This document shows positions 1 through 64,000 of a stretch of DNA of 64,000 nt, one piece after another; the first letter of the stretch is position 1, and each line of letters begins with the position of its first letter. Below the pieces are notes generated by a model. It had not been told where the DNA came from. It did not search any database and was given only the letters and a program-made list of their open reading frames with translations. The DNA is from a virus. Both the position numbers and the translations under genes were made by a program. Location of the stretch: IMG/VR virus record IMGVR_UViG_3300030060_004838, positions 31,976 to 95,975 of that record, one strand, 5' to 3'.

Positions 1-1
1 A

Positions 2-85
2 GTCATGGGCTTTGAAGTAGTTAGTCGCAAATCTCTATCAGAAGAATTGAAAACAAAAGTGAGAGTGTATTTCCATGACGAATGA
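2..85 (+). CDS. 3' end of a truncated upstream gene
   Basis: An open frame enters from the left edge and ends at the TGA at 83-85, giving a 27-residue C-terminal tail that finishes F-H-D-E. The next gene starts inside its stop (ATGA-type overlap), which supports it being real and co-transcribed. Too little is present to assign a function. Confidence 0.55.
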   Translation, partial: VMGFEVVSRKSLSEELKTKVRVYFHDE

Positions 86-291
86 AGGACTTTAGTAAAT
101 TAACATTTGATGCTATGATTTCAGCATTAATGAATGTAGATGACCAATTTCAGCAATTTGATGACATTTCTATTAATGTCAAGCAAGGCGGCATTCAATT
201 AAGAATGAAGAAGAATTGGAAGGGCGTTTCTATGAGTTTGAAAAACGAGGAACGACTAAGAAGGCATGAAGAAAGCATGTCGGAATACTGA
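82..291 (+). CDS. Small hypothetical protein (69 aa)
   Basis: ATG at 82 overlaps the stop of the preceding partial gene, so translational coupling is likely. The 69-residue product is charged, with no Cys motif or membrane segment. A T-tailed hairpin (318-362) follows, so this is probably the last gene of a rightward transcript that enters from outside the window. I do not recognise the family. Confidence 0.6.
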   Translation: MKDFSKLTFDAMISALMNVDDQFQQFDDISINVKQGGIQLRMKKNWKGVSMSLKNEERLRRHEESMSEY

Positions 292-317
292 TTAAAATCA
301 GGTAAGTTTGGAAAATT

Positions 318-362
318 GAGGGATTTTGGGGCTTTTCGGAGTCCTGAAATCTCTCTTTTTTT
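318..362 (+). terminator. Hairpin with T tract after the first transcript
   Basis: An arm beginning GAGGGATTTT at 318 pairs with GAAATCTCTC at 346-355, with a few G-T pairs and one bulge. A run of about eight T follows at 355-362. It lies 27 bases after the stop of the 82-291 gene. Archaeal terminators mainly need the T tract, so the hairpin itself may be dispensable. Confidence 0.55.
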
Positions 363-400
363 AGGGTGCGTCATTTCCACAAATTTACAATTTAATACTT

Positions 401-410
401 ACCATATGGT
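401..410. repeat. ACCATATGGT palindrome, copy 1
   Basis: First of seven exact copies, all in the left 3.9 kb. The right half is also the 5' arm of a hairpin: GGTAG (408-412) pairs with CTACC about 11 bases later. A purine-rich Shine-Dalgarno-like stretch and mini-ORF 1 follow. Confidence 0.8.
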
Positions 411-448
411 AGGCGATAGCACATTCTACCGCAGGAGGGATAATAAGA

Positions 449-469
449 ATGTTTGATTGTGATGAGTGA
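449..469 (+). other. Mini-ORF 1, M-F-D-C-D-E
   Basis: ATG at 449 follows a strong GGAGGG about nine bases upstream and runs six codons to TGA at 467-469. The peptide resembles those of mini-ORFs 2 and 3. It is far too short for a conventional protein. It may be a leader peptide, a regulatory uORF, or the remnant of a gene tail. Confidence 0.35.
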
Positions 470-489
470 TGTTAGTTTATTTTCTTATT

Positions 490-499
490 ACCATATGGT
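490..499. repeat. ACCATATGGT palindrome, copy 2
   Basis: The adjoining hairpin has stem GGTTCAT paired with ATGAACC. The stem sequence differs from copy 1 on both arms, so pairing is preserved. The same CCGCAGGRGGGATAA element follows. Confidence 0.8.
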
Positions 500-540
500 T
501 CATGCGTTAGCATATGATGAACCGCAGGGGGGATAACAGA

Positions 541-564
541 ATGTTCTTTGACGATGACGAGTGA
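541..564 (+). other. Mini-ORF 2, M-F-F-D-D-D-E
   Basis: ATG at 541 is preceded by GGGGGG about eight bases upstream. It reads seven codons to TGA at 562-564. It is parallel in position and sequence to mini-ORF 1. Whether it is translated cannot be decided from sequence alone. Confidence 0.35.
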
Positions 565-594
565 TTACATCAGTTAAGAACATTTTAATCTGTT

Positions 595-604
595 ACCATA
601 TGGT
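595..604. repeat. ACCATATGGT palindrome, copy 3
   Basis: Followed by stem GGTAAT, loop GCTTTGCA, stem ATTACC. This is the cleanest example of the palindrome-plus-hairpin arrangement. Confidence 0.8.
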
Positions 605-638
605 AATGCTTTGCAATTACCTTAGATTTTTCAAAAAT

Positions 639-674
639 GGTATTTTTTATTTTCCTGCATTGGAAAAAAATACC
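639..674 (-). terminator. Terminator hairpin for the leftward operon
   Basis: GGTATTTTTT at 639-648 pairs with AAAAAATACC ending at 674. It lies just downstream of the last leftward gene (698-880). Read leftward, the arm is T-rich, as expected for archaeal termination. Confidence 0.5.
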
Positions 675-697
675 AAAAAACCAAATATATCAAGATA

Positions 698-880
698 CTA
701 AAAATGGAAAGAAACTCCCCAATAATGTTCTATTGCGCCTCTAAATTTATCTTCATTAAATCTCTCATTATCCTCTTTGAAAAATTGACAAAACGAATTT
801 ATCGTATATTCATCTATTTTCAAATCTCCAAATAAACGAGCCACTATTTCATAATGTCTTTGTTGAAATTTAGGATTCAT
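698..880 (-). CDS. Small hypothetical protein (60 aa)
   Basis: ATG at 880 is preceded on the minus strand by a strong GGGGGTGG site, and the start overlaps the end of the 870-1121 gene. The product is mixed-charge and aromatic-rich near its C-terminus. It is the last gene of a four-gene leftward operon (1615 to 698) that ends at a hairpin terminator. Family not recognised. Confidence 0.6.
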   Translation of the reverse strand: MNPKFQQRHYEIVARLFGDLKIDEYTINSFCQFFKEDNERFNEDKFRGAIEHYWGVSFHF

Positions 881-1121
881 TTAAATTCCACCCCCTATAA
901 AATGGATAATCAGGTAAGTGTCTACAAATTTGATTAAATGCTACACAATACATATCTAATGTTTCATAAAATGATGGGTGGTCATCTTCTTCATAAATTT
1001 CTTCCATTTGATGAATTAGGAATCTAACAGTCATAAGTATATCTGTAATTTCATCATTTGTGATATTATCAGCATACCATTGTTTTATCATCTTCAATCT
1101 TTTTTCTGTAAATTTTACCAT
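870..1121 (-). CDS. Small hypothetical protein (83 aa)
   Basis: I place the start at 1121. GAGG in the C-terminal codons of the upstream gene lies about nine bases before this ATG, so the two genes are translationally coupled; the same GAGGCTTGA arrangement precedes mini-ORF 3. The product is mostly helical and acidic in the middle, with two Cys near residues 58 and 65. Function unknown. Confidence 0.6.
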   Translation of the reverse strand: MVKFTEKRLKMIKQWYADNITNDEITDILMTVRFLIHQMEEIYEEDDHPSFYETLDMYCVAFNQICRHLPDYPFYRGWNLNES

Positions 1122-1125
1122 AATA

Positions 1126-1404
1126 TCAAGCCTCAAATGTAAATATTTTTCTAATATTTTCTAATTCTTCTTTTACAGGTTTTGCACAACATTCACAATC
1201 CCAATCTTCAAGATTACTTAGAATATATAGGATTTGTGTAGAAACTCCTTCACTTCCATATTCCATCCATGCTCTATCCATAGCCAAAAAATATGATATT
1301 GCATATTCTCGGTATGTTGGTTTTTTATCGTTATAGCAATTCTTTGCACTTATTACTTTGAATCTTAGGCTGTATAATTTTCTAAATATTTCTTCCGTTG
1401 GCAT
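1126..1404 (-). CDS. Small hypothetical protein (92 aa)
   Basis: The open frame extends upstream, but I choose ATG 1404. It lies directly after the stop of the HicB-like gene, and GGAG sits at suitable spacing. A CxCC motif (D-C-E-C-C) near residue 68 suggests possible metal binding. Helical, unknown function, second gene of the leftward operon. Confidence 0.6.
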   Translation of the reverse strand: MPTEEIFRKLYSLRFKVISAKNCYNDKKPTYREYAISYFLAMDRAWMEYGSEGVSTQILYILSNLEDWDCECCAKPVKEELENIRKIFTFEA

Positions 1405-1405
1405 T

Positions 1406-1615
1406 TTACTCATCTCCATTAACTTCATTTGTTTTCTCAATTACTGCTTGAATTAGTGCTTCCATATTTTCTTTCACTTCATCAATTGTATCACCTTGCA
1501 CTCTTGCGCTTTCACAAATCCAATTTTTATATCGGTCTTGTTTTAGTTTAACAACAAAATTTTTCTGCACAGGCTCGCTTTTTTCTTCTTCTAAATTCTT
1601 TTTCCAGAATGGCAT
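1406..1615 (-). CDS. HicB-like small protein (69 aa)
   Basis: The segment from F-V-V-K-L through E-N-M-E-A-L-I-Q-A-V resembles the HicB/DUF1902 fold (partial RNase H-like): a beta strand, a short W-containing turn, then T-x-D/E-E-V/A-x-x-N and a helix. HicB proteins are usually antitoxins paired with HicA. No HicA lies beside it, so this may be a solitary regulator. GGTGAAAA precedes ATG 1615 at good spacing. It is the first gene of the operon. The family assignment is by motif only. Confidence 0.45.
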   Translation of the reverse strand: MPFWKKNLEEEKSEPVQKNFVVKLKQDRYKNWICESARVQGDTIDEVKENMEALIQAVIEKTNEVNGDE

Positions 1616-1675
1616 ATTTTTTCACCACATAATTATATTTTGAACGGTTTATGGTTCGTGCTTCAAAGTAGCCTT

Positions 1676-1685
1676 ACCATATGGT
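1676..1685. repeat. ACCATATGGT palindrome, copy 4
   Basis: Followed by stem GGTTCT, loop GCTTTGA, stem AGAACC. The loop matches copy 3 while both stem arms differ together. It lies upstream of the 1615-to-698 leftward operon. Confidence 0.8.
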
Positions 1686-1806
1686 TCTGCTTTGAAGAAC
1701 CTTAAAAAATTAAAAAAAATAAAATTTTAAAAAATATTTTTTTGGTGAAGGAAAAAATAATTAAAAACCTTGATTTTTTTTGACAAGAAAAATTCTAAAA
1801 ACTTGT

Positions 1807-1828
1807 GGCAATTTTTTGTGTGATTGCC
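1807..1828 (-). terminator. Hairpin downstream of the 1889-2524 gene
   Basis: GGCAAT at 1807-1812 pairs with ATTGCC at 1823-1828. T-rich sequence follows in the leftward direction. It is positioned to end the 2524-to-1889 transcript. Confidence 0.4.
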
Positions 1829-1888
1829 AAATCAATATCTACGGGCTTCTCAAAATATTTGATGTATCTAAAGATTCAATCTTCATCT

Positions 1889-2524
1889 TCAATTAGAAGA
1901 TTCATCAGATTCACCTTCGTCATTATCAGATTCTGTTGCATTTTCTTCTGATGGTGGTGGCGCAATTGTCATTCCATCTTCAAGAGAAAAGTTTCCATCC
2001 CAACGACCATCATTGAAATATTTTGTAAATCTTTGATTTACTGCTACTCCACGACCATCTCCGAAATCTAAACCGTTCTCAAATGGTGAACCACCAACCT
2101 CTTTATTTCTATCAGAAATTACAGATGTCATTTGGATAATCGGATTTGAATTCCAAAATTCTGCGTATGCTTCTGCAACCAATTTCTTTAGAGTTTTCAA
2201 ACTTGCTTGAGCGTGTGCTGGCAAATTTGATTCTTTTCCAATTGAAACAGGCCAATCCATAGCCAATTTTCCATCTGTTTTTTCTACTGTCCAATCTCGA
2301 CCTTCAATGAGGATTTGATTCCATAAATTCTTCCGCTTTTCTGCATTTCTGTTTCCTCTACGGATATTCATGTTAATCAATTCAACAGCATCAATAATAT
2401 CATCTGAAGAATTCAAAAATTCTTGATTACCTTCAAGGCTCAAGAAATCCTCAATTCTTCCAATTCTCTTATTCCATGCTTCATCTGTCATTGACAAATC
2501 TTTTTCTTTCTTTTCTTTCGGCAT
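1889..2524 (-). CDS. Hypothetical acidic-tailed protein (211 aa)
   Basis: AAGGAGAAATAA precedes ATG 2524. The core is mixed helical with a conserved-looking run N-x-x-I-R-R-G-x(4)-A-E-K-R-K around residue 52. The last 20 residues are a Ser/Glu/Asp-rich tail, as in some nucleic-acid-binding proteins. The gene is divergent from 2681-3160, and the two products share a similar motif order (I-R/K-R-G then A-x-K-R-K, then D-G-R/K), suggesting distant paralogy. It belongs to no family I can name. Confidence 0.65.
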   Translation of the reverse strand: MPKEKKEKDLSMTDEAWNKRIGRIEDFLSLEGNQEFLNSSDDIIDAVELINMNIRRGNRNAEKRKNLWNQILIEGRDWTVEKTDGKLAMDWPVSIGKESNLPAHAQASLKTLKKLVAEAYAEFWNSNPIIQMTSVISDRNKEVGGSPFENGLDFGDGRGVAVNQRFTKYFNDGRWDGNFSLEDGMTIAPPPSEENATESDNDEGESDESSN

Positions 2525-2613
2525 ATTTATTTCTCCTTATTTTTTTTCTGTCGCCAATATTTTTTGGCGTAGAATATCATCATTTTTTATTATTCAAGGT
2601 AATTCAAAGTATT

Positions 2614-2623
2614 ACCATATGGT
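2614..2623. repeat. ACCATATGGT palindrome, copy 5, between divergent genes
   Basis: Here the hairpin lies on the left side: read on the minus strand it is GGTAAT, loop ACTTTGA, ATTACC, equivalent to copies 3 and 4 inverted. A weaker GGTT/AACC arm lies to the right. It sits in the 157-base spacer between the divergent genes ending at 2524 and starting at 2681, a classical operator position. Confidence 0.8.
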
Positions 2624-2680
2624 TGCAACTTTGTGAAAACCCTATACCTGAAACCCTCTTTTATTATGTGGTGAAAACCA

Positions 2681-3160
2681 ATGAGTAAAGAAAAATACGA
2701 AACTGATGAGGGCTATGAAGCATTTGTAGCACCTCTTGAAGAATATATGAAGAAGAACAAAGCCAAAGATGCTGAAATGACAGATGCCTATGAGTATGCT
2801 GTGAACACCATCAAAAGAGGTCGAAAGTTTGCTAACAAAAGAAAAAGATGTTTTGACAGTCTGTATGATGAGTGGAACCATCTTAATTTTGAAGGTTGGC
2901 CTTTGAAGAAGTTAGATGATGAAACCACTAAGGAAATTCAAAAGATGGCTGATGATATGGACACACCAAATGAAGATTATTGGAATGCCCTACCTATCAA
3001 ACCTACATTTAAGGTCAAAGGTAAGGAATACATTGATGCTGATGGCAAATCCTTTGCTAAGAGGATGAATGAATCACTTGTGAAGAAATGGACTGTTCAC
3101 GCCAAAGAGAACGGTTCACTTTGGAAGTCCCAAGATGATATACCCACCCGAGAGGCTTGA
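2681..3160 (+). CDS. Hypothetical protein (159 aa), possible paralogue of 1889-2524
   Basis: TATGTGGTGAAAACC precedes the ATG; almost the same leader precedes the 1615 gene. The product is highly charged (Lys/Asp/Glu), with N-T-I-K-R-G-R-x-F-A-N-K-R-K near residue 45 that parallels the motif in the divergent gene. It contains no Cys-rich motif or membrane segment. Its last codons (GAG GCT TGA) supply the Shine-Dalgarno for mini-ORF 3. Function unknown; a DNA-binding or capsid-internal role would fit the charge but is not shown. Confidence 0.65.
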   Translation: MSKEKYETDEGYEAFVAPLEEYMKKNKAKDAEMTDAYEYAVNTIKRGRKFANKRKRCFDSLYDEWNHLNFEGWPLKKLDDETTKEIQKMADDMDTPNEDYWNALPIKPTFKVKGKEYIDADGKSFAKRMNESLVKKWTVHAKENGSLWKSQDDIPTREA

Positions 3161-3162
3161 AT

Positions 3163-3183
3163 ATGTTTGACGATGATGAATGA
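3163..3183 (+). other. Mini-ORF 3, M-F-D-D-D-E
   Basis: ATG at 3163 follows the stop of the 2681 gene by two bases, with GAGG eight to nine bases upstream. Six codons end at TGA 3181-3183. It matches mini-ORFs 1 and 2 in sequence but has no palindrome directly upstream. Confidence 0.35.
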
Positions 3184-3315
3184 TTGACAAAAATTGACCC
3201 CTAATTTTGCCCATACCCCATGCTGTTTTGGTGATTCAGCACAAAAAAAATCACCACCCTTCGGGGTTTCTTACCACTATTCAAAGAATCGTTTTTACAA
3301 TGTTTATTGTTAGTA

Positions 3316-3325
3316 ACCATATGGT
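3316..3325. repeat. ACCATATGGT palindrome, copy 6
   Basis: Followed by GGTTGTAA and TTACACC, an imperfect stem with one bulge. It stands alone in the non-coding region. Confidence 0.75.
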
Positions 3326-3364
3326 TGTAATTTTTACACCCTGAAAAAAATAAAAAAAATAAAA

Positions 3365-3850
3365 AAGGTGGTAGAGAAATCATTTAAGATTTTTTTAAAA
3401 TATCGGGGATGATATTTATGCATGATAATATGATACAACAAACAAAGAACCAATTAAGAAACTCTACCATGAGTTATTTGTTGTAAAAGGGTGTGGGCAG
3501 GATTAGGTCGGTTAAACCATAACTTACCTGCAAATTTTCACGGAAACACCTGCTTTTATTCTTGATTTGCAAATAAAATCGGCCGCTACTTCTAACTTCC
3601 CCACTTGAGCGTTTGTTCTCAAATGTTCCCACAGACAATTCGCTAAAACTGTTCACGCTATTAAATCGTTCACAAATGCAGCCTTTGATTATTACGCCAC
3701 TCCTTCTCGATGGAAAGATTAATTGCATTTATCCGCTAAGAAAATCTCGGGAGGAATACCTTAAAGTGTTCAATCTCTTTTTCAGTCACCACAATATCTT
3801 GACCCGCTAAAGCCAAGATGTAGAATATGATTGATTTATAGCCGTAAGGT
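3365..3850. ncRNA. Candidate structured RNA (speculative)
   Basis: This stretch is visibly less AT-rich than its surroundings and has no supported gene. GGTAGAG near 3368 is complementary to CTCTACC near 3463. GCAGG near 3496 pairs with CCTGC near 3528, enclosing GGTT/AACC. These nested pairings suggest a folded RNA, but no known RNA family is recognised and the strand is uncertain. A decayed gene is the alternative. Confidence 0.2.
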
Positions 3851-3865
3851 CATCACAAAGAGATT

Positions 3866-3875
3866 ACCATATGGT
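3866..3875. repeat. ACCATATGGT palindrome, copy 7
   Basis: The rightmost copy. Only a short TCTA/TAGA arm follows. It marks the start of the repeat-dense segment 3866-4460. Confidence 0.75.
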
Positions 3876-3903
3876 TCTAAAACTTGTAGATATTCGAGGC
3901 TAT

Positions 3904-3981
3904 CTTCATATGAAGGGGTCGGCAGGAGAGGGCTACCCCTTATAAGTGGGTCGGGGTCGGATTGGGTGTCAATAATTGACA
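3904..3981. promoter_or_regulatory. Cluster of inverted repeats
   Basis: Three distinct inverted repeats occur within 78 bases: CTTCATATGAAG (3904-3915), AAGGGGT/ACCCCTT (3913-3941) and TGTCAATAATTGACA (3967-3981). They could be protein-binding sites of an origin or promoter. Confidence 0.4.
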
Positions 3982-4039
3982 GAATGTAGCAGATTATTTC
4001 AGATAATTTGTTTTATTTATGTAATAATAACCAAAACAA

Positions 4040-4047
4040 TATATAAA
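4040..4047 (+). promoter_or_regulatory. TATA-box-like element
   Basis: TATATAAA preceded by an A-rich segment matches an archaeal TATA box. No ATG lies at the usual short distance, so it would drive either a long leader or a non-coding RNA. Confidence 0.3.
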
Positions 4048-4120
4048 CTATATCTAATAGATTCAATATATTATTATCTCTTTATTCTTCTTTATCTTTA
4101 TTCAGTTAATAGAAGTAAGT

Positions 4121-4458
4121 CATTTTGTATTAGATAATTTTCCCGATGGGATTTCCCATCTTTTCCCATTCCTATGAGAAAACATTTTGTTTTAGATAAT
4201 TATATTATCTTAATCATTATGTTTATTTTAGTATCTTTTCCCCTTTTCCCTTTCCTTCCTTACTTACTTACCTTACTTCTCTCTCTATTTATGTATATAT
4301 TTGTGTATATATGTGAGAGGGGTAAAGTGTGGGAAAAGTGGGATTATGGGAAAAGGTATCAAAATGTTTAAGAAAAAGCAATTATCTTATGCAAAATATT
4401 ATCTCATACATTTTGTAGCATGGGATAATGGGAAAAGCCTACATTTTGTATTAGATAA
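4121..4458 (+). repeat. Four direct repeats CATTTTGT-N-TTAGATAA with flanking inverted GGGAAAA motifs
   Basis: CATTTTGTATTAGATAA occurs at 4121-4137 and 4442-4458, with variants at 4183-4199 (TTTTAGATAA) and 4409-4428 (GCATGGGATAA). TTTTCCCAT motifs cluster at 4138-4169 and the inverse ATGGGAAAA at 4331-4354 and 4428-4436. Between them is a pyrimidine-rich stretch (about 4230-4290). This pattern suits an iteron-like origin; promoter repeats are the alternative. Confidence 0.55.
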
Positions 4459-4471
4459 AGTTTTGAATTAA

Positions 4472-4765
4472 ATGAAAAAGACTGAAGTTCTGGTGGACAG
4501 CATGGAAACAAAAAAGAAGATAAAAGAAACAATGGATGAAATTAGGGATTTCCTAATCCAAAAGAATGAACAATATGGCGATTCTGTGATGAACCCAATT
4601 AGGGTTTTTTCAAAAGCAGGAATTGATGAAGGGTTAAGAATTAGAATTGATGACAAACTCAATAGATTAATGCAAGGTAATGATAGCATGGAATCTGATG
4701 AGGATGTTGTTAAAGATTTGATAGGTTATTTGACCCTACTATTAATTCAAATTAGGGAGGAATAA
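4472..4765 (+). CDS. Nucleotide-modification-associated domain 1 (Nmad1/DUF1599-like) protein
   Basis: The run K-N-E-Q-Y-G-D-S, then R-V-F-S, then R-I-D-D-K-L-N-R, then D-x-V-x-D-L-I-G-Y-L matches the small phage family annotated as nucleotide modification associated domain 1. In phages this family tends to accompany DNA-base modification or nucleotide metabolism genes; its activity is not established. The 97-residue length is typical. No Shine-Dalgarno precedes the ATG, and a CATTTTGT repeat ends 14 bases upstream, so it may be the first, nearly leaderless gene of the rightward block. Confidence 0.65.
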   Translation: MKKTEVLVDSMETKKKIKETMDEIRDFLIQKNEQYGDSVMNPIRVFSKAGIDEGLRIRIDDKLNRLMQGNDSMESDEDVVKDLIGYLTLLLIQIREE

Positions 4766-4776
4766 ACCTGGGAAAA

Positions 4777-4983
4777 ATGAAAATGATTCACTACATGTTA
4801 GAAAATGAATTTAGCGAAGATAGAATTGCTTGGTTTATATTCTTAAATGGTCGTGCTGGCAATTGGCATAAGTGTAAAAAAATTGCAAGAGAAATGAGGA
4901 ATGATTATGAAAATACAAGAAAAGAAAATGAAAATGCAAAACAAACTGAACAAGCAAAAGAAAGAATTGAAGAAGATTCTTGA
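4777..4983 (+). CDS. Small hypothetical protein (68 aa)
   Basis: ATG at 4777 lies 11 bases after the Nmad1-like gene, though GGGAAAA is only a weak ribosome site. The N-terminal half is hydrophobic/aromatic (W-F-I-F-L) and the C-terminal half is a charged, probably coiled, helix. Its 3' end overlaps the next gene by about 77 bases in another frame. Function unknown. Confidence 0.5.
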   Translation: MKMIHYMLENEFSEDRIAWFIFLNGRAGNWHKCKKIAREMRNDYENTRKENENAKQTEQAKERIEEDS

Positions 4984-5302
4984 TGAGATTGAAACTAAGA
5001 AACAAAAAGATATTGCTATATTTGGCAAACCTTTGAGTAATAAAAGAGGTACAGATAAGGCTGAATCTAAGAAACGAGCAATCAAACTAACACAAAAAAG
5101 TTTAGATAAAATTGAAGATGATTTGAATAGAAAGTTCAAACTATCCGCAAGAGATTCTAAGGTTCTCGATTCAATTAGAAACGGAACTAATATTGGGAAT
5201 ACAACTGCCGATGATAAAGGTTCAAAATGGGATAACCGTTGGAATGGTTCATCAGCATCAAGAAGAAATGCAAAAATATATCATAGGAGAGGTACAAGAT
5301 GA
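4907..5302 (+). CDS. Lys-rich hypothetical protein (131 aa)
   Basis: I take ATG 4907, which has GAGGA at suitable spacing; ATG 4901 is too close to it. The N-terminal 35 residues are a Lys/Gln/Glu coiled coil. The C-terminus is basic and Gly/Asn/Ser-rich. This composition suggests nucleic-acid or structural binding, but no motif is decisive. The stop overlaps the next ATG. Confidence 0.55.
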   Translation: MKIQEKKMKMQNKLNKQKKELKKILDEIETKKQKDIAIFGKPLSNKRGTDKAESKKRAIKLTQKSLDKIEDDLNRKFKLSARDSKVLDSIRNGTNIGNTTADDKGSKWDNRWNGSSASRRNAKIYHRRGTR

Positions 5303-5514
5303 TAGAACCTAAATTAACAAACTGCGCTTTTTGTCAATGTAAATTATCTATTGGAGAAAAGTTTCTTTGTACTGATTGTTTGACTGATGGTAGAAATCTT
5401 TTGAGAAAGGTTGAACAATTAAAAGAGTGGAGGAAAACTCTCGATGAAAAACTTGAAGTAGTCGAAAAATTAGTAGATGATATAGAAAATATCGTTGCAG
5501 ATATGCAGGAGTGA
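5299..5514 (+). CDS. Zinc-ribbon plus coiled-coil small protein (71 aa)
   Basis: C9-x2-C12 and C26-x2-C29 form a likely zinc knuckle, followed by a long Leu/Glu/Lys helix to the C-terminus that should form a coiled coil. AGGAGAGG precedes the ATG, which overlaps the stop of the previous gene. It is one of many small CxxC proteins in this block. Partner unknown. Confidence 0.6.
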   Translation: MIEPKLTNCAFCQCKLSIGEKFLCTDCLTDGRNLLRKVEQLKEWRKTLDEKLEVVEKLVDDIENIVADMQE

Positions 5515-5519
5515 AGTAA

Positions 5520-5753
5520 ATGAAATATAAAAGAATCAAAGCAAAAATAATTAAGTTTTTGAAAGAAAATGGTGAGAAGTCTACTATGGAAATATACGCC
5601 CACATTAATCGTATAGATAAGAATGGGATTACAACAGCAGCCCTTAGTAATGTGCTTGCAAAAACACCTGAATTTATCAAGGTTGATACAATGAGAGTTT
5701 CAGGCATGACACAAAGCACATACAATTTGATGATGTGGAGAGTTGAAAAATAA
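5520..5753 (+). CDS. Winged-helix-like DNA-binding protein (77 aa)
   Basis: The helix I-x-K-F-L-K-E-N-G-E-K-S-T, then a helix with I-Y-A-H-I-N, then L-S-N-V-L-A and a strand ending F-I-K-V fits a compact winged helix (S/T-x-x-E-I ... L-x-x-x-L). Such proteins are common transcription regulators of archaeal viruses. AGGAGTGAAG precedes the ATG. It is the last gene before a region with two strong palindromes (5764-5810), which could be its own operators. Function is inferred from fold prediction by eye. Confidence 0.5.
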   Translation: MKYKRIKAKIIKFLKENGEKSTMEIYAHINRIDKNGITTAALSNVLAKTPEFIKVDTMRVSGMTQSTYNLMMWRVEK

Positions 5754-5763
5754 TGCGATTCTA

Positions 5764-5810
5764 ATACTGTACAAAATGTGCAGTATAACATAATGATAAT
5801 TTATCATTAT
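5764..5810. promoter_or_regulatory. Two inverted repeats, probable operators
   Basis: ATACTG (5764-5769) is inverted as CAGTAT (5781-5786). ATAATGATAA and TTATCATTAT around a single T form a 21-base perfect palindrome (5790-5810). Both lie between the winged-helix gene and the next gene. Repressor-binding sites controlling 5909 onward are the likely role. Confidence 0.5.
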
Positions 5811-5908
5811 AGCAGACATAATTTACAAGAATCTTTATAGACTCAGTATTTTATGTAAATATGGTGAGGAACTGCCTTAAGTCCAACACAAAAAATGGAA
5901 GTGAAGAA

Positions 5909-6226
5909 ATGAGCAAGAATGTAAATGAATTGGAAACAATGTTGAAGGAACAAGTAGAAGCAGGTCTTATTACGGATTTTGAACTCCGTAGAATTATGAG
6001 TCGTGCAACAGGCGGAGTTTATCTTGATGAGAACCAAAATGCACAATTTGAATTGGCAAAAGAATTCATCAATGAAACACTAACTACTCTATCTAACTTG
6101 AATGTTGTAAGTGAAAAGAGAATGGATAGCACACGAAGAAAAATGGAAAAGGCAATTGTAAAGCATATTACAAGTGGCGGAAATCTAACAGATTCAGGTG
6201 CGCCAATTTGGAACGATGAAGTTTGA
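5909..6226 (+). CDS. Hypothetical protein upstream of the ubiquitin-like gene (105 aa)
   Basis: ATG 5909 follows the strong GGAAGTGAAGAA site; the longer open frame upstream (from 5861) is less likely. The product is acidic and largely helical, with M-S-R-A-T-G-G-V-Y-L in the middle. It precedes the ubiquitin-like gene by 22 bases and shares its high-quality ribosome site, so the two are probably expressed together. It could be a partner or substrate of the modifier, which is only inference from position. No family recognised. Confidence 0.6.
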   Translation: MSKNVNELETMLKEQVEAGLITDFELRRIMSRATGGVYLDENQNAQFELAKEFINETLTTLSNLNVVSEKRMDSTRRKMEKAIVKHITSGGNLTDSGAPIWNDEV

Positions 6227-6248
6227 ATAAAAAAGGAAGTGAAGAAAA

Positions 6249-6455
6249 ATGGTAAAGATAACAATTTTGAATGAAACAGGACACACAGAACTAACTCTAA
6301 GTGCTAATGAAGCATTAGACCAAATTATTGACCACCCTACCCATTGGGCATATATTGATGGTGAATTGGTTACAAGAGAAGAAATTGCTAACATTGATTT
6401 TAATGCGGTTGATGAAGTCGTATTAACACAAGCAATTGTTGGCGGTTCTGTTTAA
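6249..6455 (+). CDS. Ubiquitin-like beta-grasp protein with C-terminal Gly-Gly-Ser-Val (68 aa)
   Basis: Residues 1-8 (V-K-I-T-I-L-N) form a first strand, T13-E-L-T-L a second, then a helix (A-N-E-A-L-D-Q-I-I), then W33-A-Y-I-D-G and V56-V-L-T as later strands. This order and the C-terminal A-I-V-G65-G66-S67-V68 match prokaryotic ubiquitin/ThiS/MoaD-like proteins. Proteins of this type are activated at a terminal Gly-Gly; here two extra residues would first need removal, as for ubiquitin precursors. A strong GGAAGTGAAGAAAA site precedes ATG 6249. An E1-like gene and a JAMM protease occur at 13935 and 15544. A non-conjugated beta-grasp protein is the alternative. Confidence 0.6.
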   Translation: MVKITILNETGHTELTLSANEALDQIIDHPTHWAYIDGELVTREEIANIDFNAVDEVVLTQAIVGGSV

Positions 6456-6477
6456 GTTTCTAAATAAAATAGAAATC

Positions 6478-6602
6478 ACCCGTAAGGGTTTAGGTGGCAC
6501 ACTATTTATGCGTAAATAGTATTACTAAAGTTAGTGGAACTTACCAAAATCCACACAACACATAGCAGTTTCCCGTCTGCTTTATCAAAACGGGATTTTT
6601 TT
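6478..6602 (+). terminator. Series of hairpins ending in a T tract after the ubiquitin-like gene
   Basis: ACCC/AGGGT (6478-6489), ACTATTTA/TAAATAGT (6501-6520) and TCCCGT/ACGGGA (6571-6595) lie in the 161-base spacer. The last is followed by seven T (6596-6602), a good terminator. The first two may stabilise the upstream mRNA or bind a regulator. Confidence 0.55.
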
Positions 6603-6616
6603 ATTGAGGATTTACT

Positions 6617-7024
6617 ATGAGTAATTTTTGGAGAAAGAGTGAAGGTGCCGATGACTTTATCGAAATAGCGAGGATAGCATTGGGTAAAAATATAAAAGAA
6701 GATTATACTGAATGGTGTCATTATGCAAACCCAATGCATTTTTGTAAATACCCTGTATTTCATAAAGGGTTTGAAACATTATTAGCGGAGTGGAGAAATG
6801 AAGTTAATAGCCCAAAGATACAAAAATCAAGTTATTTAAGTGCAAATTTAAATTTAAAAGTTGCTGATGAATTTGAAGAATGGAGAAATTTATATCTAAT
6901 TCGCAAGGTAGATGATTACCTTAGTAGACACTTAAGATGGTCTAACAGTCAAAACCCAAAACAACAATTTGGTAGAGCAAAAGATATATTTATTTATTTC
7001 CAGAAAGAGGCGAATTATCAATGA
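6617..7024 (+). CDS. Hypothetical protein (135 aa)
   Basis: TGAGGA precedes ATG 6617. The product is rich in aromatic and basic residues (several W, Y, H) with no recognised motif. Its stop overlaps the next start. It lies directly after the terminator, so it may begin a separate transcript. Unknown function. Confidence 0.55.
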   Translation: MSNFWRKSEGADDFIEIARIALGKNIKEDYTEWCHYANPMHFCKYPVFHKGFETLLAEWRNEVNSPKIQKSSYLSANLNLKVADEFEEWRNLYLIRKVDDYLSRHLRWSNSQNPKQQFGRAKDIFIYFQKEANYQ

Positions 7025-7329
7025 TAAATGACATATTGAAAACTCTTCGTGCGATGCCAAAACTGTTCAAAGAGTTTAGAAAAGAAACAAAATACATTAA
7101 TAGGTTATCAAAAATGGAAAAGAAGGAAGGAATGGTAGGAACTTTTCTTCATGTATTTGAAACAGAATTAATGGACATACTACCAACAGAAGTATTAGTA
7201 TTAATACTAACAGAATTCGTAAAAGAGTATGAAAGCAAAAAAGAAGAACATCAGCATGATATGGATGTTGTAAATATACCTGCTTTTAATGCTTATTGTG
7301 ATAAATATGGGGTAAAAACTGCCCTATGA
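7021..7329 (+). CDS. Hypothetical helical protein (102 aa)
   Basis: AAAGAGGCG precedes ATG 7021, which overlaps the preceding stop. The N-terminus is basic. The middle (F-E-T-E-L-M-D-I-L-P-T-E-V-L-V-L-I-L) is amphipathic rather than a membrane segment. It ends ten bases before the tRNA. Function unknown. Confidence 0.55.
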   Translation: MINDILKTLRAMPKLFKEFRKETKYINRLSKMEKKEGMVGTFLHVFETELMDILPTEVLVLILTEFVKEYESKKEEHQHDMDVVNIPAFNAYCDKYGVKTAL

Positions 7330-7339
7330 AATACAAAAT

Positions 7340-7427
7340 GCTAAGGTGGCTGAGTTTGGTTAAAAGCGCAGGGCTTAAATTCCTGTCCAAAAATGGTTCG
7401 TAGGTTCAAATCCTACCCTTAGCACCA
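7340..7427 (+). tRNA. tRNA-Leu (anticodon UAA), CCA encoded
   Basis: The acceptor arm is GCTAAGG paired with CCTTAGC, and the T arm is GTAGG-TTCAAAT-CCTAC. The anticodon stem CAGGG/TCCTG encloses CTTAAAT, giving anticodon TAA. A variable arm with CCA/TGG pairing is long enough for a class II tRNA, as expected for Leu. The D-arm contains the usual GG. The 3' CCA is present in the DNA. It decodes UUA, a codon favoured by this AT-rich genome. Confidence 0.92.
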
Positions 7428-7439
7428 ATTCAAAAAGTG

Positions 7440-7676
7440 ATGATTATGTATAGAAACAGAAAAGAAATTAAGAAAATGACAAAAGCAATAGAATCTTTAG
7501 GTGTTGAAATTGTTGATTTTGAAATTAGCAAACATTTTAAGATTCGGGTTAAAAATCCGACAACAGGAACTGTAAAATTAATTACAGTTTCAAGTAGTCC
7601 AAAATGTAAGGGGGTTTATCATGAGATTAAATCCTCAGTAAGAAAAGTTTTTAGAAAAGAAGGTGAAATAATATGA
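7440..7676 (+). CDS. Small basic protein, HicA/dsRBD-like (78 aa)
   Basis: It starts close behind the tRNA; the exact ATG (7440 or 7446) is uncertain because no clear ribosome site is present. The segment K-H-F-K-I-R-V followed by G-T-V-K-L-I-T-V-S-S-S-P and a C-terminal basic helix resembles short phage proteins with a dsRBD/HicA-like alpha-beta fold. A HicB-like protein exists far away at 1406-1615, but pairing is not indicated. The stop overlaps the next start. Confidence 0.5.
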   Translation: MIMYRNRKEIKKMTKAIESLGVEIVDFEISKHFKIRVKNPTTGTVKLITVSSSPKCKGVYHEIKSSVRKVFRKEGEII

Positions 7677-7954
7677 GTTATAAATGTATAAGTTGTGAAA
7701 AAGAGATAGAGGTAGTAGAAACAGGCTCAGAGGAAAAGATATTAAATCCTAAAAAAGCAGTAATGCTTCTTTCTTATGCAGCGTATGGTAGTAAATTTGA
7801 CTATGGTAAAACATCGTATAATTACAGTAGTAAAGTTAGTATGTTTTTTATGTGCGATGATTGCTTTGAAAAGAATATTTCAATGGCTGTTAAATTAACA
7901 ACATTGTCTAATGGTAAAATAGAACCAGCAGTACTACCTAATTCTAATGAATAA
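7673..7954 (+). CDS. Zinc-binding hypothetical protein (93 aa)
   Basis: C5-x2-C8 near the N-terminus and C-x2-C (C-D-D-C) near residue 62 form a split four-cysteine site. The middle is Tyr/Ser rich. GAAGGTGAAATAAT precedes the ATG. Nothing further can be assigned. Confidence 0.6.
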   Translation: MSYKCISCEKEIEVVETGSEEKILNPKKAVMLLSYAAYGSKFDYGKTSYNYSSKVSMFFMCDDCFEKNISMAVKLTTLSNGKIEPAVLPNSNE

Positions 7955-8046
7955 TTTGAAAATAACTAATTATGGACCTAATAAAACCGTAATTTTTTAC
8001 AAAAAACCCTATGATTAAAATTGTAGGTAATATATATGGTGATAAA

Positions 8047-8493
8047 ATGAGAATAACAGAATTTTACAAAGAGTATGACATAGATGAAGAAGCCTACGAT
8101 TTCGTACCAACCAAGATGTTTGAATTAGATTTAAAACAATCAGGATGGAAGATTAAAGAGGGTAAATCTTTATCAAAATTGCATGATAAATTTAATGACT
8201 TAAATATTATCTGTGCTAACCCTAACTTTTATAACGATGGAACAATAATTGCAGAAAGCCGAAAAAGCATAATTCAAGCGAGTGGACACCCTATTATCAA
8301 ATATAATAACAAAGAATATTGGGAAATAGGCCATTTAGTAAAAATTTACGGTGATGAAGCAATAAAAGAAATGGATAAATGGGAGTGGCTTCAAGTAATG
8401 GATTGGATAATAGTAGAAAAGAAAACAAATAAACTTCTACTACAATTTGATTCATGGGAAGATTTACCAACAAGAAAGGAAGTGGAACAATGA
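8047..8493 (+). CDS. Hypothetical protein (148 aa) preceding the RNR gene
   Basis: The open frame begins at 8011, but GGTGATAAA directly before ATG 8047 matches the genome's standard ribosome site, so I use 8047. The product is acidic with several Trp. Its C-terminus overlaps the start of the ribonucleotide reductase gene by four bases, so it may be co-expressed with it. No family recognised. Confidence 0.6.
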   Translation: MRITEFYKEYDIDEEAYDFVPTKMFELDLKQSGWKIKEGKSLSKLHDKFNDLNIICANPNFYNDGTIIAESRKSIIQASGHPIIKYNNKEYWEIGHLVKIYGDEAIKEMDKWEWLQVMDWIIVEKKTNKLLLQFDSWEDLPTRKEVEQ

Positions 8494-10349
8494 CAAGAGC
8501 AAATAAAATATTAAGTGATGTAACTGTGCATATGAAATACGCAAAATATGTACCTGAGAAAGAAAGAAGAGAAACATGGAGTGATATATGTTTTAGAAAT
8601 ATGCAAATGCATACTAAACAATACCCACAATTAAAAGAACAAATAGAACAGATATATTCTGAGTTTGTAGTAACAAAGAAAGTATTACCTTCTATGCGTT
8701 CTTTACAGTTTGGAGGAAAGCCGATTGAAGTAGCACCCAATAGAATTTATAATTGTGCATATATGCCCGTAGATAATATTGCTGCTTTTTGGGAATCAAT
8801 GTTTTTACTTCTTGGCGGAACAGGCGTAGGATATTCAGTACAGTTTAATCATATAGATAAACTACCAGAAATAAAACAACCTAATTCTAAAAGAACAAGA
8901 AGATATTTAATTGGTGATTCGATTGAAGGTTGGGCTGATGCAGTTAAGGTATTAATTAAATCTTATTTTGGTAGACTTTCAAGCACACCAATATTTGATT
9001 ATTCTGATATTCGTGCAAAAGGTGAAAGATTAATTACTTCTGGAGGAAAAGCACCCGGCCCTCAACCGTTAAAAGAATGTTTAGTTAAAGTTGAAGGAAT
9101 TCTAAAAGATGTTCAAACAGGGGATAGATTATCTCCTATTCAAGCACATGATATTATGTGTCATATTGCTGATGCAGTTTTAGCAGGTGGTATTAGACGA
9201 GCCGCTTTGATTTCTTTATTTAGTGCAGATGATATGGATATGATAACTGCAAAAACGGGTAATTGGTGGGAACTAAATCCACAAAGAGGAAGGGCTAATA
9301 ATTCAGCCGTTCTTATTAGAAGTAGAATTGATAAAGACTATTTTATGAATTTATGGAAAAGAATTGAAGAATCAGGTTCTGGAGAGCCAGGAATTTATTT
9401 TTCAAACGATAAAGATTGGGGAACAAACCCGTGTTGTGAAATTGCATTAAGACCAAATCAATTTTGTAATCTAACAGAAATAAATGTAAGTGATGTTGAA
9501 AGTCAAGAGGATTTAAATTCAAGAGTTACTGCGGCTACCATATTAGGAACTTTACAAGCAGGTTATACCGATTTCCATTATCTAAGAGAAACATGGAAAA
9601 CTACAACAGAAAAGGATGCATTACTTGGTGTTAGTATGACAGGTATTGCTTCTAATAAACTAAAAGGATTAGATTTAAAATTAGCGGCAAGATTATCAAA
9701 GAAAGTTAATGAAACAATTGCTAAAGAAATAGGAATAAAACCTGCGGCAAGAATTACTTGTGTAAAACCTGCGGGAACTACATCTTGTGTTTTAGGAACT
9801 TCAAGTGGTATTCATGCATGGCATGACGATTATTATATTAGAAGGATAAGAGTTGGAAAGAATGAAGCAATTTATAATTATTTAGTTGAAAACCACCCAT
9901 CTATTATTGAAGACGAACAGTTTAGACCACACGATACTGCTGTAATTTCTTTACCACAAAAAGCACCCGAAGGTTCTACAACAAGAAGTGAAGATGCAAT
10001 TCAATTACTTGAGAGAGTAAAAAATATTGCTACTAATTGGGTAAATGAAGGACATACATTAGGTATGAATACTCATAATGTTTCAGCAACCATTTCAATT
10101 AGAAAATGGGAATGGGAAGAAGTTGGAAATTGGATGTGGAATAACAGGAAATTTTACAACGGTTTGTCTGTATTGCCCTATGATGGCGGAACATATGTTC
10201 AAGCCCCATTTGAGTCAATTACAAGGCTAAAATACGACCAAATGATAGCGGGTTTAGATGAGATAGACTTGACTAAAATTATTGAAACAGAAGATAATAC
10301 AGATTTACAGGGCGAGGTTGCTTGTGCAGGTGGCCTTTGTGAAATCTAA
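8490..10349 (+). CDS. nrdJ: Class II (adenosylcobalamin-dependent) ribonucleotide reductase, monomeric type
   Basis: It reduces ribonucleotides to deoxyribonucleotides in the cytoplasm using coenzyme B12. Seen: substrate-site Cys89 (Y-N-C-A), active-site N-P-C-C-E at 313-317 with Glu317, the downstream F-C-N-L-T-E (Cys326), the phosphate-binding K-P-A-G-T-T-S motif, and a C-terminal redox pair Cys612/Cys617 (C-A-G-G-L-C). The length of 619 residues fits the monomeric RTPR-like group found in lactobacilli and many marine phages, not the longer dimeric NrdJ. ATG 8490 has AAGGAAGTGG upstream. All key residues are present, so it should be active, but it depends on host or environmental B12. Confidence 0.9.
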   Translation: MTRANKILSDVTVHMKYAKYVPEKERRETWSDICFRNMQMHTKQYPQLKEQIEQIYSEFVVTKKVLPSMRSLQFGGKPIEVAPNRIYNCAYMPVDNIAAFWESMFLLLGGTGVGYSVQFNHIDKLPEIKQPNSKRTRRYLIGDSIEGWADAVKVLIKSYFGRLSSTPIFDYSDIRAKGERLITSGGKAPGPQPLKECLVKVEGILKDVQTGDRLSPIQAHDIMCHIADAVLAGGIRRAALISLFSADDMDMITAKTGNWWELNPQRGRANNSAVLIRSRIDKDYFMNLWKRIEESGSGEPGIYFSNDKDWGTNPCCEIALRPNQFCNLTEINVSDVESQEDLNSRVTAATILGTLQAGYTDFHYLRETWKTTTEKDALLGVSMTGIASNKLKGLDLKLAARLSKKVNETIAKEIGIKPAARITCVKPAGTTSCVLGTSSGIHAWHDDYYIRRIRVGKNEAIYNYLVENHPSIIEDEQFRPHDTAVISLPQKAPEGSTTRSEDAIQLLERVKNIATNWVNEGHTLGMNTHNVSATISIRKWEWEEVGNWMWNNRKFYNGLSVLPYDGGTYVQAPFESITRLKYDQMIAGLDEIDLTKIIETEDNTDLQGEVACAGGLCEI

Positions 10350-10452
10350 TACAATATGTAATAGATAAAAAATGTAGTTTTACTATTTTCTACACGATAG
10401 GATGGATATTCCACCCTTTTCAAAAAAATAGAATTAAAAAGGAAATGATAGA

Positions 10453-10668
10453 ATGAGCGAAAGCAAGGATTATGAAAATGAAGAAAGATATGAAGTGTTT
10501 AGGATAACTTCTTTGAAGTCAAACGGTAGCGTTTGGACAAAACAATACGATAGCAATATTGATTGGAATAAGGTAATACCAATGTTATTATCTAAGTTTC
10601 CACATATTTTGCTAAGTAAGCAAGTAATGAAGACAGACCCACTAACACACTTAATGAATTTGGAGTGA
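10453..10668 (+). CDS. Small hypothetical protein (71 aa)
   Basis: AAAGGAAATGATAG precedes ATG 10453. The gene begins after a 103-base spacer behind the RNR gene, so it may have its own promoter. The N-terminus is acidic (Glu/Asp/Tyr) and the rest alternates hydrophobic residues. Unknown. Confidence 0.5.
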   Translation: MSESKDYENEERYEVFRITSLKSNGSVWTKQYDSNIDWNKVIPMLLSKFPHILLSKQVMKTDPLTHLMNLE

Positions 10669-10673
10669 TATAA

Positions 10674-10907
10674 ATGAAAAAAGCAGTAGAATTTAGATTG
10701 ATAGAAAGCGAAGAAATGCCACCTGTGGTAATTAAGAAAGATGAAGATACTAACGGATGTATTATTGTATTAAATAGAGCACATACTATTTGGCTTAGTT
10801 TAAATCGTAGTACAATTCCAGGAATTACACAAAGTTTAGCCGAAAAACTAAATCAAATGTGTGATGGTTATTTAGAACAACAATTATTCAATATGGGAAT
10901 GGAGTGA
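10674..10907 (+). CDS. Small hypothetical protein (77 aa)
   Basis: TTGGAGTGATATAA, which spans the previous stop, precedes ATG 10674. The product has a beta-rich first half and a helical C-terminus. No metal-binding or membrane motif. It lies in a tight run with its neighbours (spacings five bases on each side). Confidence 0.55.
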   Translation: MKKAVEFRLIESEEMPPVVIKKDEDTNGCIIVLNRAHTIWLSLNRSTIPGITQSLAEKLNQMCDGYLEQQLFNMGME

Positions 10908-10912
10908 TTTGA

Positions 10913-12112
10913 ATGGAAGATTTTATTGGACACCATATAGAAGGCGAACATAGACATGAAATTAATATTAATCAAAGCGGGGCTTTCAATAAATCACTAA
11001 TTAATAATTTAGTAGATATAAGTGTATCTAATGATTGGGAAGAAGCAAAACATGAATGGAGAGCAACAGGTAATGTTTGGTATAGACCTATGAGATATTT
11101 AGATACTACAATACAAGAATTACCTGAACCTCATTGTGATAATCACCCTAATTATTGTGTTTGTGGACACCCGATTGCTTGGCATTTTGAAGTAGAAAAT
11201 ACTGAAAATGGTACATTAGAAATTCTTGGTAGTGAACACATTACAAATTGGATGATTATTAGACACTTAAAAGAAAACAAAGGTATTCCTGAAGATGCAA
11301 TTACTGAAGAAAAAATTATTGAATGGATGAAAGAAGCAGTTAAAACTATGAAAGCCGAATGGTGGTGGAAAGAACATGGTGATGATTGGGAAGAAATGTT
11401 TAATGAAGTTAAAGAATTAGATTTAAGAATCAATGTTCGTTCTAATGGACAATATTGGGATTCTTCTACAAAAAGACATGAAGATAAAATGGTTATTGCA
11501 AAAACCAAAACTAATTCATTAGGTAAAATGGCTTCTGTTGTATGGAGATGGAATCACCCTGATAATCCAAGACGACAAATTGATACAAGAGGTTATCCTA
11601 ATGAAAAACTTTGGAGAGATGTGCAATTGTTATTTGCTAAGGCTCAAAGATTTGAAAAGCAATTAGATATACAAATGGAAGAAGTAGAACAAAGAAAATC
11701 ATATATCCGTGAACAACAAGCAAAGCAAGATGAATTGGCTGAACAAAGAAGAATGATGATTAAAGAAGAAGCCATGAAAATTAGAGCAGAAGCAATATAT
11801 GAAAGAGATGATAAAACATTAGCGGAGGCTTGTGAGTATTATGATTTACCACCTTTCACAGTAGAGAAAGGTAATAATGAATGGGAAAGAAATTTCTTGA
11901 AAGATATGAAAGGTAAAATTATTGCAAGAAAACAACTTTCACCAAGACAATTAAACAGAATATTACAAATTATTATGCCCGAAGTGGCTGAAGAAGAACC
12001 TGCAACATCAAAACAAATTAATTATATTAAAAAGTTAGGTGGAGAGGTTTTAGAAAACATGACAAAAACCCAAGCAAGTGATTTGATTGGTGAATTATTA
12101 AGGAGAAATTAA
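10913..12112 (+). CDS. Zinc-containing protein with coiled coil and C-terminal K-Q-I-N-Y-I-K-K-L-G-G domain (399 aa)
   Basis: Three parts are visible. An N-terminal region has a C-x4-Y-C-x-C-G-H cluster near residues 74-85 followed by a G-S-E-H motif, resembling nucleic-acid-associated zinc modules of phages. A Glu/Gln/Arg-rich coiled coil spans about 245-300. The last 40 residues (T-S-K-Q-I-N-Y-I-K-K-L-G-G ... M-T-K-x-x-A-S-D-L-I) match the C-terminus of the HNH protein at 29270. The shared module suggests both proteins bind the same partner. Function is probably in DNA metabolism, but this is inference. Confidence 0.6.
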   Translation: MEDFIGHHIEGEHRHEININQSGAFNKSLINNLVDISVSNDWEEAKHEWRATGNVWYRPMRYLDTTIQELPEPHCDNHPNYCVCGHPIAWHFEVENTENGTLEILGSEHITNWMIIRHLKENKGIPEDAITEEKIIEWMKEAVKTMKAEWWWKEHGDDWEEMFNEVKELDLRINVRSNGQYWDSSTKRHEDKMVIAKTKTNSLGKMASVVWRWNHPDNPRRQIDTRGYPNEKLWRDVQLLFAKAQRFEKQLDIQMEEVEQRKSYIREQQAKQDELAEQRRMMIKEEAMKIRAEAIYERDDKTLAEACEYYDLPPFTVEKGNNEWERNFLKDMKGKIIARKQLSPRQLNRILQIIMPEVAEEEPATSKQINYIKKLGGEVLENMTKTQASDLIGELLRRN

Positions 12113-12113
12113 A

Positions 12114-13367
12114 ATGGGAACAGTAACATTTAGAGTAAGACATGCAAGCGATGACAGAAACTCAGTATTAGAAACAACACTATCTTGTAATAAATTTACA
12201 AGAGATAGAAATGTAGATATTTGGGCACAAAGACAAAGACAGAATATTTCTAAAGAACCGACAATTGAAAGTATTCACAATACACTTAAGGGAACATTGA
12301 ATATAACAGGATTAGTTAGAAGCGATGAAAAGAAGTCCTTGTTTATGAGAGTAGGTAATTGTAAATATCTAATTAATATGCGTAAAGTAGGAAATAGATA
12401 TATGGCTAATGGAGATTTTGCTAACTTAGATACTATTATGAAAGCAATTAGTAGAACTATTATGCGTTCTGCTTATATTAATGGAGAAGGTCAAGAAGCA
12501 CAAGAAGCATTAGATGATTATTTTCTAAGATGTGTTGAAGTGCCTGAAAATGTTTCTTATGCTATGGAAAATAGAGTGCCATATAAATTCTTTGAGAGAG
12601 ATGGTAGTGAAATCCATGAAAGAAGCACAAGACTTTCTTTAATGAGAATTGCTCAAAACAATTATGCTCTTGAAATTAGTAGTGGTGTTTGGGGAGAAAT
12701 AAATGCTAAGAATCTAAATACATTTATTAATTCTTATTTGTATAATAAGCGTTCAGGAAAATGGTATATGGTTTCTCCTGCTGAACTTTGGTTTAGAACT
12801 GTTGGTACAAAAGGAACTCCTGCACAGATTAAAATTATGAAAGAGTTTTTGAAACAAAATAGAAGAAGTGATTTGGCTGAACAAAGGGCTATGCAATTGT
12901 TTAATGATATGGTCAATAAATATGATACTGTCACAAAAGGAACATTTGAAAGAAATGGAGAAAAGGTTTTGGCTATGTTTGTTAGAGGTAAATATGCTGA
13001 TTGGATGATTGTTGATAATAAATCAAAGCGTGGAATCCAAGATGTAAGCACATATGTTTTGACAACAAAAACATTAGGAGAAGGACAAGCAGTTACTGTT
13101 TTAGATAATGTAATAAATAATACTGACAAAGAACCTTATTGGGCTGGACCGATTTGTATTGATAATTTATCAAGTGGTGCTTCTGTTGGTGACCAATTTG
13201 CAGCAAGAGCATTTGCTTGTATGAATGATACTATGCTTCTTAAATTAGTTTCTACTGTTAGTAGATATATTAAAGGGCATGATGCAGAACAAAATGATAT
13301 AAGGTTGGATTGGGATGCCATGTGTAAATTGTCAAGCAAAGCACCTGAACTTAAACAAAGAGATTAA
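12114..13367 (+). CDS. Hypothetical protein (417 aa)
   Basis: AAGGAGAAATTAAA precedes ATG 12114, one base after the previous stop. The protein is a mixed alpha/beta chain with no recognised catalytic motif. Near 62-95 are two strand-rich stretches (L-F-M-R-V-G-N, Y-L-I-N-M-R), and the C-terminal third is helical. Its 3' end overlaps the TFIIB-like gene by 53 bases. Its size and position suggest a conserved early gene, but I cannot name a family. Confidence 0.55.
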   Translation: MGTVTFRVRHASDDRNSVLETTLSCNKFTRDRNVDIWAQRQRQNISKEPTIESIHNTLKGTLNITGLVRSDEKKSLFMRVGNCKYLINMRKVGNRYMANGDFANLDTIMKAISRTIMRSAYINGEGQEAQEALDDYFLRCVEVPENVSYAMENRVPYKFFERDGSEIHERSTRLSLMRIAQNNYALEISSGVWGEINAKNLNTFINSYLYNKRSGKWYMVSPAELWFRTVGTKGTPAQIKIMKEFLKQNRRSDLAEQRAMQLFNDMVNKYDTVTKGTFERNGEKVLAMFVRGKYADWMIVDNKSKRGIQDVSTYVLTTKTLGEGQAVTVLDNVINNTDKEPYWAGPICIDNLSSGASVGDQFAARAFACMNDTMLLKLVSTVSRYIKGHDAEQNDIRLDWDAMCKLSSKAPELKQRD

Positions 13368-13938
13368 TTTACCTGTTTGTTCAGTTTGTGGTTGTATTCA
13401 GGCATATAGAATATATGAGGTAAGTGATATACCTAAAAATGAAAAAACATTTAGCACAGACTTAATGATGCTTATGAATGAGTTTGATATAGAAGATAAA
13501 GATGAAGTTATCAAAAATGATAAATATATTTCTTATACTAATATATATTATACTTATGATTTAGCGGAGAGGGCTTGTGCTATCTTATACTATACTATGA
13601 GGGATTTAAATAAACCTGCTATCATGTTGGATTATTGTAAATTTTTGGGATGCAAAACAAGTAGAGTAAGTAGACTTGCAAAAAGAATAGCAAGACATTA
13701 TTCAAATAGTGGAGTGTTTGGTATAAATGATATTGACGAGTTTTTGGATAATATGGAAATCAATAGTAAAGAAATTAGTGAAGCGTGTAAAGCGTGGAAT
13801 GAGCAACAAACCTTGACAAGAGGAATAATTGCGGCATATGTATATGAACACACAACATATACTCAAAAACAAGTGTGTGAAAAATTTGGAGTTAGTTTGC
13901 CAAGATTAAAAAGAAACTTAAGGAAAGTGAGAAAATGA
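13315..13938 (+). CDS. TFIIB-like transcription initiation factor (207 aa)
   Basis: C3-x2-C6 and C22-x2-C25 (C-S-V-C-G-C-I) form an N-terminal zinc ribbon. Two helical repeats follow. The second, around 165-200, contains T-R-G-I-I-A-A-Y-V-Y-E then T-Q-K-Q-V-C-E-K-F-G-V-S-L-P-R-L-K-R, which parallels the cyclin-fold repeat of archaeal TFB (A-A-x-x-Y ... T-Q-x-x-I-A-x-x-x-x-V-T). TFB recruits RNA polymerase to TBP-bound promoters; a viral copy could redirect host transcription. At 207 residues it is shorter than host TFB (about 300), so the first cyclin repeat seems reduced. It overlaps both neighbours. Confidence 0.7.
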   Translation: MPCVNCQAKHLNLNKEINLPVCSVCGCIQAYRIYEVSDIPKNEKTFSTDLMMLMNEFDIEDKDEVIKNDKYISYTNIYYTYDLAERACAILYYTMRDLNKPAIMLDYCKFLGCKTSRVSRLAKRIARHYSNSGVFGINDIDEFLDNMEINSKEISEACKAWNEQQTLTRGIIAAYVYEHTTYTQKQVCEKFGVSLPRLKRNLRKVRK

Positions 13939-14489
13939 AAAAGAGAGATGTATTGATAATAGGCGCAGGTGGAATTGGAAGTTTTCTAATACCATTGTTG
14001 GATAAAGTAGGATTGTATGACATAACAGTTTATGACCCTGATATTGTAGAGGAAAAGAATCTAACATATCAAAACTTTACCAAAGTAGACTTAGAAAAGA
14101 AAAAGGTAGATGCTATGAGTGAAAGATATAATATTGATGCTCAACCATATCCTGTTCTAACAGCAGGACAATTAAAGGGATATGATTTGGTAGTATGTTG
14201 TGCTGATAATTTAGATATTAGAAGAACAATGTATAATTCAAATGTTAAATGGTTAGACTTAAGAGCACAAGCAAGAAACGCTGCTATGATTTCACATTTA
14301 GAAGACCCGAAATTATATACTGTTTTTACAAGTGGACCAGATGGTTCTTTTTCTTGTCAAGGAGAATGGGATGGAAAACCTGAAGGGATTAATTTTATGC
14401 AAGTTGTAATTGCAGGTTATGGCGCACAATGGATTCAAAGATTCTTTACAGGCGACCATGTAGAAAAACACTTTAAAATTAATGGGTGA
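13935..14489 (+). CDS. E1/ThiF/MoeB-like adenylating enzyme (184 aa)
   Basis: This family adenylates the C-terminal glycine of ubiquitin-like proteins. Seen: the nucleotide-binding G10-A-G-G-I-G-S, Asp34 in V-Y-D-P-D, N42-L (family N-L-x-R-Q, here N-L-T-Y-Q), Lys56-58, and C-A-D91-N with Arg downstream. Cys141 (F-S-C-Q-G-E) sits where ThiF/E1 enzymes carry a catalytic or C-terminal cysteine, followed by G-Y-G-A-Q. The usual arginine is replaced by Tyr45. The protein is a minimal core without E1-type additional domains. It starts inside the stop of the TFIIB-like gene and lies 1.1 kb before a JAMM protease. ThiF for cofactor sulfur transfer is the main alternative. Confidence 0.8.
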   Translation: MKKRDVLIIGAGGIGSFLIPLLDKVGLYDITVYDPDIVEEKNLTYQNFTKVDLEKKKVDAMSERYNIDAQPYPVLTAGQLKGYDLVVCCADNLDIRRTMYNSNVKWLDLRAQARNAAMISHLEDPKLYTVFTSGPDGSFSCQGEWDGKPEGINFMQVVIAGYGAQWIQRFFTGDHVEKHFKING

Positions 14490-14493
14490 TATA

Positions 14494-14646
14494 ATGTCTA
14501 AGATTGATTATAATAAACAATCTAAAAAATTACTAATAGCCATGTTAGAAGAACAAGATGATATTATTAATGCAGTATGTAACTTTATGGGAACATCTAC
14601 TGTTATGGATTTATTTATGTCTTTTAAAGGAGAGGAAGAAGAATGA
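14494..14646 (+). CDS. Small acidic protein (50 aa)
   Basis: GGGTGATATA precedes ATG 14494, four bases after the E1-like stop. The product is 50 residues with a helical middle, one Cys and a Glu-rich end. The tight spacing and overlap with the next start (ATGA) support translation. Unknown role. Confidence 0.5.
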   Translation: MSKIDYNKQSKKLLIAMLEEQDDIINAVCNFMGTSTVMDLFMSFKGEEEE

Positions 14647-14741
14647 AAAACGAATGGATTTGGATGAGAGATATTATTAAAAAGATAGAAGATTTAGGAT
14701 ATGCAGTAGTTAATGACATAGGAGATGAAGAAGATGAGTGA
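14643..14741 (+). CDS. Very small acidic protein (32 aa)
   Basis: AAAGGAGAGGAAGA precedes ATG 14643 and the gene overlaps both neighbours by a few bases. The product begins M-K-N-E-W-I-W and ends G-D-E-E-D-E. The 3' end codes the next gene's ribosome site (GGAGATGAAG), which partly explains the acidic tail. Confidence 0.45.
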   Translation: MKNEWIWMRDIIKKIEDLGYAVVNDIGDEEDE

Positions 14742-14817
14742 ATTAATTATAGGAATTATAGGTATGGTATGTTTGTATGTTATAGGAAAATTTCTTTATA
14801 GATGGGAGGAAGAATAA
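14734..14817 (+). CDS. Single-span membrane peptide (27 aa)
   Basis: The peptide M-S-E-L followed by I-I-G-I-I-G-M-V-C-L-Y-V-I-G is one hydrophobic segment, ending R-W-E-E-E. GGAGATGAAG lies before ATG 14734, and the gene overlaps the preceding and following reading frames. A small membrane protein is likely; its purpose is unknown. Confidence 0.5.
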   Translation: MSELIIGIIGMVCLYVIGKFLYRWEEE

Positions 14818-15350
14818 TGAATTTCTTTTACATAGAAACTTGCCCTGTCGCTATTGCTAAAAGTCATAACAATGCACATTGTATTAAAATGATTTTAGAA
14901 TATGCACAAATGCTATCTACGACTCATAGAGTTGTAGACCAATATTATCATGAAGTAGATGGTAAATATGTATTTGTAGGATTACCCAAAGATATGCAAA
15001 AAGTGTACAAGATTGCTCATTTAAATCACCCCACTACAATTTGGGTTAGAGAATCTGTACAACATTACAATTTTATGTTTGATGTATTTGAAGCATTATG
15101 TGATGAATATACTTATCGTTATGGTAAAGTGCATCAATCAGATAGATTATTAAGAGAGATGTTAAGAAAACCACCATCAAGATTAGAAGATAATGGATTT
15201 GAAGAACCGCCTCAATGTATGCCTGATAAATATAAAGTAGAAGGAAATAGTCTACAAGCCTATCGTAATTTTTACATGGGTGATAAACAATGGAAAGGTT
15301 GGAGAAGTGAATATAAGAAAAGAGATAAACCAAAATGGATGTGTGTATAA
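14817..15350 (+). CDS. Conserved marine-phage protein of unknown function (177 aa)
   Basis: I choose ATG 14817, with GGGAGGAAG upstream; the open frame begins at 14802. The motif series H-C-I-K-M-I-L-E-Y-A-Q-M-L-S, then N-H-P-T-T-I-W-V-R-E-S, then C-D-E-Y-T-Y-R-Y-G-K-V-H, then M-P-D-K-Y and A-Y-R-N-F-Y matches a family I know from T4-like cyanophages and other marine phages, where it is annotated as hypothetical. The conserved His/Cys/Glu residues suggest an enzyme. Its presence here indicates gene exchange with, or wide spread among, marine viruses. Confidence 0.65.
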   Translation: MNFFYIETCPVAIAKSHNNAHCIKMILEYAQMLSTTHRVVDQYYHEVDGKYVFVGLPKDMQKVYKIAHLNHPTTIWVRESVQHYNFMFDVFEALCDEYTYRYGKVHQSDRLLREMLRKPPSRLEDNGFEEPPQCMPDKYKVEGNSLQAYRNFYMGDKQWKGWRSEYKKRDKPKWMCV

Positions 15351-15544
15351 TGACAGAATGGAAATTAGGAATAGGAACAGGAAATGCAAAATGTAGAGTA
15401 TGTGGTAAGCCAATTAAAGAAGGCCAACCAATGATTAAAATAATTAATTCAAGGATTAGTGGACAGGTTCATTCTAATCCCTTTGAATGTGGAAAAGAAA
15501 GACAAGAACAATTAGGATTTGAATATGTAGGAGAGGAAGTATAA
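15350..15544 (+). CDS. Small zinc-binding protein (64 aa)
   Basis: ATG 15350 overlaps the stop of the previous gene. C-R-V-C-G (near residues 15-18) followed later by H-S-N-P-F-E-C suggests a PARP-type or related zinc site of the form C-x2-C...H-x5-C. Such fingers can bind nicked DNA, but at this length that is only a possibility. It directly precedes the JAMM gene, overlapping by one base. Confidence 0.55.
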   Translation: MTEWKLGIGTGNAKCRVCGKPIKEGQPMIKIINSRISGQVHSNPFECGKERQEQLGFEYVGEEV

Positions 15545-15987
15545 TGATAGAAAGAATGAATGATAATGAACTGTGGGATATGTGTAAAGATTTGATAAAT
15601 GCCGCTTATGTAAATAATTATGATGATGAAGATTTTCATGCATCTATTTGGCAGGTATCAGTAGATTTACTTGAAGGAAAAGAAGTTTCTGTAATTGTAG
15701 ATAAAGATAATAAATTATTTATTAGTAGAGGAACTGCAAGTTTCGTAGACTACAAAAATGAAAATGTAGCAGGTATGAAAATCCCTCTTAAATGCTGGAT
15801 TCATACTCACCCTTTTGGAACTGCTTATTTTAGTAGCACAGATTGGGGAACAATTAATGCCCAAGCACCTATATTAAATTCAGCAATTGTTCTTGGAAAT
15901 AAGGAGAGAATGAAATGGTGGAAGAACGATGGAAAAGAATTTCTGAGCAAGACTCATCTAATGGATTTAGACGAGTGCGAAGAATAA
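15544..15987 (+). CDS. JAMM/MPN+ metalloprotease (deubiquitinase-like, 147 aa)
   Basis: The JAMM signature is complete: H87-x-H89-P-x6-S97-x2-D100 in C-W-I-H-T-H-P-F-G ... S-S-T-D-W, with an upstream Glu (44 or 47) available. JAMM enzymes are zinc isopeptidases that remove ubiquitin-like proteins or process their C-termini. It lies 1.1 kb after the E1-like gene and 9 kb after a ubiquitin-like gene ending G-G-S-V, making that protein a likely substrate. GGAGAGGAAGTATA precedes ATG 15544. The C-terminal codons overlap the next gene by 73 bases. Cytoplasmic; no tail-tip domains, unlike phage TAPK proteins. Confidence 0.82.
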   Translation: MIERMNDNELWDMCKDLINAAYVNNYDDEDFHASIWQVSVDLLEGKEVSVIVDKDNKLFISRGTASFVDYKNENVAGMKIPLKCWIHTHPFGTAYFSSTDWGTINAQAPILNSAIVLGNKERMKWWKNDGKEFLSKTHLMDLDECEE

Positions 15988-16337
15988 GATTCCCTGTATT
16001 ATCAAACTTAATTATAGAATGCCCTATTTGTAATGGGGCTAAATGTAATGTTTGTAATCAAACAGGTGAATATGAATTATCTTCAGAACCGTATGTAGAA
16101 ATCCAACAACCTTTGATAATAAAATATATTGTTGATAATTTACCAATTATTGCAAGTGAAATTCAAAGACTATATGGAAAAACACCAACGGTAGAAACTT
16201 ATTTTGTTTCTGAAGAATATGAAATAATTAGAGTCGATTCTCTAAGTGGTTCGGTTTGGATTGCCTTAAACCTTAAAAAATTAGAAAATCCAAAATATTT
16301 TTACAACAAGGAGAGTGTAGATAAATGGTTAGCGTAA
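15915..16337 (+). CDS. DnaJ-type zinc-knuckle protein (140 aa)
   Basis: AAGGAGAG seven bases before ATG 15915 supports this start despite a 73-base overlap with the JAMM gene. C-P-I-C-N-G-x3-C-N-V-C-N-Q-T-G (residues about 36-49) is a C-x2-C-x-G pair, as in DnaJ zinc knuckles. The rest is alpha/beta with no catalytic motif. It may be a protein- or nucleic-acid-binding adaptor. Confidence 0.55.
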   Translation: MVEERWKRISEQDSSNGFRRVRRIRFPVLSNLIIECPICNGAKCNVCNQTGEYELSSEPYVEIQQPLIIKYIVDNLPIIASEIQRLYGKTPTVETYFVSEEYEIIRVDSLSGSVWIALNLKKLENPKYFYNKESVDKWLA

Positions 16338-16612
16338 GAGAAATAAAAAGAATATTTGAGAAAATAGCACCCGATAGACAATTGCCTTTACCTGCAATTA
16401 TAGAATATCAAACAAGAGCCGAAAAGATTTTGGAACAGTTTGCTGAATTATGTAATTTAGAAGCAGGTGGAGATATGACAAAAACAAGATTGACAGTAAA
16501 TCATGTGAAGTTAGCATCAGTTAATTTTAACGATAGAGTTGTTGAAAGAAAAGAAGAAGAATTGGAATTTGGTGAATGGAATACAGATGAAGGAGATGAA
16601 GAAGATGAGTGA
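16325..16612 (+). CDS. Histone-fold candidate with acidic tail (95 aa)
   Basis: Residues 4-68 follow the archaeal histone pattern: I-K-R-I-F-E-K-I-A-P-D-R (helix 1), a long amphipathic helix A-I-I-E-Y ... L-E-Q-F-A-E-L-C, then R-L-T-V-N-H-V-K-L-A, paralleling the R-K-T-V-x-x-x-D-I-x-L-A loop and helix 3. The remaining 27 residues are strongly acidic, unlike host histones. It could compact viral DNA, or mimic or compete with host chromatin. The similarity is by eye, and the loop before R-L-T is a few residues longer than usual. The gene overlaps both neighbours. Confidence 0.55.
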   Translation: MVSVREIKRIFEKIAPDRQLPLPAIIEYQTRAEKILEQFAELCNLEAGGDMTKTRLTVNHVKLASVNFNDRVVERKEEELEFGEWNTDEGDEEDE

Positions 16613-16769
16613 ATGGTATGAAGATTGGAGTAATATAAGAGCATTAATTAGATTTTTACACGATGTAAAAGGTGTAGATTTTGATAATCTAATGTATGCT
16701 ATGGAAAAACCGTGGAAATATAATGATGAATATAAAGAAATGAGAGAATTGGAGAGTGAAGAAGAATGA
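16605..16769 (+). CDS. Small acidic hypothetical protein (54 aa)
   Basis: ATG 16605 lies within the end of the histone-like gene, with GGAGATGAAGAAG as ribosome site. The product is aromatic and acidic (W-Y-E-D-W ... E-E-E). It ends in an overlap with the DNA ligase start. Unknown role. Confidence 0.5.
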   Translation: MSEWYEDWSNIRALIRFLHDVKGVDFDNLMYAMEKPWKYNDEYKEMRELESEEE

Positions 16770-18253
16770 TGTGGAATGAATTTGCAAGAGTTAATGAAGA
16801 ATTTATAGATATGACACCTACACAAATGGTAAAGTATTTTGATGAAAACCCGATGGATAATACTGAAGAAATATTAAACCTATGGGCAAGAAATTATCCT
16901 AATAATGGTGCAGGTGAATCAGGTCTTATATCAAGAGTAGCAAAAAGATATGGAGTAGATGTTGATACAATTGAAACTTTAGTAGAAATACATGGTGGAG
17001 TAGGTGAAGCAATTGAAACTTTATTTGATGAGGCTGATGGAAATAGAGATATTACAGTATCAGATGTTTATAGTGCTTTACATGGACAAGATATGGAAAC
17101 TGTATTTACTGAAATAATGGATTGCTTTGACAATGTAAATGCTATGGGTAAGAAATGGCTTGCTGCTTTTCTTCTAAATCAAACAAGAAATAAATGTGGT
17201 AATAATGTTGTTAAAAAGATTTTACAAAAGACATACGGTATTCCTGCTGATGATATTAAGAAAGCAGTAAGTTTCCTACCTATCGAAGATGTAATTTACC
17301 AAGCAGTTAATAATGGTGCTTTAGTATATGTTCCCGAAGCAGGTAATTATATGAAACCAATGTTAGCAAAAGGTGGAGATTTTACAGTAAGAAATCGTAG
17401 ATTCTGTGATTATAAATATGATGGTATTAGAGCACAAATTCATAATAGTGAAGAAGGTATTACAATCTTCAATAGAAAGGGTGATGATATTACATCTAAA
17501 TTTGCTAATGATTTGGTCGAAGTAATAAAGAAAAATTCTGACCCTGTTGATTGGATTGCTGATGGGGAAATATATCCTATTGATGCTGACGGTAATCCTG
17601 CTGAATTTAAAAATATCATGAGTCGTATTCATGGTAAAACAGATGATGTTATTTATCGTAATCCTGTAACTATTAAATTATTTGACTGTATGATGTATGG
17701 TGGACAACCCGTGTTTGAAGATGATTTAGATACCCGTTGGGAAACTTTGAAAATGCATTTTGATAATAGTTTAGTTGCTAAAATGATAGAAATTAACTCT
17801 CATGAAGAAATGTTAGAAGTTTATAATGATGCTATTGAAGCAGGGTTTGAAGGAGTAATTGTAAAAGACCCTGAAATGATTTATGAATTTGGTGCAAGAA
17901 GTAAAGGTTGGTTAAAGTATAAACCACCTATGGTTGAAGTAGATGCTATTATTACAGGTGCTACAATGGGAACAGGAAAAAGAGCAGGTGTTTATGGTGC
18001 TTATGATATTTCTATTAAAGATGGAGATAATTTAATTTCTGTTGGAAAAGTAGGAAGTGGATTTACAGATTCTGACCTAACATTTTTAACCCAAGAGTAT
18101 AACCGATTAGGCGCAGGGAATTTAATTATTGAGGTAAAAGGTGACATGCTTACTAAAAATGAATCAGGAGATTATGGATTAAGATTTCCAAGATATGTTA
18201 AATACCGAGATGATAAAGAAGAACCTACACAATTAAAAGAAATATTGGAGTGA
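16766..18253 (+). CDS. lig: ATP-dependent DNA ligase (495 aa)
   Basis: It seals nicks in DNA using ATP. An N-terminal helical DNA-binding domain covers about 1-200. K-P-M-L-A at 207-211 leads into motif I, Y-K217-Y-D-G-I-R, with Lys217 as the adenylated residue. Motif III is D-G-E-I-Y, motif IV E-G-V-I-V-K, and motif V G-W-L-K-Y-K. An OB-fold C-terminus ends with R-F-P-R-Y-V-K-Y-R. The length and domain order fit archaeal replicative ligases, slightly short of the usual 550-600. It overlaps the preceding gene by four bases and precedes a small zinc protein with a PIP-like tail. Confidence 0.9.
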   Translation: MMWNEFARVNEEFIDMTPTQMVKYFDENPMDNTEEILNLWARNYPNNGAGESGLISRVAKRYGVDVDTIETLVEIHGGVGEAIETLFDEADGNRDITVSDVYSALHGQDMETVFTEIMDCFDNVNAMGKKWLAAFLLNQTRNKCGNNVVKKILQKTYGIPADDIKKAVSFLPIEDVIYQAVNNGALVYVPEAGNYMKPMLAKGGDFTVRNRRFCDYKYDGIRAQIHNSEEGITIFNRKGDDITSKFANDLVEVIKKNSDPVDWIADGEIYPIDADGNPAEFKNIMSRIHGKTDDVIYRNPVTIKLFDCMMYGGQPVFEDDLDTRWETLKMHFDNSLVAKMIEINSHEEMLEVYNDAIEAGFEGVIVKDPEMIYEFGARSKGWLKYKPPMVEVDAIITGATMGTGKRAGVYGAYDISIKDGDNLISVGKVGSGFTDSDLTFLTQEYNRLGAGNLIIEVKGDMLTKNESGDYGLRFPRYVKYRDDKEEPTQLKEILE

Positions 18254-18259
18254 ATATAA

Positions 18260-18532
18260 ATGGATGTAAGAAAAATAGAAGAAGGAAAAGTTTGTCATTA
18301 TTGTCATCAGCCTTTCAATGGAATAGAAGAAGGATTGGTACAAACACTACCTAATGGTGAGGAATCATATTATCATCTTAGATGTGTCGGTAAATTAATG
18401 GTTTATAGAATTGAAGGTGTATTACCTCAACATTTATTTGAGGCATGTATTGATAAATTAAATCAACCTTTACCACAGAAATTAAAAGATGAACAACAAA
18501 TGTCTTTAGATGATTTTAGTGAGCAAGAATAA
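18260..18532 (+). CDS. Small zinc protein with PIP-like C-terminus (90 aa)
   Basis: C12-x2-C15 (C-H-Y-C-H) and H39-x2-C42 (Y-H-L-R-C) likely bind zinc. The tail Q-M-S-L-D-D-F-S near residue 80 resembles a PCNA-interaction box (Q-x-x-L-x-x-F-x), lacking only the second aromatic. A PCNA-like clamp is encoded at 24379, so this could be a clamp-bound accessory to the ligase next door. GGAGTGAATATAA precedes ATG 18260. Confidence 0.55.
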   Translation: MDVRKIEEGKVCHYCHQPFNGIEEGLVQTLPNGEESYYHLRCVGKLMVYRIEGVLPQHLFEACIDKLNQPLPQKLKDEQQMSLDDFSEQE

Positions 18533-18535
18533 TAT

Positions 18536-18545
18536 TATATAAATA
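18536..18545 (+). promoter_or_regulatory. TATA box upstream of 18596
   Basis: TATATAAATA lies 50-60 bases before ATG 18596 in a gene-free spacer. It is a good match to the archaeal TATA consensus. The transcript would carry a leader of about 35 bases containing the AAAGGTGATATAATT ribosome site. Confidence 0.5.
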
Positions 18546-18595
18546 TAAAAATATAGATATTATTATAAGGTATTAGTAAAAAAGGTGATATAATT

Positions 18596-19009
18596 ATGTT
18601 TAATAATGAACAATTACAAGGTATATTACTTACAATAGCAAGACCTGAAACGACAGTATATCGTTCACAAAGTAAAACAGGGTGGACAATAAGAACAAGA
18701 ATTATGTTTAGAGCAAAAAGAACATTCTTAATTGCTTTACAAAGAAAGTTTGAACAGTTAGAAATAAGTTCAATATTAAGAGATAAAGAAGGAGTGAATA
18801 GAAAAGCACCTGTATTAATTATAGGTAAGCAAGATTCTATTACTAAACTTAGAAGTCTTATGCCTAAACATATACCTTGTTCACATGCTAATTGGGAATT
18901 GTTTGATACAGTAATTACTAAGATAAAAGATAAAGAACATTTAGAAATAGAAGGAATGAAAAGATTGAGAGAGTTGTTAGAAAATGAAAACAAAAGCGAA
19001 GAAGTTTAA
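18596..19009 (+). CDS. LAGLIDADG-like hypothetical protein (137 aa)
   Basis: AAAGGTGATATAATT precedes ATG 18596. The pattern I-L-L-T-I-A-R-P-E-T-T-V-Y, then R-A-K-R-T-F-L-I-A-L-Q-R, then P-V-L-I-I-G, then H-L-E-I-E-G-M-K recalls LAGLIDADG-fold endonuclease-like domains. No canonical LAGLIDADG acidic pair is evident, so a binding rather than cutting role is likely. No intron or intein is seen beside it. Only a weak assignment. Confidence 0.4.
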   Translation: MFNNEQLQGILLTIARPETTVYRSQSKTGWTIRTRIMFRAKRTFLIALQRKFEQLEISSILRDKEGVNRKAPVLIIGKQDSITKLRSLMPKHIPCSHANWELFDTVITKIKDKEHLEIEGMKRLRELLENENKSEEV

Positions 19010-19814
19010 TTTGTATGTTGGTGGTCATGGTAGTGGTAAAACTAAGAAGGCTAAGTTAGAATTAGGTAGTAGACCTTACACTATAATGCAAGCGTGTGAT
19101 ATTACTATTGATGATATTTATTCTTATCCTAAACATCACGGTGTATTGATTGAAGATGTACATTACAAACCTGAGAAGGATAAAATATTACAAATATTAT
19201 ATGTTCTTCCTTATGTAGCATTAACATCATTAAATGAAAGAGATGTGCCAAAAGCAATTATGAATCTATGCACAAGAAAAAGAATGGGTAGAATAGATAA
19301 TAGACAAATAGATATTAAAAAGTTAGCCCCAAACTGTGAGGATATTAAAAATCTTGATAGAACAATATATGATTTGAATGTTGAATACTTAAAAAACAAA
19401 GATAGGAGAGAAGTGTTAGATTTAATTAAACACAATAAGCCTGCTGATTTACAGTTAATTAGTTGGATTCAACCTAATATTGATTGTAGAAATATAGCAT
19501 TTGCTGATAATATTATGAGGCGTTGGAGTATAGATTATTTCTATGAAATACTTACATACTCTTGGTCAGGTTATCATGGCGGAAGAATTGAATTTCCTAA
19601 AAGATATTCGTATTCACCTGTTCCAAAGATATGTAATAAGTTAGGTCTTAAAACAAAGGATGCTTATTTAGTTAAAACATTCTTAAAGAATGATAAATAT
19701 AAAGAATGGGCTATTTCTAAATTAGATAAAGACGAATGTAAAATATTGGGACTACAAAAACCAAGAAAGAAATCTATTAGAGTAGTAAATACAAAATTGG
19801 GTGATTGGATTTGA
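18984..19814 (+). CDS. P-loop ATPase, possibly clamp-loader-like (276 aa)
   Basis: Walker A G-G-H-G-S-G-K-T lies at about residues 12-20, and V-L-I-E-D-V-H near 50 is a candidate Walker B. T-S-L-N-E-R-D resembles a sensor-type segment. The C-terminal 150 residues are helical with R-R-W-S-I-D-Y-F-Y. An AAA+ protein acting with the RFC subunit at 20694 is plausible, since no RFC large subunit is otherwise visible; this is inference. The gene overlaps the previous one by 26 bases. Confidence 0.55.
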   Translation: MKTKAKKFNLYVGGHGSGKTKKAKLELGSRPYTIMQACDITIDDIYSYPKHHGVLIEDVHYKPEKDKILQILYVLPYVALTSLNERDVPKAIMNLCTRKRMGRIDNRQIDIKKLAPNCEDIKNLDRTIYDLNVEYLKNKDRREVLDLIKHNKPADLQLISWIQPNIDCRNIAFADNIMRRWSIDYFYEILTYSWSGYHGGRIEFPKRYSYSPVPKICNKLGLKTKDAYLVKTFLKNDKYKEWAISKLDKDECKILGLQKPRKKSIRVVNTKLGDWI

Positions 19815-19969
19815 GATTGGCTAAAGGAACAGGAGTTTCATTTAATGTTTGGTTAGGTAAGTTAGATAAGTCAGTTACAGATAGAGTAAAATTCTTACAG
19901 TTAAGGGAATATTATGAAGATGACTTAACACCTGATGAAGTAAAAATAAAGGTGGATATTGATGGTTAG
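19811..19969 (+). CDS. Small protein with TTG start (52 aa)
   Basis: TTG at 19811 overlaps the TGA of the P-loop gene, and the frame runs 52 codons to 19969, overlapping the next ATG. The product L-R-L-A-K-G-T-G-V-S-F-N-V-W-L-G is charged with no metal motif. The continuous coding use of this 150-base space supports it, although the start codon is weak. Confidence 0.4.
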   Translation: MRLAKGTGVSFNVWLGKLDKSVTDRVKFLQLREYYEDDLTPDEVKIKVDIDG

Positions 19970-20315
19970 ACGAAATTGGATTAGGGGAGTTAGGCGTAAA
20001 AGAAATAAAACTTATGCTGAAAGGTTTATTGATAGAGCCATGAATGATGGTGAAGAAAGAACGGCAAGTCTAATATTAGACGCTATTCTTGATTATATTG
20101 ATAAATCAAAAAGAAAAATTACTTATACTTTTGTTCCAACAAAAGGTAAAATATCTTCTTATATTAGTAATAACCCTAATTATATTTTAGTCGAAAAAGC
20201 AAACAATAAACATAGTACGATTTATCGTAAAAAAGAAATATGTGATACCTGTGATGGTTCAGGTTTTAAAAACCATAAGAATTGCGAAGAATGTAATAGT
20301 GAGGAAGAAGAATGA
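19962..20315 (+). CDS. Basic protein with winged-helix-like core and zinc knuckle (117 aa)
   Basis: ATG 19962 has AAGGTGGATATTG upstream. The N-terminus is very basic (R-R-N-W ... R-R-K-R-N-K). The middle contains T-F-V-P-T-K-G-K-I-S-S-Y-I-S-N-N-P-N-Y, typical of a small helix-turn-helix domain. The end has C-D-T-C-D-G-S-G then C-E-E-C, a DnaJ-type knuckle. Probably nucleic-acid binding. The stop overlaps the next ATG. Confidence 0.55.
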   Translation: MVRRNWIRGVRRKRNKTYAERFIDRAMNDGEERTASLILDAILDYIDKSKRKITYTFVPTKGKISSYISNNPNYILVEKANNKHSTIYRKKEICDTCDGSGFKNHKNCEECNSEEEE

Positions 20316-20518
20316 AATGTGAAATGTGCGGTAGAGAAAATGCAGAATCAGTAGGAATGCATTGTGGTAAATATAAAGTTTGTAACAATTGTGTGAGTAA
20401 ATCTATTCATACAAGAATGTGGGTTTTAGGAAAACCAACAAAATATACTGATTATTTATACGGTGTTGAATATAAGGTGAGTAGCGATGATGGAGAAAAC
20501 GAATCAGTTATTAAATAA
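20312..20518 (+). CDS. Small zinc-ribbon protein (68 aa)
   Basis: C3-x2-C6 and C18...C24-x2-C27 (C-G-K-Y-K-V-C-N-N-C) form a zinc ribbon. GAGGAAGAAG precedes ATG 20312. One of a run of tiny zinc proteins before the clamp loader gene. Function unknown. Confidence 0.6.
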   Translation: MKCEMCGRENAESVGMHCGKYKVCNNCVSKSIHTRMWVLGKPTKYTDYLYGVEYKVSSDDGENESVIK

Positions 20519-20615
20519 ACTCAATGATAATATTGAGAGAGGAAATAGAATATTAGTTATTGTCACGATTGTTAATATTCTAACTGTAATTATGATAGGA
20601 TTAGTGCTATTATGA
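20487..20615 (+). CDS. Small membrane protein (42 aa)
   Basis: GGTGAGTAGCG precedes ATG 20487. The N-terminal half (E-K-T-N-Q-L-L-N-K-L-N-D-N) is a polar helix. Residues 22-42 (I-L-V-I-V-T-I-V-N-I-L-T-V-I-M-I-G-L) form one membrane span. It overlaps the genes on both sides. Role unknown. Confidence 0.5.
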   Translation: MMEKTNQLLNKLNDNIERGNRILVIVTIVNILTVIMIGLVLL

Positions 20616-20734
20616 TTTGTAAATATTGTGACGGAAGTGGTGTGGCTATTGAAATGCCATGCCCTGAATGTAAAGGATTAGGAGAGATTGAAAATGAATT
20701 GGACAGAAAAATACAGACCGAAAAGAGTAAGTGA
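20612..20734 (+). CDS. Zinc-knuckle mini-protein (40 aa)
   Basis: ATG 20612 overlaps the previous stop. C3-x2-C6-D-G-S-G and C17-x2-C20-K-G form a complete DnaJ-type knuckle. The 3' 41 bases overlap the RFC gene in another frame. Its C-terminal residues are therefore constrained by RFC coding. Confidence 0.45.
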   Translation: MICKYCDGSGVAIEMPCPECKGLGEIENELDRKIQTEKSK

Positions 20735-21608
20735 TATTAGAGGACAAAATAAATTTGTAAATGATGCTACATCATGGATAGAAAAAGGTAATATGCCTAA
20801 TGTATTAATTTATGGAAATCCTGGAAATGGTAAAACAACAGCAGGACATTGTTTAGGTAATGAATTCTTAGGTGAATCAAAAGCCCTAAACTATTTAGAA
20901 ATTAATGCAAGTCAAGATAGAAGATTAGAAACTATTAGAACTACCATTACAAATTTTGCTAATACAAGAGGAACAGATGATGTACCATTTAAGATTTGTT
21001 TATTAGATGAAATTGATGGTATGACAAGAGATTCTCAAAGAGCATTAAAAAGAACAATGGAAAGAGCAACCAATGTTAGATTTATTATTACTTGTAATAA
21101 TGTTGCTGATGTTGATTATGCTATTCGTAGTAGATGTGCTAATTATTATTTTGAACCACTTAGTATAGATGGTATGGTAGAAATGCTTTGGCAGATTGCT
21201 GAAGAAGAAAATATTGTATTATTAAAAGATGAAGTTATTGATTTCTGTAAATCACTTAACGGTGATATGCGTAGAGGAATTAATGAATTACAAGCAACAG
21301 CATTTAGTGGTGCTGGATTAAAAGAAAAGACAAAAGAGTTTATGATAAATTATGATAAGATTTTGGATATGCTTGCGGCTGGACAGATATTTGAAGCAAA
21401 TGAAATACTTACAAAAGAAATAGTAAGTGGTCGTTCTGTAAAAGAAATCTGTAATAATCTGCATCATTGTGTATTAGAAAAAGAAGAATATGATAGAGTC
21501 GCTATGTTTAAGTGCCTAAGTCATATTGGAGAAATGGAATGGAGAAGTAAGTCAATGACTCCTAAAATTGTTGTGTCATGGTTTGTGGCGCAATTCATTG
21601 ACAATTGA
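20694..21608 (+). CDS. rfcS: Replication factor C small subunit
   Basis: A clamp-loader AAA+ ATPase that loads PCNA on primed DNA. Seen: E-K-Y-R-P-K at the N-terminus (RFC box), Walker A G-N-P-G-N-G-K-T at about 41-48, Walker B C-L-L-D-E-I-D near 102, sensor 1 F-I-I-T-C-N-N, and the S-R-C motif (I-R-S-R-C) near 146. Sensor 2 G-D-M-R-R follows, then the helical collar. The length of about 304 is slightly short of archaeal RfcS (320-330). Start chosen at 20694 because AGGAGAG lies upstream. It precedes the SSB, RecA-like and clamp genes, forming a replication cluster. Confidence 0.93.
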   Translation: MNWTEKYRPKRVSDIRGQNKFVNDATSWIEKGNMPNVLIYGNPGNGKTTAGHCLGNEFLGESKALNYLEINASQDRRLETIRTTITNFANTRGTDDVPFKICLLDEIDGMTRDSQRALKRTMERATNVRFIITCNNVADVDYAIRSRCANYYFEPLSIDGMVEMLWQIAEEENIVLLKDEVIDFCKSLNGDMRRGINELQATAFSGAGLKEKTKEFMINYDKILDMLAAGQIFEANEILTKEIVSGRSVKEICNNLHHCVLEKEEYDRVAMFKCLSHIGEMEWRSKSMTPKIVVSWFVAQFIDN

Positions 21609-21634
21609 AAAAAGAAAAACAGGAAGTGAAAAAA

Positions 21635-22873
21635 ATGAATGAAAGAATAGAAAATGAATTGAATGGTTTGGCTACCAAATTAGGTAAGTCCGAAGAAGAA
21701 ATGTTAGCAAAGTTTAATGAAATTGCTGAGAGTAATAACCTTGATTTAGAAAATGAGCGACAGTCTATGGTTGCACTAACTCTAACAAGAAACTTTGTGC
21801 GAGGTTCTTTGAAAGGAAATACATCATCAAGGAGAGGCGGATATGGTAATGATGCTTTTGGATTTGTTGTTGGTAGTGAACCTGCAAGAGATGTACAAGA
21901 ATGGAGTAGAAAAAGATTGCTAAGTGATTATAATAGTAATTCTAATACTGTGTTTAATGAAGAAAGATGTGCTGAAGTTACACTAACAGATGCAGGATAT
22001 GAAAAGAGTCAAGTTGTTAATGGTGATGTTCAAACAAAGACAATTCCTCAATTACCAAATTCTGCTATTGAAGTAGATGAGAATAAGTGGATTGTACCTA
22101 TTGATAATATTAAAGCATTTATGAGTGGAGATTCTAACCCTCGATATGGTAAGCCTCTACCTGCTGAAGAATTTAGAAGGAGAGTACATTTGATTGCTAA
22201 GAAAGATGGTGGCGATTTCCAATATTGGACTTTTGGTTTGAAGAATATTGCCGCTAAAGAATGGGATGTAAAAAACTTTGAATGGCTACATCTTAATGCT
22301 ATCTTTAATGATGATAGAAATGCTTGTTATGGTATTAAGGGAAGAACACTTTCTTCTCTACAATATAATGCTAACTTAGATGAAGATGATGATTTATATG
22401 TTGGTAATCTACCTTCTATGGAAGATTTACTTGTAGAATGTATGGGTGATTATATTGCTGATTTGTTAGAAATTGAAGATTATCATTCAACAATTATGTC
22501 AAATCCAGGAATGAAACTATGTATTACTGATGGAATTGTTAGCAGTATGAATTTGACTGTTAATGAAAAGACAGGAAATAGAGTATTGTGGATTGAACCT
22601 GCTGATGCAAGTTATGGTTTTGAAGAAGCAGATATTCCTGATTCAACCCCATGTTGGATTCCTTCTAATGTAGATATTGATTTTGGTGTAGGTAGTGATG
22701 TTATTATTATCGGAAGAACAAATCAAACACAAAAGAGAGATGAAGATGGTAATTATCTTGAAGATGAATATAATCCTGTTTCTTTGAACATTTATGGTAT
22801 TCTACCGAGAGTTGCTCTTGGTGCGCCTAATGAAGTTGCAGAAGCAGTAGATGATGATTTAAATTATTGGTGA
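21635..22873 (+). CDS. Candidate single-stranded-DNA-binding (RPA-like) protein (412 aa)
   Basis: ATG 21635 has the strong AGGAAGTGAAAAAA site. The N-terminal 50 residues are helical. F-V-R-G-S-L-K ... S-R-R-G-G-Y-G is a Gly/Arg stretch. The centre is strand-rich and fits OB folds. The end A-E-A-V-D-D-D-L-N-Y-W is an acidic tail closed by aromatics, a feature shared by bacterial and phage SSBs that use it to recruit partners. Placement between RFC and a RecA-like ATPase supports a role in replication or recombination. No family signature proves it. Confidence 0.45.
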   Translation: MNERIENELNGLATKLGKSEEEMLAKFNEIAESNNLDLENERQSMVALTLTRNFVRGSLKGNTSSRRGGYGNDAFGFVVGSEPARDVQEWSRKRLLSDYNSNSNTVFNEERCAEVTLTDAGYEKSQVVNGDVQTKTIPQLPNSAIEVDENKWIVPIDNIKAFMSGDSNPRYGKPLPAEEFRRRVHLIAKKDGGDFQYWTFGLKNIAAKEWDVKNFEWLHLNAIFNDDRNACYGIKGRTLSSLQYNANLDEDDDLYVGNLPSMEDLLVECMGDYIADLLEIEDYHSTIMSNPGMKLCITDGIVSSMNLTVNEKTGNRVLWIEPADASYGFEEADIPDSTPCWIPSNVDIDFGVGSDVIIIGRTNQTQKRDEDGNYLEDEYNPVSLNIYGILPRVALGAPNEVAEAVDDDLNYW

Positions 22874-22878
22874 TTTGA

Positions 22879-23034
22879 ATGAATTGGAAAAAATTAGGAC
22901 TTTATAGTAGTTTATTTTCTATTGTTAGTAGTATTGCTATTTATGCTTTACATGATGAAAACTTAGGTATCTTTGTTGGATTGTGGGCTTCAGCATTATT
23001 GCTTCTAACAGATAGAGTAGACGAAGTAGTTTGA
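22879..23034 (+). CDS. Small two-span membrane protein (51 aa)
   Basis: ATG 22879, with TTGGTGATTTG upstream, gives 51 residues. S-L-F-S-I-V-S-S-I-A-I-Y-A-L and G-I-F-V-G-L-W-A-S-A-L-L-L-L are two hydrophobic segments joined by H-D-E-N-L. Small membrane proteins recur in this genome. Function unknown. Confidence 0.5.
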   Translation: MNWKKLGLYSSLFSIVSSIAIYALHDENLGIFVGLWASALLLLTDRVDEVV

Positions 23035-23110
23035 TTAGTTATTTGTGTAATCGTAGGCGTTAATGACGGTCAAATAGGTGCGAAGCCTATCCTCTAAAGG
23101 AGAAATTAAA

Positions 23111-23323
23111 ATGAAAAGATATGTAAGAATGAATCAGTTAAGTATGGATTTAGCGGAAGTTGAATCTATTGAATGGAAGAAAATTGATGACGATGAAGTA
23201 ATTGCTGACCAAGATTTGTATTCAGTTAGAATACATATGAAAAGTGGTAAGATGTACACACGACAGATATTTGAAACACAGTTTGAAGAATTGAAAGAAC
23301 AATTCAAAGAATTAATAGTATAA
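23111..23323 (+). CDS. Small hypothetical protein (70 aa)
   Basis: AAAGGAGAAATTAAA precedes ATG 23111; the upstream-extended frame is not needed. The product has an alternating beta pattern (V-R-I-H-M-K-S-G-K-M-Y-T) and an acidic helix at the end. A short hairpin (ATAGG/CCTAT) lies upstream near 23078-23094. Unknown. Confidence 0.55.
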   Translation: MKRYVRMNQLSMDLAEVESIEWKKIDDDEVIADQDLYSVRIHMKSGKMYTRQIFETQFEELKEQFKELIV

Positions 23324-23342
23324 AAAAAAGGAAGTGAAATAA

Positions 23343-24257
23343 ATGGGAATAGGAAATAAGAAAGGAATTGCGGCAGGAAAGGTATTGAATAATGCAAAAG
23401 AAGAACAAGGTTTATCAGCGTTTAAACAAGCAAAGTTAAAGGCTATGAATCAAAGAAAGATTTTGTTAGAACAAGAATCAGCATATATGATTTGTGGTAT
23501 TAGCGGAAATCCGGGAACAGGAAAAACAGGTATTGCTTTAGATTGTAGAACCGAAAAAGAAAGAAAAACACATTGGTTGTTTATTCTTGATTTTGATGAA
23601 GGTGCAGAACCTACATGGCGACAACATTGGGCTAATGATGAAAAAATTGTTATCTTTAATCCATATATGTATAATGAAGATATGACTGTTGATTATATGG
23701 CTACTGCTGATATGGCAAGATATTTTATTGCTATGGTAAATGAAGCAATTGAATCAGGAGAAATTGAAGATGGTGAAGATACTGTAAAAATTGAAGCAGT
23801 AAAAGCAATTATTTTTGATGGTCTTGATTCATGGTTAGATACTACTAATATGATTGCAAGATTAAATCATATTAAGGGTAAAGACCCAAGAGCAGCAGAT
23901 AAAGTAAAAATGGTGCCGACACAATGGTATGCAAGAACAGAAGAATATAAAAGATTATTTAAGGCGGCTTGTCAATTAAGATGCCATAAATTCTTTATTA
24001 CACATATGAAAGAAGTCCATGATGGATTTGATATTGTTGGTCTAAAGCCTGATTGGGAGAAATCTACAACGGCTAAATTATTCCAACACATTGAGTGTAA
24101 AATGGAAGAAAGAGGCAAGAACTTTAAGTTGGTAGGACAAGTTAAGAAATCTAAAACTAATGCAGATAATGTAGGTCAATCTTTTACTATTATGGAAAAT
24201 GATAATGGTAAGATTAAGTGGACAGGTATTCCTGCAATTAGCGAAGGAACTCTTTGA
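23343..24257 (+). CDS. RecA-like P-loop ATPase of the Sak4/AAA_24 type (304 aa)
   Basis: The G-N-P-G-T-G-K-T Walker A lies at residues 55-62. W-L-F-I-L-D-F-D-E-G and A-I-I-F-D-G-L-D-S-W are candidate catalytic and Walker B strands, and F-F-I-T-H-M-K-E-V-H is a later motif. The ATPase core without RecA-type N- or C-terminal domains fits the phage Sak4/AAA_24 group, single-strand annealing or recombination ATPases. GGAAGTGAAATAA gives strong translation. It lies beside an SSB candidate and the PCNA-like clamp, as Sak4 proteins often pair with an SSB. Confidence 0.75.
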   Translation: MGIGNKKGIAAGKVLNNAKEEQGLSAFKQAKLKAMNQRKILLEQESAYMICGISGNPGTGKTGIALDCRTEKERKTHWLFILDFDEGAEPTWRQHWANDEKIVIFNPYMYNEDMTVDYMATADMARYFIAMVNEAIESGEIEDGEDTVKIEAVKAIIFDGLDSWLDTTNMIARLNHIKGKDPRAADKVKMVPTQWYARTEEYKRLFKAACQLRCHKFFITHMKEVHDGFDIVGLKPDWEKSTTAKLFQHIECKMEERGKNFKLVGQVKKSKTNADNVGQSFTIMENDNGKIKWTGIPAISEGTL

Positions 24258-24369
24258 GGATTTAATTCCTCTTTGAAATTATAGGGTTTTGTTAGAGTAA
24301 TGAATAAAAAAGTGGGCATCACTAACAGGGTTTTCCTCCAACCCTTTATTCCCCCTATGCACATTGGAG
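24258..24369 (+). other. Spacer with terminator-like hairpin before the clamp gene
   Basis: AGGGTT (24327-24332) pairs with AACCCT (24340-24345), followed by TTTA. TGTTAG and CTAACA further upstream can also pair. This could attenuate readthrough into the clamp gene. The 29-codon open frame from 24300 has no ribosome site. Confidence 0.35.
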
Positions 24370-24378
24370 ATGAAAAAA

Positions 24379-25143
24379 ATGAAATGTAAAGTAAATGGAA
24401 AGATATTGAAAGGAAAGATTGAGAGTGTTTTACTAAAAGGTAAATGGAACAATGGCGGAACAAATAAAAATTCTGTACTATGTCCTACTATTGTATTTAG
24501 TGTAGATAAAGAAGGTAACAATTGTATATTAACAAATGGTAATCCTTCTACTTATATTACCAACTCATTAGATTTAATTGAGATGGATGAAACTAAATCA
24601 GGTAGAGTAGCATTAGATTCAGATATTCTATTGAAATATTTACCTAAAGAAGATTGTATTTTTCAATTGAAAAATAATAATTTGCAATTGGTAACTGAAA
24701 AGAAATCTGTATCTTTGCCTATTTTAGATAGACATGAGAATAATGATAGTATATTATTTGTTGAAAAGAATCTAAAGGTAAGTAGAGATACTAAAGAAAA
24801 GGTAATTGTAAGTTCAAAAACTCAATTAGAAACAAGAATTAAAGTTAGTTCTGATGAATTATCAGAAGCGTTTTCAGATTGTGAAGCCGTAGGTAATTCA
24901 GTTTATAAATTAGATTATGATGGTGAAAGATTAACTATTTCATCTTCTACTAATACTGAATCTGTTTCAGTAAATATAGAGCCTGTTGATTCAATAGGTG
25001 TAAAAGCAACGATGGAATTTAGTGCGCCCTTCTTTAAATATTTAGAAGGTAGGACTACTATTCTATCATTTAATGATGAGTCACCACTCTCAGTAATTAG
25101 TGGTAATATGAAAATATTAAGAGCACCAAGAATAGAAGCGTGA
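24379..25143 (+). CDS. pcn: PCNA-like sliding clamp (divergent)
   Basis: A trimeric ring clamp that tethers the polymerase and ligase to DNA. The 254-residue length equals PCNA. Two similar halves with alternating strands and short helices are visible. The C-terminus M-K-I-L-R-A-P-R-I-E-A strongly resembles the L-A-P-R-I-E ending of archaeal and eukaryotic PCNA, and D-S-D-I-L-L-K-Y-L parallels the interdomain region. Overall sequence is divergent. Start: TTG 24364 or ATG 24370 are possible, but ATG 24379 has GGAGA at better spacing. Context (RFC before, PolB with PIP box after) supports the call. Confidence 0.78.
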   Translation: MKCKVNGKILKGKIESVLLKGKWNNGGTNKNSVLCPTIVFSVDKEGNNCILTNGNPSTYITNSLDLIEMDETKSGRVALDSDILLKYLPKEDCIFQLKNNNLQLVTEKKSVSLPILDRHENNDSILFVEKNLKVSRDTKEKVIVSSKTQLETRIKVSSDELSEAFSDCEAVGNSVYKLDYDGERLTISSSTNTESVSVNIEPVDSIGVKATMEFSAPFFKYLEGRTTILSFNDESPLSVISGNMKILRAPRIEA

Positions 25144-25147
25144 TATT

Positions 25148-25384
25148 ATGAGTAAAAAGAAAAAAGAAGAAAAGCCTAAAATAGAAAAACAAGACCCCCA
25201 AGTATTAATACAAAGCCTATTACAAATGATACAGTATATGGCTAACGCTCTAAATTTAGAAGCGGCAGGTGTATTACATAATACCGGTTGGTGTAAAGAT
25301 TTAATTGCCGATGACGGTTGCCCTGTTTGTAAGATTGAAAAGGAGAGGGAAAACGATGAATTGGTGGAATCAAAAGATAATTGA
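25148..25384 (+). CDS. Small Lys-rich protein with C-terminal Cys pair (78 aa)
   Basis: AGCGTGATATT precedes ATG 25148, a weak site, but coupling to the clamp gene is likely. The N-terminus is Lys/Glu-rich and the middle hydrophobic-helical. W-C-K-D and C-P-V-C-K suggest a metal site. Unknown. Confidence 0.5.
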   Translation: MSKKKKEEKPKIEKQDPQVLIQSLLQMIQYMANALNLEAAGVLHNTGWCKDLIADDGCPVCKIEKERENDELVESKDN

Positions 25385-25571
25385 TAAAACCGTTTGTGGC
25401 TTTGATGATTGTGATAATTCAATTGTAAATAATTCTTTTGATGGAAACCCTGTAATAAATAAAGACATTTGTGTTTATTGTTATAGAGAAAGAGTCCATA
25501 AAAAGGCTATGCAATTGTATAGAAAACAAACAAGAGAAAGATTGGAGGAAGAATTACATGCCAATGTCTGA
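25356..25571 (+). CDS. Small zinc-binding protein (71 aa)
   Basis: AGGAGAGGGAAAAC precedes ATG 25356, so I reject the longer frame from 25305. C14...C19 (V-C-G-F-D-D-C) and C39-x2-C42 (C-V-Y-C) form a probable zinc site, followed by a basic helix. It overlaps both neighbours. Confidence 0.55.
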   Translation: MNWWNQKIIDKTVCGFDDCDNSIVNNSFDGNPVINKDICVYCYRERVHKKAMQLYRKQTRERLEEELHANV

Positions 25572-25830
25572 CCATCAAGATTCTGAAAACTTTGCTTATG
25601 ATAAAACATGGGAACAAATTGAAGCACTTTTAGATGAGGCTGAAAGAGAACAAAATAGAAGATGGGTAGCATTTCAAAAATGCCCACCAACTTTAAGACA
25701 ACAACATTGGAATAATTATAAAGGATTAGAAGGAGTAATTAATGCTCTTAGATGGGTTCTTGGCGACCTTAAAACGCCAAAAGATAAAGTATTAGGGAGA
25801 GATAGATTTGAAAATAGAAGAAAGAGATAG
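25558..25830 (+). CDS. Hypothetical helical protein (90 aa)
   Basis: TTGGAGGAAGAATTAC precedes ATG 25558. The product is helical with W-E-Q-I-E-A-L-L-D-E-A-E-R-E-Q and several Trp, and a basic end R-F-E-N-R-R-K-R. It overlaps the next gene by 23 bases. No family recognised. Confidence 0.55.
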   Translation: MPMSDHQDSENFAYDKTWEQIEALLDEAEREQNRRWVAFQKCPPTLRQQHWNNYKGLEGVINALRWVLGDLKTPKDKVLGRDRFENRRKR

Positions 25831-26860
25831 TTTAACTTATGATGATATTAGTATTATACCGAGTATGTCTGATATAAAATCAAGAAGTCATTGTGATACA
25901 GCAGTTGGATTCGGCAATTTTAATTTAAATGTGCCATTAATTGCTTCACCAATGGACACAGTTTGCGGTTCAGAAATGTGTATTGAATTAGCAAAACTTG
26001 GTGGGATTGGAGTATTGCATAGATTTCAAAATATCAAAGAACAGGTAGCATTATGCTATGATATTGAAGCAGAAGTAAGAGGACAATATATTGCTGCAAT
26101 TGGTGTAGGCCAAAGAGGTAAAAATAGATTTGATTCTTTAGTAGGTTATACTAATATTCAAGGTGTCTGTATTGATGTAGCACATGGCGACCATGAATTA
26201 GTAGGTGAAATGATTTCTTATATTAAAGAAGAATTTGAAGATGTACATGTAATGGCAGGTAATATTGTAACTAAAGGTGCGGCTGAAAGATTAATTGAAG
26301 CAGGTGCTGATTCTTTAAGAGTAGGAATAGGTAATGGTTCTATGTGTGAAACAAGAATTAGAGCAGGTGTAGGAGTTCCTCAAGCAACAGCATTATTAGA
26401 TATTGCATATCATATAAATGAAGTTTTAGACTTAGATGAAATACCATATATTATTGCTGATGGTGGTTGTAAAACAGTAGGAGATATTCCTAAAGCAATT
26501 GCTCTTGGTGCTGATGCAGTTATGATAGGTTCTTTATTTGCAGGAACAAAAGAAACTCCTGGAATTATATCTAAAATGGGTCAATGGCCTAATGAACAAT
26601 TATACAAAAAGTATCAAGGTTCAGCATCTATTGATTCTAAAACAGCAAGGGGTGAAGAAACTAAAAATGTAGAGGGTAATTCTAAAATTACACCATACAA
26701 AGGAAAGGTAAGAAGAATAGTTGAAGATATATCTGATGGAATTAAAAGTTCTATGAGTTATGTTGGGGCATATACAATTGCTGATTTCCAAACTAAAGCA
26801 AAGTTTTGTAGAGTTACACAAGCAGGACAATTAGAAGCAAAACCACACGGATTATATTAG
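25808..26860 (+). CDS. guaB: IMP dehydrogenase / GMP reductase family protein (350 aa)
   Basis: A TIM-barrel purine enzyme acting on IMP or GMP. Seen: L-T-Y-D-D-I near the start, the M-D-T-V region (A-S-P-M-D-T-V), and the catalytic loop G-N-G-S-M-C-E-T-R with the active Cys. G-V-G-V-P-Q follows, then A-D-G-G (phosphate site), G-A-D-A-V-M-I-G-S and the flap region. No CBS domain is present. The 350-residue length and [10 protein letters not shown] fit both GMP reductase and short IMPDH, so direction is not settled. The start is TTG at 25808, with GGGAGAGA upstream. A nucleotide-salvage role beside the replication genes is likely. Confidence 0.85.
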
Positions 26861-26868
26861 GTGATAAA

Positions 26869-29268
26869 ATGATAATTAGTGAAGCAAAAAATAATGTAGA
26901 ATTAAGATGGAGAGATAAAGATAACAGAAGGGTTAATAAAACTATTACTAATTTTAAACCATACTTTTTTATTGAAAGAACAGAACAAATGCCTGAGTAT
27001 ATAGATTCATCAAGTAAGTATGGGGCTAACAGAATAAAGCCTACATATGTATTTGGTGAGTGGAAATCATTGGGTGGTAAAGAATTAACTAAAGTTGTAT
27101 TTGATACTGTTGGTGATTTTCATAATGGTAAAAAGCATTGGACTATTACATATGAAGCCGACATAGGTTTAGCAAGAAAATATACAAATGACTGTATGGA
27201 AGAAATAAAAGAATATAACTTGCGTAAATGGTATCTTGATATTGAAACTCAAGTTGGTGGTAGATATGACGGGCAAATAAATGCTTTGACTTTCTATGAT
27301 TCTTTTGATGATTACTATTATGTTATGACCCATTTTCCTATTGAACCACTACCATCATATAAAGATGTATTAGTTTATGAAGACGAACAGGATATGTTAG
27401 AAGCATTTGTTAAATTTGTAGAAGATAAAGACCCTGACATGATTATAGGTTGGTATGTATTAGGTTTTGATATACCTACTATTCTTAAAAGATTAATTGC
27501 TAATGATATTAATCCTAAGAAATTATCACCACATAGAGAAGTTAGAGGCGTTTCTCATAATAGAGTTTATAATATTAATTATGCAAATACTTCACAACCA
27601 ATAAAAGGTAGAATTACTTATTGTCTTATGACTCGATTTGAAAGATTATGGTTAGATTCTCAAAAAGGAACATTACCTTCTCTTAAATTAGATTATTGTT
27701 CAAGAAGATTATTAGGTGAAGATATTGGTAAAGAAAAATCAAATGCTAAGTTTGGTGATGATGAATTTTTCTTGCGTTCTTGGTTAGAAGATACAGAAGT
27801 TTTTCTTGAGTATAACCGAGTAGATGTAGAATTGATGGTTAGAATGGATAATGAAATGAATATTACTGAAAATGATATTGCACTTCAACATTTATTCGTA
27901 TGTCCTTTTGAATGTGTATTTCATAATTCACAAATGGGGGCGGCATATTTTATGCGTCATTCTGATTGGATTGCACCAACAGGTCAAAAAGGTATTAAAA
28001 CAAAATATGAGGCAGCATTCGTAATGAATCCTGAAGAAGAAGATACTTTTGGATTACATGAAAATGTCGCAGTATTTGATTTTAAATCGCTATATCCAAG
28101 CATGATGGCAAGTCGTAATATTTCATGGGAAACAAAATCTAACCATGACAATGCTCACAATGTTTATTTCTCTACACCTAAAAATCTTAGAGAGTGGGAA
28201 GGAGAAAACATTAGTGTATCATTTAGAAAAGATAACTTAGGAGTATTACCAAATGCCGTTTTAACACTCATGAAAATGCGTGATGGGTATAAGAAAAATA
28301 TGCGTGATGCTAAGACTGATGAAGAATATAGAAAATGGGATTCAGCACAAATGGCTACTAAGCGTGGTGTAAATGCTTTGTATGGAGTATTAGCAAAAGA
28401 TGGTTATGGTTGGGGCGATATGGAAATGGCTCAAGCGATTACCGCTTCAGCAAGAGAAGCCATGAGAAGCGTAGCATTCAAAGCAATAGAGTTAGGCTAT
28501 GAAGTAATTTACGGTCATACTGATTCTATATTTGTAAAGGTAAAAAATGTTGATGATGCAAAAGGTCTTTGTGTTTTACTAAATCAACATATACAAAATG
28601 AAGTTTTCAATGAACATGTAGTTTTAGAATTTGAAAAGTATGCTAAGTCATTTTTCCTATCTATGAAAAAGAATCGCTATTGTGGTTATTTATCTTGGAA
28701 AGATAATAAAGATGTAGACGAATTTTTTGTAATGGGATTTGAAATGAAAAAATCTAATGAAACTAAACTTGCAAAAGAAGTGCAATCCAAAATATTACAA
28801 ATGGTAGCACAAGGTAAATCAGAATCTACTGTTACTAAATATGCAAAGGCTATGTATAAAATAGTAAAGGCAGGTAAATATAAACCGTCTTCTGTTATTA
28901 AACAAAGTAGGTTAAGAAAATCATTAGATGAATACGAATCAATCGCTGGCGGTTCTGCTGGTGTATTGTTTTACAATCAAGAAATTGGTGAAATAAAAGA
29001 AGGTGATAGTTATTATTATTATACAGTAGATAATAAAGGTATTACTAAATACCCCCGACAGTATGAAACTAAAGGTAGGGTAAGAAATGTAGATTATATT
29101 GCATTTAAAAAATTAGACGAAGTTATTAATAACTTTCCGATTAATTGGAGTCGTTTGGCTGAATCTGAAATTAGTAAGAAAGTCAAACTGATATATGAAT
29201 CTCTAAGGTGGGATTTATCAGCGATAGCCAATGATGGCAGACAAACAACATTAGATAATTGGTGGTAA
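26869..29268 (+). CDS. polB: Family B DNA polymerase with PIP box
   Basis: Replicative DNA polymerase with 3'-5' exonuclease. Exo I is Y-L-D124-I-E126-T, Exo II I-G-W-Y-V-L-G-F-D201, Exo III Y315-N-R-V-D319. Polymerase motif A is F-D404-F-K-S-L-Y-P-S, motif B K498-R-G-V-N-A-L-Y-G, motif C Y-G-H550-T-D552-S. The first Asp of the usual G-D-T-D-S is His, but the catalytic second Asp is kept. The last residues Q-T-T-L-D-N-W-W form a canonical PCNA-interaction box. The length of 799 is normal. AGGTGATAAA precedes ATG 26869. The clamp and RFC gene lie just upstream. Confidence 0.93.
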   Translation: MIISEAKNNVELRWRDKDNRRVNKTITNFKPYFFIERTEQMPEYIDSSSKYGANRIKPTYVFGEWKSLGGKELTKVVFDTVGDFHNGKKHWTITYEADIGLARKYTNDCMEEIKEYNLRKWYLDIETQVGGRYDGQINALTFYDSFDDYYYVMTHFPIEPLPSYKDVLVYEDEQDMLEAFVKFVEDKDPDMIIGWYVLGFDIPTILKRLIANDINPKKLSPHREVRGVSHNRVYNINYANTSQPIKGRITYCLMTRFERLWLDSQKGTLPSLKLDYCSRRLLGEDIGKEKSNAKFGDDEFFLRSWLEDTEVFLEYNRVDVELMVRMDNEMNITENDIALQHLFVCPFECVFHNSQMGAAYFMRHSDWIAPTGQKGIKTKYEAAFVMNPEEEDTFGLHENVAVFDFKSLYPSMMASRNISWETKSNHDNAHNVYFSTPKNLREWEGENISVSFRKDNLGVLPNAVLTLMKMRDGYKKNMRDAKTDEEYRKWDSAQMATKRGVNALYGVLAKDGYGWGDMEMAQAITASAREAMRSVAFKAIELGYEVIYGHTDSIFVKVKNVDDAKGLCVLLNQHIQNEVFNEHVVLEFEKYAKSFFLSMKKNRYCGYLSWKDNKDVDEFFVMGFEMKKSNETKLAKEVQSKILQMVAQGKSESTVTKYAKAMYKIVKAGKYKPSSVIKQSRLRKSLDEYESIAGGSAGVLFYNQEIGEIKEGDSYYYYTVDNKGITKYPRQYETKGRVRNVDYIAFKKLDEVINNFPINWSRLAESEISKKVKLIYESLRWDLSAIANDGRQTTLDNWW

Positions 29269-29269
29269 T

Positions 29270-29743
29270 TTGAGAGAACAAAGTAATATAAAAGAAATAA
29301 TTAAATTAAAGAAAGAAATGGATAGATTGGAAGAACGATATAATAAAGCGGAAGAAAAGATTGCCAAGTTACAGACAGAAGAAGAAAATCTTTGGGTTAA
29401 AACAGGCATTTGTAGTATTTGTATGGAAGCCCCTAAAGATGGCTATACTGAATGGCATCATATTATTTCACAGCATAAATGTAAAAAAGAAGGACTATTA
29501 CACTTAATTAGTGCAAGGTCTAATGTTGTTGAATTATGTAAAGCATGTCATGATTTAACTACGGCTTCTATGTTAAGAACAAATTTAGAAAACTCTACTT
29601 CAAGGGTTTCTAAAGAAAACGCTGATAAAGAACCAACAGAAAATCAAATCAAGTATATCAAAAAACTGGGTGGAGATATACCTGATGACCTTACCCGACA
29701 GGGGGCAAGTCAATTAATTGACGAACTAAAAAAAGTGAGTTAA
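29270..29743 (+). CDS. HNH endonuclease-like protein (157 aa)
   Basis: TTG at 29270 follows the PolB stop. An N-terminal coiled coil (about 1-45) precedes the HNH core: C-S-I-C (49-52), W-H-H (about 64-66), S-N-V-V-E-L-C-K-A-C-H, with both Cys pairs of a zinc-stabilised HNH fold. The final 35 residues (E-N-Q-I-K-Y-I-K-K-L-G-G ... A-S-Q-L-I-D-E-L) repeat the C-terminal module of the 10913 protein. It may be a DNA nicking or processing enzyme tied to replication. Homing activity is not indicated. Confidence 0.7.
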   Translation: MREQSNIKEIIKLKKEMDRLEERYNKAEEKIAKLQTEEENLWVKTGICSICMEAPKDGYTEWHHIISQHKCKKEGLLHLISARSNVVELCKACHDLTTASMLRTNLENSTSRVSKENADKEPTENQIKYIKKLGGDIPDDLTRQGASQLIDELKKVS

Positions 29744-29781
29744 GAATCCTCCCAAATAAAAATTATGAAAAGGTGTTTAGA

Positions 29782-30651
29782 GTGAGAAAAGAGAATGGAG
29801 AATATACATATAAATGGGAAGGAAATATAGATGGAAGTCCACCTATATTGAAAATTACTAAATCTTCTATTGGTAGTTATGGTTTTTGTAATCTTAATTA
29901 TAAGTATGGATATATTGATGATATAAAACAGAAAACAAGTCCTGCTATGATTAAAGGAACAATTGTGCACAATGCCCAAGAAGATTTTTGGAAAATGGTA
30001 AATGTTGATAATGCATTAGAGTTTATAGAAGAACCTATGAAATTACAAAAACATTTCCGTAGTTTATATCCTGAAACAGATAAAGAAGATATTGAAGAAT
30101 TATATACCTCTATGTCGGCATATAATACTGAAAGATTTATTGAATGTCATCACGAAGAAACACTAAATGAATTTATACCTGTTGGTAATGAAATTATGCT
30201 TGATGCAAGATACACTACTGAATCAGGAATAGAAGTACATCTTCAAGGGATTATTGATAGATTATTTTTAGAAGGTGATGGTTATATTCCTATGGAATTA
30301 AAAACAGGTGCATGGAAGGATTCTAAGAAAACTATGATGCGTAAAGAAATGGCTTTTTATAAAATACTATTTGAGAATGCTGACCCCGATGAACTTAGAA
30401 AGTTAGGCTTAAACCCCGAAACTCCTTTTACTCATTGGGCTTGGTATTATCCAGCAAGTAATTATGTATATGCTGAAAAAGTTTCTAAGCGTTCAGAAAC
30501 AGCAGTTAAAAACTCTTTTGAAAAATTAATTAATTCTTATATTGAAGAAGAATGGAAAGCATCTTATTTCTATAAGAAATGTATTCATTGTGGACATTAT
30601 GACCATTGTGAAGCGGCAGATGGAGGAAGTCAAAATGACGATTGGTTCTGA
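29782..30651 (+). CDS. Cas4/RecB-like PD-(D/E)XK nuclease with iron-sulfur cysteines
   Basis: Start GTG 29782 has AAAAGGTG upstream; GTG 29773 is an alternative. Catalytic elements: T-I-V-H-N-A-Q-E (motif I His), G-I-I-D-R (Asp), M-E-L-K-T-G (E-x-K), then the helix with A-F-Y-K. One Cys near residue 36 and C-I-H-C-x5-C near the C-terminus give four cysteines that can bind a 4Fe-4S cluster, as in Cas4 and AddB-type nucleases. No CRISPR array or cas gene is present, so a replication/recombination exonuclease is more likely. Confidence 0.78.
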   Translation: MRKENGEYTYKWEGNIDGSPPILKITKSSIGSYGFCNLNYKYGYIDDIKQKTSPAMIKGTIVHNAQEDFWKMVNVDNALEFIEEPMKLQKHFRSLYPETDKEDIEELYTSMSAYNTERFIECHHEETLNEFIPVGNEIMLDARYTTESGIEVHLQGIIDRLFLEGDGYIPMELKTGAWKDSKKTMMRKEMAFYKILFENADPDELRKLGLNPETPFTHWAWYYPASNYVYAEKVSKRSETAVKNSFEKLINSYIEEEWKASYFYKKCIHCGHYDHCEAADGGSQNDDWF

Positions 30652-31117
30652 TAATGCAGGTCAAGCATTTTATAAAAGTGGTGTTATAGAAGATAAAATA
30701 ATGGAAAGACAATGGACTCTTAATGATATTATTAACAAAAAAGATACTATATCAGAATTAGCAAGTGAATTATTATCAGATATGGATATAGAAACTAAAT
30801 ACTATATTGTGTGTGATACAGCATTACCTAAAAGTCCAATGTCTTTTGCTAAAGCAATACACAATAGAGCATTTGATATAGTAGAAAATTGGATTACTGC
30901 AAAGTTATCTATGTATTTAAAAACAGCAACGGTGAATTTTAATGAAGAAGAACCTATGGAATTACTTGAAGAACACTTGGAAAGAACTGAAACTAAGTTG
31001 GAAACAGTTGAAGGAAGTCTTAGTGAAGATGAGAAGGTAATGACTCTAAAAGATAGAATTAGAGCCGATACAAAACAATTAAATAAAGACGAAATGAAAA
31101 AGAGAGGAATGGAATGA
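30635..31117 (+). CDS. Hypothetical acidic helical protein (160 aa)
   Basis: TGGAGGAAGTCAAA precedes ATG 30635, so the frame extending back to 30542 is not used. The second half (M-E-L-L-E-E-H-L-E-R-T-E-T-K-L-E-T-V-E) is a likely coiled coil. It overlaps the Cas4-like gene and the next small gene, in the middle of the replication cluster. Function unknown. Confidence 0.55.
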   Translation: MTIGSDNAGQAFYKSGVIEDKIMERQWTLNDIINKKDTISELASELLSDMDIETKYYIVCDTALPKSPMSFAKAIHNRAFDIVENWITAKLSMYLKTATVNFNEEEPMELLEEHLERTETKLETVEGSLSEDEKVMTLKDRIRADTKQLNKDEMKKRGME

Positions 31118-31254
31118 AAAGAAGGTGTAAAGTTATAGGGTGTAAAGCCCAATTAACTAATCCTGAAAAATTATTTTGTTCAATACATGAATATGTGAAA
31201 GGTGAGAATGGTGTATTTTCCGAGAGAAATGTGGGCAGGGAGTCTAAGAAATAA
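31114..31254 (+). CDS. Small CCCH-type zinc protein (46 aa)
   Basis: GAGAGGAATGGA precedes ATG 31114, which overlaps the previous stop. C5-x4-C10-x11-C22-x2-H25 (C-K-V-I-G-C ... F-C-S-I-H) forms a short zinc knuckle. The last 47 bases overlap the primase gene in another frame. Confidence 0.45.
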   Translation: MKRRCKVIGCKAQLTNPEKLFCSIHEYVKGENGVFSERNVGRESKK

Positions 31255-32260
31255 AGCAAGAGAAGCGTCAAGAATAGTAGTAAAGAATGAAGAAGAATAC
31301 AGAAACTTTATACAAATGTATAATGGTAAAATGAACCTTTTTACATCTGTATATGATTACAAACACTTTACTCCGAATAGAGGATTAGAATATTCTATTA
31401 TCATTGATAGAATATTTCTTGATTTTGATGCTCACGGTGATGAAGAATCTATGCCTAAGTTATATCAAGATGTATTGAGAATGCATAATTGGTTATTAGA
31501 AAAAGACTATAAACATAATATATCTTTTTCTGGTAGAGGTTTTCATATATTTGTATATGGTAATGTAGCAAGAACATTTAGACAAGTTAAAGCATTTTTT
31601 AATATCTGTTATGATGTTGTAAATAGAAGTCCTTATCTTGATACAGTTGTTATTAATACGAGTAGACTCAGAAGAATACAAAATACCTTTCACCTAAAAG
31701 CGAATCGTTGGTGTATTCCTATTACTCATGAAGATTTACTTGCGGGGTTGCCCACAATATATAAACTGTCAAAAGAAGGTAAAAGAAAAATAAAACCTGT
31801 TTATTATGGAAACAAATTAGTTGAATGGCCTGAAGTCAAAAAGATGGAAACAGCAGATATAGAAATTGATAGTGTTGAAAGTCCTGGAGATTTACCAATT
31901 TTACCTTGTTTAAAAAATGCTGTTATGTCTGAGAATCCTAATCATAGAGCAAGGGTTCTTTTAGTACAATGGTATAATGAGTTTTTATCTGAATTAATGG
32001 TAGTAAAAGATAATTTAGATTGTAGACCAAGAGATATTACAGGTAATGCTTTAGAAGATATTAAAGCGATAATTGAAAATGAAATCAAAACCATAGCATC
32101 TAACGAAGATACATGGATAGATTATGATTCAAATGAAACAAGAAAGCATGTAAGATTTATTGTTGATGGTAGGTATATGTCGCCTCATTGTAACACTCTT
32201 ATTGAAGAAGGACTTTGTATAGGTAAATGTTGGAGGTATGGTCATGATAATAATAGATAG
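31208..32260 (+). CDS. priSL: DNA primase, PriS-PriL fusion
   Basis: Synthesises primers for DNA replication. The N-terminal PriS-like catalytic domain carries F-L-D72-F-D74, S108-G-R-G-F-H113 and R-L-R-R-I-Q-N-T-F-H-L-K. The C-terminal part matches the PriL iron-sulfur domain: L-P-C-L-K (first Cys), then after about 90 residues S-P-H-C-N-T, G-L-C-I-G-K-C, the remaining three Cys. In host archaea these are separate subunits; fused versions are known in plasmids and viruses. At 350 residues it is compact. ATG 31208 and GTG 31202 are both possible; ATG is preferred. Confidence 0.85.
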   Translation: MVYFPREMWAGSLRNKAREASRIVVKNEEEYRNFIQMYNGKMNLFTSVYDYKHFTPNRGLEYSIIIDRIFLDFDAHGDEESMPKLYQDVLRMHNWLLEKDYKHNISFSGRGFHIFVYGNVARTFRQVKAFFNICYDVVNRSPYLDTVVINTSRLRRIQNTFHLKANRWCIPITHEDLLAGLPTIYKLSKEGKRKIKPVYYGNKLVEWPEVKKMETADIEIDSVESPGDLPILPCLKNAVMSENPNHRARVLLVQWYNEFLSELMVVKDNLDCRPRDITGNALEDIKAIIENEIKTIASNEDTWIDYDSNETRKHVRFIVDGRYMSPHCNTLIEEGLCIGKCWRYGHDNNR

Positions 32261-32921
32261 TAGAGAAGATTCACAATTAAGTAGAACATTAGAAACAATA
32301 GCAAAAAAAGCAAAAATTAAAACAGAAAAGAAATGGTTAGAGATTGGAGATTATATTGTAGGCGATTGTTGTATAGAAGCAAAATCAGCCGCAGACTTTT
32401 TACAATCTGTAAGAAATAAAAGAATATTTAATCAATTAGATAATATGGATAGAACATATAACAAAAATATAATATTAATATACGGAACATTAGACGATGC
32501 ATTAGAATATTTACATAGAACAAATTACAATTCAATGAGTTGGAGAACTAAACTAAAGAAAATGTTTGTAGGGGCTATCACTTCAATAGCATTACATACA
32601 GATGTTAAACCAATATGGGTAGATAGTTATAGAACTGCGGCTCATCTAATATTAGCAACAACAGAACATATAGATAAAAAATTAATTATACACAAAGAAT
32701 TACCAAAGAAAATAAGAACAGATGATGTAAGAGTAGATGTGCTATCTGAAATAAAGGGTGTTTCAGTAGAAAAAGCAAAAGCCCTATTAAAGTCCTTTGG
32801 AAGTATTGTAGAAATATCAATGGCTGATATTCAGGATATAACTAAGATAAAAGGAATTGGTAATAAAACTGCATACCATATTCTAAAGGCATTAAATTCA
32901 GAAAATGAGGTGAGATATTAA
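32244..32921 (+). CDS. XPF/ERCC4-type nuclease with helix-hairpin-helix domain (225 aa)
   Basis: A structure-specific DNA nuclease. D-S-R-E opens the ERCC4 domain, followed by G-D-Y (36-38) and I-E45-A-K47-S-A-A-D-F, the equivalent of the family E-R-K-x3-D with Arg replaced by Ala. F-N-Q-L and L-I-Y-G follow. The C-terminal 55 residues contain two H-h-H repeats (I-K-G-V-S-V-E-K-A, I-K-G-I-G-N-K-T-A). It has the minimal nuclease + HhH2 architecture of crenarchaeal XPF. GGAGG fits ATG 32244 better than 32238. It overlaps the primase end. Confidence 0.87.
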   Translation: MIIIDSREDSQLSRTLETIAKKAKIKTEKKWLEIGDYIVGDCCIEAKSAADFLQSVRNKRIFNQLDNMDRTYNKNIILIYGTLDDALEYLHRTNYNSMSWRTKLKKMFVGAITSIALHTDVKPIWVDSYRTAAHLILATTEHIDKKLIIHKELPKKIRTDDVRVDVLSEIKGVSVEKAKALLKSFGSIVEISMADIQDITKIKGIGNKTAYHILKALNSENEVRY

Positions 32922-34447
32922 TGGCAGAAGATTTAAATGTAGACGAATGGGAATTATATGAAGCGATGATTAAAGTTACTGATGATAGTAGTTTAGAAGT
33001 TATACGCTCAAGAAAAATTGAATTACCTAAAGATGTTATTAGATGGAAGAATGTAGTTGGTGAGTTTTCATTATATAATGATTATTCAGCAACAATGTCC
33101 TACTTTGTATCTTTAGGACAGATATTAAAGGATGTAGTAAGAGTTCCAATAGGTAGATTAGCGTTAGACCCAAGAATACACTATTGTTGGATTCAAACTT
33201 CAAGAAGTGGAAAGACAACAATGTTTGATTTCTTATGTCCTGTATGGGAAAGAACCTTTGAATTAATCAATTCTTATCCAACAACAAGAAACAATTTACC
33301 ACTATCAGGAGTTAAACAATTTACACTAAACAATCCTGATAGTTTTACTGACCAAGCGTTATTAGGTACTATGAAGATGAATGTTCCTAATCCTGATTAT
33401 AATAGACAAGATGCAAGAGAAGATGATGATTATGATATACCTGAATTTGAAGATAAAACAATTTATGGTAGTCTTTACGGTTCTGGTATTATTGCTTTTG
33501 ATGAGTTTGAACATTCTGGTATATTCAAAGAATCACAACATAAGCAAGAAACCGTTATGTTATTTCAAAAGTTTATGAATCGCTTAGATTCAAAGAGTCA
33601 TCTAATTAAGAAAAGACTAACTGAGTGGGGTAAAGATTTAGTGGTTGATTCACAAAGAAGTTTGTGGGCTACAACATTACCACCTGAAGGATTAGAAAAA
33701 GTTATTTTGACAAAAGGTGTATTTCAGCGAATGTGGCTTTATGTCCGAGATGTTCCTGAATCTTTAAGAGCACAAATGGAAGAAGATTATATTGACATGG
33801 TTGGGGAAATTTTAGAAGATGAAGATGGTTCGGCAGTTTATCATGAAGAATTTTCTGAGATGCTTTACAATACTTATAGATGGGTTCAAGAAAGATTAGA
33901 AGCAGTAGAAGGAGATAAAAGAAAAGTTGTTGTGTGGACTGAAGATGGACAAAAAGCATTAAAGAATGTATGGCGAGGTATGAAAAAATATATGAATACT
34001 TTTGATGATTCTATATACGAAGCGTTAAATACCTTCCTTATGAACATGATTAATAACATATGTATTGCGGCCGCTTTATGTGCAATTTCAGAAAGAAGTC
34101 CAAAGATAACTGCTAAACATATTAAACAAGGGAGGCAATTAACAGACGAATCTTTTGACTCAATTACAAGTTGGTTCACAGAAAAACTAAAGAAAAGACC
34201 AAAGAGATTCTCGGATAAGAATAATGAGAAGATGTATATTGCTGCTTATAACTCAACAAACCCCAAAGTTAAAGTTAATGGTACTAATGGTTGGGTAGAT
34301 AAGAAGTTGATGATTGAATCTTTCAGAAAAAATGAACAATGTGGAAGGAATAAATTTTATCGTCATTGGCAAAGTGTAAAACATATTTTTGAAGAAGTGC
34401 GAAAAACACAGACATATGTAAAATTAAAGGTGGAAAAAAATGAATAA
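32921..34447 (+). CDS. Helicase-like P-loop ATPase (508 aa)
   Basis: A Walker A variant T-S-R-S-G-K-T-T occupies 93-100, and I-I-A-F-D194-E195-F-E is Walker B. A polar residue cluster follows near W-A-T-T-L (sensor-like), and F-Q-R-M-W could be an arginine finger. The C-terminal 200 residues are helical. The layout resembles the DUF3987/SF3-like replicative ATPases of phages and archaeal viruses. With primase and polymerase adjacent and no MCM seen, it is the best replicative helicase candidate. The family call is by motif only. Confidence 0.6.
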   Translation: MAEDLNVDEWELYEAMIKVTDDSSLEVIRSRKIELPKDVIRWKNVVGEFSLYNDYSATMSYFVSLGQILKDVVRVPIGRLALDPRIHYCWIQTSRSGKTTMFDFLCPVWERTFELINSYPTTRNNLPLSGVKQFTLNNPDSFTDQALLGTMKMNVPNPDYNRQDAREDDDYDIPEFEDKTIYGSLYGSGIIAFDEFEHSGIFKESQHKQETVMLFQKFMNRLDSKSHLIKKRLTEWGKDLVVDSQRSLWATTLPPEGLEKVILTKGVFQRMWLYVRDVPESLRAQMEEDYIDMVGEILEDEDGSAVYHEEFSEMLYNTYRWVQERLEAVEGDKRKVVVWTEDGQKALKNVWRGMKKYMNTFDDSIYEALNTFLMNMINNICIAAALCAISERSPKITAKHIKQGRQLTDESFDSITSWFTEKLKKRPKRFSDKNNEKMYIAAYNSTNPKVKVNGTNGWVDKKLMIESFRKNEQCGRNKFYRHWQSVKHIFEEVRKTQTYVKLKVEKNE

Positions 34448-35045
34448 TATTTTATCGTTTGATATAGAAACAAAAAATTTAAGTTACGAGATTGGTGGTT
34501 GGGGTAACACCCATTTATTTAAAGTTGCGTGTGTTACAACATGGGATGGAAATAAGGGAGTTATCTATGTAGATGAACCATTAAGTGAACTAAAAAAAGG
34601 GACAGATGTAGAAATCAAATCATTAAGAGAACTTAAGTTTGATTTAGATGACCATTTTCAAAAAGGAGGTATTTTATTAGGGCATAATATTAATGCTTTT
34701 GATTTACCTGTGCTTAGAGATTCTATGGATATTTATATTGTAAGGAAATATTTAGAAGATAAATCAAATAGATGTATAGATACAAGTGCGTATTTAGTAA
34801 AAGAACATGGTAAAAGAATTCACTTAGATAATTTAGTAAAATGTAGTATAGGTGACCAAAAAAATATGAGTAGTATTGATTCTGTTGTAAAATGGAAAGC
34901 AGGAGAATACGATGAAGTGGTAGATTATTGTCTAAAAGATTCACAATTAACATATGATTTGTGGAAATATGGACAAGAAAATGGTATAGTAAAATACTTT
35001 GATGAAGTAGAAAATGTATTTACCGAGTTGCAGGTAAATTGGTAG
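34440..35045 (+). CDS. DEDD-family 3'-5' exonuclease (201 aa)
   Basis: F-D8-I-E10-T is the ExoI motif. L-G-H-N-I-N-A-F-D-L-P-V-L is ExoII. Y-C-L-K-D-S-Q-L-T is ExoIII of the Y-x3-D (DEDDy) type. It could provide proofreading, primer removal or host-DNA processing. GGTGGAAAAAA precedes ATG 34440, which overlaps the helicase gene. It is the last gene of the rightward block. Confidence 0.82.
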   Translation: MNNILSFDIETKNLSYEIGGWGNTHLFKVACVTTWDGNKGVIYVDEPLSELKKGTDVEIKSLRELKFDLDDHFQKGGILLGHNINAFDLPVLRDSMDIYIVRKYLEDKSNRCIDTSAYLVKEHGKRIHLDNLVKCSIGDQKNMSSIDSVVKWKAGEYDEVVDYCLKDSQLTYDLWKYGQENGIVKYFDEVENVFTELQVNW

Positions 35046-35139
35046 TGCCTTTTATGCGCTTTATGGCGATATGTAAATTGAAAAAGTGGTAAGTCACTCT
35101 AAAGCCGAAGAAAAAGAATTATTACCAAAAGAAAAATTA

Positions 35140-35180
35140 GGGGTGTAGTCGTGTAAAATCGGCTATGCCCCGCTTTTTTT
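35140..35180 (+). terminator. Terminator between the converging blocks
   Basis: GGGGTGTAG (35140-35148) pairs with CTATGCCCC (35163-35171) with two G-T pairs, followed by seven T at 35174-35180. It ends the rightward replication transcript. The leftward late transcript terminates in the same 150-base spacer. Confidence 0.7.
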
Positions 35181-35198
35181 GCAAAATTTTTAAAAATT

Positions 35199-35342
35199 TC
35201 ATTTTTTGTAATTTTTTATTTTAGCGTTTTTGAATTTTTTATAGCCAAAAAAACCCAATCCGCCCCAAAATAATATTTCTAATATTATCAAAATTGCTAT
35301 TTGATAACCACTAACACAATAATTAACTAAACAGTATTCCAT
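35199..35342 (-). CDS. Small membrane protein at the end of the late operon (47 aa)
   Basis: ATG 35342 on the minus strand follows the stop of the last tail-fibre gene, with GTGATTAAT as in other late genes. I-A-I-L-I-I-L-E-I-L-F-W-G-G-L-G-F-F-G-Y is one membrane span. The end is Lys-rich (K-K-F-K-N-A-K-I-K-N-Y-K-K). In tailed phages this position often holds a holin-type lysis protein, so that is one possibility. No lysin is visible. Confidence 0.5.
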   Translation of the reverse strand: MEYCLVNYCVSGYQIAILIILEILFWGGLGFFGYKKFKNAKIKNYKK

Positions 35343-35347
35343 ATTAA

Positions 35348-36025
35348 TCACGAAAAATTTATTTTAAAATAAAATGTGTCTGTTGCTATTGCATTACTAT
35401 TTCCTGCGATAACATCGGAATCTACATTTGTTGTGAATCCCGTACCATTATGTGTTATTTTTATAATAGCGAATCCCGCTGTTCCTGTATTATTTGTATT
35501 TATAGTAAATCCTGCAAAATTACTATTGGTGTTGACGGGATTAGGAGGCGTAGATAAATTATTATTTGCATCAACAAGAATCGAAAAAGTAACTGTTAAT
35601 GGAGAGGTACTATTATTAGGCATATATGCACCAAAATCTATATTATAATGACTTGTTCCACTTGGTAGATTACTTCCCGCAATTAATGTAACTTCTCCAT
35701 CATATTGATGAAAAGCACCCCCGTTAAAATTAGTAGCCCCTTGTATTCCTGTTGCTACATAATCTTCAACATCTATTGATGACCAAACAGTAGTACCACC
35801 TGAAGGATTAGATAAAGAAACATTATTAGAACTACCATTTGAAAAAATCTCTCTTATATCCAACTTTGCTTGAGAATGAGGAATATTAAAACCTGACTTT
35901 GCAGCCCCAGCACCTACTATGGTATTAACTAAATTTGGCGAAGCACCACCACCACCACCACTACCTGCTAATCTTTTCTTTTTGGCTTTTACACCCTTTC
36001 TAATCAATTGCATATGTATATCCAT
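35348..36025 (-). CDS. Tail fibre / distal tail protein (225 aa)
   Basis: ATG 36025 directly follows the end of the next upstream fibre gene; the 36046 extension lies within it. A basic N-terminus (K-A-K-K-K-R-L) leads to a Gly run (G-S-G-G-G-G-G), then an Asn/Thr/Gly-rich beta sheet region. This composition is typical of marine phage fibres and glycine-rich adhesins. Function inferred from position and composition. Confidence 0.6.
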   Translation of the reverse strand: MDIHMQLIRKGVKAKKKRLAGSGGGGGASPNLVNTIVGAGAAKSGFNIPHSQAKLDIREIFSNGSSNNVSLSNPSGGTTVWSSIDVEDYVATGIQGATNFNGGAFHQYDGEVTLIAGSNLPSGTSHYNIDFGAYMPNNSTSPLTVTFSILVDANNNLSTPPNPVNTNSNFAGFTINTNNTGTAGFAIIKITHNGTGFTTNVDSDVIAGNSNAIATDTFYFKINFS

Positions 36026-36027
36026 AA

Positions 36028-38241
36028 TCAACCAACCTTTAGCCATTCAGTAGCAGTTATTTTAAGATAAGTAGCCATATCAAAAGCGGCTAAAGCATCG
36101 CTTGTAGAAGTTGTTGCAGTAGCCGTTCTAATTACATCAGCAGGAGTTGTAGTACCAGCAGCATTAAGATGTCCACCAGCAGATAAAGAACAGGCTTGAA
36201 CTGTACATGCTTGTTGTGCATAAATAAAGAATGATGTTCCTAATTTACAATTATGGGGTAACATGACAACACCTGAACCTGCATTCATTATAATAGTGCT
36301 ACCTGATTGACTTTGACCTAAAATAGTATTTGCTGTATTAGTAGATACCTTAGCATTCAAATTATTAGAAGTAGAACCAATTACTTTCCAAAATGCTAAC
36401 TCTTGATTATAACCTGTACTGTTAAAATATTCTCCGTGAAATTGGTCTACTTCATAATTTGGTTCTTCTTCTGATGCGTTTCTAACTGCCTGTATAGTTA
36501 TAGATTCATTAGGTCTAATTAATAGTGCTGATTCTGCACCTGCAAGCGTTGGAAATGCGTATAAAGGATTACCATCAATAGAAGGTATTCCGCCTACATG
36601 ATGAGTATTGGCAATACAATTTGTTAAATTAACAGTATGAGCATTATATGTTGTACCTGTATTATCAACAGCATCAAACCCTTTATGCCAGCATTGTTGA
36701 ATTTTAATACCATGTGGCAATTCAGGATTATCAACACAAAATACAAACATAGGTACATTTGCTATATTGGATAAAGTTAATCTTCTACCTGTAAATGACA
36801 TTGGTTTTGCTAAGTGTACAAATGCACCACCACCTAACAACCCATTAGTAGGATTAGATGTTTTTCCTTCTAACATTGTTGTATAAGTAGCATGGGCTGA
36901 ATTACCTGCTGCAATAAATTCTTGATGTAAGATTTGATTTTTAGCCTCTATACCAATGTAAATTACTTCAGCAGTATTAGGGCTAATCATTTGCGAAGGG
37001 TCAAGGGCTAATTGTATAGTAGACCTTGCAGAAATTGTTGTTCCAGCACCTGTTTCATTTAATTTGTAAAGTTTTATTCTTGATGCATTATATGTTCCTA
37101 AGTTACCGATTGTATTATCAGCAGCAATATTTAACCCTTGACTAAAAGTTACAGCCGTAGGGGCAGTATTAAATGTTACAGAACCTCCCGTTACAACAAG
37201 ACTATTAGCAAGAGTCAAATGACCTGCTTCTGTTAATGTAGCAATTGTAGTATTAGTATTATTTACAAAGGTAAAAGTTTGTGTTGTTTCATCATTATCA
37301 CTATCTATTTTGAAAGAGATATTACCATCTGATTTAATTGTTAAATCACCATCAGTCGGTCCAATTAAATCTCCACCACTTACTGTTAAATCCCCTCCTA
37401 TTACTACATTATCATCGGTGTCCATTGTAATTGTGCTTCCTGAGTCTGATGCTTTGATAATATTGCTTCCCACAGTTAAACTACCTGCAATTGACAAATC
37501 TCCATTACCATCAATTGAACCTTTAGAAGCACCACCATATTTAACATCCAATACGGGATTAGTAATTGTACCATCTTGTCCTTCAATAACTGCACCTGCT
37601 TCTCCCCCTGTATTTTTAACATGGAGAATAGGTTTAGAACCTTCACCTCTTTCCATTTGTATTGCGCCTACATTTGTAGAACCATAAAAAGAAATATCTG
37701 TTCCGCTAATACTTACTATTTCAGTACCTGCCGTATTATATATTTTGTCAATAGATTCTGAAAAGGTAGATTTATCATACCCATATAATTGTACATGTCT
37801 ATCTTCTGCATTTGGACTTGAACCACCAACAACCTTTACTAATGCAACGGGTACATCATTAGGCTCTAAATCAGGAACAACGGGAGTAGTAGAATTATTA
37901 CCTGTTCTAACTGCTAATGCCGTACCCGATATTACAATTAAATCATATCTATCATTTGCACCATTAGGATTAGATGCTAATTCAACCGCATTAGGTGTTC
38001 CTTGATATATTCTACCATCTCTCATATATTTTATATTGCCACTAAAACCAAATTGGGTTCTTGTACTACCTGCTGTTTGTTGAAACTGTGCGGAAAGATA
38101 ATCCGCAACAAAGTTTCCTTTATTTGCTTTTGTTATAACTTTGATAAGACCGCTATGAAGGTGGTCTACTCCGTCTGTTAATCCATCTGAACTTGCCGCA
38201 CTAAGGGAAGTTATTTTATCTGTTCCTGTATAATTTACCAT
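36028..38241 (-). CDS. Tail fibre protein (737 aa)
   Basis: AGGTAGATTAAA precedes ATG 38241. The middle has repeated beta units of the form G-D-L-T-V-S-G-G-D-L, G-D-L-T-I-K-S-D-G-N-I-S-F, common in fibres of marine myo- and siphoviruses. The C-terminal third is different and probably globular, a receptor-binding candidate. The upstream neighbour is a tail-collar-like protein. Surface-exposed virion protein. Confidence 0.72.
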   Translation of the reverse strand: MVNYTGTDKITSLSAASSDGLTDGVDHLHSGLIKVITKANKGNFVADYLSAQFQQTAGSTRTQFGFSGNIKYMRDGRIYQGTPNAVELASNPNGANDRYDLIVISGTALAVRTGNNSTTPVVPDLEPNDVPVALVKVVGGSSPNAEDRHVQLYGYDKSTFSESIDKIYNTAGTEIVSISGTDISFYGSTNVGAIQMERGEGSKPILHVKNTGGEAGAVIEGQDGTITNPVLDVKYGGASKGSIDGNGDLSIAGSLTVGSNIIKASDSGSTITMDTDDNVVIGGDLTVSGGDLIGPTDGDLTIKSDGNISFKIDSDNDETTQTFTFVNNTNTTIATLTEAGHLTLANSLVVTGGSVTFNTAPTAVTFSQGLNIAADNTIGNLGTYNASRIKLYKLNETGAGTTISARSTIQLALDPSQMISPNTAEVIYIGIEAKNQILHQEFIAAGNSAHATYTTMLEGKTSNPTNGLLGGGAFVHLAKPMSFTGRRLTLSNIANVPMFVFCVDNPELPHGIKIQQCWHKGFDAVDNTGTTYNAHTVNLTNCIANTHHVGGIPSIDGNPLYAFPTLAGAESALLIRPNESITIQAVRNASEEEPNYEVDQFHGEYFNSTGYNQELAFWKVIGSTSNNLNAKVSTNTANTILGQSQSGSTIIMNAGSGVVMLPHNCKLGTSFFIYAQQACTVQACSLSAGGHLNAAGTTTPADVIRTATATTSTSDALAAFDMATYLKITATEWLKVG

Positions 38242-38242
38242 T

Positions 38243-38578
38243 TTAATCTACCTCTAATGTAAAAACTATTTCTATTGATTCTGATGCTGTAAATGGGCCA
38301 AGCGCATTAAAATTAACTCTACCTAACATAATACCAGCCCCATCAAAAACACCTACTTCTTTAATTGTTTGACCTGCTATTGTTGCCCCTGCAAAAGTCG
38401 CTACAAAATCTAATGCTGATTGTCCTGTACTAACCTTTGTAGCAGTTGTACTTGCTAATGGAGAATCTAAATCAGTAGCCATAGGATTTGTAGTATCTCC
38501 CCCTGTTCCTATTTTCATTGTAGTAAATTGAGCACTAATTAAATCTCTAATTTTTGCTTTGCCTGCTTCTGTTATCAT
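38243..38578 (-). CDS. Tail-collar-fibre-like protein (111 aa)
   Basis: GGTGTGATAAA precedes ATG 38578. The start M-I-T-E-A-G-K-A-K-I-R-D-L and I-G-T-G-G-D ... K-E-V-G-V-F-D pattern resembles the N-terminal domain of phage tail-collar fibre proteins (DUF3751-like). Such a domain attaches fibres to the baseplate. It lies between the giant tail protein and the fibres. Confidence 0.6.
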   Translation of the reverse strand: MITEAGKAKIRDLISAQFTTMKIGTGGDTTNPMATDLDSPLASTTATKVSTGQSALDFVATFAGATIAGQTIKEVGVFDGAGIMLGRVNFNALGPFTASESIEIVFTLEVD

Positions 38579-38582
38579 TTTA

Positions 38583-41500
38583 TCACACCGTTAAATCTTC
38601 ATCTAATATTACTTCAGGGGTGGCTAATGTAGTAGCAACAAATCCTATATTACTGTTAAATCCTATTAGGTTATTAAAACCTATTGTAGTATTAGCACCT
38701 AAAGTAGTAGTGCTTTTTGTCACTTTTAATTTCATAGGTTTAATAATTGGTTCTATACCTTCTGTAATAGGTGCAGTTTTATCAGCATACCTATCCCCTC
38801 TTATTTGTCCATCTATCTCTTGATTTTTAATTATTATATCTGTATATTGTGAAGCCATATTTTTACTATATCTCCCAACAATAACTTTAGGTAATTGTCC
38901 AAAAATATTTTGTATTTCTAATACTTGATAAAAACCAATAGGTATTTTTTGTGATGGATAATCTAAAGTAATAATATGTCCAGGTTTTAAATATGGTATT
39001 TTAGTTTTTGAAATACTAAACTTAACTTGTGAATTTAATGAATTAATAGTTTCAAGTTCTGATAAAGCCCTATCACTTGCAGCCTTCTGTGTTTTGATAG
39101 TTAGGTCTGTTATTTCTTTAGATATTGTTCTGCCTATTTCTTTAATAGATTTTCTATCTCTTGCTACACCTTTTACTGCATCACCAAATACAGTAATATT
39201 GTTGAAGAAATCAAAAGTAGATTTGATTCTTTCTATATTACTAACTTGACTGTCAATATCATTTTCTGACAGCACCACATCAGTTTGCCAAATATTAGGT
39301 ATAGAATCAATACTTTTAATATCTCTACCATCAATATACAATCTTTTATTTTTATAACTTAATAATTTATTAATTACATAAAAAGCGTTATTACCTTGAT
39401 AATTATTACCTATAAAATACAAATCGGTATTAGTATCATATTGCGGAGTATATTGCACATTATTATTTTCTAATATACTATTTACTGTTTCATCTACTTC
39501 TTCTACTATATCTACCGTACTTCCTATATTACATCTTTTAGTGGTATTACTTGCAGGACTTCTAAAAGTTGTTATTGTAAATGCTTCACCTATGGAAACA
39601 ATACCCTTTAGATTAACCATGCTTCCAGAAAATATAATTCTATCACGGTCTGTAAATGAACCTGAACCCGTAAATAATAAATCTTTTTGAACATCTTTTA
39701 TACCGTCTGTTAATAAACAATAATAAGACCTGTCTTTTATAAAAGTATTATTACTACCATCAACAGTTGCAAAACTATTTTTTACTCTTTTAACAACATA
39801 ATCTGAATTAGGTTTTCCATCTACATCTAACCCTACATACATAGATAATACTGCTTCATTAGATTCGGTTAATACAGTACTCGGTGAACCTCTTATTGGG
39901 AAAATATTTGAATTACCTATAACTGTATAACATTTTTTCTCAGCAGGCATACGAGTAAATCTATTACTCATTCTATACATTTCAACATCATTAGGTGTAA
40001 ATTCAAAAGTACAATCTTTTGCGATTCTCATAACTCTATAAATTTTAGATAGTTGATGGCTACCACTACTATAAGGTACATTATCTATTTCTAAATAATG
40101 ATTGACTAATGTTCCCGTATGACTAATTTTATGACTAATAATTTGATGTATATGTTCTGGTTCTCCCTCTTGTATTTTACCTCTATCACTATCATTTTGA
40201 AGTGTAACTTCACCTGAATGGCGAGGCGTTTCTGAAACCAAATAATGACCCGTCAAATCATTTACAAATTGAATCCAATGGTTTAATCTTGTAAATGCAT
40301 TATGTGTAGTAGAATTAAGGATTCCATCATTAGTTGCTGAACCAATATCTGATTGTGTAATTTTAATTACTGCTCTACCATTTGTTGTAGAACCGTTAGC
40401 ATTAACAGTTAAACTTCCACTTGTTTGAGATAAATTATCTAATTCTATAACTGATATATTATCTGCAAGAAGACTTAGATTAAATTTAAAAAATATTTCA
40501 GCCCCGTATATTTGGTCTGAATGTTCTAATAAATTATCTCCATCTTCATCCATTACTGTTGCACCACCTGTTGATGATAAAAATCTAAAATCATTTACTC
40601 CTTCAGAACCATATGCTGTACTTCCTGTCCAACCATATGTAGTTCTATTATCATATACTATATTTTTAAAATCATAAGCATAAAATATAGAAGGAAATAC
40701 ACTTCGACTATCTGTTAAACAAAAAGATAAATGTAAGTTCGGTATTGTTGCCCCATCAAATATTTCTTCTTTGTTAAGAGTTGTCTGTTCAATATAATTA
40801 TCTGAACTATCATATCTATAACCTACTTTTGAATGGTCGTGTCCTCTTAACGCTTTTATAATACAAGTAGTATCTGTATATAAATGACTTGGTGCATAAC
40901 CAATAGGTCTATTATTAGCAGTTGCTTGAGTGTCACCCCATTGAGCAAGTGCATCAAATACCCTTGAATATTCTTTTCGAGTAGTTCCTGTACCACTTCT
41001 TGTTGATATATCACTTGTATCAAAAGTAAAACCAACAGTAGAAGTTGGGGTACCAAATTTTAATGCATTTGTTGTAATTGCTTCGTATAAATTATTTCTT
41101 GCAGGTGAGTTATATTGTAAATGGAAAGGAATAAATAAATGAAAACCTTTTTGTTTTTCAGCAGCAGTTTGAGTAGTAATTGTTGTACCTTCTAAATACC
41201 CTTTATAATATTCATCATCATCTTGAATTCCTCCTAAGATTGTAGTATAGTTAAAGAAATAATTTTCTACTGTTCCCGAAGACCATAGTAAAGTATTAGG
41301 TTGATAACTTCCTTCATTTGTACTAATTGTTCCTGCATTTCTTGATTGAGGTTTTATAGTTTGAGATTCAGAAGCAATTTTAGGTTTTCCTGTATAGTCG
41401 CATCTTTTAACAGCAGTTCCATAAATAACATTTTCTAAATTTGTTCCATTTGCTTCTGCATGATTTAAATAAATTCTATGTTCGGTAGTTAAATCAGCAC

Positions 41501-44500
41501 CTGTAAGAGTAATAATAATATCTTGTGAAGAACCAATAGCAGAACCAGCAATAGTAACAGTATTTCCTGCTTCATAAAATGCACCTTTATGATGAACATT
41601 TTTTCCTGAAAATACACTACTCGCTGCTTCATGAAATATTATAGATGATATTGTTGTTGCATTATCTACTATAATATCACATCTAAATCCTATTGCCCTA
41701 TTAGTATTATTAGTTGTTGTTGCTACATTTGTATATGTACCAGCAGTTGCACCAGCAGGTGCTTGAGTAATTCTTGATACTAATTGAGTTGCTAATATTC
41801 CTGTAACTGTATGAAATGCCCCTTGTACAAAATTAGAAGAACCCGAATTTGCTAATCTATAACCACCGTTAATATGTGTTGTTGCTAAAAGATGAGATTG
41901 ATATGTACCAAATAAGTTAGTAATACCAGAATTAAAGTTATTAAAATCTGTATATAAATATACAAAGTCTAATGTTGGTGTTGTAGTAGGTCCATTTGTT
42001 GTAATATAATATGGTATAGCAAGACCATTATGAGCACCTGTATCACTATATGATGAAGTTGGTGAACCACCATCTATACTAAATCCTGTTATATTAGGGT
42101 TGCCCTTAGTTGAAGAAAATACATCAAGTTGAGCATTATTATGTTCTATTAAATCACCTAAAGGTTGTAAATATGAATATCCTCTTTTTCTATTTTTACT
42201 TATATCAGGTAAATTTTCATAATCTACTTCATTAAAATGCCAATCATATGTAACTTCTATTAGTCTTGCTAATCCCATTCTTTTTAATTCAGAAGTATTT
42301 TTATCAGAACCATGTATAGGTAATATTTCGTAACTTGAATCTGATTCTACTGTATCTGATATTCTTCCTTTATAATTACTATGCGCTATACTTGATTCTG
42401 TTTGTGTACCTTTTGTTTTAAAAGTAATAGCATAGTTAGACAAATCTCTATTAATAAACCCTATACTGTTTGTTCTTTTATAACTATCAGGGTATATATC
42501 TCCCGTTGAGAATAAATAAAAGTTTTCTATGCTTTTATCAAATGCTTCATAATTTTCTCTATAACTATAAATTGTATTAGCGGTGTTTGCTGTTATACCA
42601 TCAGGAAAACCTATTCTTTGAGATACTTTAGGATAATAACTTGTTAAACTATTTTCTTTATATGCAAAGGAAGGACTTAATACTGCACCCCATTCAGGCG
42701 GTTGATTTTTAATATCAGTAGGCATTTTAAGAATATCCCAAAATCTTGTACCCTCTATATTATGAAATCCTTCTCTACCTTCAGGTGAATTTTGTTTTAA
42801 CCATATATCTGTTATTACAGATTGATAATCCCATGCTCTAACTGTACCATCATATTCTACTCTAACTGCTGAAGCATAACCTGTAATTTGAGATTTATTA
42901 CCATACATGTTATTTAATTCTCTATTAGTACTACTATACTTAACATCCCAAACTCTATCTAAATATGCATTATTCCAAATCAAAGAACTTTCTGAATCCT
43001 GAAGACCAATATATCTCCATATAAAAGTTCCATAATTATCTTCAAATCTATAATCAATACCATCTGTATTTATAGGGTCATCAATATACCCTGGATTTGT
43101 AAAGGTTTTAGATGCACCATTATTATTAGTTTCACTACTTAGATAATGTAAAAATCCACCATTAGATAGACCTTGTGTATTTACAAAATATATACCTTGA
43201 GAGTTTGTCAAAGTTGTATCTAATGTATTATCAGCAGTTTTCGCTAAAACAACAGGGAAGATAGGTGCTAAAGTAATAAGAGATAGTCTATTTTCTAATG
43301 CTTCTATTTTCAAAACACCCATTTCAGTTGTGCTACTAATTGTATCATAATTTTGTATAGTATTTTCGGCAATATCTGTGGATATATTAAATCTATAATC
43401 AGGTAAATTAGCACTTATTTCATTACCCTTTATATTAGAAATAGGAAATCCTTGTGAAAATTGAGAATCATTAACTTTAAAATCTACTAAAAATTCTTCT
43501 AAAGCCCCTGTTGCAAGGTTAATTTTTTCACCATCAACAAATATTAAACCTTTATTTGAACACCCTTCTAATGAAGTAGGTCTGGTACTATTTGATAAAT
43601 TAGCAGATAAAGCCTTACCTAATGCGGTAGATTTTTTACTAATTTTTAAGTTATCTGCACCGTAGGTTTGATTCTTAGAAGAATAATTTGTTGCTTCTGT
43701 TAAAGTAATATCATATCCAAAGTTAGGGTCGGGAATACTTACTCTTGATGAACCATTCCAATATGTACCTGTTACTGCTGTTTCTGCTGATACACTTTGT
43801 ACTATACCTACTAATCTACATTTACCATTAATATTACAAAATAATGTATCTCCTGCTTTTATTTCTGGTGTAGAACCTAAAGCGTTTGAACTAAATATAC
43901 TAACTACTGTATCTCCATAATCAAAGTCTTTTATATTTACTGCGCCTCCATCAAATGTTAAAGAAGTTAAATCATTAACAGGATTATTTGTACTATAAAT
44001 ATAATCTGATGTATGAGTAAAGTTATCATTAACTACAATATCCAATACTTTAGAAACTTCATCTCTACCTGTTATTTTATACTTTAACACTCCACCTTCT
44101 AAAGAATCTTCCATATATTCTATATTACCTTCAAATATTTTATTATCAAAAATAGCATTACCATTAATATATTCATATAAATTAGGAACATTTTTTACTG
44201 TAAAACTACCCCTAACTTTAGTTTTAATTTGATAACAATCATAAGTATTATACAATGGTCTAACATATTTTAAATTATTATCACCATATTGTATAGGTAT
44301 TCTAAAACCTGTTAAATCTTTATCTCTAATAAATAATTCTGTATTAGATAAAAACGAATCTGCAATTTGTATTGTATTACCATCTCTTAGTAAATTAGTA
44401 CCATCCCAAATAGTATCAATATTAAAATTATTCATAAACAAATTTGTTCTTCCATTATAACTATAAACAAATGCTGTTGCATTTACAATGGGGTCTAATG

Positions 44501-46211
44501 ACCAATCACCTGTACACTCTTGCCAAACACCTTGAGTTAATATATTTCTTCTATGTGTAATTGTTAAAACCTGTTCAAAACCATCTGTTCCTTGAACTGG
44601 GGCTGAATTAAAATCTCCAACAAATATATGATTTCCCACTCTTAATTTATTTAAATTGTCACTATGAGCAGAACCATCAGGGTTTAATGCTGCAACATCA
44701 GAACTTCCCCATATTGTTCTTAAATCTTGAGTTGAATTTAAACCTTTAATTGTTAAACTCCAACCCGTTGTACTTGAGTTAGCATTACCCATTAAAGGAA
44801 TACTCATTCTTCCTTCATACTCAAGTTCATCTATTTCTTCTCTTAAACTTATTTTATCATACTCTTTAAGTTTTAAATCTACTAATCTATTAGGGTCGGG
44901 TATATTTACTTCAACATAATTACCTACATTTACTATTGATTCATAAATATCTATATTTGATACTTGAGGTATTACATTATTTTTAGTATCTGAGTTTTCA
45001 TATTCAATATATCTTTTAATATCTGAATCATAAGATTCTTTACTTAGACCTGTTGAATGGTGTCCATCTCTATTAATATTTTTAAAACATTTATCCCATT
45101 CACCTAAACTTGAATCATAACTATCCATAAAGTTATTTGTACTCCATGTTGAAGCAGCACCACCACCAACAATTTTTTGTTGTATTACCCCTCCTATTTG
45201 TCTTAAATTATCATCAGCAATTTTTAAACTATCTGTTATTAAACCAAATTGACTATATCTTGATTTATCTTTAATAAAATTACCATGAACAGCAGTAGTT
45301 TTAAAACAAATAGATGAACCATGTTTATGTAAATCAGGGGTAGTTAAATGAAATAAACTATGAGCAGTTGCTTGCTTTTTACCAAAATCAAAAGTTAAAT
45401 TACCACCACTAATATGTGCTGAAGTTTTAGTAACTTTATATTTTGTATCTCCTAATAATTTATTAACATCACATCTATCTTCATAAAAATAAAATGTTGG
45501 CCTACTAACTTCTACATATGTATCATGTCTTTCATCACTTGTAGTAGAATCACCTAATAACCCATAACCTACTGCTACTATATGTGTATCAGTTGAATCT
45601 GGACCTTTGTATATACTAATTTTAGTGCCTTTTGGAACTTCTTTATGATATGCAGGTTCAAAATCAAAACCATCTCCTAATACTTCATAAGTATGCAATT
45701 CTGTAATCTTAGCAATATGATGATTTAATGGGTCATCAGCATTTATTATAACAAAATAATCACTTGTAGTATCTAAAGCAGAACCACTAACAATAGTAGA
45801 TAAAGCACTTTGTCCTTCTAAACAAATTCTATTTCCTCTTGTTGCTGCGCTTACTTCTAAATAACTTTCAAGTGTATTATTAAAAGGATAAATTCTATTT
45901 AATACAGAATTAGTAGATGTCCCACCACCACTCCATTGAATATTTCTAACTTCAAAAACACTTGAAGCATTACTTGATAATGGTGTATCAGGTGAATTAT
46001 GTATTTCATAACAATTTATACTTTTACCAACATATGTATTTTTAGTAATTATTCTTGGGTTTTGGCTTACATTAATAAAAGCACTTCTAATATTAGTAGT
46101 TGCGGTATCATCATATGTTCCTGAAGTATGAGGCCATGTAGATGCAGGGCTAAGAAGTGGAACACCTATATTCAAGGGAATAATTGTTGAATTATATTCT
46201 ACATCAACCAT
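38583..46211 (-). CDS. Giant tail tip/baseplate protein (2542 aa)
   Basis: ATG 46211 lies in the stop of the preceding gene, with GGGGAAAGATA upstream; the 46256 extension is inside that gene. The protein is Ser/Thr/Asn-rich and mainly beta. Near the C-terminus, K-T-K-I-P-Y-L-K-P-G-H-I-I-T-L-D-Y recalls hub domains of baseplate/tail-tip proteins. Its size (about 12% of the window) and position before the fibres suit a J-like host-recognition protein. No protease or glycan-hydrolase motif was recognised. Confidence 0.65.
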   Translation of the reverse strand: MVDVEYNSTIIPLNIGVPLLSPASTWPHTSGTYDDTATTNIRSAFINVSQNPRIITKNTYVGKSINCYEIHNSPDTPLSSNASSVFEVRNIQWSGGGTSTNSVLNRIYPFNNTLESYLEVSAATRGNRICLEGQSALSTIVSGSALDTTSDYFVIINADDPLNHHIAKITELHTYEVLGDGFDFEPAYHKEVPKGTKISIYKGPDSTDTHIVAVGYGLLGDSTTSDERHDTYVEVSRPTFYFYEDRCDVNKLLGDTKYKVTKTSAHISGGNLTFDFGKKQATAHSLFHLTTPDLHKHGSSICFKTTAVHGNFIKDKSRYSQFGLITDSLKIADDNLRQIGGVIQQKIVGGGAASTWSTNNFMDSYDSSLGEWDKCFKNINRDGHHSTGLSKESYDSDIKRYIEYENSDTKNNVIPQVSNIDIYESIVNVGNYVEVNIPDPNRLVDLKLKEYDKISLREEIDELEYEGRMSIPLMGNANSSTTGWSLTIKGLNSTQDLRTIWGSSDVAALNPDGSAHSDNLNKLRVGNHIFVGDFNSAPVQGTDGFEQVLTITHRRNILTQGVWQECTGDWSLDPIVNATAFVYSYNGRTNLFMNNFNIDTIWDGTNLLRDGNTIQIADSFLSNTELFIRDKDLTGFRIPIQYGDNNLKYVRPLYNTYDCYQIKTKVRGSFTVKNVPNLYEYINGNAIFDNKIFEGNIEYMEDSLEGGVLKYKITGRDEVSKVLDIVVNDNFTHTSDYIYSTNNPVNDLTSLTFDGGAVNIKDFDYGDTVVSIFSSNALGSTPEIKAGDTLFCNINGKCRLVGIVQSVSAETAVTGTYWNGSSRVSIPDPNFGYDITLTEATNYSSKNQTYGADNLKISKKSTALGKALSANLSNSTRPTSLEGCSNKGLIFVDGEKINLATGALEEFLVDFKVNDSQFSQGFPISNIKGNEISANLPDYRFNISTDIAENTIQNYDTISSTTEMGVLKIEALENRLSLITLAPIFPVVLAKTADNTLDTTLTNSQGIYFVNTQGLSNGGFLHYLSSETNNNGASKTFTNPGYIDDPINTDGIDYRFEDNYGTFIWRYIGLQDSESSLIWNNAYLDRVWDVKYSSTNRELNNMYGNKSQITGYASAVRVEYDGTVRAWDYQSVITDIWLKQNSPEGREGFHNIEGTRFWDILKMPTDIKNQPPEWGAVLSPSFAYKENSLTSYYPKVSQRIGFPDGITANTANTIYSYRENYEAFDKSIENFYLFSTGDIYPDSYKRTNSIGFINRDLSNYAITFKTKGTQTESSIAHSNYKGRISDTVESDSSYEILPIHGSDKNTSELKRMGLARLIEVTYDWHFNEVDYENLPDISKNRKRGYSYLQPLGDLIEHNNAQLDVFSSTKGNPNITGFSIDGGSPTSSYSDTGAHNGLAIPYYITTNGPTTTPTLDFVYLYTDFNNFNSGITNLFGTYQSHLLATTHINGGYRLANSGSSNFVQGAFHTVTGILATQLVSRITQAPAGATAGTYTNVATTTNNTNRAIGFRCDIIVDNATTISSIIFHEAASSVFSGKNVHHKGAFYEAGNTVTIAGSAIGSSQDIIITLTGADLTTEHRIYLNHAEANGTNLENVIYGTAVKRCDYTGKPKIASESQTIKPQSRNAGTISTNEGSYQPNTLLWSSGTVENYFFNYTTILGGIQDDDEYYKGYLEGTTITTQTAAEKQKGFHLFIPFHLQYNSPARNNLYEAITTNALKFGTPTSTVGFTFDTSDISTRSGTGTTRKEYSRVFDALAQWGDTQATANNRPIGYAPSHLYTDTTCIIKALRGHDHSKVGYRYDSSDNYIEQTTLNKEEIFDGATIPNLHLSFCLTDSRSVFPSIFYAYDFKNIVYDNRTTYGWTGSTAYGSEGVNDFRFLSSTGGATVMDEDGDNLLEHSDQIYGAEIFFKFNLSLLADNISVIELDNLSQTSGSLTVNANGSTTNGRAVIKITQSDIGSATNDGILNSTTHNAFTRLNHWIQFVNDLTGHYLVSETPRHSGEVTLQNDSDRGKIQEGEPEHIHQIISHKISHTGTLVNHYLEIDNVPYSSGSHQLSKIYRVMRIAKDCTFEFTPNDVEMYRMSNRFTRMPAEKKCYTVIGNSNIFPIRGSPSTVLTESNEAVLSMYVGLDVDGKPNSDYVVKRVKNSFATVDGSNNTFIKDRSYYCLLTDGIKDVQKDLLFTGSGSFTDRDRIIFSGSMVNLKGIVSIGEAFTITTFRSPASNTTKRCNIGSTVDIVEEVDETVNSILENNNVQYTPQYDTNTDLYFIGNNYQGNNAFYVINKLLSYKNKRLYIDGRDIKSIDSIPNIWQTDVVLSENDIDSQVSNIERIKSTFDFFNNITVFGDAVKGVARDRKSIKEIGRTISKEITDLTIKTQKAASDRALSELETINSLNSQVKFSISKTKIPYLKPGHIITLDYPSQKIPIGFYQVLEIQNIFGQLPKVIVGRYSKNMASQYTDIIIKNQEIDGQIRGDRYADKTAPITEGIEPIIKPMKLKVTKSTTTLGANTTIGFNNLIGFNSNIGFVATTLATPEVILDEDLTV

Positions 46212-47511
46212 TATCTTTCCCCTCACTAAAATCATAATAAAGCATAATACTTTCAAACGGTGCTACTGTATTAAATATCTGACTATAATTTGTTGTATAT
46301 GTATTGGTAAATAATATACTTTCTATCTCTCCCATAAATTGCGTTTTACGATTATTGGGATATGATAGGGTTGGATTCTGCCCAATATATACATCAGTAT
46401 TATCTAAAGAAAAACTACCTGCGGTTGCCCCATGTGTCGTAGTAGCGACTTCTAAACCATTTACAAAGATACTCATTCTTCTTGTGGCTTGTTCATAACC
46501 GATAGCAATATGTGTGCTACTGTGAATATACATCGGCTCACGCTCAACAGGAACATATACTTTTGCTCTATCTCTAAATGTAGGTATTGGTGAACCTTCG
46601 GGAAGTGGATGAAATGCTATTGAGTGATGTGTAAAAATACCGCCTTTAGGAATAACCAGCATTACTTTACCTAATAATATACCATCTTCCGTGTACATTT
46701 CAGAACCAATAGGTATAGAATTTATTGGTGTTGGTTGATTGCCCGTAGGGTCATATATTACAACTGCCGATTGATTTGTATTTGTATCAAATAGTGAAGT
46801 TGGGTTTGATGATGGGGTATATTTTATTTCCCAACCTTCTGTATATTCATTACCTACATGAAAGAAAGGTGGCTGACCTGCCTCTTTTCCTACTATTTTA
46901 TATCTATCATATACAAATTGTGTATGGTAGTCATCAAATAATGTAACTGTTGTACCATCGGGTCTAACTTGATTTCTTTCTTTAGATACATCTGAGTAAT
47001 GATATTTTCTACTTGTAAATACATTACCTGATTCTAATACTGTTTCTGTACCATTTACTGTTAATTTAAATTGTACTTTATATTCAGCAGGATTATTTTG
47101 ATTATATGTAGTAGTATTAACTAAATTTAGAGTAATATTTGTATTATGAAATAAACACATTGAATGAGTATATCTTTCCGTATTAGGTAAATATTTTTGG
47201 TCTTGATTATCTGTATATACAAAACCAAAGTGATTAACATTATCTGCAATAGAAGGCATAGTTTTTTTATTTGATATATTACCTGCACCACCATTTGATA
47301 CTAAATCAGGATTAGTTTGTTGTGTATTATCTCCATAACCATTTACATCATATGGTTTTACAACAAATTGACCTGTAAAAGAACCATCAATAGACCACAA
47401 ACCATTATTTGTATTCATATTATGCTTTCCATATTCTAAATGAATATGTCCTACGCACATTGTAGGAAATACTAAACATTTTCCCTCATCAACATAAGCA
47501 CTCATTGTCAT
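46204..47511 (-). CDS. LamG/concanavalin-like tail adhesin (435 aa)
   Basis: TAAGGAGAGTATATT precedes ATG 47511. The C-terminal domain (about 330-425) has H-I-A-I-G-Y, M-S-I-F-V-N-G-L-E-V-A, V-Y-I-G-Q-N and F-M-G-E-I-E-S-I-L-F, the strand order of LamG/concanavalin-like lectins. These commonly bind cell-surface glycans. The N-terminal part is unassigned beta. A virion surface or baseplate location follows from the neighbours. Confidence 0.68.
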   Translation of the reverse strand: MTMSAYVDEGKCLVFPTMCVGHIHLEYGKHNMNTNNGLWSIDGSFTGQFVVKPYDVNGYGDNTQQTNPDLVSNGGAGNISNKKTMPSIADNVNHFGFVYTDNQDQKYLPNTERYTHSMCLFHNTNITLNLVNTTTYNQNNPAEYKVQFKLTVNGTETVLESGNVFTSRKYHYSDVSKERNQVRPDGTTVTLFDDYHTQFVYDRYKIVGKEAGQPPFFHVGNEYTEGWEIKYTPSSNPTSLFDTNTNQSAVVIYDPTGNQPTPINSIPIGSEMYTEDGILLGKVMLVIPKGGIFTHHSIAFHPLPEGSPIPTFRDRAKVYVPVEREPMYIHSSTHIAIGYEQATRRMSIFVNGLEVATTTHGATAGSFSLDNTDVYIGQNPTLSYPNNRKTQFMGEIESILFTNTYTTNYSQIFNTVAPFESIMLYYDFSEGKDNG

Positions 47512-47524
47512 AAATATACTCTCC

Positions 47525-48277
47525 TTAAATTACGAATGCTACCTCAAAATCTAATGTAAAAGTAAGATATGGAATACCTGCTGTAACTTGAGAATTAAAA
47601 CTTCTAATAAATCCTCTAAGTCCTGATACTTCCTCCGTATCTTGTAAAGGTTTAGGAAAGTTAGAATGGTCGGGTATAGAACCAAATATTGTACCTTTAT
47701 TATCTTGATTTCTTGTTTTATATGTAAAAGGTATTAATGGTAAATGTTCAACGGGTGTTAATGCACCACCTGATGCTTCAGATAACCCTGTATGATATTC
47801 AAACTGATGATTAACTCTACTTGGTACTAATATAATTAACTCATTCATAGATTGATGTTTTTGAAATCCTGAAGAATCAACATAAGAATGCAATAATTGT
47901 GCTATTTCAAATGCTGTCATTTCAACAGTTGGATTTGCTGGTTCTGTACCTTCTACATCATCAAAAGATTTACTTATCACTTGATTAGTTATAATACCTG
48001 ATAAACTAATTGCTTTATTAGCCATACCTAAATCCATTCCTATTGTTTGAGATTCACCTGTAACTACACCTACACCCGGAATTGGAATAGATGGAATTGT
48101 TCTTGAAGTAGTAATATTTACACTTTCACATTTTAAACCAATTCTATTAGTTTCAAAATTCTTTCCTGTATGGTCATCATTTCTTGCTTTTAAATTTAAA
48201 AAAACATGATGTAAAGGTTTGCTACTATCTGCACTTGACATAGCATCTGTTAAATATTCAGTATTGTATATTGTCAT
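47525..48277 (-). CDS. Distal tail / baseplate protein (250 aa)
   Basis: AGGTGATTAAA gives ATG 48277. The product is mixed alpha/beta with P-S-I-P-I-P-G-V-G-V and a beta-rich end. Its position directly after the tape measure gene is that of the distal tail protein in siphoviruses. No sequence signature was recognised, so the role rests on synteny. Confidence 0.5.
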   Translation of the reverse strand: MTIYNTEYLTDAMSSADSSKPLHHVFLNLKARNDDHTGKNFETNRIGLKCESVNITTSRTIPSIPIPGVGVVTGESQTIGMDLGMANKAISLSGIITNQVISKSFDDVEGTEPANPTVEMTAFEIAQLLHSYVDSSGFQKHQSMNELIILVPSRVNHQFEYHTGLSEASGGALTPVEHLPLIPFTYKTRNQDNKGTIFGSIPDHSNFPKPLQDTEEVSGLRGFIRSFNSQVTAGIPYLTFTLDFEVAFVI

Positions 48278-48282
48278 TTTAA

Positions 48283-50319
48283 TCACCTATAAATTCCTGT
48301 TGGGCTTGTTCTTTGCATTTCTAATGAAATTTTTCTACTTAGTTTATTTGCTATATCATTTAATTCTGTATCTGATGCGCCTAATCTTCCATTTACATTT
48401 ACTGTAATATTATTTGTCATACCGCCTAATTGATTATTAGGTGTAACATAATTTCCCGCCTTTAAATTAACTATTTCAGGTCCTCTTTCTCCTACTAAAT
48501 AACTTCCTGATTTATTTACCATACCACCATTAGCCATAGCACCATCAAGTCCTACAAGTCCTAATAACCAATTTTTAACTTTAGCACCAAAGAGAAGAGA
48601 AGCAAAACCAGCAACAATAGCAGCAGGTAGACTAAAAGGTAGTGCCATCATAAATATTTTTATAGCACCAGCGAGAAGAACTAAATCATATACTGCTGAT
48701 GCTATACTATCAAATTTATCTACTCCTTCTTTAAAATAATGTCCAAATAAACCCTCAAAGAACAATGTAACTAATCCCCATAATATATCCACAAAGAATA
48801 GTTCAATAAATGCTATAAATAAATCTTTTAAAGCATATAGTATTGTTTGTAAAGCAGCCCACGCTTCACCACTATTACCATTAAATAAAGCACCGATAAA
48901 TGCTATCGTAGCACCAAATAAATCACCAATAACAATAAATATTTCAATAATACCTTGATATATATTAAATAAAAATCTACCAGCCACAGAAATAAAATTA
49001 CTTACCATATCAAAGAAACCTGCTTCTTTTAAAGCCATTAAACCAAATATTAATAGTGGAATCCACATAAACATACCTCTTAACATTCTCATCGCTAATC
49101 TTGCAAATCCTTTAAACATTTCTTGAGCCTTAGCCATTTTATCTTTCATTGTAGGATGGTCTTTATGAAATTTAGCCATTCCTCTAAATATACCTGTAAT
49201 TAAATTACCACCTGGAATTTTATCTAAAAATCCTGTAACTTTTCCAATCATTTTTTTCATAAATTTTTGTTGTGGTGGGTCTTGTATAATTTTACCACCG
49301 TCTTGCATAGAAACAGTAATACCTTCATTAGTTAATTTACTAAATGCATTAGTTATTTCTGTTTGTGCATTTGTTATTTCATCAATAAATTTTCCTTCGC
49401 CCGAAGCCTTTTCTTGCTCTTGTAGTCTTATCAAATCTTCTTTAATTTTTAGTTCTTCTTTTAAATCTTCTATTCTTTCAGAATAATTATCAATACCATA
49501 TATAGCCATTAGTTGTTGTTTTTCTTCTAATTCTATTTTTTCTTGTTCTAATGCAATTTGTTCATTTACAGATTGTGCTATTTTGTCATCATTTTCTTCT
49601 CGTAGTTTAGCCAAATCTTTTTCTAATTTTTCTTTTTGACCATGAGAATCTATATATTGCATAAATGTTCTTTGCTGTTCATCTGTTATAGCATTAAACC
49701 TTCTAAGTTGTTCATCAGACGATTGTGCATCTATCGTACCAAATATTATATTTCTATATGACTGTCCTTGTTTTAATAAATTTTTAAAGTTTTTAACTCT
49801 ATTATTTAGCATATCTTTATCAGTTAATGCTAATTTTGCAGATGCATTCTCTATTCTATTTTGCATTTCTTCTAATGCTTTAGTTGGACCCATAATTTGT
49901 TCTAAATATTTATACTGTTCCGATTTGTAAAATGTAACTCTTTCTTCTGATGTTGCAGTATCATTGATAACTTTCTGAAGTAATTTTTCTGCTGCATCAA
50001 TATCCTTTTTTAATTTAACCTGCTTTGCTAATCTTTTAATTGCTTTATTTTCACTTTCAGCAATTGCTTCAGCCCTTTTATCTTGAAATTGTAAAAAGTT
50101 AGAAATAGCACGAACCCTATTCTGTATTCTCCAAAAACCTGTTCCTGAAGTTAAACGGGAAATAACTGTCCAAGCATTACCAGCAGCAGTACCTGATTTA
50201 GATAATTCTAAGAAAGTTTCTCTTAGTTTGTTTGATGTAGTAGCCGCATCTTGAATTGATTGAGTTAGGTTATCAAAAACTTCCTCAAGTTTTTCAGCGT
50301 CTTTTTTTACATCTGACAT
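48283..50319 (-). CDS. Tape measure protein (678 aa)
   Basis: GAAGTGATAAA precedes ATG 50319. Residues about 60-330 are helical coiled coil (Lys/Glu/Gln/Leu). Hydrophobic segments from about 410 to 590 (W-I-P-L-L-I-F-G-L-M-A-L, I-F-I-V-I-G-D-L-F-G-A) are membrane-active helices, typical of tape measures that span the tail and insert in the host envelope. The 678 residues would correspond to a tail of roughly 100 nm by the usual length rule. It follows two tail-assembly chaperone frames, the classical order. Confidence 0.82.
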   Translation of the reverse strand: MSDVKKDAEKLEEVFDNLTQSIQDAATTSNKLRETFLELSKSGTAAGNAWTVISRLTSGTGFWRIQNRVRAISNFLQFQDKRAEAIAESENKAIKRLAKQVKLKKDIDAAEKLLQKVINDTATSEERVTFYKSEQYKYLEQIMGPTKALEEMQNRIENASAKLALTDKDMLNNRVKNFKNLLKQGQSYRNIIFGTIDAQSSDEQLRRFNAITDEQQRTFMQYIDSHGQKEKLEKDLAKLREENDDKIAQSVNEQIALEQEKIELEEKQQLMAIYGIDNYSERIEDLKEELKIKEDLIRLQEQEKASGEGKFIDEITNAQTEITNAFSKLTNEGITVSMQDGGKIIQDPPQQKFMKKMIGKVTGFLDKIPGGNLITGIFRGMAKFHKDHPTMKDKMAKAQEMFKGFARLAMRMLRGMFMWIPLLIFGLMALKEAGFFDMVSNFISVAGRFLFNIYQGIIEIFIVIGDLFGATIAFIGALFNGNSGEAWAALQTILYALKDLFIAFIELFFVDILWGLVTLFFEGLFGHYFKEGVDKFDSIASAVYDLVLLAGAIKIFMMALPFSLPAAIVAGFASLLFGAKVKNWLLGLVGLDGAMANGGMVNKSGSYLVGERGPEIVNLKAGNYVTPNNQLGGMTNNITVNVNGRLGASDTELNDIANKLSRKISLEMQRTSPTGIYR

Positions 50320-50323
50320 TTTA

Positions 50324-50533
50324 TCACTTCATTTTATTTAATGATTTTTGAATTTCTTCCCCTTTATATGATTCAATTTCTTGATGTACCATTAATAATT
50401 CTTGTACTAAACTAAAAGGTAATTCAAATACCTCCTTTGGAGATATGTTTAAATCTTTAGCCAAAGTATAAAGTGAGAGTCTTGATGCTACTTTAGGATT
50501 GGTTATTTTACCACTCCTAATAGCAACCCTCAC
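50324..50533 (-). CDS. Tail assembly chaperone, second frame (frameshift product)
   Basis: The frame opens at GTG 50533, overlapping the TGA of the first chaperone frame. A slippery heptamer T-TTA-AAA at 50545-50539 allows a -1 shift from the first frame into this one, giving a 191-residue fusion (120 + 2 + 69). The product is basic and helical. This reproduces the gpG/gpGT arrangement of lambda, where the extension is used with the tape measure. Independent GTG initiation is possible. Confidence 0.65.
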   Translation of the reverse strand: MRVAIRSGKITNPKVASRLSLYTLAKDLNISPKEVFELPFSLVQELLMVHQEIESYKGEEIQKSLNKMK

Positions 50534-50898
50534 TTCTCTTTTAAATTATCATCCCCCTCCATCAAACTGAATGGGTCTGGAAGGATTGCTCTAATTTGTG
50601 AACCAACATAAGGCTTTAGCCTAATTAAATCAATAGCATTTAAAGCGGGTTCTGTTCTTTCAACAAAAGCATCCCATAAATATCTATAAACTTCATTCAT
50701 GTCAAATGAAACATCTTTGTTTTGCATATCTACATTAAACAGTTTCATCTGTGCTTGCTCTAATTGTAAATAAGTAGGTTCTTTAATCCACACCTTTAGG
50801 TATTCATCACCTTCAGGTTCAATCTTTACATAATGTAATTGCGCTTCTGTTCCTACTAATAATTTACTTTTGTCTCCTAAAATTTTCTTTTGTTCCAT
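50530..50898 (-). CDS. Tail assembly chaperone, first frame (122 aa)
   Basis: GGTGAAATATT precedes ATG 50898. The product has a beta N-terminus and a helical acidic C-terminus, consistent with tail-assembly chaperones, and lies between the tail tube and tape measure genes. The terminal codons include AAT TTA AAA with an SD-like GGAGGGGG seven bases upstream, features that promote -1 frameshifting. Sequence families of these chaperones are diverse; the call depends on context. Confidence 0.68.
   Translation of the reverse strand: MEQKKILGDKSKLLVGTEAQLHYVKIEPEGDEYLKVWIKEPTYLQLEQAQMKLFNVDMQNKDVSFDMNEVYRYLWDAFVERTEPALNAIDLIRLKPYVGSQIRAILPDPFSLMEGDDNLKEK
50539..50545 (-). promoter_or_regulatory. 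-1 frameshift slippery heptamer TTTAAAA
   Basis: The minus strand reads GAT AAT TTA AAA GAG AAG TGA, with T-TTA-AAA in phase. After a -1 slip the frame continues AGA GAA GTG AGG, exactly entering the second chaperone frame. An SD-like GGAGGGGG lies just upstream, like the internal stimulator in bacterial dnaX. Confidence 0.65.
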
Positions 50899-50930
50899 AA
50901 TATTTCACCATATACATAATTATCCACACC

Positions 50931-53249
50931 TTAACTTTGTAGTACCCAATGAGTTGTAGCACTAATTGTTCCTGTTCTAATAGGCATAATAGTAAAGTCT
51001 ACCATTACAGGACCTCTATCATCTTGAATAGGCCACGAAGCGGCACTAATCATATAATCATCAAATTCTAAACTTATGGATTCACCATTTGGCTTTGTAA
51101 ATGATAAAGCAATTTTAGCATTTGTACCATCGGCTGTTTCTCCTAAGTTAAAACGATGTGGAGATTGTCTTCTTAATTCATCAAATAATCTTCTGTCTGT
51201 AACCATAGCCTGAAATGTTACTTCATAAGTTCTTTGGCCTGGAACATAATACTTAATTTGATTGTTATAATTACCAACATATCTTTTGTCGGTCAATGTG
51301 TTATTTAGACTAATACTAAAAGTGCTAACTTTCAAAAATTCTTGTCCAAATAATGTAATAGAACCATTAGAGAAAAAGAATGGGTCTACAAATGACTGTA
51401 CAATATTACTGCTATCACCTGTTTGTTGTCCAAAGTTTAATAGATTTTTAAATTCAGAAGTATCATTATTTGTAGTATCATAACACTTTCCTACATATCC
51501 AGCAGGTGCTTCAAATACTCTCTTGGTATTTAGATTCAAAGTGACCTTTACTTCTTCATTTTCATTTGCAGATAGCGACATATCAGAAACTACACAGTTA
51601 GGATATACTTGTGCATATACACTCTCACTAAATGTATTTCTATCAACCATCAAAGTTTTGTTTGTACCATCTAATACATTACCCTTTTGTACTAATAACT
51701 CTAAAGCAAAAGATGGTAATTCATTATCATTTCTTTCTCCAAATGTATAAGTAATTCCTTTTTCTAATATACCTGATGTATTTTCAGCAGGGTTATCAAC
51801 TAAATATGCTGATGTAAAAGGCAATAAAGGAGGACATAGTGTTTGTGTACCTTTTAATACTCTATGGAATTTACCATTTGAAGTATGACCGCTTGATGCA
51901 AAATCATTATCAGTACCTGTATTTACACCTTGATATAATAAATGATTTGCTGCATTTCCATCACCACTCGGATGATTAAAAGCATTAGTATGTGTTTTTT
52001 GTGCACTTGCAGTAGAAGTTGCACTTGCTAATTTACCGAATGCATAATAAAGCCAAGAACCATGATTTAGATTAACATCAATACTTGCAGCACCAGCAGT
52101 TTCAATTCCTCTATATTGATATGAGTAATTTCTACTACCTGCTAAAGATAGATTCATTTGTTTTGTTTCCATCTCTACTTGTGGAATACCAACAGAATTA
52201 GTTAATCCAATCCAATTGTTTGATAAAATTCTTGGCGAAACAGTATTAATACTTGTTTGTGTAGTAATAACACTTGATACTCTTTTACCCCAATAAATTT
52301 CATCAGCCGCAGTAGCGGTAGCACTTGCACTTTGAGCATATGTAACTGTTAAACCATCTGCTGAAAGGCTAATTACCTTTCCTAAAACTGTTGCACTTGC
52401 TCTTGTATCAGCATGATTAGAAATATAATCACCAGAAGTAAGATAACCTGTTAAACTTGAAGGAACAGTAATGCTTCCAATACCATTTGATTCTGTTGAA
52501 CCACCTGCTAATGTGCCTAATGTATCTGATAAGAAATGAATTGTATCATCTGTTGAAGTACCATCATGTTCTTCGGGATAATTAGCCTTAGTTAATGCAG
52601 TACCATCAGCACTAAAACCCCAAACTTTACCAACAAATACTTGAGAATCTGTATAAATTAAATCTCCAACTTTTAAGTTTTCAACACTACCATCAATTCC
52701 TGAATCAGCAGACACCACTAATTGATGAGCACTATAACCACTTGTATTATTTGAATTTCTTTTTTCTAAACTAATAGGTGCTGGAATAACTGCACCGTTA
52801 GCCTTCAAAATAATATAACCTCTTTCTCTACCTGTTCCTACTGCGGCATCTTGGTCTGCAAAAAGATTGGGATAATCGCTTAATTGTCCTGAAAAATAAA
52901 TTGCATCAGCATCATTACCTGCAACATTAGCACTAAATTTTAATGTTGGGGCTGTTGATGAATTATCGGTATAATAAAATTCAGCAGTACAACCTGTATA
53001 TAAATCAGGAACCAAATGATAATAATCAGTAAAATGTTTTACTGCATCTGTTCCTTCTCCGTGTGCATTTTCAATTACTACACTTGAACCATCTACTCCA
53101 TATCCTAATGAATATTTAATTAGATGTGCTTTGTTCGTTCCTGTTCTTCCTAAAGTTGGACCATAAGGCATATAACCTAAGAATAATTCGCTTTCAGGGG
53201 CTAAGGTTACTGATTGACCTGAACCCATCCATGTTTCTGTACTTACCAT
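50931..53249 (-). CDS. Major tail tube protein with large insertions (772 aa)
   Basis: CGGTGATAAA precedes ATG 53249. The C-terminal 150 residues (Y-V-G-N-Y-N-N-Q-I-K, Y-E-V-T-F-Q-A-M-V-T-D, M-V-D-F-T-I-M) look like the beta core of a tail tube protein. The N-terminal 500 residues are beta-rich and Gly/Ser/Thr/Asp-rich, perhaps surface domains. It is much longer than usual tubes (150-350). It sits between the tail terminator and chaperone genes, which fixes the role. Confidence 0.65.
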   Translation of the reverse strand: MVSTETWMGSGQSVTLAPESELFLGYMPYGPTLGRTGTNKAHLIKYSLGYGVDGSSVVIENAHGEGTDAVKHFTDYYHLVPDLYTGCTAEFYYTDNSSTAPTLKFSANVAGNDADAIYFSGQLSDYPNLFADQDAAVGTGRERGYIILKANGAVIPAPISLEKRNSNNTSGYSAHQLVVSADSGIDGSVENLKVGDLIYTDSQVFVGKVWGFSADGTALTKANYPEEHDGTSTDDTIHFLSDTLGTLAGGSTESNGIGSITVPSSLTGYLTSGDYISNHADTRASATVLGKVISLSADGLTVTYAQSASATATAADEIYWGKRVSSVITTQTSINTVSPRILSNNWIGLTNSVGIPQVEMETKQMNLSLAGSRNYSYQYRGIETAGAASIDVNLNHGSWLYYAFGKLASATSTASAQKTHTNAFNHPSGDGNAANHLLYQGVNTGTDNDFASSGHTSNGKFHRVLKGTQTLCPPLLPFTSAYLVDNPAENTSGILEKGITYTFGERNDNELPSFALELLVQKGNVLDGTNKTLMVDRNTFSESVYAQVYPNCVVSDMSLSANENEEVKVTLNLNTKRVFEAPAGYVGKCYDTTNNDTSEFKNLLNFGQQTGDSSNIVQSFVDPFFFSNGSITLFGQEFLKVSTFSISLNNTLTDKRYVGNYNNQIKYYVPGQRTYEVTFQAMVTDRRLFDELRRQSPHRFNLGETADGTNAKIALSFTKPNGESISLEFDDYMISAASWPIQDDRGPVMVDFTIMPIRTGTISATTHWVLQS

Positions 53250-53284
53250 TTTATCACCGTTTTATTTTACTTTTCCATAACAAC

Positions 53285-53905
53285 CTATACGGGAATTGCT
53301 AATCGTTTCATAACAACATTCACTTTAAATCCAAAAATTCTATTCTTTTTATCATTCGCATCCGTTCTATCTTGTACAGTTATCAAATTGATATTTTCAT
53401 AAATTTGCGAGCCAGTTTTAAACCAACCCCTTCTCCTTTGCTCAAGTATATAGCGTACAAGTAAATAAAGACTACGGATTCTCTCTTTACCAAAACTACT
53501 TGTAGGAGAAACCCTTGTATCATCATTTAAAATTCTATCATCTTGTCTTGTTCTAATACTAATAGACATTGTAAAAGTTTCATTTCTAATATCATAAGCA
53601 TAAGAAGGATATTCAGTAGAAGCACTTGAAGTACTAACCACTATAATATCTCTTGAATAAATAAAACCATCAGGATTAGTAGATTCTTTTTTACTTGCAG
53701 TATTAATTCTATTACCGCCTCTTGACCTACCTTGAGCATCTACTGTTCTACCTGTTGAAAAATCTGTTGTAGTCATAATAATTGGGTGAACTGCATGAAC
53801 ATCTAATAATGTTCCATTACCACTTGAAGTATTTAATGCGTTAATAGCATCATTCCAATTAGAATCTAATAAATCTACAAGATAACTTGACTCACTCACC
53901 ACCAA
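53285..53905 (-). CDS. Tail terminator / completion protein (206 aa)
   Basis: The frame overlaps the stop of the gene before it. TTG 53905, GTG 53902 and GTG 53899 are possible starts. The product has strands F-T-M-S-I-S-I-R-T-R and a helix R-S-L-Y-L-L-V-R-Y-I-L-E-Q-R-R, matching the alpha-beta pattern of tail completion proteins. The location before the tube gene agrees. Confidence 0.55.
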   Translation of the reverse strand: MVVSESSYLVDLLDSNWNDAINALNTSSGNGTLLDVHAVHPIIMTTTDFSTGRTVDAQGRSRGGNRINTASKKESTNPDGFIYSRDIIVVSTSSASTEYPSYAYDIRNETFTMSISIRTRQDDRILNDDTRVSPTSSFGKERIRSLYLLVRYILEQRRRGWFKTGSQIYENINLITVQDRTDANDKKNRIFGFKVNVVMKRLAIPV

Positions 53906-54116
53906 ATAAAATCCTCCTTAGTTTGTCTGATAATTCTTTATTAAATTCATCATTAATAATTTTTGCCATAATTTTATCGCTATATTGTTCTCCTAAATAT
54001 TCTTTAGTTATTTCTTGAAGATTATCATTTTCTTCAATTATTCTATTACGAATAGCATCAATAGAACTTCTTAATACCCTTATTTTATCTACTTGTTCTT
54101 TAGTAAAAAACGGCAT
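53892..54116 (-). CDS. Small head-tail joining region protein (74 aa)
   Basis: ATG 54116 directly follows the adaptor stop, so it is coupled. The product is helical and charged, starting M-P-F-F-T-K-E-Q-V-D-K. It may be a head completion or chaperone protein; nothing specific can be seen. Confidence 0.5.
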   Translation of the reverse strand: MPFFTKEQVDKIRVLRSSIDAIRNRIIEENDNLQEITKEYLGEQYSDKIMAKIINDEFNKELSDKLRRILFGGE

Positions 54117-54117
54117 A

Positions 54118-55200
54118 TCAATCACTATCTATCAAATATATTAATCTCTTTTTCATATTTAAAATCTTTTCAACATCTGCTCTATAAGTATCAAATTTAG
54201 TTTTAATATCTAATCCTGATTGATTATTTTCTCCTAATAAAATCGTATTATCATCAGAAGACATTAATTCACAACAAACTAATTTAGTTGCCGCTTCTGT
54301 AATTACTGCTGGTACAGTTTGTTTTCCTGTTTGGTATGTGCACTTAAGAGAATGTTTAACTTGATATGGATAAGAACTTCTAAAGAATACCGCACCTGTT
54401 TGATTATCAATCCACCAATCATTATCTCTACCCATATTTTCATTATCTACAAAATCTTCCTTTGTAATTCCTGCACCACTAACTGTAACTGTACAATTTT
54501 TACCATCATCAGCAGGTAATAAAGATGAAATTAAAACTGAATTATCTTCTTCTAAAGAAGCATAGAAAAATTTACTAATACCACTTAAAGATTTTTTACC
54601 ATTAGAACCTGTAAAATCTCTTGTATTTGCAGGAACTTGTTCATTAATTAAATAAACAATTTCTTGTGCTGTTGTAGTATTACCAAATTGATTATTAAAA
54701 CTACCTGAATCAGTAGGATGTGTTAGTAATGTAAATGTTGTACCGCTATTAGGTAATTGTAATACTATATTAGTTATAGCAGTAAAATCTGTAATTTTAA
54801 TTTTACAAGTAGCACCTGCTAATTCAGTCCAATTATCTCCTTTCCATGCGGCTAATCTTAGAACCTTTCTTACATCTTCTCTATTTAATCTAATAAAACC
54901 GACATAATCTGTATATTTATAATCTCTTGAATATCTGTACATTCTTTGCCAATCAAAATCAAAGTCCTTAAATTCATTTTCTACAATAGATGGTCGCCAT
55001 GATTGTTTTGTAAATTCATCAATATAATCTTCAGCATATCTAATTAATTCACCAATGTTAGCAAGTGTAGGAATTGTATCTGTTGTAAATGGGGCAATAC
55101 CTAATAAATCACAAATCTTATTCATGTTTGTGTAATGTCCTATACCTGCATCATAATCAAGAGAATTTATTGCTGTATCTGATGGTCTAATAATACTCAT
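54118..55200 (-). CDS. Head-tail adaptor-like protein (360 aa)
   Basis: The start overlaps the previous stop (ATGA). L-I-R-Y-A-E-D-Y-I-D-E-F-T-K-Q-S-W-R near residue 52 resembles the helical motif of gp6/gp15-type adaptors that plug below the portal. The domain is followed by a beta-rich insertion and a helical end (A-A-T-K-L-V-C-C-E-L-M), which returns to the adaptor fold. Longer than usual adaptors (100-200). Confidence 0.6.
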   Translation of the reverse strand: MSIIRPSDTAINSLDYDAGIGHYTNMNKICDLLGIAPFTTDTIPTLANIGELIRYAEDYIDEFTKQSWRPSIVENEFKDFDFDWQRMYRYSRDYKYTDYVGFIRLNREDVRKVLRLAAWKGDNWTELAGATCKIKITDFTAITNIVLQLPNSGTTFTLLTHPTDSGSFNNQFGNTTTAQEIVYLINEQVPANTRDFTGSNGKKSLSGISKFFYASLEEDNSVLISSLLPADDGKNCTVTVSGAGITKEDFVDNENMGRDNDWWIDNQTGAVFFRSSYPYQVKHSLKCTYQTGKQTVPAVITEAATKLVCCELMSSDDNTILLGENNQSGLDIKTKFDTYRADVEKILNMKKRLIYLIDSD

Positions 55201-58200
55201 TGTCTAACTGCCCCCAATAATACATTTATTCTATTTTTAATTTCTTTGAAAAATTCATACCTTAATTGATTAAAGTTTGTTCCTCTTAAACCTGCACTTT
55301 GGATTCTACCCGCACCTGTAACTCTTTTTCCTCTAATTTTCTTTGCTTGGTCGGGTCGCATACCTGCTGTTCTTTTAATAGGATTATATGCTTCTGTACC
55401 TGCTACTCTATAACCGACATAAGATTCTGCATCGGAAACCCAATCAATTTTACCTTTTAGTAATAATTTTTTCTTAGCATAATCTACCTGTACCTCTAAA
55501 TTTCTACTTGTTGCAGTAACTTGTCCAAGTTTTGCATTATTAAAAAGACTGTTTTTTTCTAAATCTTCTGATAATGCTTTTCTTAAATCTAAACTATTTA
55601 CTAATCTAATCATATCTCCCGCTTCAGGAACTTGAAATTGTTTGGATTGTTTTATTTCATTCCAATATTCTTCCATATCTAATTTATATTCTTTAACCTT
55701 TTTCTTAACATCATCTTGTGGCTTTAAAAAATTACCATCATTATCTTTTGTTTCATCAATACTATCAAGTATTGCCTTTAACTTTGGTATTGTTTTCCCT
55801 CTCTTATCTTTAAATCTATCATCATATCCTACAAGTTCAGACCATTCATCTAATAATGTTTTAAAACCTGTTGTTGTAATATTAGATTCTTTAATTTTTT
55901 TAACTCTAAGAATACCTCTAACTAATATTCTAATATTTTCGTATAAAGAAACAAATCTTCTATTGTTATCTTTTACTTCTTTTATAGCATCAAGTAATTG
56001 AATATTTTTTATTTCATTAATAGTAAGACCTGTTTCTTCATCTTCATAATTATCAAATGTATCATCATCTATTAATGCTTGAGCGAGAACACCTTCTCCT
56101 TCTTCTCCTGCTGCTTCTTCTTCTTTTTCTCTTTCGGCTAATTCTCTTGCTTCTTGTAATTCTTGTTGTGATGCTATTCTTTGCATTTCTTGTTGTACTC
56201 TTGCTTCTGCTGCTTCTTTAGAATCATCTTCTTCTAATAATTCAGAAGCCTCTTGTATTTCTTCTTCATTATCTTCAGCATATTCAATAATTTTGTTTAA
56301 ATTTTTAGAAACATAACCAAGTTGTTTAGTTAAATTACCTGATTGTACTTTTGAATCTTCTTTAATTTTATTTCTAAATTCCTTAAGAGTAAATTTAAAT
56401 CTTCCTCTATTAAAAAAGTAAGTAGAAGAATGATTTTCTAAATTAATTAAATCTTTACCAATACTCTCTTTTTGTATTTTATCTACTTCATCTATTAATT
56501 CTATGGCTACTTGTAAATCGCCCAACATTCCCCTTGTAACATTTTCTTTAATTAAAGCGTCAATTTTTTCTTCCATTGATGCTTTCTTTGTTGCAGTATA
56601 ATTATTCATAGTATCTCTAATTATTTTCCATTGATAATCAGCATTTAAACCTGGAAGTTTATCTCTTATTGCTTTATCAATATTACCACTATAATTAATC
56701 ACTACTGTACCCTTTGTATTTGTACCTCTTTCAAGGTCGGCTTCACTTGATATTACATTTCTTGAACCTGCACCAATTGTTTTTGCATAACCTGATTCAA
56801 AGTCTAATTCTTGATTTTCAAATTTAATTTCCATTTTAAATTTAGTTTTAGTTGTATCAGTAAAACCTAAATCTAATTTTGCTTCGTTAGCACCTGCACC
56901 CTTGTACCCTTTTGAAGTAATAGCATTTCCTGAAATATATACATTATCAGGATTAACTACATTATCTAATAAAAATTCTTCAATTGTATCTCTACTCATT
57001 CTAACAGGTCTATCTTCTAAATCATCGGGTGTTGCCTCTCTTAGAGATACTGTTTCAAATGTAACATTAGATTGTATATTTAATAGTGGGTCAATATTTT
57101 TTCTAAACCAATTACTAACAATTCTTTCTACTATTCTTATTACTGCTTTTTTATCTGTTTTAAATGTATCAGTAATATATTTTACAACATCTTTTTTACT
57201 GCTTAATGTTATATCTTCTCCTACATTTATAGGATATTTAATTTGTTTATCTAATAGTGAAACTAAACTTGGTCTAACTAAATCTTTATTTGCATCTCTT
57301 GTTTCTGTATTTATTAATTTTTTAATATCAACAGGAATTTCTGTACCGCTTTCATCTTTTACAATACCTGTTAATTTTTGAGATATTACAAACGGTATTG
57401 ATGAAATTTTAAGATACTCAGCCTCTTTTTCTTCTATTAGTTTTACAAAATCCTGATAACTACCATATTTTTCTTCGTATTCTTTAAATTCTTCAGCATT
57501 TATATTTTTATGTATTGTTTCTATTAGTAGTCCTAATGCTACTTTTTGTTCATCTGTTTCAGGATTCATACTATAAGCAGCATAAAATTTTTCTACTTTA
57601 GGAGAATTATTTACTACTTCTTTTAGTTTAATATTATCATCGTATGTTGGCTTTTTAATTTGTTCCAACATTTCTTCTACTTCTCTTATTGCATCTTGTT
57701 GGTCTTTAATTTTCTTAGTAAAAGCAGCCTTTACAGAACCTTTAGTAAAATCTCTATCAACCTTTAGAGCATTTAATTCATTTTTTGCAGTAATTACTTT
57801 ATTACGATAATTTTTATATTCTTCTTTATCATAATTTTCTAAACCTGATGGGTTAGCACCTAAGTTTTTACCATAATTAAATGCTATATCTACTTCTTCC
57901 CCTTTCTTATTCTTTTGTTTGTGGGTTTTATCTGTAAATGTTTTAGGAGTATATACATTATCTTCTATTTGATAATATCTATTTTGGTTTAAATCTCCTA
58001 ATGAAGTTTCAAGTAATATTTCTATTGCCTGTTTATTAATTCTATCAAAGGTAGCCTTATCAAAATTAATAACATCTTTATATCTTTCTTCCCAATTTCT
58101 ACTTGTTCCTGCCCATCTTAAAAGACCTGCTCTAACTCTTTTTTGTTTAGAAGTATGCATATCTCCTTGAGGTATTAGAAATTGATAAAAGAAATTCAAA

Positions 58201-58277
58201 GCAGAATCTACATTCCATTCTGAACCCATTACATCAAATACTCCCCTAAAAGGGGGAACTTCTGTTGAATCTGCCAT
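55197..58277 (-). CDS. Very large head-module protein of unknown function (1026 aa)
   Basis: GGGTGTAAAGC precedes ATG 58277. The chain is charged and helical, with coiled-coil stretches at about 150-215 and 690-750 (E-E-E-I-Q-E-A-S-E-L-L-E-E, then an Arg/Glu/Gln/Ala run). The end is basic (R-P-D-Q-A-K-K-I-R-G-K-R-V-T-G-A-G-R). Located between capsid and adaptor genes, it is probably a minor or internal capsid protein, possibly ejected with DNA. I recognise no domain. Confidence 0.6.
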   Translation of the reverse strand: MADSTEVPPFRGVFDVMGSEWNVDSALNFFYQFLIPQGDMHTSKQKRVRAGLLRWAGTSRNWEERYKDVINFDKATFDRINKQAIEILLETSLGDLNQNRYYQIEDNVYTPKTFTDKTHKQKNKKGEEVDIAFNYGKNLGANPSGLENYDKEEYKNYRNKVITAKNELNALKVDRDFTKGSVKAAFTKKIKDQQDAIREVEEMLEQIKKPTYDDNIKLKEVVNNSPKVEKFYAAYSMNPETDEQKVALGLLIETIHKNINAEEFKEYEEKYGSYQDFVKLIEEKEAEYLKISSIPFVISQKLTGIVKDESGTEIPVDIKKLINTETRDANKDLVRPSLVSLLDKQIKYPINVGEDITLSSKKDVVKYITDTFKTDKKAVIRIVERIVSNWFRKNIDPLLNIQSNVTFETVSLREATPDDLEDRPVRMSRDTIEEFLLDNVVNPDNVYISGNAITSKGYKGAGANEAKLDLGFTDTTKTKFKMEIKFENQELDFESGYAKTIGAGSRNVISSEADLERGTNTKGTVVINYSGNIDKAIRDKLPGLNADYQWKIIRDTMNNYTATKKASMEEKIDALIKENVTRGMLGDLQVAIELIDEVDKIQKESIGKDLINLENHSSTYFFNRGRFKFTLKEFRNKIKEDSKVQSGNLTKQLGYVSKNLNKIIEYAEDNEEEIQEASELLEEDDSKEAAEARVQQEMQRIASQQELQEARELAEREKEEEAAGEEGEGVLAQALIDDDTFDNYEDEETGLTINEIKNIQLLDAIKEVKDNNRRFVSLYENIRILVRGILRVKKIKESNITTTGFKTLLDEWSELVGYDDRFKDKRGKTIPKLKAILDSIDETKDNDGNFLKPQDDVKKKVKEYKLDMEEYWNEIKQSKQFQVPEAGDMIRLVNSLDLRKALSEDLEKNSLFNNAKLGQVTATSRNLEVQVDYAKKKLLLKGKIDWVSDAESYVGYRVAGTEAYNPIKRTAGMRPDQAKKIRGKRVTGAGRIQSAGLRGTNFNQLRYEFFKEIKNRINVLLGAVRQ

Positions 58278-58289
58278 GCTTTACACCCC

Positions 58290-58607
58290 CTAAGAGTGTA
58301 AAACAAATAATTCAAGTCCTGTCCAATCATCACATTCAATTCTTAGACCACTTCTACACAATATACCATCTGTATAATGATGTTGTTTAGAGTCTGTTGC
58401 TAATAAACCAGCATCAAAACTATATCTTGCTATCAAATTAGTAGTACCTGTTCCTGTATTATCAGAATAAACTGAAATTGTTCTTGCGGCACCAGCACCT
58501 AAAGCCCCTGTTGGACTTAAAATAAAACCATTGTAAACACAAGGACTTTCAGCAGTTGGTACTACATTAGTATTATCTGTTATTCTCGTACTTTGAATTC
58601 TTCCCAT
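58290..58607 (-). CDS. Small head protein (105 aa)
   Basis: I take the ATG at 58607, with AAGGGTGTTTATT upstream. The product is beta-rich and Gly/Thr-rich (G-A-L-G-A-G-A-A-R-T-I-S-V-Y), like many marine-phage structural proteins or capsid decoration proteins. Function inferred from location in the head module. Confidence 0.55.
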   Translation of the reverse strand: MGRIQSTRITDNTNVVPTAESPCVYNGFILSPTGALGAGAARTISVYSDNTGTGTTNLIARYSFDAGLLATDSKQHHYTDGILCRSGLRIECDDWTGLELFVLHS

Positions 58608-58696
58608 AATAAACACCCTTTCGGTATAAAGAAAGGAGGGAGTCGCCACTAATAAAAGTAGCGACAACCCTCAATTCAATTATATTATATTTTTAT

Positions 58697-59029
58697 TTAT
58701 TCTTCTTCATCAGATAGCAAAGAAATTAGTACAGATTTGTTATCAAAAGCCTTGTACTCAAGACCTTTTTCATCACAAAGAGCCTGTAATTCTTTCTTTG
58801 TTAGTGTAGATAAATCAACAGTTTCATCGACTACTTCAACAGTTTCTTCTACTGCTTCCACAACCTCAACAGTTTCCTTTACTTCTTCAACAGTTTCCTC
58901 GCCTCTAATTTCCCAACCAGCAGCGTTTCTAACTTTTAGAAGAATTTGTGCATTGACTTCTTGCCATGCTCTACCAAATTCTCTACCATAGATGCGACAA
59001 ACACCCAAAGTATATCTAACTTCTACCAT
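58697..59029 (-). CDS. SAP/HeH-domain protein with VE repeats (110 aa)
   Basis: AAGGTGAATTAA precedes ATG 59029. Residues about 43-72 are a Val/Glu repeat (V-E-E-V-K-E-T-V-E-V-V-E), a flexible linker. The C-terminal L-S-T-L-T-K-K-E-L-Q-A-L-C-D-E-K-G-L is a SAP/HeH-type helix-extension-helix often found in phage head proteins. It may bind DNA or capsid subunits. Confidence 0.6.
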   Translation of the reverse strand: MVEVRYTLGVCRIYGREFGRAWQEVNAQILLKVRNAAGWEIRGEETVEEVKETVEVVEAVEETVEVVDETVDLSTLTKKELQALCDEKGLEYKAFDNKSVLISLLSDEEE

Positions 59030-59040
59030 TTAATTCACCT

Positions 59041-59415
59041 TCAAGAATTGTTCTGAAGTTGTCCAAATACTCTAACCCTAATTTCTCCTACATTATCTGT
59101 ATTAGAAGCAGCAGGTACATGAATTTGGAATTCAGCATCAGAAGCAGAAGCATATTTACCACCATGAGCAGCACCTGATTGTACTTCAGCAGCAATAGCA
59201 GAAACAGCATATCCACCTGCAATAGTATCAGTAGATAGACCTGTAATTAGTACACATGAAATAGAACCTAATCCTAACTCTTGTGCAGTTACTTGTTCTC
59301 CGTTTGCAGTATATGAAGTAATATCAACCACCGCATCTACATAATATTCTGTTCCCATAACTCTTGGTGCAGTAGAACCTAAATGGTCTGCAATTAATGT
59401 TATTGTTTTAGTCAT
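59041..59415 (-). CDS. Head decoration-like protein (124 aa)
   Basis: AGGTGATTAAAA precedes ATG 59415. It is the first gene after the capsid protein, beta-rich, with few charged residues and R-V-R-V-F-G-Q-L at the end. Position and composition suit a decoration or cement protein; no signature. Confidence 0.55.
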   Translation of the reverse strand: MTKTITLIADHLGSTAPRVMGTEYYVDAVVDITSYTANGEQVTAQELGLGSISCVLITGLSTDTIAGGYAVSAIAAEVQSGAAHGGKYASASDAEFQIHVPAASNTDNVGEIRVRVFGQLQNNS

Positions 59416-59444
59416 TTTTAATCACCTAATAAAGTTAATTAACC

Positions 59445-60749
59445 TCAAGATAGGTTAGTAATCTTTCCTTGTGCTTTCAAATATGTACAAACAACTTCAC
59501 CAATGGTACGATACATACCTTTGTTTCGTAGACCATCAACCGAGAACGGGTCACCAGAATCAATACCAGTTTCAAAGTACTCAGTTGGTTTCAAAGTAGC
59601 AAAGTGCAAATGGTCAGTATCAAGAATGAAAATATCACTCAATCCACTACCTGAACCTGTGCTTCCCATTTCCTTACAAGGAATGATTGGAATATCGTGA
59701 TAAGTAGCAACCTTAAATCCAATTTCTCTACCCTTTACACCCTTAATACCATTTACAGTAGGTAGGACTTCTGTTCTTCCCATGAATCTTTCTTGAGATT
59801 GTAGAAGTTCTCCTAATGCTTGAATAGTATCATATCCTGTTAGAATAACCTTTGGTGAAGCACCACGAATTTGCAATTCTCTTAGAGCAGTATTTAGCAA
59901 GTTAAGAGTAAGTGGTCTTCGTGAAGCATAATCTCCAAAAGATACAAAAGAGTCCATCCAAACATTGTTAGCGGTAGCAGTTCTATCTTTACCATATAGA
60001 GTCTTCATGTTTGTTGATAGAGCACCAGCAAACAATCCACCGCCATCAGCAGCCTCTAATTCTTCCTTTGATGTAATAATTTCATATAGAGAATGAATGT
60101 TGTTTTCAGCACCTGAAACAATTCCACCTGCACCATCAGACTTAGATTCCAATGGAGTTAATAGCATATGGTTCATCATTTCAGCGTGTGTAACACCGAC
60201 TTCTTCTCTATAAGCAGCCATAATATCGCCAATTCCATCATCAATCTTTGCCATAGCAGCAGCAAGTTCTGAAATCTCGAATTGATGAGCAATAGTTTTA
60301 GGAGAAACATATAGTGTTTCATACTTTGGTGCAATAGGAGAAAATCCATCAGTAGCACTTGTAGTAAATGATGCGTTTTCTGCAACACCACCAATAATAC
60401 CTTCTGTTTGACTTCCTTGACCTGTTCCACCTGTTAGATTAATCAAATCTCCTTGACCACCTAATGCTCGCTCAATCATGACTCTCCAGCCGCTTGACTG
60501 ATATGGCTTTTTAGGTAGCATAGCAAATGCGTTAATTTCACGGTTTAGCATAGACCAAACTTTCTGTCCATAAACCAAATTGTATAGAGCATTAGGAGTA
60601 AAAGCACCAGCGTTAGAATCCGAGTGAATTCCTGTATTTACACCAGCAGCCAATCCATAAGCCTTTAGAAGATTATTACTTCCAAAAGTGCCACCATAGG
60701 TTGCAGCCTCTAAATCTTGTATTGTTCTAATTTTATTAATTCCTGTCAT
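59445..60749 (-). CDS. Major capsid protein, HK97 fold
   Basis: ATG 60749 has the strongest ribosome site, AAGGAAGTGAAAAAT, as expected for a highly expressed protein. The 434-residue product starts after an N-terminal helical arm. It contains an E-loop-like Gly-rich segment (G-G-Q-G-D-L-I-N-L-T-G-G), the spine helix region S-E-L-A-A-A-M-A-K-I, and later P-K-V-I-L-T-G-Y-D and I-P-I-I-P-C, consistent with phage HK97-type capsids. It follows the protease/scaffold gene directly. The sequence itself is divergent, so the fold is from pattern and order. Confidence 0.82.
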   Translation of the reverse strand: MTGINKIRTIQDLEAATYGGTFGSNNLLKAYGLAAGVNTGIHSDSNAGAFTPNALYNLVYGQKVWSMLNREINAFAMLPKKPYQSSGWRVMIERALGGQGDLINLTGGTGQGSQTEGIIGGVAENASFTTSATDGFSPIAPKYETLYVSPKTIAHQFEISELAAAMAKIDDGIGDIMAAYREEVGVTHAEMMNHMLLTPLESKSDGAGGIVSGAENNIHSLYEIITSKEELEAADGGGLFAGALSTNMKTLYGKDRTATANNVWMDSFVSFGDYASRRPLTLNLLNTALRELQIRGASPKVILTGYDTIQALGELLQSQERFMGRTEVLPTVNGIKGVKGREIGFKVATYHDIPIIPCKEMGSTGSGSGLSDIFILDTDHLHFATLKPTEYFETGIDSGDPFSVDGLRNKGMYRTIGEVVCTYLKAQGKITNLS

Positions 60750-60789
60750 ATTTTTCACTTCCTTTTTTTATTTTGGATTCTTATAAGAA

Positions 60790-61536
60790 TCAGCCTTGCA
60801 CCTCACGAACAAGGTCATTAATTTCATCCCAAGACATTTCACCAATATTGTTCATCTTTGCGATTACATCTTCGGATAGTCCTGTTGGAGTTGTTGCTTC
60901 TGTAACTTGCTTTGCAATTACTTCATTGTTTGATTCAAGAGATTTACGAAGTTCAGCAAACTCATTCTTTAGAGCAGTAACTTCAGCACTTGCATCATAG
61001 TTAGACTTAGCAATAGCATCTGCTTCAGCCTTTAATTCAGCATTATATCGTGCCTCAAATTCATTCTTAATCAAATCATATGCTCTTGCTTCTTCTTTTT
61101 CAGCCTTAAATTGTGCATATGCCTTTGCTACATTTTCTTCACTTAGGTCAAGAGTTTCAAGAGTTTCAGACTTTCGAGCAATAAATTCACTAAACTCGGA
61201 ATCAAATCTTCCTGTTAGGTTGCTTTCGCCCATTTTCTGTCCTGTTGCATTGTGTCCATATACGATTGAATCAGCCGCTTTCTTTTCTTTATCTCCTTCA
61301 GCCATATCTTCTTCATCGTCATTAGATTCAGCCTTGTATGACAAATCTTCTTCATCATCCATTGACTCTTTATCTTCTTCTGCCATCATTTCTTCATCAC
61401 TACGACCAGCCATCATTTCTTCGTTAGCCATTGATTCTTCATCTTCCTTAACTACTACATTGTTGTTAATTTGATTTCTGAGTTGGCCTACAATGTCTTC
61501 AAACTCGCTTAGTGCTTTACTAATTTCATCGGTCAT
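60790..61536 (-). CDS. Nested in-frame scaffold protein (248 aa)
   Basis: At 61536, codon 188 of the protease gene is ATG preceded by AAAGGAAGTGAAAAA, the same strong ribosome site as the capsid gene. Initiation here would give the scaffold alone, like Nu3 inside lambda C. The start falls at the domain border, just after the protease fold. This explains how excess scaffold is made. Both products share the stop at 60790. Confidence 0.68.
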   Translation of the reverse strand: MTDEISKALSEFEDIVGQLRNQINNNVVVKEDEESMANEEMMAGRSDEEMMAEEDKESMDDEEDLSYKAESNDDEEDMAEGDKEKKAADSIVYGHNATGQKMGESNLTGRFDSEFSEFIARKSETLETLDLSEENVAKAYAQFKAEKEEARAYDLIKNEFEARYNAELKAEADAIAKSNYDASAEVTALKNEFAELRKSLESNNEVIAKQVTEATTPTGLSEDVIAKMNNIGEMSWDEINDLVREVQG

Positions 61537-62097
61537 TTTTTCACTTCCTTTATTTTTATTTTCCTTTACGATTTCAAATTTGGCTTCAGGGTTAATTCCT
61601 TCTTCGCAAATTGTTATCTCATGGAGTTCTAACTTATCTATTTCTTTGTATGTTCCTATATCGGGGTCGTGAACATTATGCTTATTTATAGCCTGTCCAC
61701 CAATACTAAAAGAACGAAGTTTGCCTCTCTTAATATCTCTTGCAACTTCTTTCGCTTTTTCAATATCGTTCCTCATTTTTATAACTACAAAGAATCCTGT
61801 ATCATCGCAACCTGTCTTTAACAAATTGCCTTTTGTATCTGTGTAAGAATCAATTACTTCTCCCACTTGTACATTTGAATGAGTAATCATAACATTTTTA
61901 TAATCACTTTTCATAAATTTATTAGCAGCATCATTTAATGCTTCTAATGTAATTAAATCGTTTTGCTTATCTACTACATCAACAGATGCATAACCAGCAA
62001 TAACTAAATCTCTTCCTGTTCCCTTTAATACTGCGAATTCTGAACCACTTGAGTAATGATTACCTAATCGCATAGGTCTAACCTTTAAGGAACTCAT
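60790..62097 (-). CDS. Prohead serine protease with C-terminal scaffold (435 aa)
   Basis: The N-terminal 170 residues match HK97-family prohead proteases: G-Y-A-S-V-D-V-V-D, I-T-H73-S, L-R-S-F-S131-I-G-G and L-H-E-I-T-I-C-E-E-G. His73 and Ser131 are the likely catalytic pair. The C-terminal 245 residues are Glu-rich with M-A-N-E-E-M/M-A-E-E-D repeats and a coiled coil, typical of scaffold. The protease would cleave scaffold and capsid arms during maturation. No Shine-Dalgarno precedes the ATG, but a TATA element lies 24-33 bases upstream, suggesting a leaderless mRNA. Confidence 0.85.
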   Translation of the reverse strand: MSSLKVRPMRLGNHYSSGSEFAVLKGTGRDLVIAGYASVDVVDKQNDLITLEALNDAANKFMKSDYKNVMITHSNVQVGEVIDSYTDTKGNLLKTGCDDTGFFVVIKMRNDIEKAKEVARDIKRGKLRSFSIGGQAINKHNVHDPDIGTYKEIDKLELHEITICEEGINPEAKFEIVKENKNKGSEKMTDEISKALSEFEDIVGQLRNQINNNVVVKEDEESMANEEMMAGRSDEEMMAEEDKESMDDEEDLSYKAESNDDEEDMAEGDKEKKAADSIVYGHNATGQKMGESNLTGRFDSEFSEFIARKSETLETLDLSEENVAKAYAQFKAEKEEARAYDLIKNEFEARYNAELKAEADAIAKSNYDASAEVTALKNEFAELRKSLESNNEVIAKQVTEATTPTGLSEDVIAKMNNIGEMSWDEINDLVREVQG

Positions 62098-62120
62098 TGG
62101 TAGTATATTTGTTTTTTCAA

Positions 62121-62130
62121 CTATATAAAG
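62121..62130 (-). promoter_or_regulatory. TATA box for the protease gene
   Basis: CTTTATATAG on the minus strand lies about 29 bases (centre) before ATG 62097. Archaeal transcription starts about 25-27 bases after the TATA box, so the message would begin at or next to the ATG. Confidence 0.5.
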
Positions 62131-62138
62131 GATAACCT

Positions 62139-63998
62139 TTAATCATTAGAATATGTAATAGATTTATATTTATCTTTACCTAAATCCCACAAACCTTCAT
62201 CGCTATCTTTATCAGTTGGTTTAGTTTCATAACCTGTCCATGCTATCCACTTATTTTCATCCATAATTGGTACTACTCTAATATGAAATTTACCTTGATA
62301 CATTTTACCATCTAATAAATATTCATGATAACCATCTCTTTGTGCACCTAATTTTATAATGCCTTCATCTAACATTTTATTTTTATCAGGCTTATCATCT
62401 ATTTCTGCTAAGTATTTGGTAGCCTTTCCAAACAATTCATAAATATCTTTTGTATTATCTTGTTCTATTCTCCAATTAAATGTTTTACCTTTAGCACTAT
62501 AAATAAAATTCAAATCACCATCTTCTCTTTTCCAAACTTCATATTTATCTTCAGCCTTTCCTATTTTATTAAAATCTGATTCTGGTAATTTAACTAATGT
62601 TTTTTCATCGTAATAATAAACTTTAGTTTTATCATTATACAAAATACCAAAAGCCTTTGCTCTTTCGTTAATCCATTTAATTAAATCATTATCGCTTTTT
62701 TCGTCAAACATTCTTTTAATAATATCAGGTGCTCTTTTATTTATTTCTTGAATTAATTCTTTTTTAGTAATATTTCTTTCATTAACTATCTGTGAAACAA
62801 CGGACATTAATTTACCACTATCTTTTTTGTAAAGTTTGCCTAATTCTTCTTTCCATAAATCAATATCTATAATCGCATTTTTAGCCATTAAGTTATCTTG
62901 ATAAAATCCTGATAGTACGAAACCATCAGTATCAATACTTGTATTTAATTCTACTATACCGTGTATATTATCAGTTAAAGTATAAGATTTTTTTAAGGCT
63001 TCTAAGTTATAATCTGATGCTGATTTCTTGTTATCTTTAGATAAAAACTCAAGTGTAATAATTTTTTCAGGTTCCGTAACTTCAGGTTTTTCTATAACTT
63101 TAGCACTATACACAGAAAATCCGGTTTTTGTTTTCTTTACTTCATCTACTTTAACTCTAATAATTTTACCTATTTCAGATTTAATTTTAGTATTGAGTGC
63201 TTTACCTACTGAAAGATAATCTCTATTATTATATCTTTTAATTGGTTTATATTCTTCATTACCAATTGGTCCTGCACCTAAAGTATAACTAAATGTTCCA
63301 TTTTTATTTTTTCTAACATCTAATACAAGTAAATCTAAATCAACAAACTTTTTCCATTTTACCCATTTAGGATTTTTCTTTTTACCTACTATATATGATG
63401 ACTTAGAATCTTTAATCATTACACCTTCTGATGTAGGATTATTCATAATCACCTTAGCGTATTCTTCAATTTCTTCTAATGAGTCAGCGAATCTTGTATT
63501 TGATTTAGTAGGGAATTGCAAGTAAGTATCTGAAAGTTTTGTAAATTCACCCATTAATAATCTCAATCTTTCTTCAAGTTTATTTTTCCAAATATGTTCT
63601 CCCCTTAACTTCATTATATCAAAAACATGAACCTTTAACTCAAATGCTTTATCATCCTTTTTTGAGTTAATATAAGAAATGGTATCGGCTCTATGTAATG
63701 GTTCATCGTTTTCGTATAAAACTACTTCAGCATCTAATACACATTCAGGGAAATCTTTATCCTGTAAAATTTTAATCTGTCTATCAAATTTACTTGTAAT
63801 ATCTCTATTATTAAAAGAGTAAATTTTTATTGTATTCTTTTTATGAATTTGTATTCTCATACCATCATACTTTTCTTGTACAACATATTCACCTGTAAAT
63901 CCTTTTAATTCTTTCATATCGTCTATTTCAAAAATGCGATACATTGGCTTATTAGGAATAATAAAATCATTAAGGGTATCTTTTTCTTCTTTTAACAT
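62139..63998 (-). CDS. DNA-ligase-like nucleotidyltransferase in the morphogenesis module (at least 619 aa, start uncertain)
   Basis: Motif I E-K43-Y-D-G-M-R, motif III L-D-A-E-V-V, motif IV E-G-V-M-I-K-D and motif V W-V-K-W-K-K match ATP-dependent DNA ligases, followed by an OB-like region. About 300 further residues (starting near 330) are unrelated to ligases: helical, then strand-rich ending W-I-A-W-T-G-Y. The frame touches the right edge (ATG 63998 without visible ribosome site), so more N-terminus may lie outside. It lies before the prohead protease, where portal genes often are. It may repair or seal packaged DNA, or serve another role. Confidence 0.72.
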   Translation of the reverse strand: MLKEEKDTLNDFIIPNKPMYRIFEIDDMKELKGFTGEYVVQEKYDGMRIQIHKKNTIKIYSFNNRDITSKFDRQIKILQDKDFPECVLDAEVVLYENDEPLHRADTISYINSKKDDKAFELKVHVFDIMKLRGEHIWKNKLEERLRLLMGEFTKLSDTYLQFPTKSNTRFADSLEEIEEYAKVIMNNPTSEGVMIKDSKSSYIVGKKKNPKWVKWKKFVDLDLLVLDVRKNKNGTFSYTLGAGPIGNEEYKPIKRYNNRDYLSVGKALNTKIKSEIGKIIRVKVDEVKKTKTGFSVYSAKVIEKPEVTEPEKIITLEFLSKDNKKSASDYNLEALKKSYTLTDNIHGIVELNTSIDTDGFVLSGFYQDNLMAKNAIIDIDLWKEELGKLYKKDSGKLMSVVSQIVNERNITKKELIQEINKRAPDIIKRMFDEKSDNDLIKWINERAKAFGILYNDKTKVYYYDEKTLVKLPESDFNKIGKAEDKYEVWKREDGDLNFIYSAKGKTFNWRIEQDNTKDIYELFGKATKYLAEIDDKPDKNKMLDEGIIKLGAQRDGYHEYLLDGKMYQGKFHIRVVPIMDENKWIAWTGYETKPTDKDSDEGLWDLGKDKYKSITYSND

Positions 63999-64000
63999 TT

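Follow-up and report, generated by a model that had tools for sequence, protein, structure and literature searches.

The window, the whole stretch of 64,000 nucleotides analysed here, is part of a 95,975-base IMG/VR virus record. On its minus strand, two short overlapping open reading frames (ORF1 and ORF2) lie between the genes for a tail tube protein and a tape measure protein. The features of the locus, in the direction of reading, are as follows.

50931 to 53249, minus strand: tail tube protein gene, next upstream (Pfam Phage_tube_2, E 9e-17)
50530 to 50898, minus strand: ORF1, 122 aa, zero-frame product of the tail assembly chaperone, with a putative lambda gpG-like role
50553 to 50560, minus strand: internal Shine-Dalgarno (SD)-like element GGAGGGGG, 7 nt 5' of the heptamer
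50539 to 50545, minus strand: slippery heptamer T_TTA_AAA, in phase
50470 to 50536, minus strand: 3' hairpin, candidate stimulator, 67 nt, -30.8 kcal/mol
50530 to 50532, minus strand: zero-frame stop TGA, end of the short product
50324 to 50539, minus strand: ORF2, the -1 frame extension (lambda T-like domain), 71 post-shift residues and the stop codon
48283 to 50319, minus strand: the next gene downstream, for the tape measure protein (PHROG tape measure, E 9.8e-7)

The gene order tube, chaperone, chaperone, tape measure, which a sequence-only reading of this DNA had proposed, is thus borne out by profile matches for the two outer genes with the overlapping ORFs between them. The same neighbourhood was found in the relatives described below, of which 84 of 95 have a homologue of the tube gene upstream and 82 have one of the tape measure gene downstream. 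Against the PHROG tail assembly chaperone profiles, 9 of 14 relatives match for ORF1 (best E 1.7e-6) and 9 of 12 for ORF2 (best E 1.5e-4). The predicted fold of ORF1 (pLDDT 75) resembles the tail assembly chaperone of HHTV-2 (E 1.8e-4, TMq 0.66), and its profile aligns with HVTV-1 gp129 (hhalign E 2.9e-5). The homology with the haloviral chaperones is visible by profile and fold only; a tblastn search of ORF1 against named phages gave no match, nor did a Foldseek search of the predicted fold against the PDB. Together, the profiles and the predicted fold identify ORF1 and ORF2 as the tail assembly chaperone gene.

At the junction, the heptamer stands exactly where it had been described, in phase and with its TTA four codons before the stop, the zero frame ending as AAT TTA AAA GAG AAG TGA. 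Traced upstream, the open part of the ORF2 frame ends exactly at the heptamer. When the frames are translated, a -1 shift at this site enters the overlapping second frame exactly, and the product has 120 + 71 = 191 residues, the fusion length given earlier. Read instead from its own GTG, ORF2 spans 50324-50533 on the minus strand and encodes 69 aa, and this GTG (50531-50533) overlaps the ORF1 stop as GTGA.

For comparison, relatives were collected from 58 IMG/VR records found by ORF1 protein search, the best 80 of 347 found by profile search, and one metagenome-assembled genome (MAG) contig; removal of duplicates left 95 distinct junctions, the window included. An in-phase X_XXY_YYZ heptamer is present at the junction in all 95. 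In the bodies of the same ORF1s such heptamers occur in phase at a rate of 0.0053 per codon, which predicts one in about 8% of 15-codon stretches as compared to the 95/95 observed, where it has to be considered that the relatives share kinship and the 95 junctions are not independent. The heptamer starts 7 to 52 nt ahead of the ORF1 stop, the farthest site (at -52) being that of L108. Its type changes among the relatives: A_AAA_AAC dominates (43 counts), followed by T_TTA_AAA (25), G_GGA_AAZ (14, consisting of 10 G_GGA_AAC, 2 G_GGA_AAA and 2 G_GGA_AAG), A_AAA_AAG (11) and A_AAA_AAA (2). The zero-frame residues vary correspondingly (Leu-Lys, Lys-Asn, Lys-Lys, Gly-Asn and Gly-Lys), and the re-pairing rule stays constant. 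On the ORF1 tree, T_TTA_AAA arose once, and at least 5 changes are needed for the site classes, defined by the heptamer type and by a shift of -1 or -2. The shift required is -1 in 91 of the 95 sequences and -2 in the other 4. Conservation of the heptamer in related viruses, which the sequence-only reading had named as a check, therefore holds for the pattern with the type changing. The case which it had named as contrary evidence, namely a relative with the heptamer lost, both frames intact and a conserved start, was absent from the 95 and also from 41 junctions examined from a later ORF2 search. L144 (NZMJ01000011.1), a contig from the MAG of a bacterium, Maricaulis, carries the tail module of this virus family with G_GGA_AAC; the contig is probably a binning contaminant.

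The SD-like sequence reported just upstream of the heptamer is present as GGAGGGGG. It is kept at the nucleotide level in the relatives, since the Gly at the key codon is GGG in 47 of 53 cases against a background of 10%, while Glu is encoded by GAG in 31 of 34, and in 25 of 25 one codon earlier, against 16%. Using an anti-SD sequence that we take to be the general archaeal one, the predicted pairing energy of the window's element is -12.3 kcal/mol, a value that may differ for the 16S rRNA end of Poseidoniales. With a threshold of -5 kcal/mol for pairing to the archaeal anti-SD, 78% of 41 gene starts of the virus use an SD, compared with 16% of control sites. The element is a candidate stimulator of the dnaX type, kept by extreme codon choice.

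The hairpin, which was absent from the earlier reading, begins 2 nt past the heptamer. Its z-score in the window is -6.49, and 0 of 200 shuffles folded as low. For 94 relatives, the mean z of the downstream fold is -3.5; control stretches drawn from the same genes average -0.39. In a named pairing register, compensatory changes were found for 11 of 14 outer pairs among 32 relatives with A-type heptamers, and the covariation score of 0.356, compared with 0.136-0.168 when the partner was slid, is somewhat favoured by the register having been taken from folds of some of the same sequences. The T_TTA_AAA clade scores lower (0.176 compared with 0.043-0.113), and the signal is weak outside the nearest kin of the window; shuffled sequences fold as well as some members of this clade (L007, z -1.27). 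RNAalifold gave no common structure on the two clades. We account for this by the helix ends, which slide between subclades.

The second frame also behaves as the continuation of the first. In 69 of the 95 sequences the open part of the ORF2 frame starts precisely 3 nt ahead of the heptamer, and in 4 others it starts at the heptamer itself (73/95 together). The alignment of the transframe proteins is unbroken across the junction. ORF2 is under purifying selection, with dN/dS of 0.05-0.41 in 15 pairs; its alignment is too variable for a degenerate-pattern scan.

These observations bear on three other explanations of the two frames. ORF2 could be an independent cistron whose translation begins at the GTG, by termination-reinitiation at GTGA, with the heptamer incidental. 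The overlap of GTG and TGA makes this formally possible in this one virus, and NTGA overlaps exist in many relatives too, but any TGA stop preceded by A, G or T produces such an overlap. The start of ORF2 is not conserved: the position of the first ATG, GTG or TTG in its frame ranges from 4 codons ahead of the shift point to 39 codons past it, and no such codon occurs within 18 codons after the shift in 42 of 94 relatives. Moreover, the SD-like element is 19 nt from the GTG, which is outside the normal spacing for a start and suitably placed for a frameshift, and a separate cistron would leave the heptamer, its in-phase placement and the upstream codon bias unexplained. We therefore consider this explanation very unlikely.

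The frames could also be joined by transcriptional rather than ribosomal slippage, with the RNA polymerase slipping on a run of A. Runs of at least 6 A at the site are indeed present in 56 of 95 relatives. On the other hand, in the TTTAAAA of the window and the GGGAAAZ sites, together 39 of 95, runs reach 4 at most, which is too short for usual polymerase slippage; the heptamer variants obey tandem tRNA re-pairing, and the hairpin and SD-like element are signals for ribosomes, so that polymerase slippage is extremely improbable. As the window comes from a single metagenomic contig and the adjoining frame is offset by one, it might further be supposed that ORF1 and ORF2 are one ORF that was broken by decay or by an error in sequencing or assembly. 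The chance of this is practically negligible when the frame arrangement recurs in relatives from many metagenomes (91/95 requiring -1 and 4 requiring -2) and ORF2 is under purifying selection.

The programmed -1 frameshift in the tail assembly chaperone that the sequence-only reading had proposed is thus strongly supported at the sequence level by the heptamer, the SD-like element, the hairpin, the chaperone matches and the lack of a conserved start. We consider it very probable that ORF1 and ORF2 form a single gene from which a -1 slip at U_UUA_AAA yields a second product, and the comparative evidence brings programmed -1 frameshifting close to certain. The slippage that we infer would proceed as follows. 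Most ribosomes would stop at the TGA (50530-50532) and release the short 122 aa chaperone. A minority would be paused by pairing of GGAGGGGG with the 3' end of the 16S rRNA and by the hairpin ahead, and would slip back one base at U_UUA_AAA, the tRNA-Leu in the P site moving from UUA to UUU and the tRNA-Lys in the A site from AAA to AAA. The slipped ribosomes would then read on into ORF2 and produce the 191-residue fusion, presumably the rarer form. By analogy with gpG and gpGT of lambda, the short form may coat the tape measure protein and the long form may recruit tube subunits; given these two roles, we propose that the rate of slippage would set the ratio needed for the correct tail length. 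We also considered the virus's own tRNA-Leu(UAA) (window 7340-7427, plus strand), which reads the P-site UUA, as an adaptation to the slippery site. This was rejected, because the nearest relative, L002, has T_TTA_AAA and no tRNA match, and viruses with A_AAA_AAZ and G_GGA_AAZ carry tRNA-Leu(UAA) too, giving no correlation with the heptamer type.

Frameshifting in tail assembly chaperones is described as general in tailed phages (Xu, Hendrix, Duda 2004, as cited in PMC5009743). Among archaeal viruses, HVTV-1 and HCTV-1, -2 and -5 (Pietila 2013 and Sencilo 2013, as cited in PMC5009743; PMC8211752) and Hardycor1 (PMC7911831) already have predicted -1 shifts, while the shift predicted for HSTV-2 and the HF1 group is +1 (PMC5009743, PMC7230728). 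Given the haloviral -1 predictions, the window is not the first archaeal case. The only archaeal -1 frameshift studied experimentally is that of Saccharolobus fucA1, the viral cases being a few halovirus predictions (PMC8211752). It had been claimed that the present case would show frameshifting operating on archaeal ribosomes, which is beyond what a sequence can establish. U_UUA_AAA is not listed as a heptamer for haloviruses. A word search of the magrovirus study PMC10160649 gave no mention of frameshifting, three ICTV profiles are likewise silent on it, and no frameshift is mentioned for magroviruses in PMC10768690 and PMC12999244. We regard the window as a further predicted -1 case in archaeal viruses, which would extend the prediction to marine, magrovirus-like viruses with an unusually full set of signals.

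When compared to HVTV-1, the same gene, with a homologous ORF1, occupies the same place before the tape measure gene, and a -1 shift is predicted at an X_XXY_YYZ heptamer shortly before ORF1 ends (G_GGA_AAG; NC_020158 is annotated as a join). A GGAGG is also found 10 nt 5' of that heptamer (L062:7925-7971), without mention in the cited HVTV-1 literature. The two differ downstream, where no hairpin stands out from chance in HVTV-1 (z -0.17). The haloviruses are further distinguished by fewer sequences, and so less conservation evidence, and by a known host. The difference from gpG/gpGT of lambda is that the ribosome here would be archaeal. With E. coli dnaX the window shares the three parts, namely the internal SD, the slippery heptamer and the 3' stem-loop (PMC5009743); the gene and its role are different, the distance between SD and heptamer is about 7 nt here, and the shift yields the longer product here and the shorter one in dnaX. 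In E. coli, A_AAA_AAC is much less shifty than A_AAA_AAG (PMC5009743), whereas AAC is the commonest A-site codon in the present family, unlike the E. coli optimum. The family provides over 90 distinct natural cassettes with a conserved heptamer, an SD-like element and, in most, a hairpin, with which the response of archaeal ribosomes to stimulators of the bacterial type is directly testable.

The 4 sequences for which the downstream frame requires a -2 shift are the pairs L043/L049 and L138/L143. A pattern scan for the -2 site found 13 contigs (L145-L157; also L158-L170), and a protein search with ORF2 of L138, in which the site was not presupposed, returned the same 13 contigs, about 10 of them distinct. 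All 13 contain GAAAAAAAGGATGATT with ORF2 in the -2 (-2/+1) frame, and sister sequences from the same search are -1. The site, G-A7-GG-ATG, is conserved in all 13; its A7 lets both tRNAs re-pair after a -2 shift, and a -1 shift there would terminate after one codon. The SD-like element and hairpins (z -2.7, -4.5 and -5.2) are kept. In every case an ATG is the second codon past the shift point, with the SD-like element 15 nt away, so reinitiation is possible for ORF2 in these contigs. The ORF1 tree gives two origins for -2, and recombination at the junction is possible. On balance we lean slightly towards the view that this sublineage of 13 contigs (about 10 distinct, possibly of two origins) has swapped the -1 for a -2 shift at GAAAAAAAGG with the SD-like element and hairpin retained. 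If true, this would offer a natural comparison of -1 and -2 on one scaffold in one family of marine archaeal viruses. We know of no earlier proposal of -2 programmed frameshifting on archaeal ribosomes. A known -2 shift is that of phage Mu (PMC5009743), to which the sublineage L145-L157 is similar in joining the same two domains by -2; the site here is G-A7-GG, the -2 shift is a prediction, and it is not the mechanism of the window itself.

The affiliation of the virus was judged from its genes. Matches of the major capsid protein (MCP) are to archaeal viruses only, with kinship to Druskaviridae, and the best matches of PolB are haloviral. An RFC-like ATPase, an ERCC4 nuclease, PolB and an ATP-dependent ligase together constitute an archaeal-type replisome, and two gene modules run in opposite directions, as in the descriptions of Magrovirales (PMC10768690, PMC12999244). 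The archaeal-type replisome, the opposed modules and the MCP kin to Druskaviridae are gene content that the virus shares with Magrovirales (viruses of Poseidoniales). Aoguangviridae and Magrovirales are described with genomes of 90-110 kb, opposed replication and morphogenesis modules, PolB, RFC-S, ligase and ERCC4 nuclease, and with a tail assembly chaperone gene labelled in Aobingvirus (PMC10768690, PMC12999244); the likeness of the present virus to them is one of gene content. From these features, this marine virus very probably infects archaea, and its hosts are probably Poseidoniales.

Some other observations were made in this virus and its relatives. Three related records (L212, L213 and L215, at about 1500-1663) carry a tRNA-Lys(UUU) with an intron of about 88 nt in the anticodon loop, which points to hosts that splice tRNAs. 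The window has two different ATP-dependent DNA ligases, at 16766-18253 (plus strand) and 62139-63998 (minus strand); the second, whose long C-terminal part matches no family, lies in the structural module, adjoining the prohead protease. At 13935-14489 and 15544-15987 (plus strand), a ThiF/E1-like protein (Pfam E 4e-16) is found near a Prok-JAB-like protein, the latter with a weak match below the cut-off (E 8e-4) and an HxHx7SxxD motif. Judged by these matches, the two may be a ubiquitin-like activation and removal pair in an archaeal virus.
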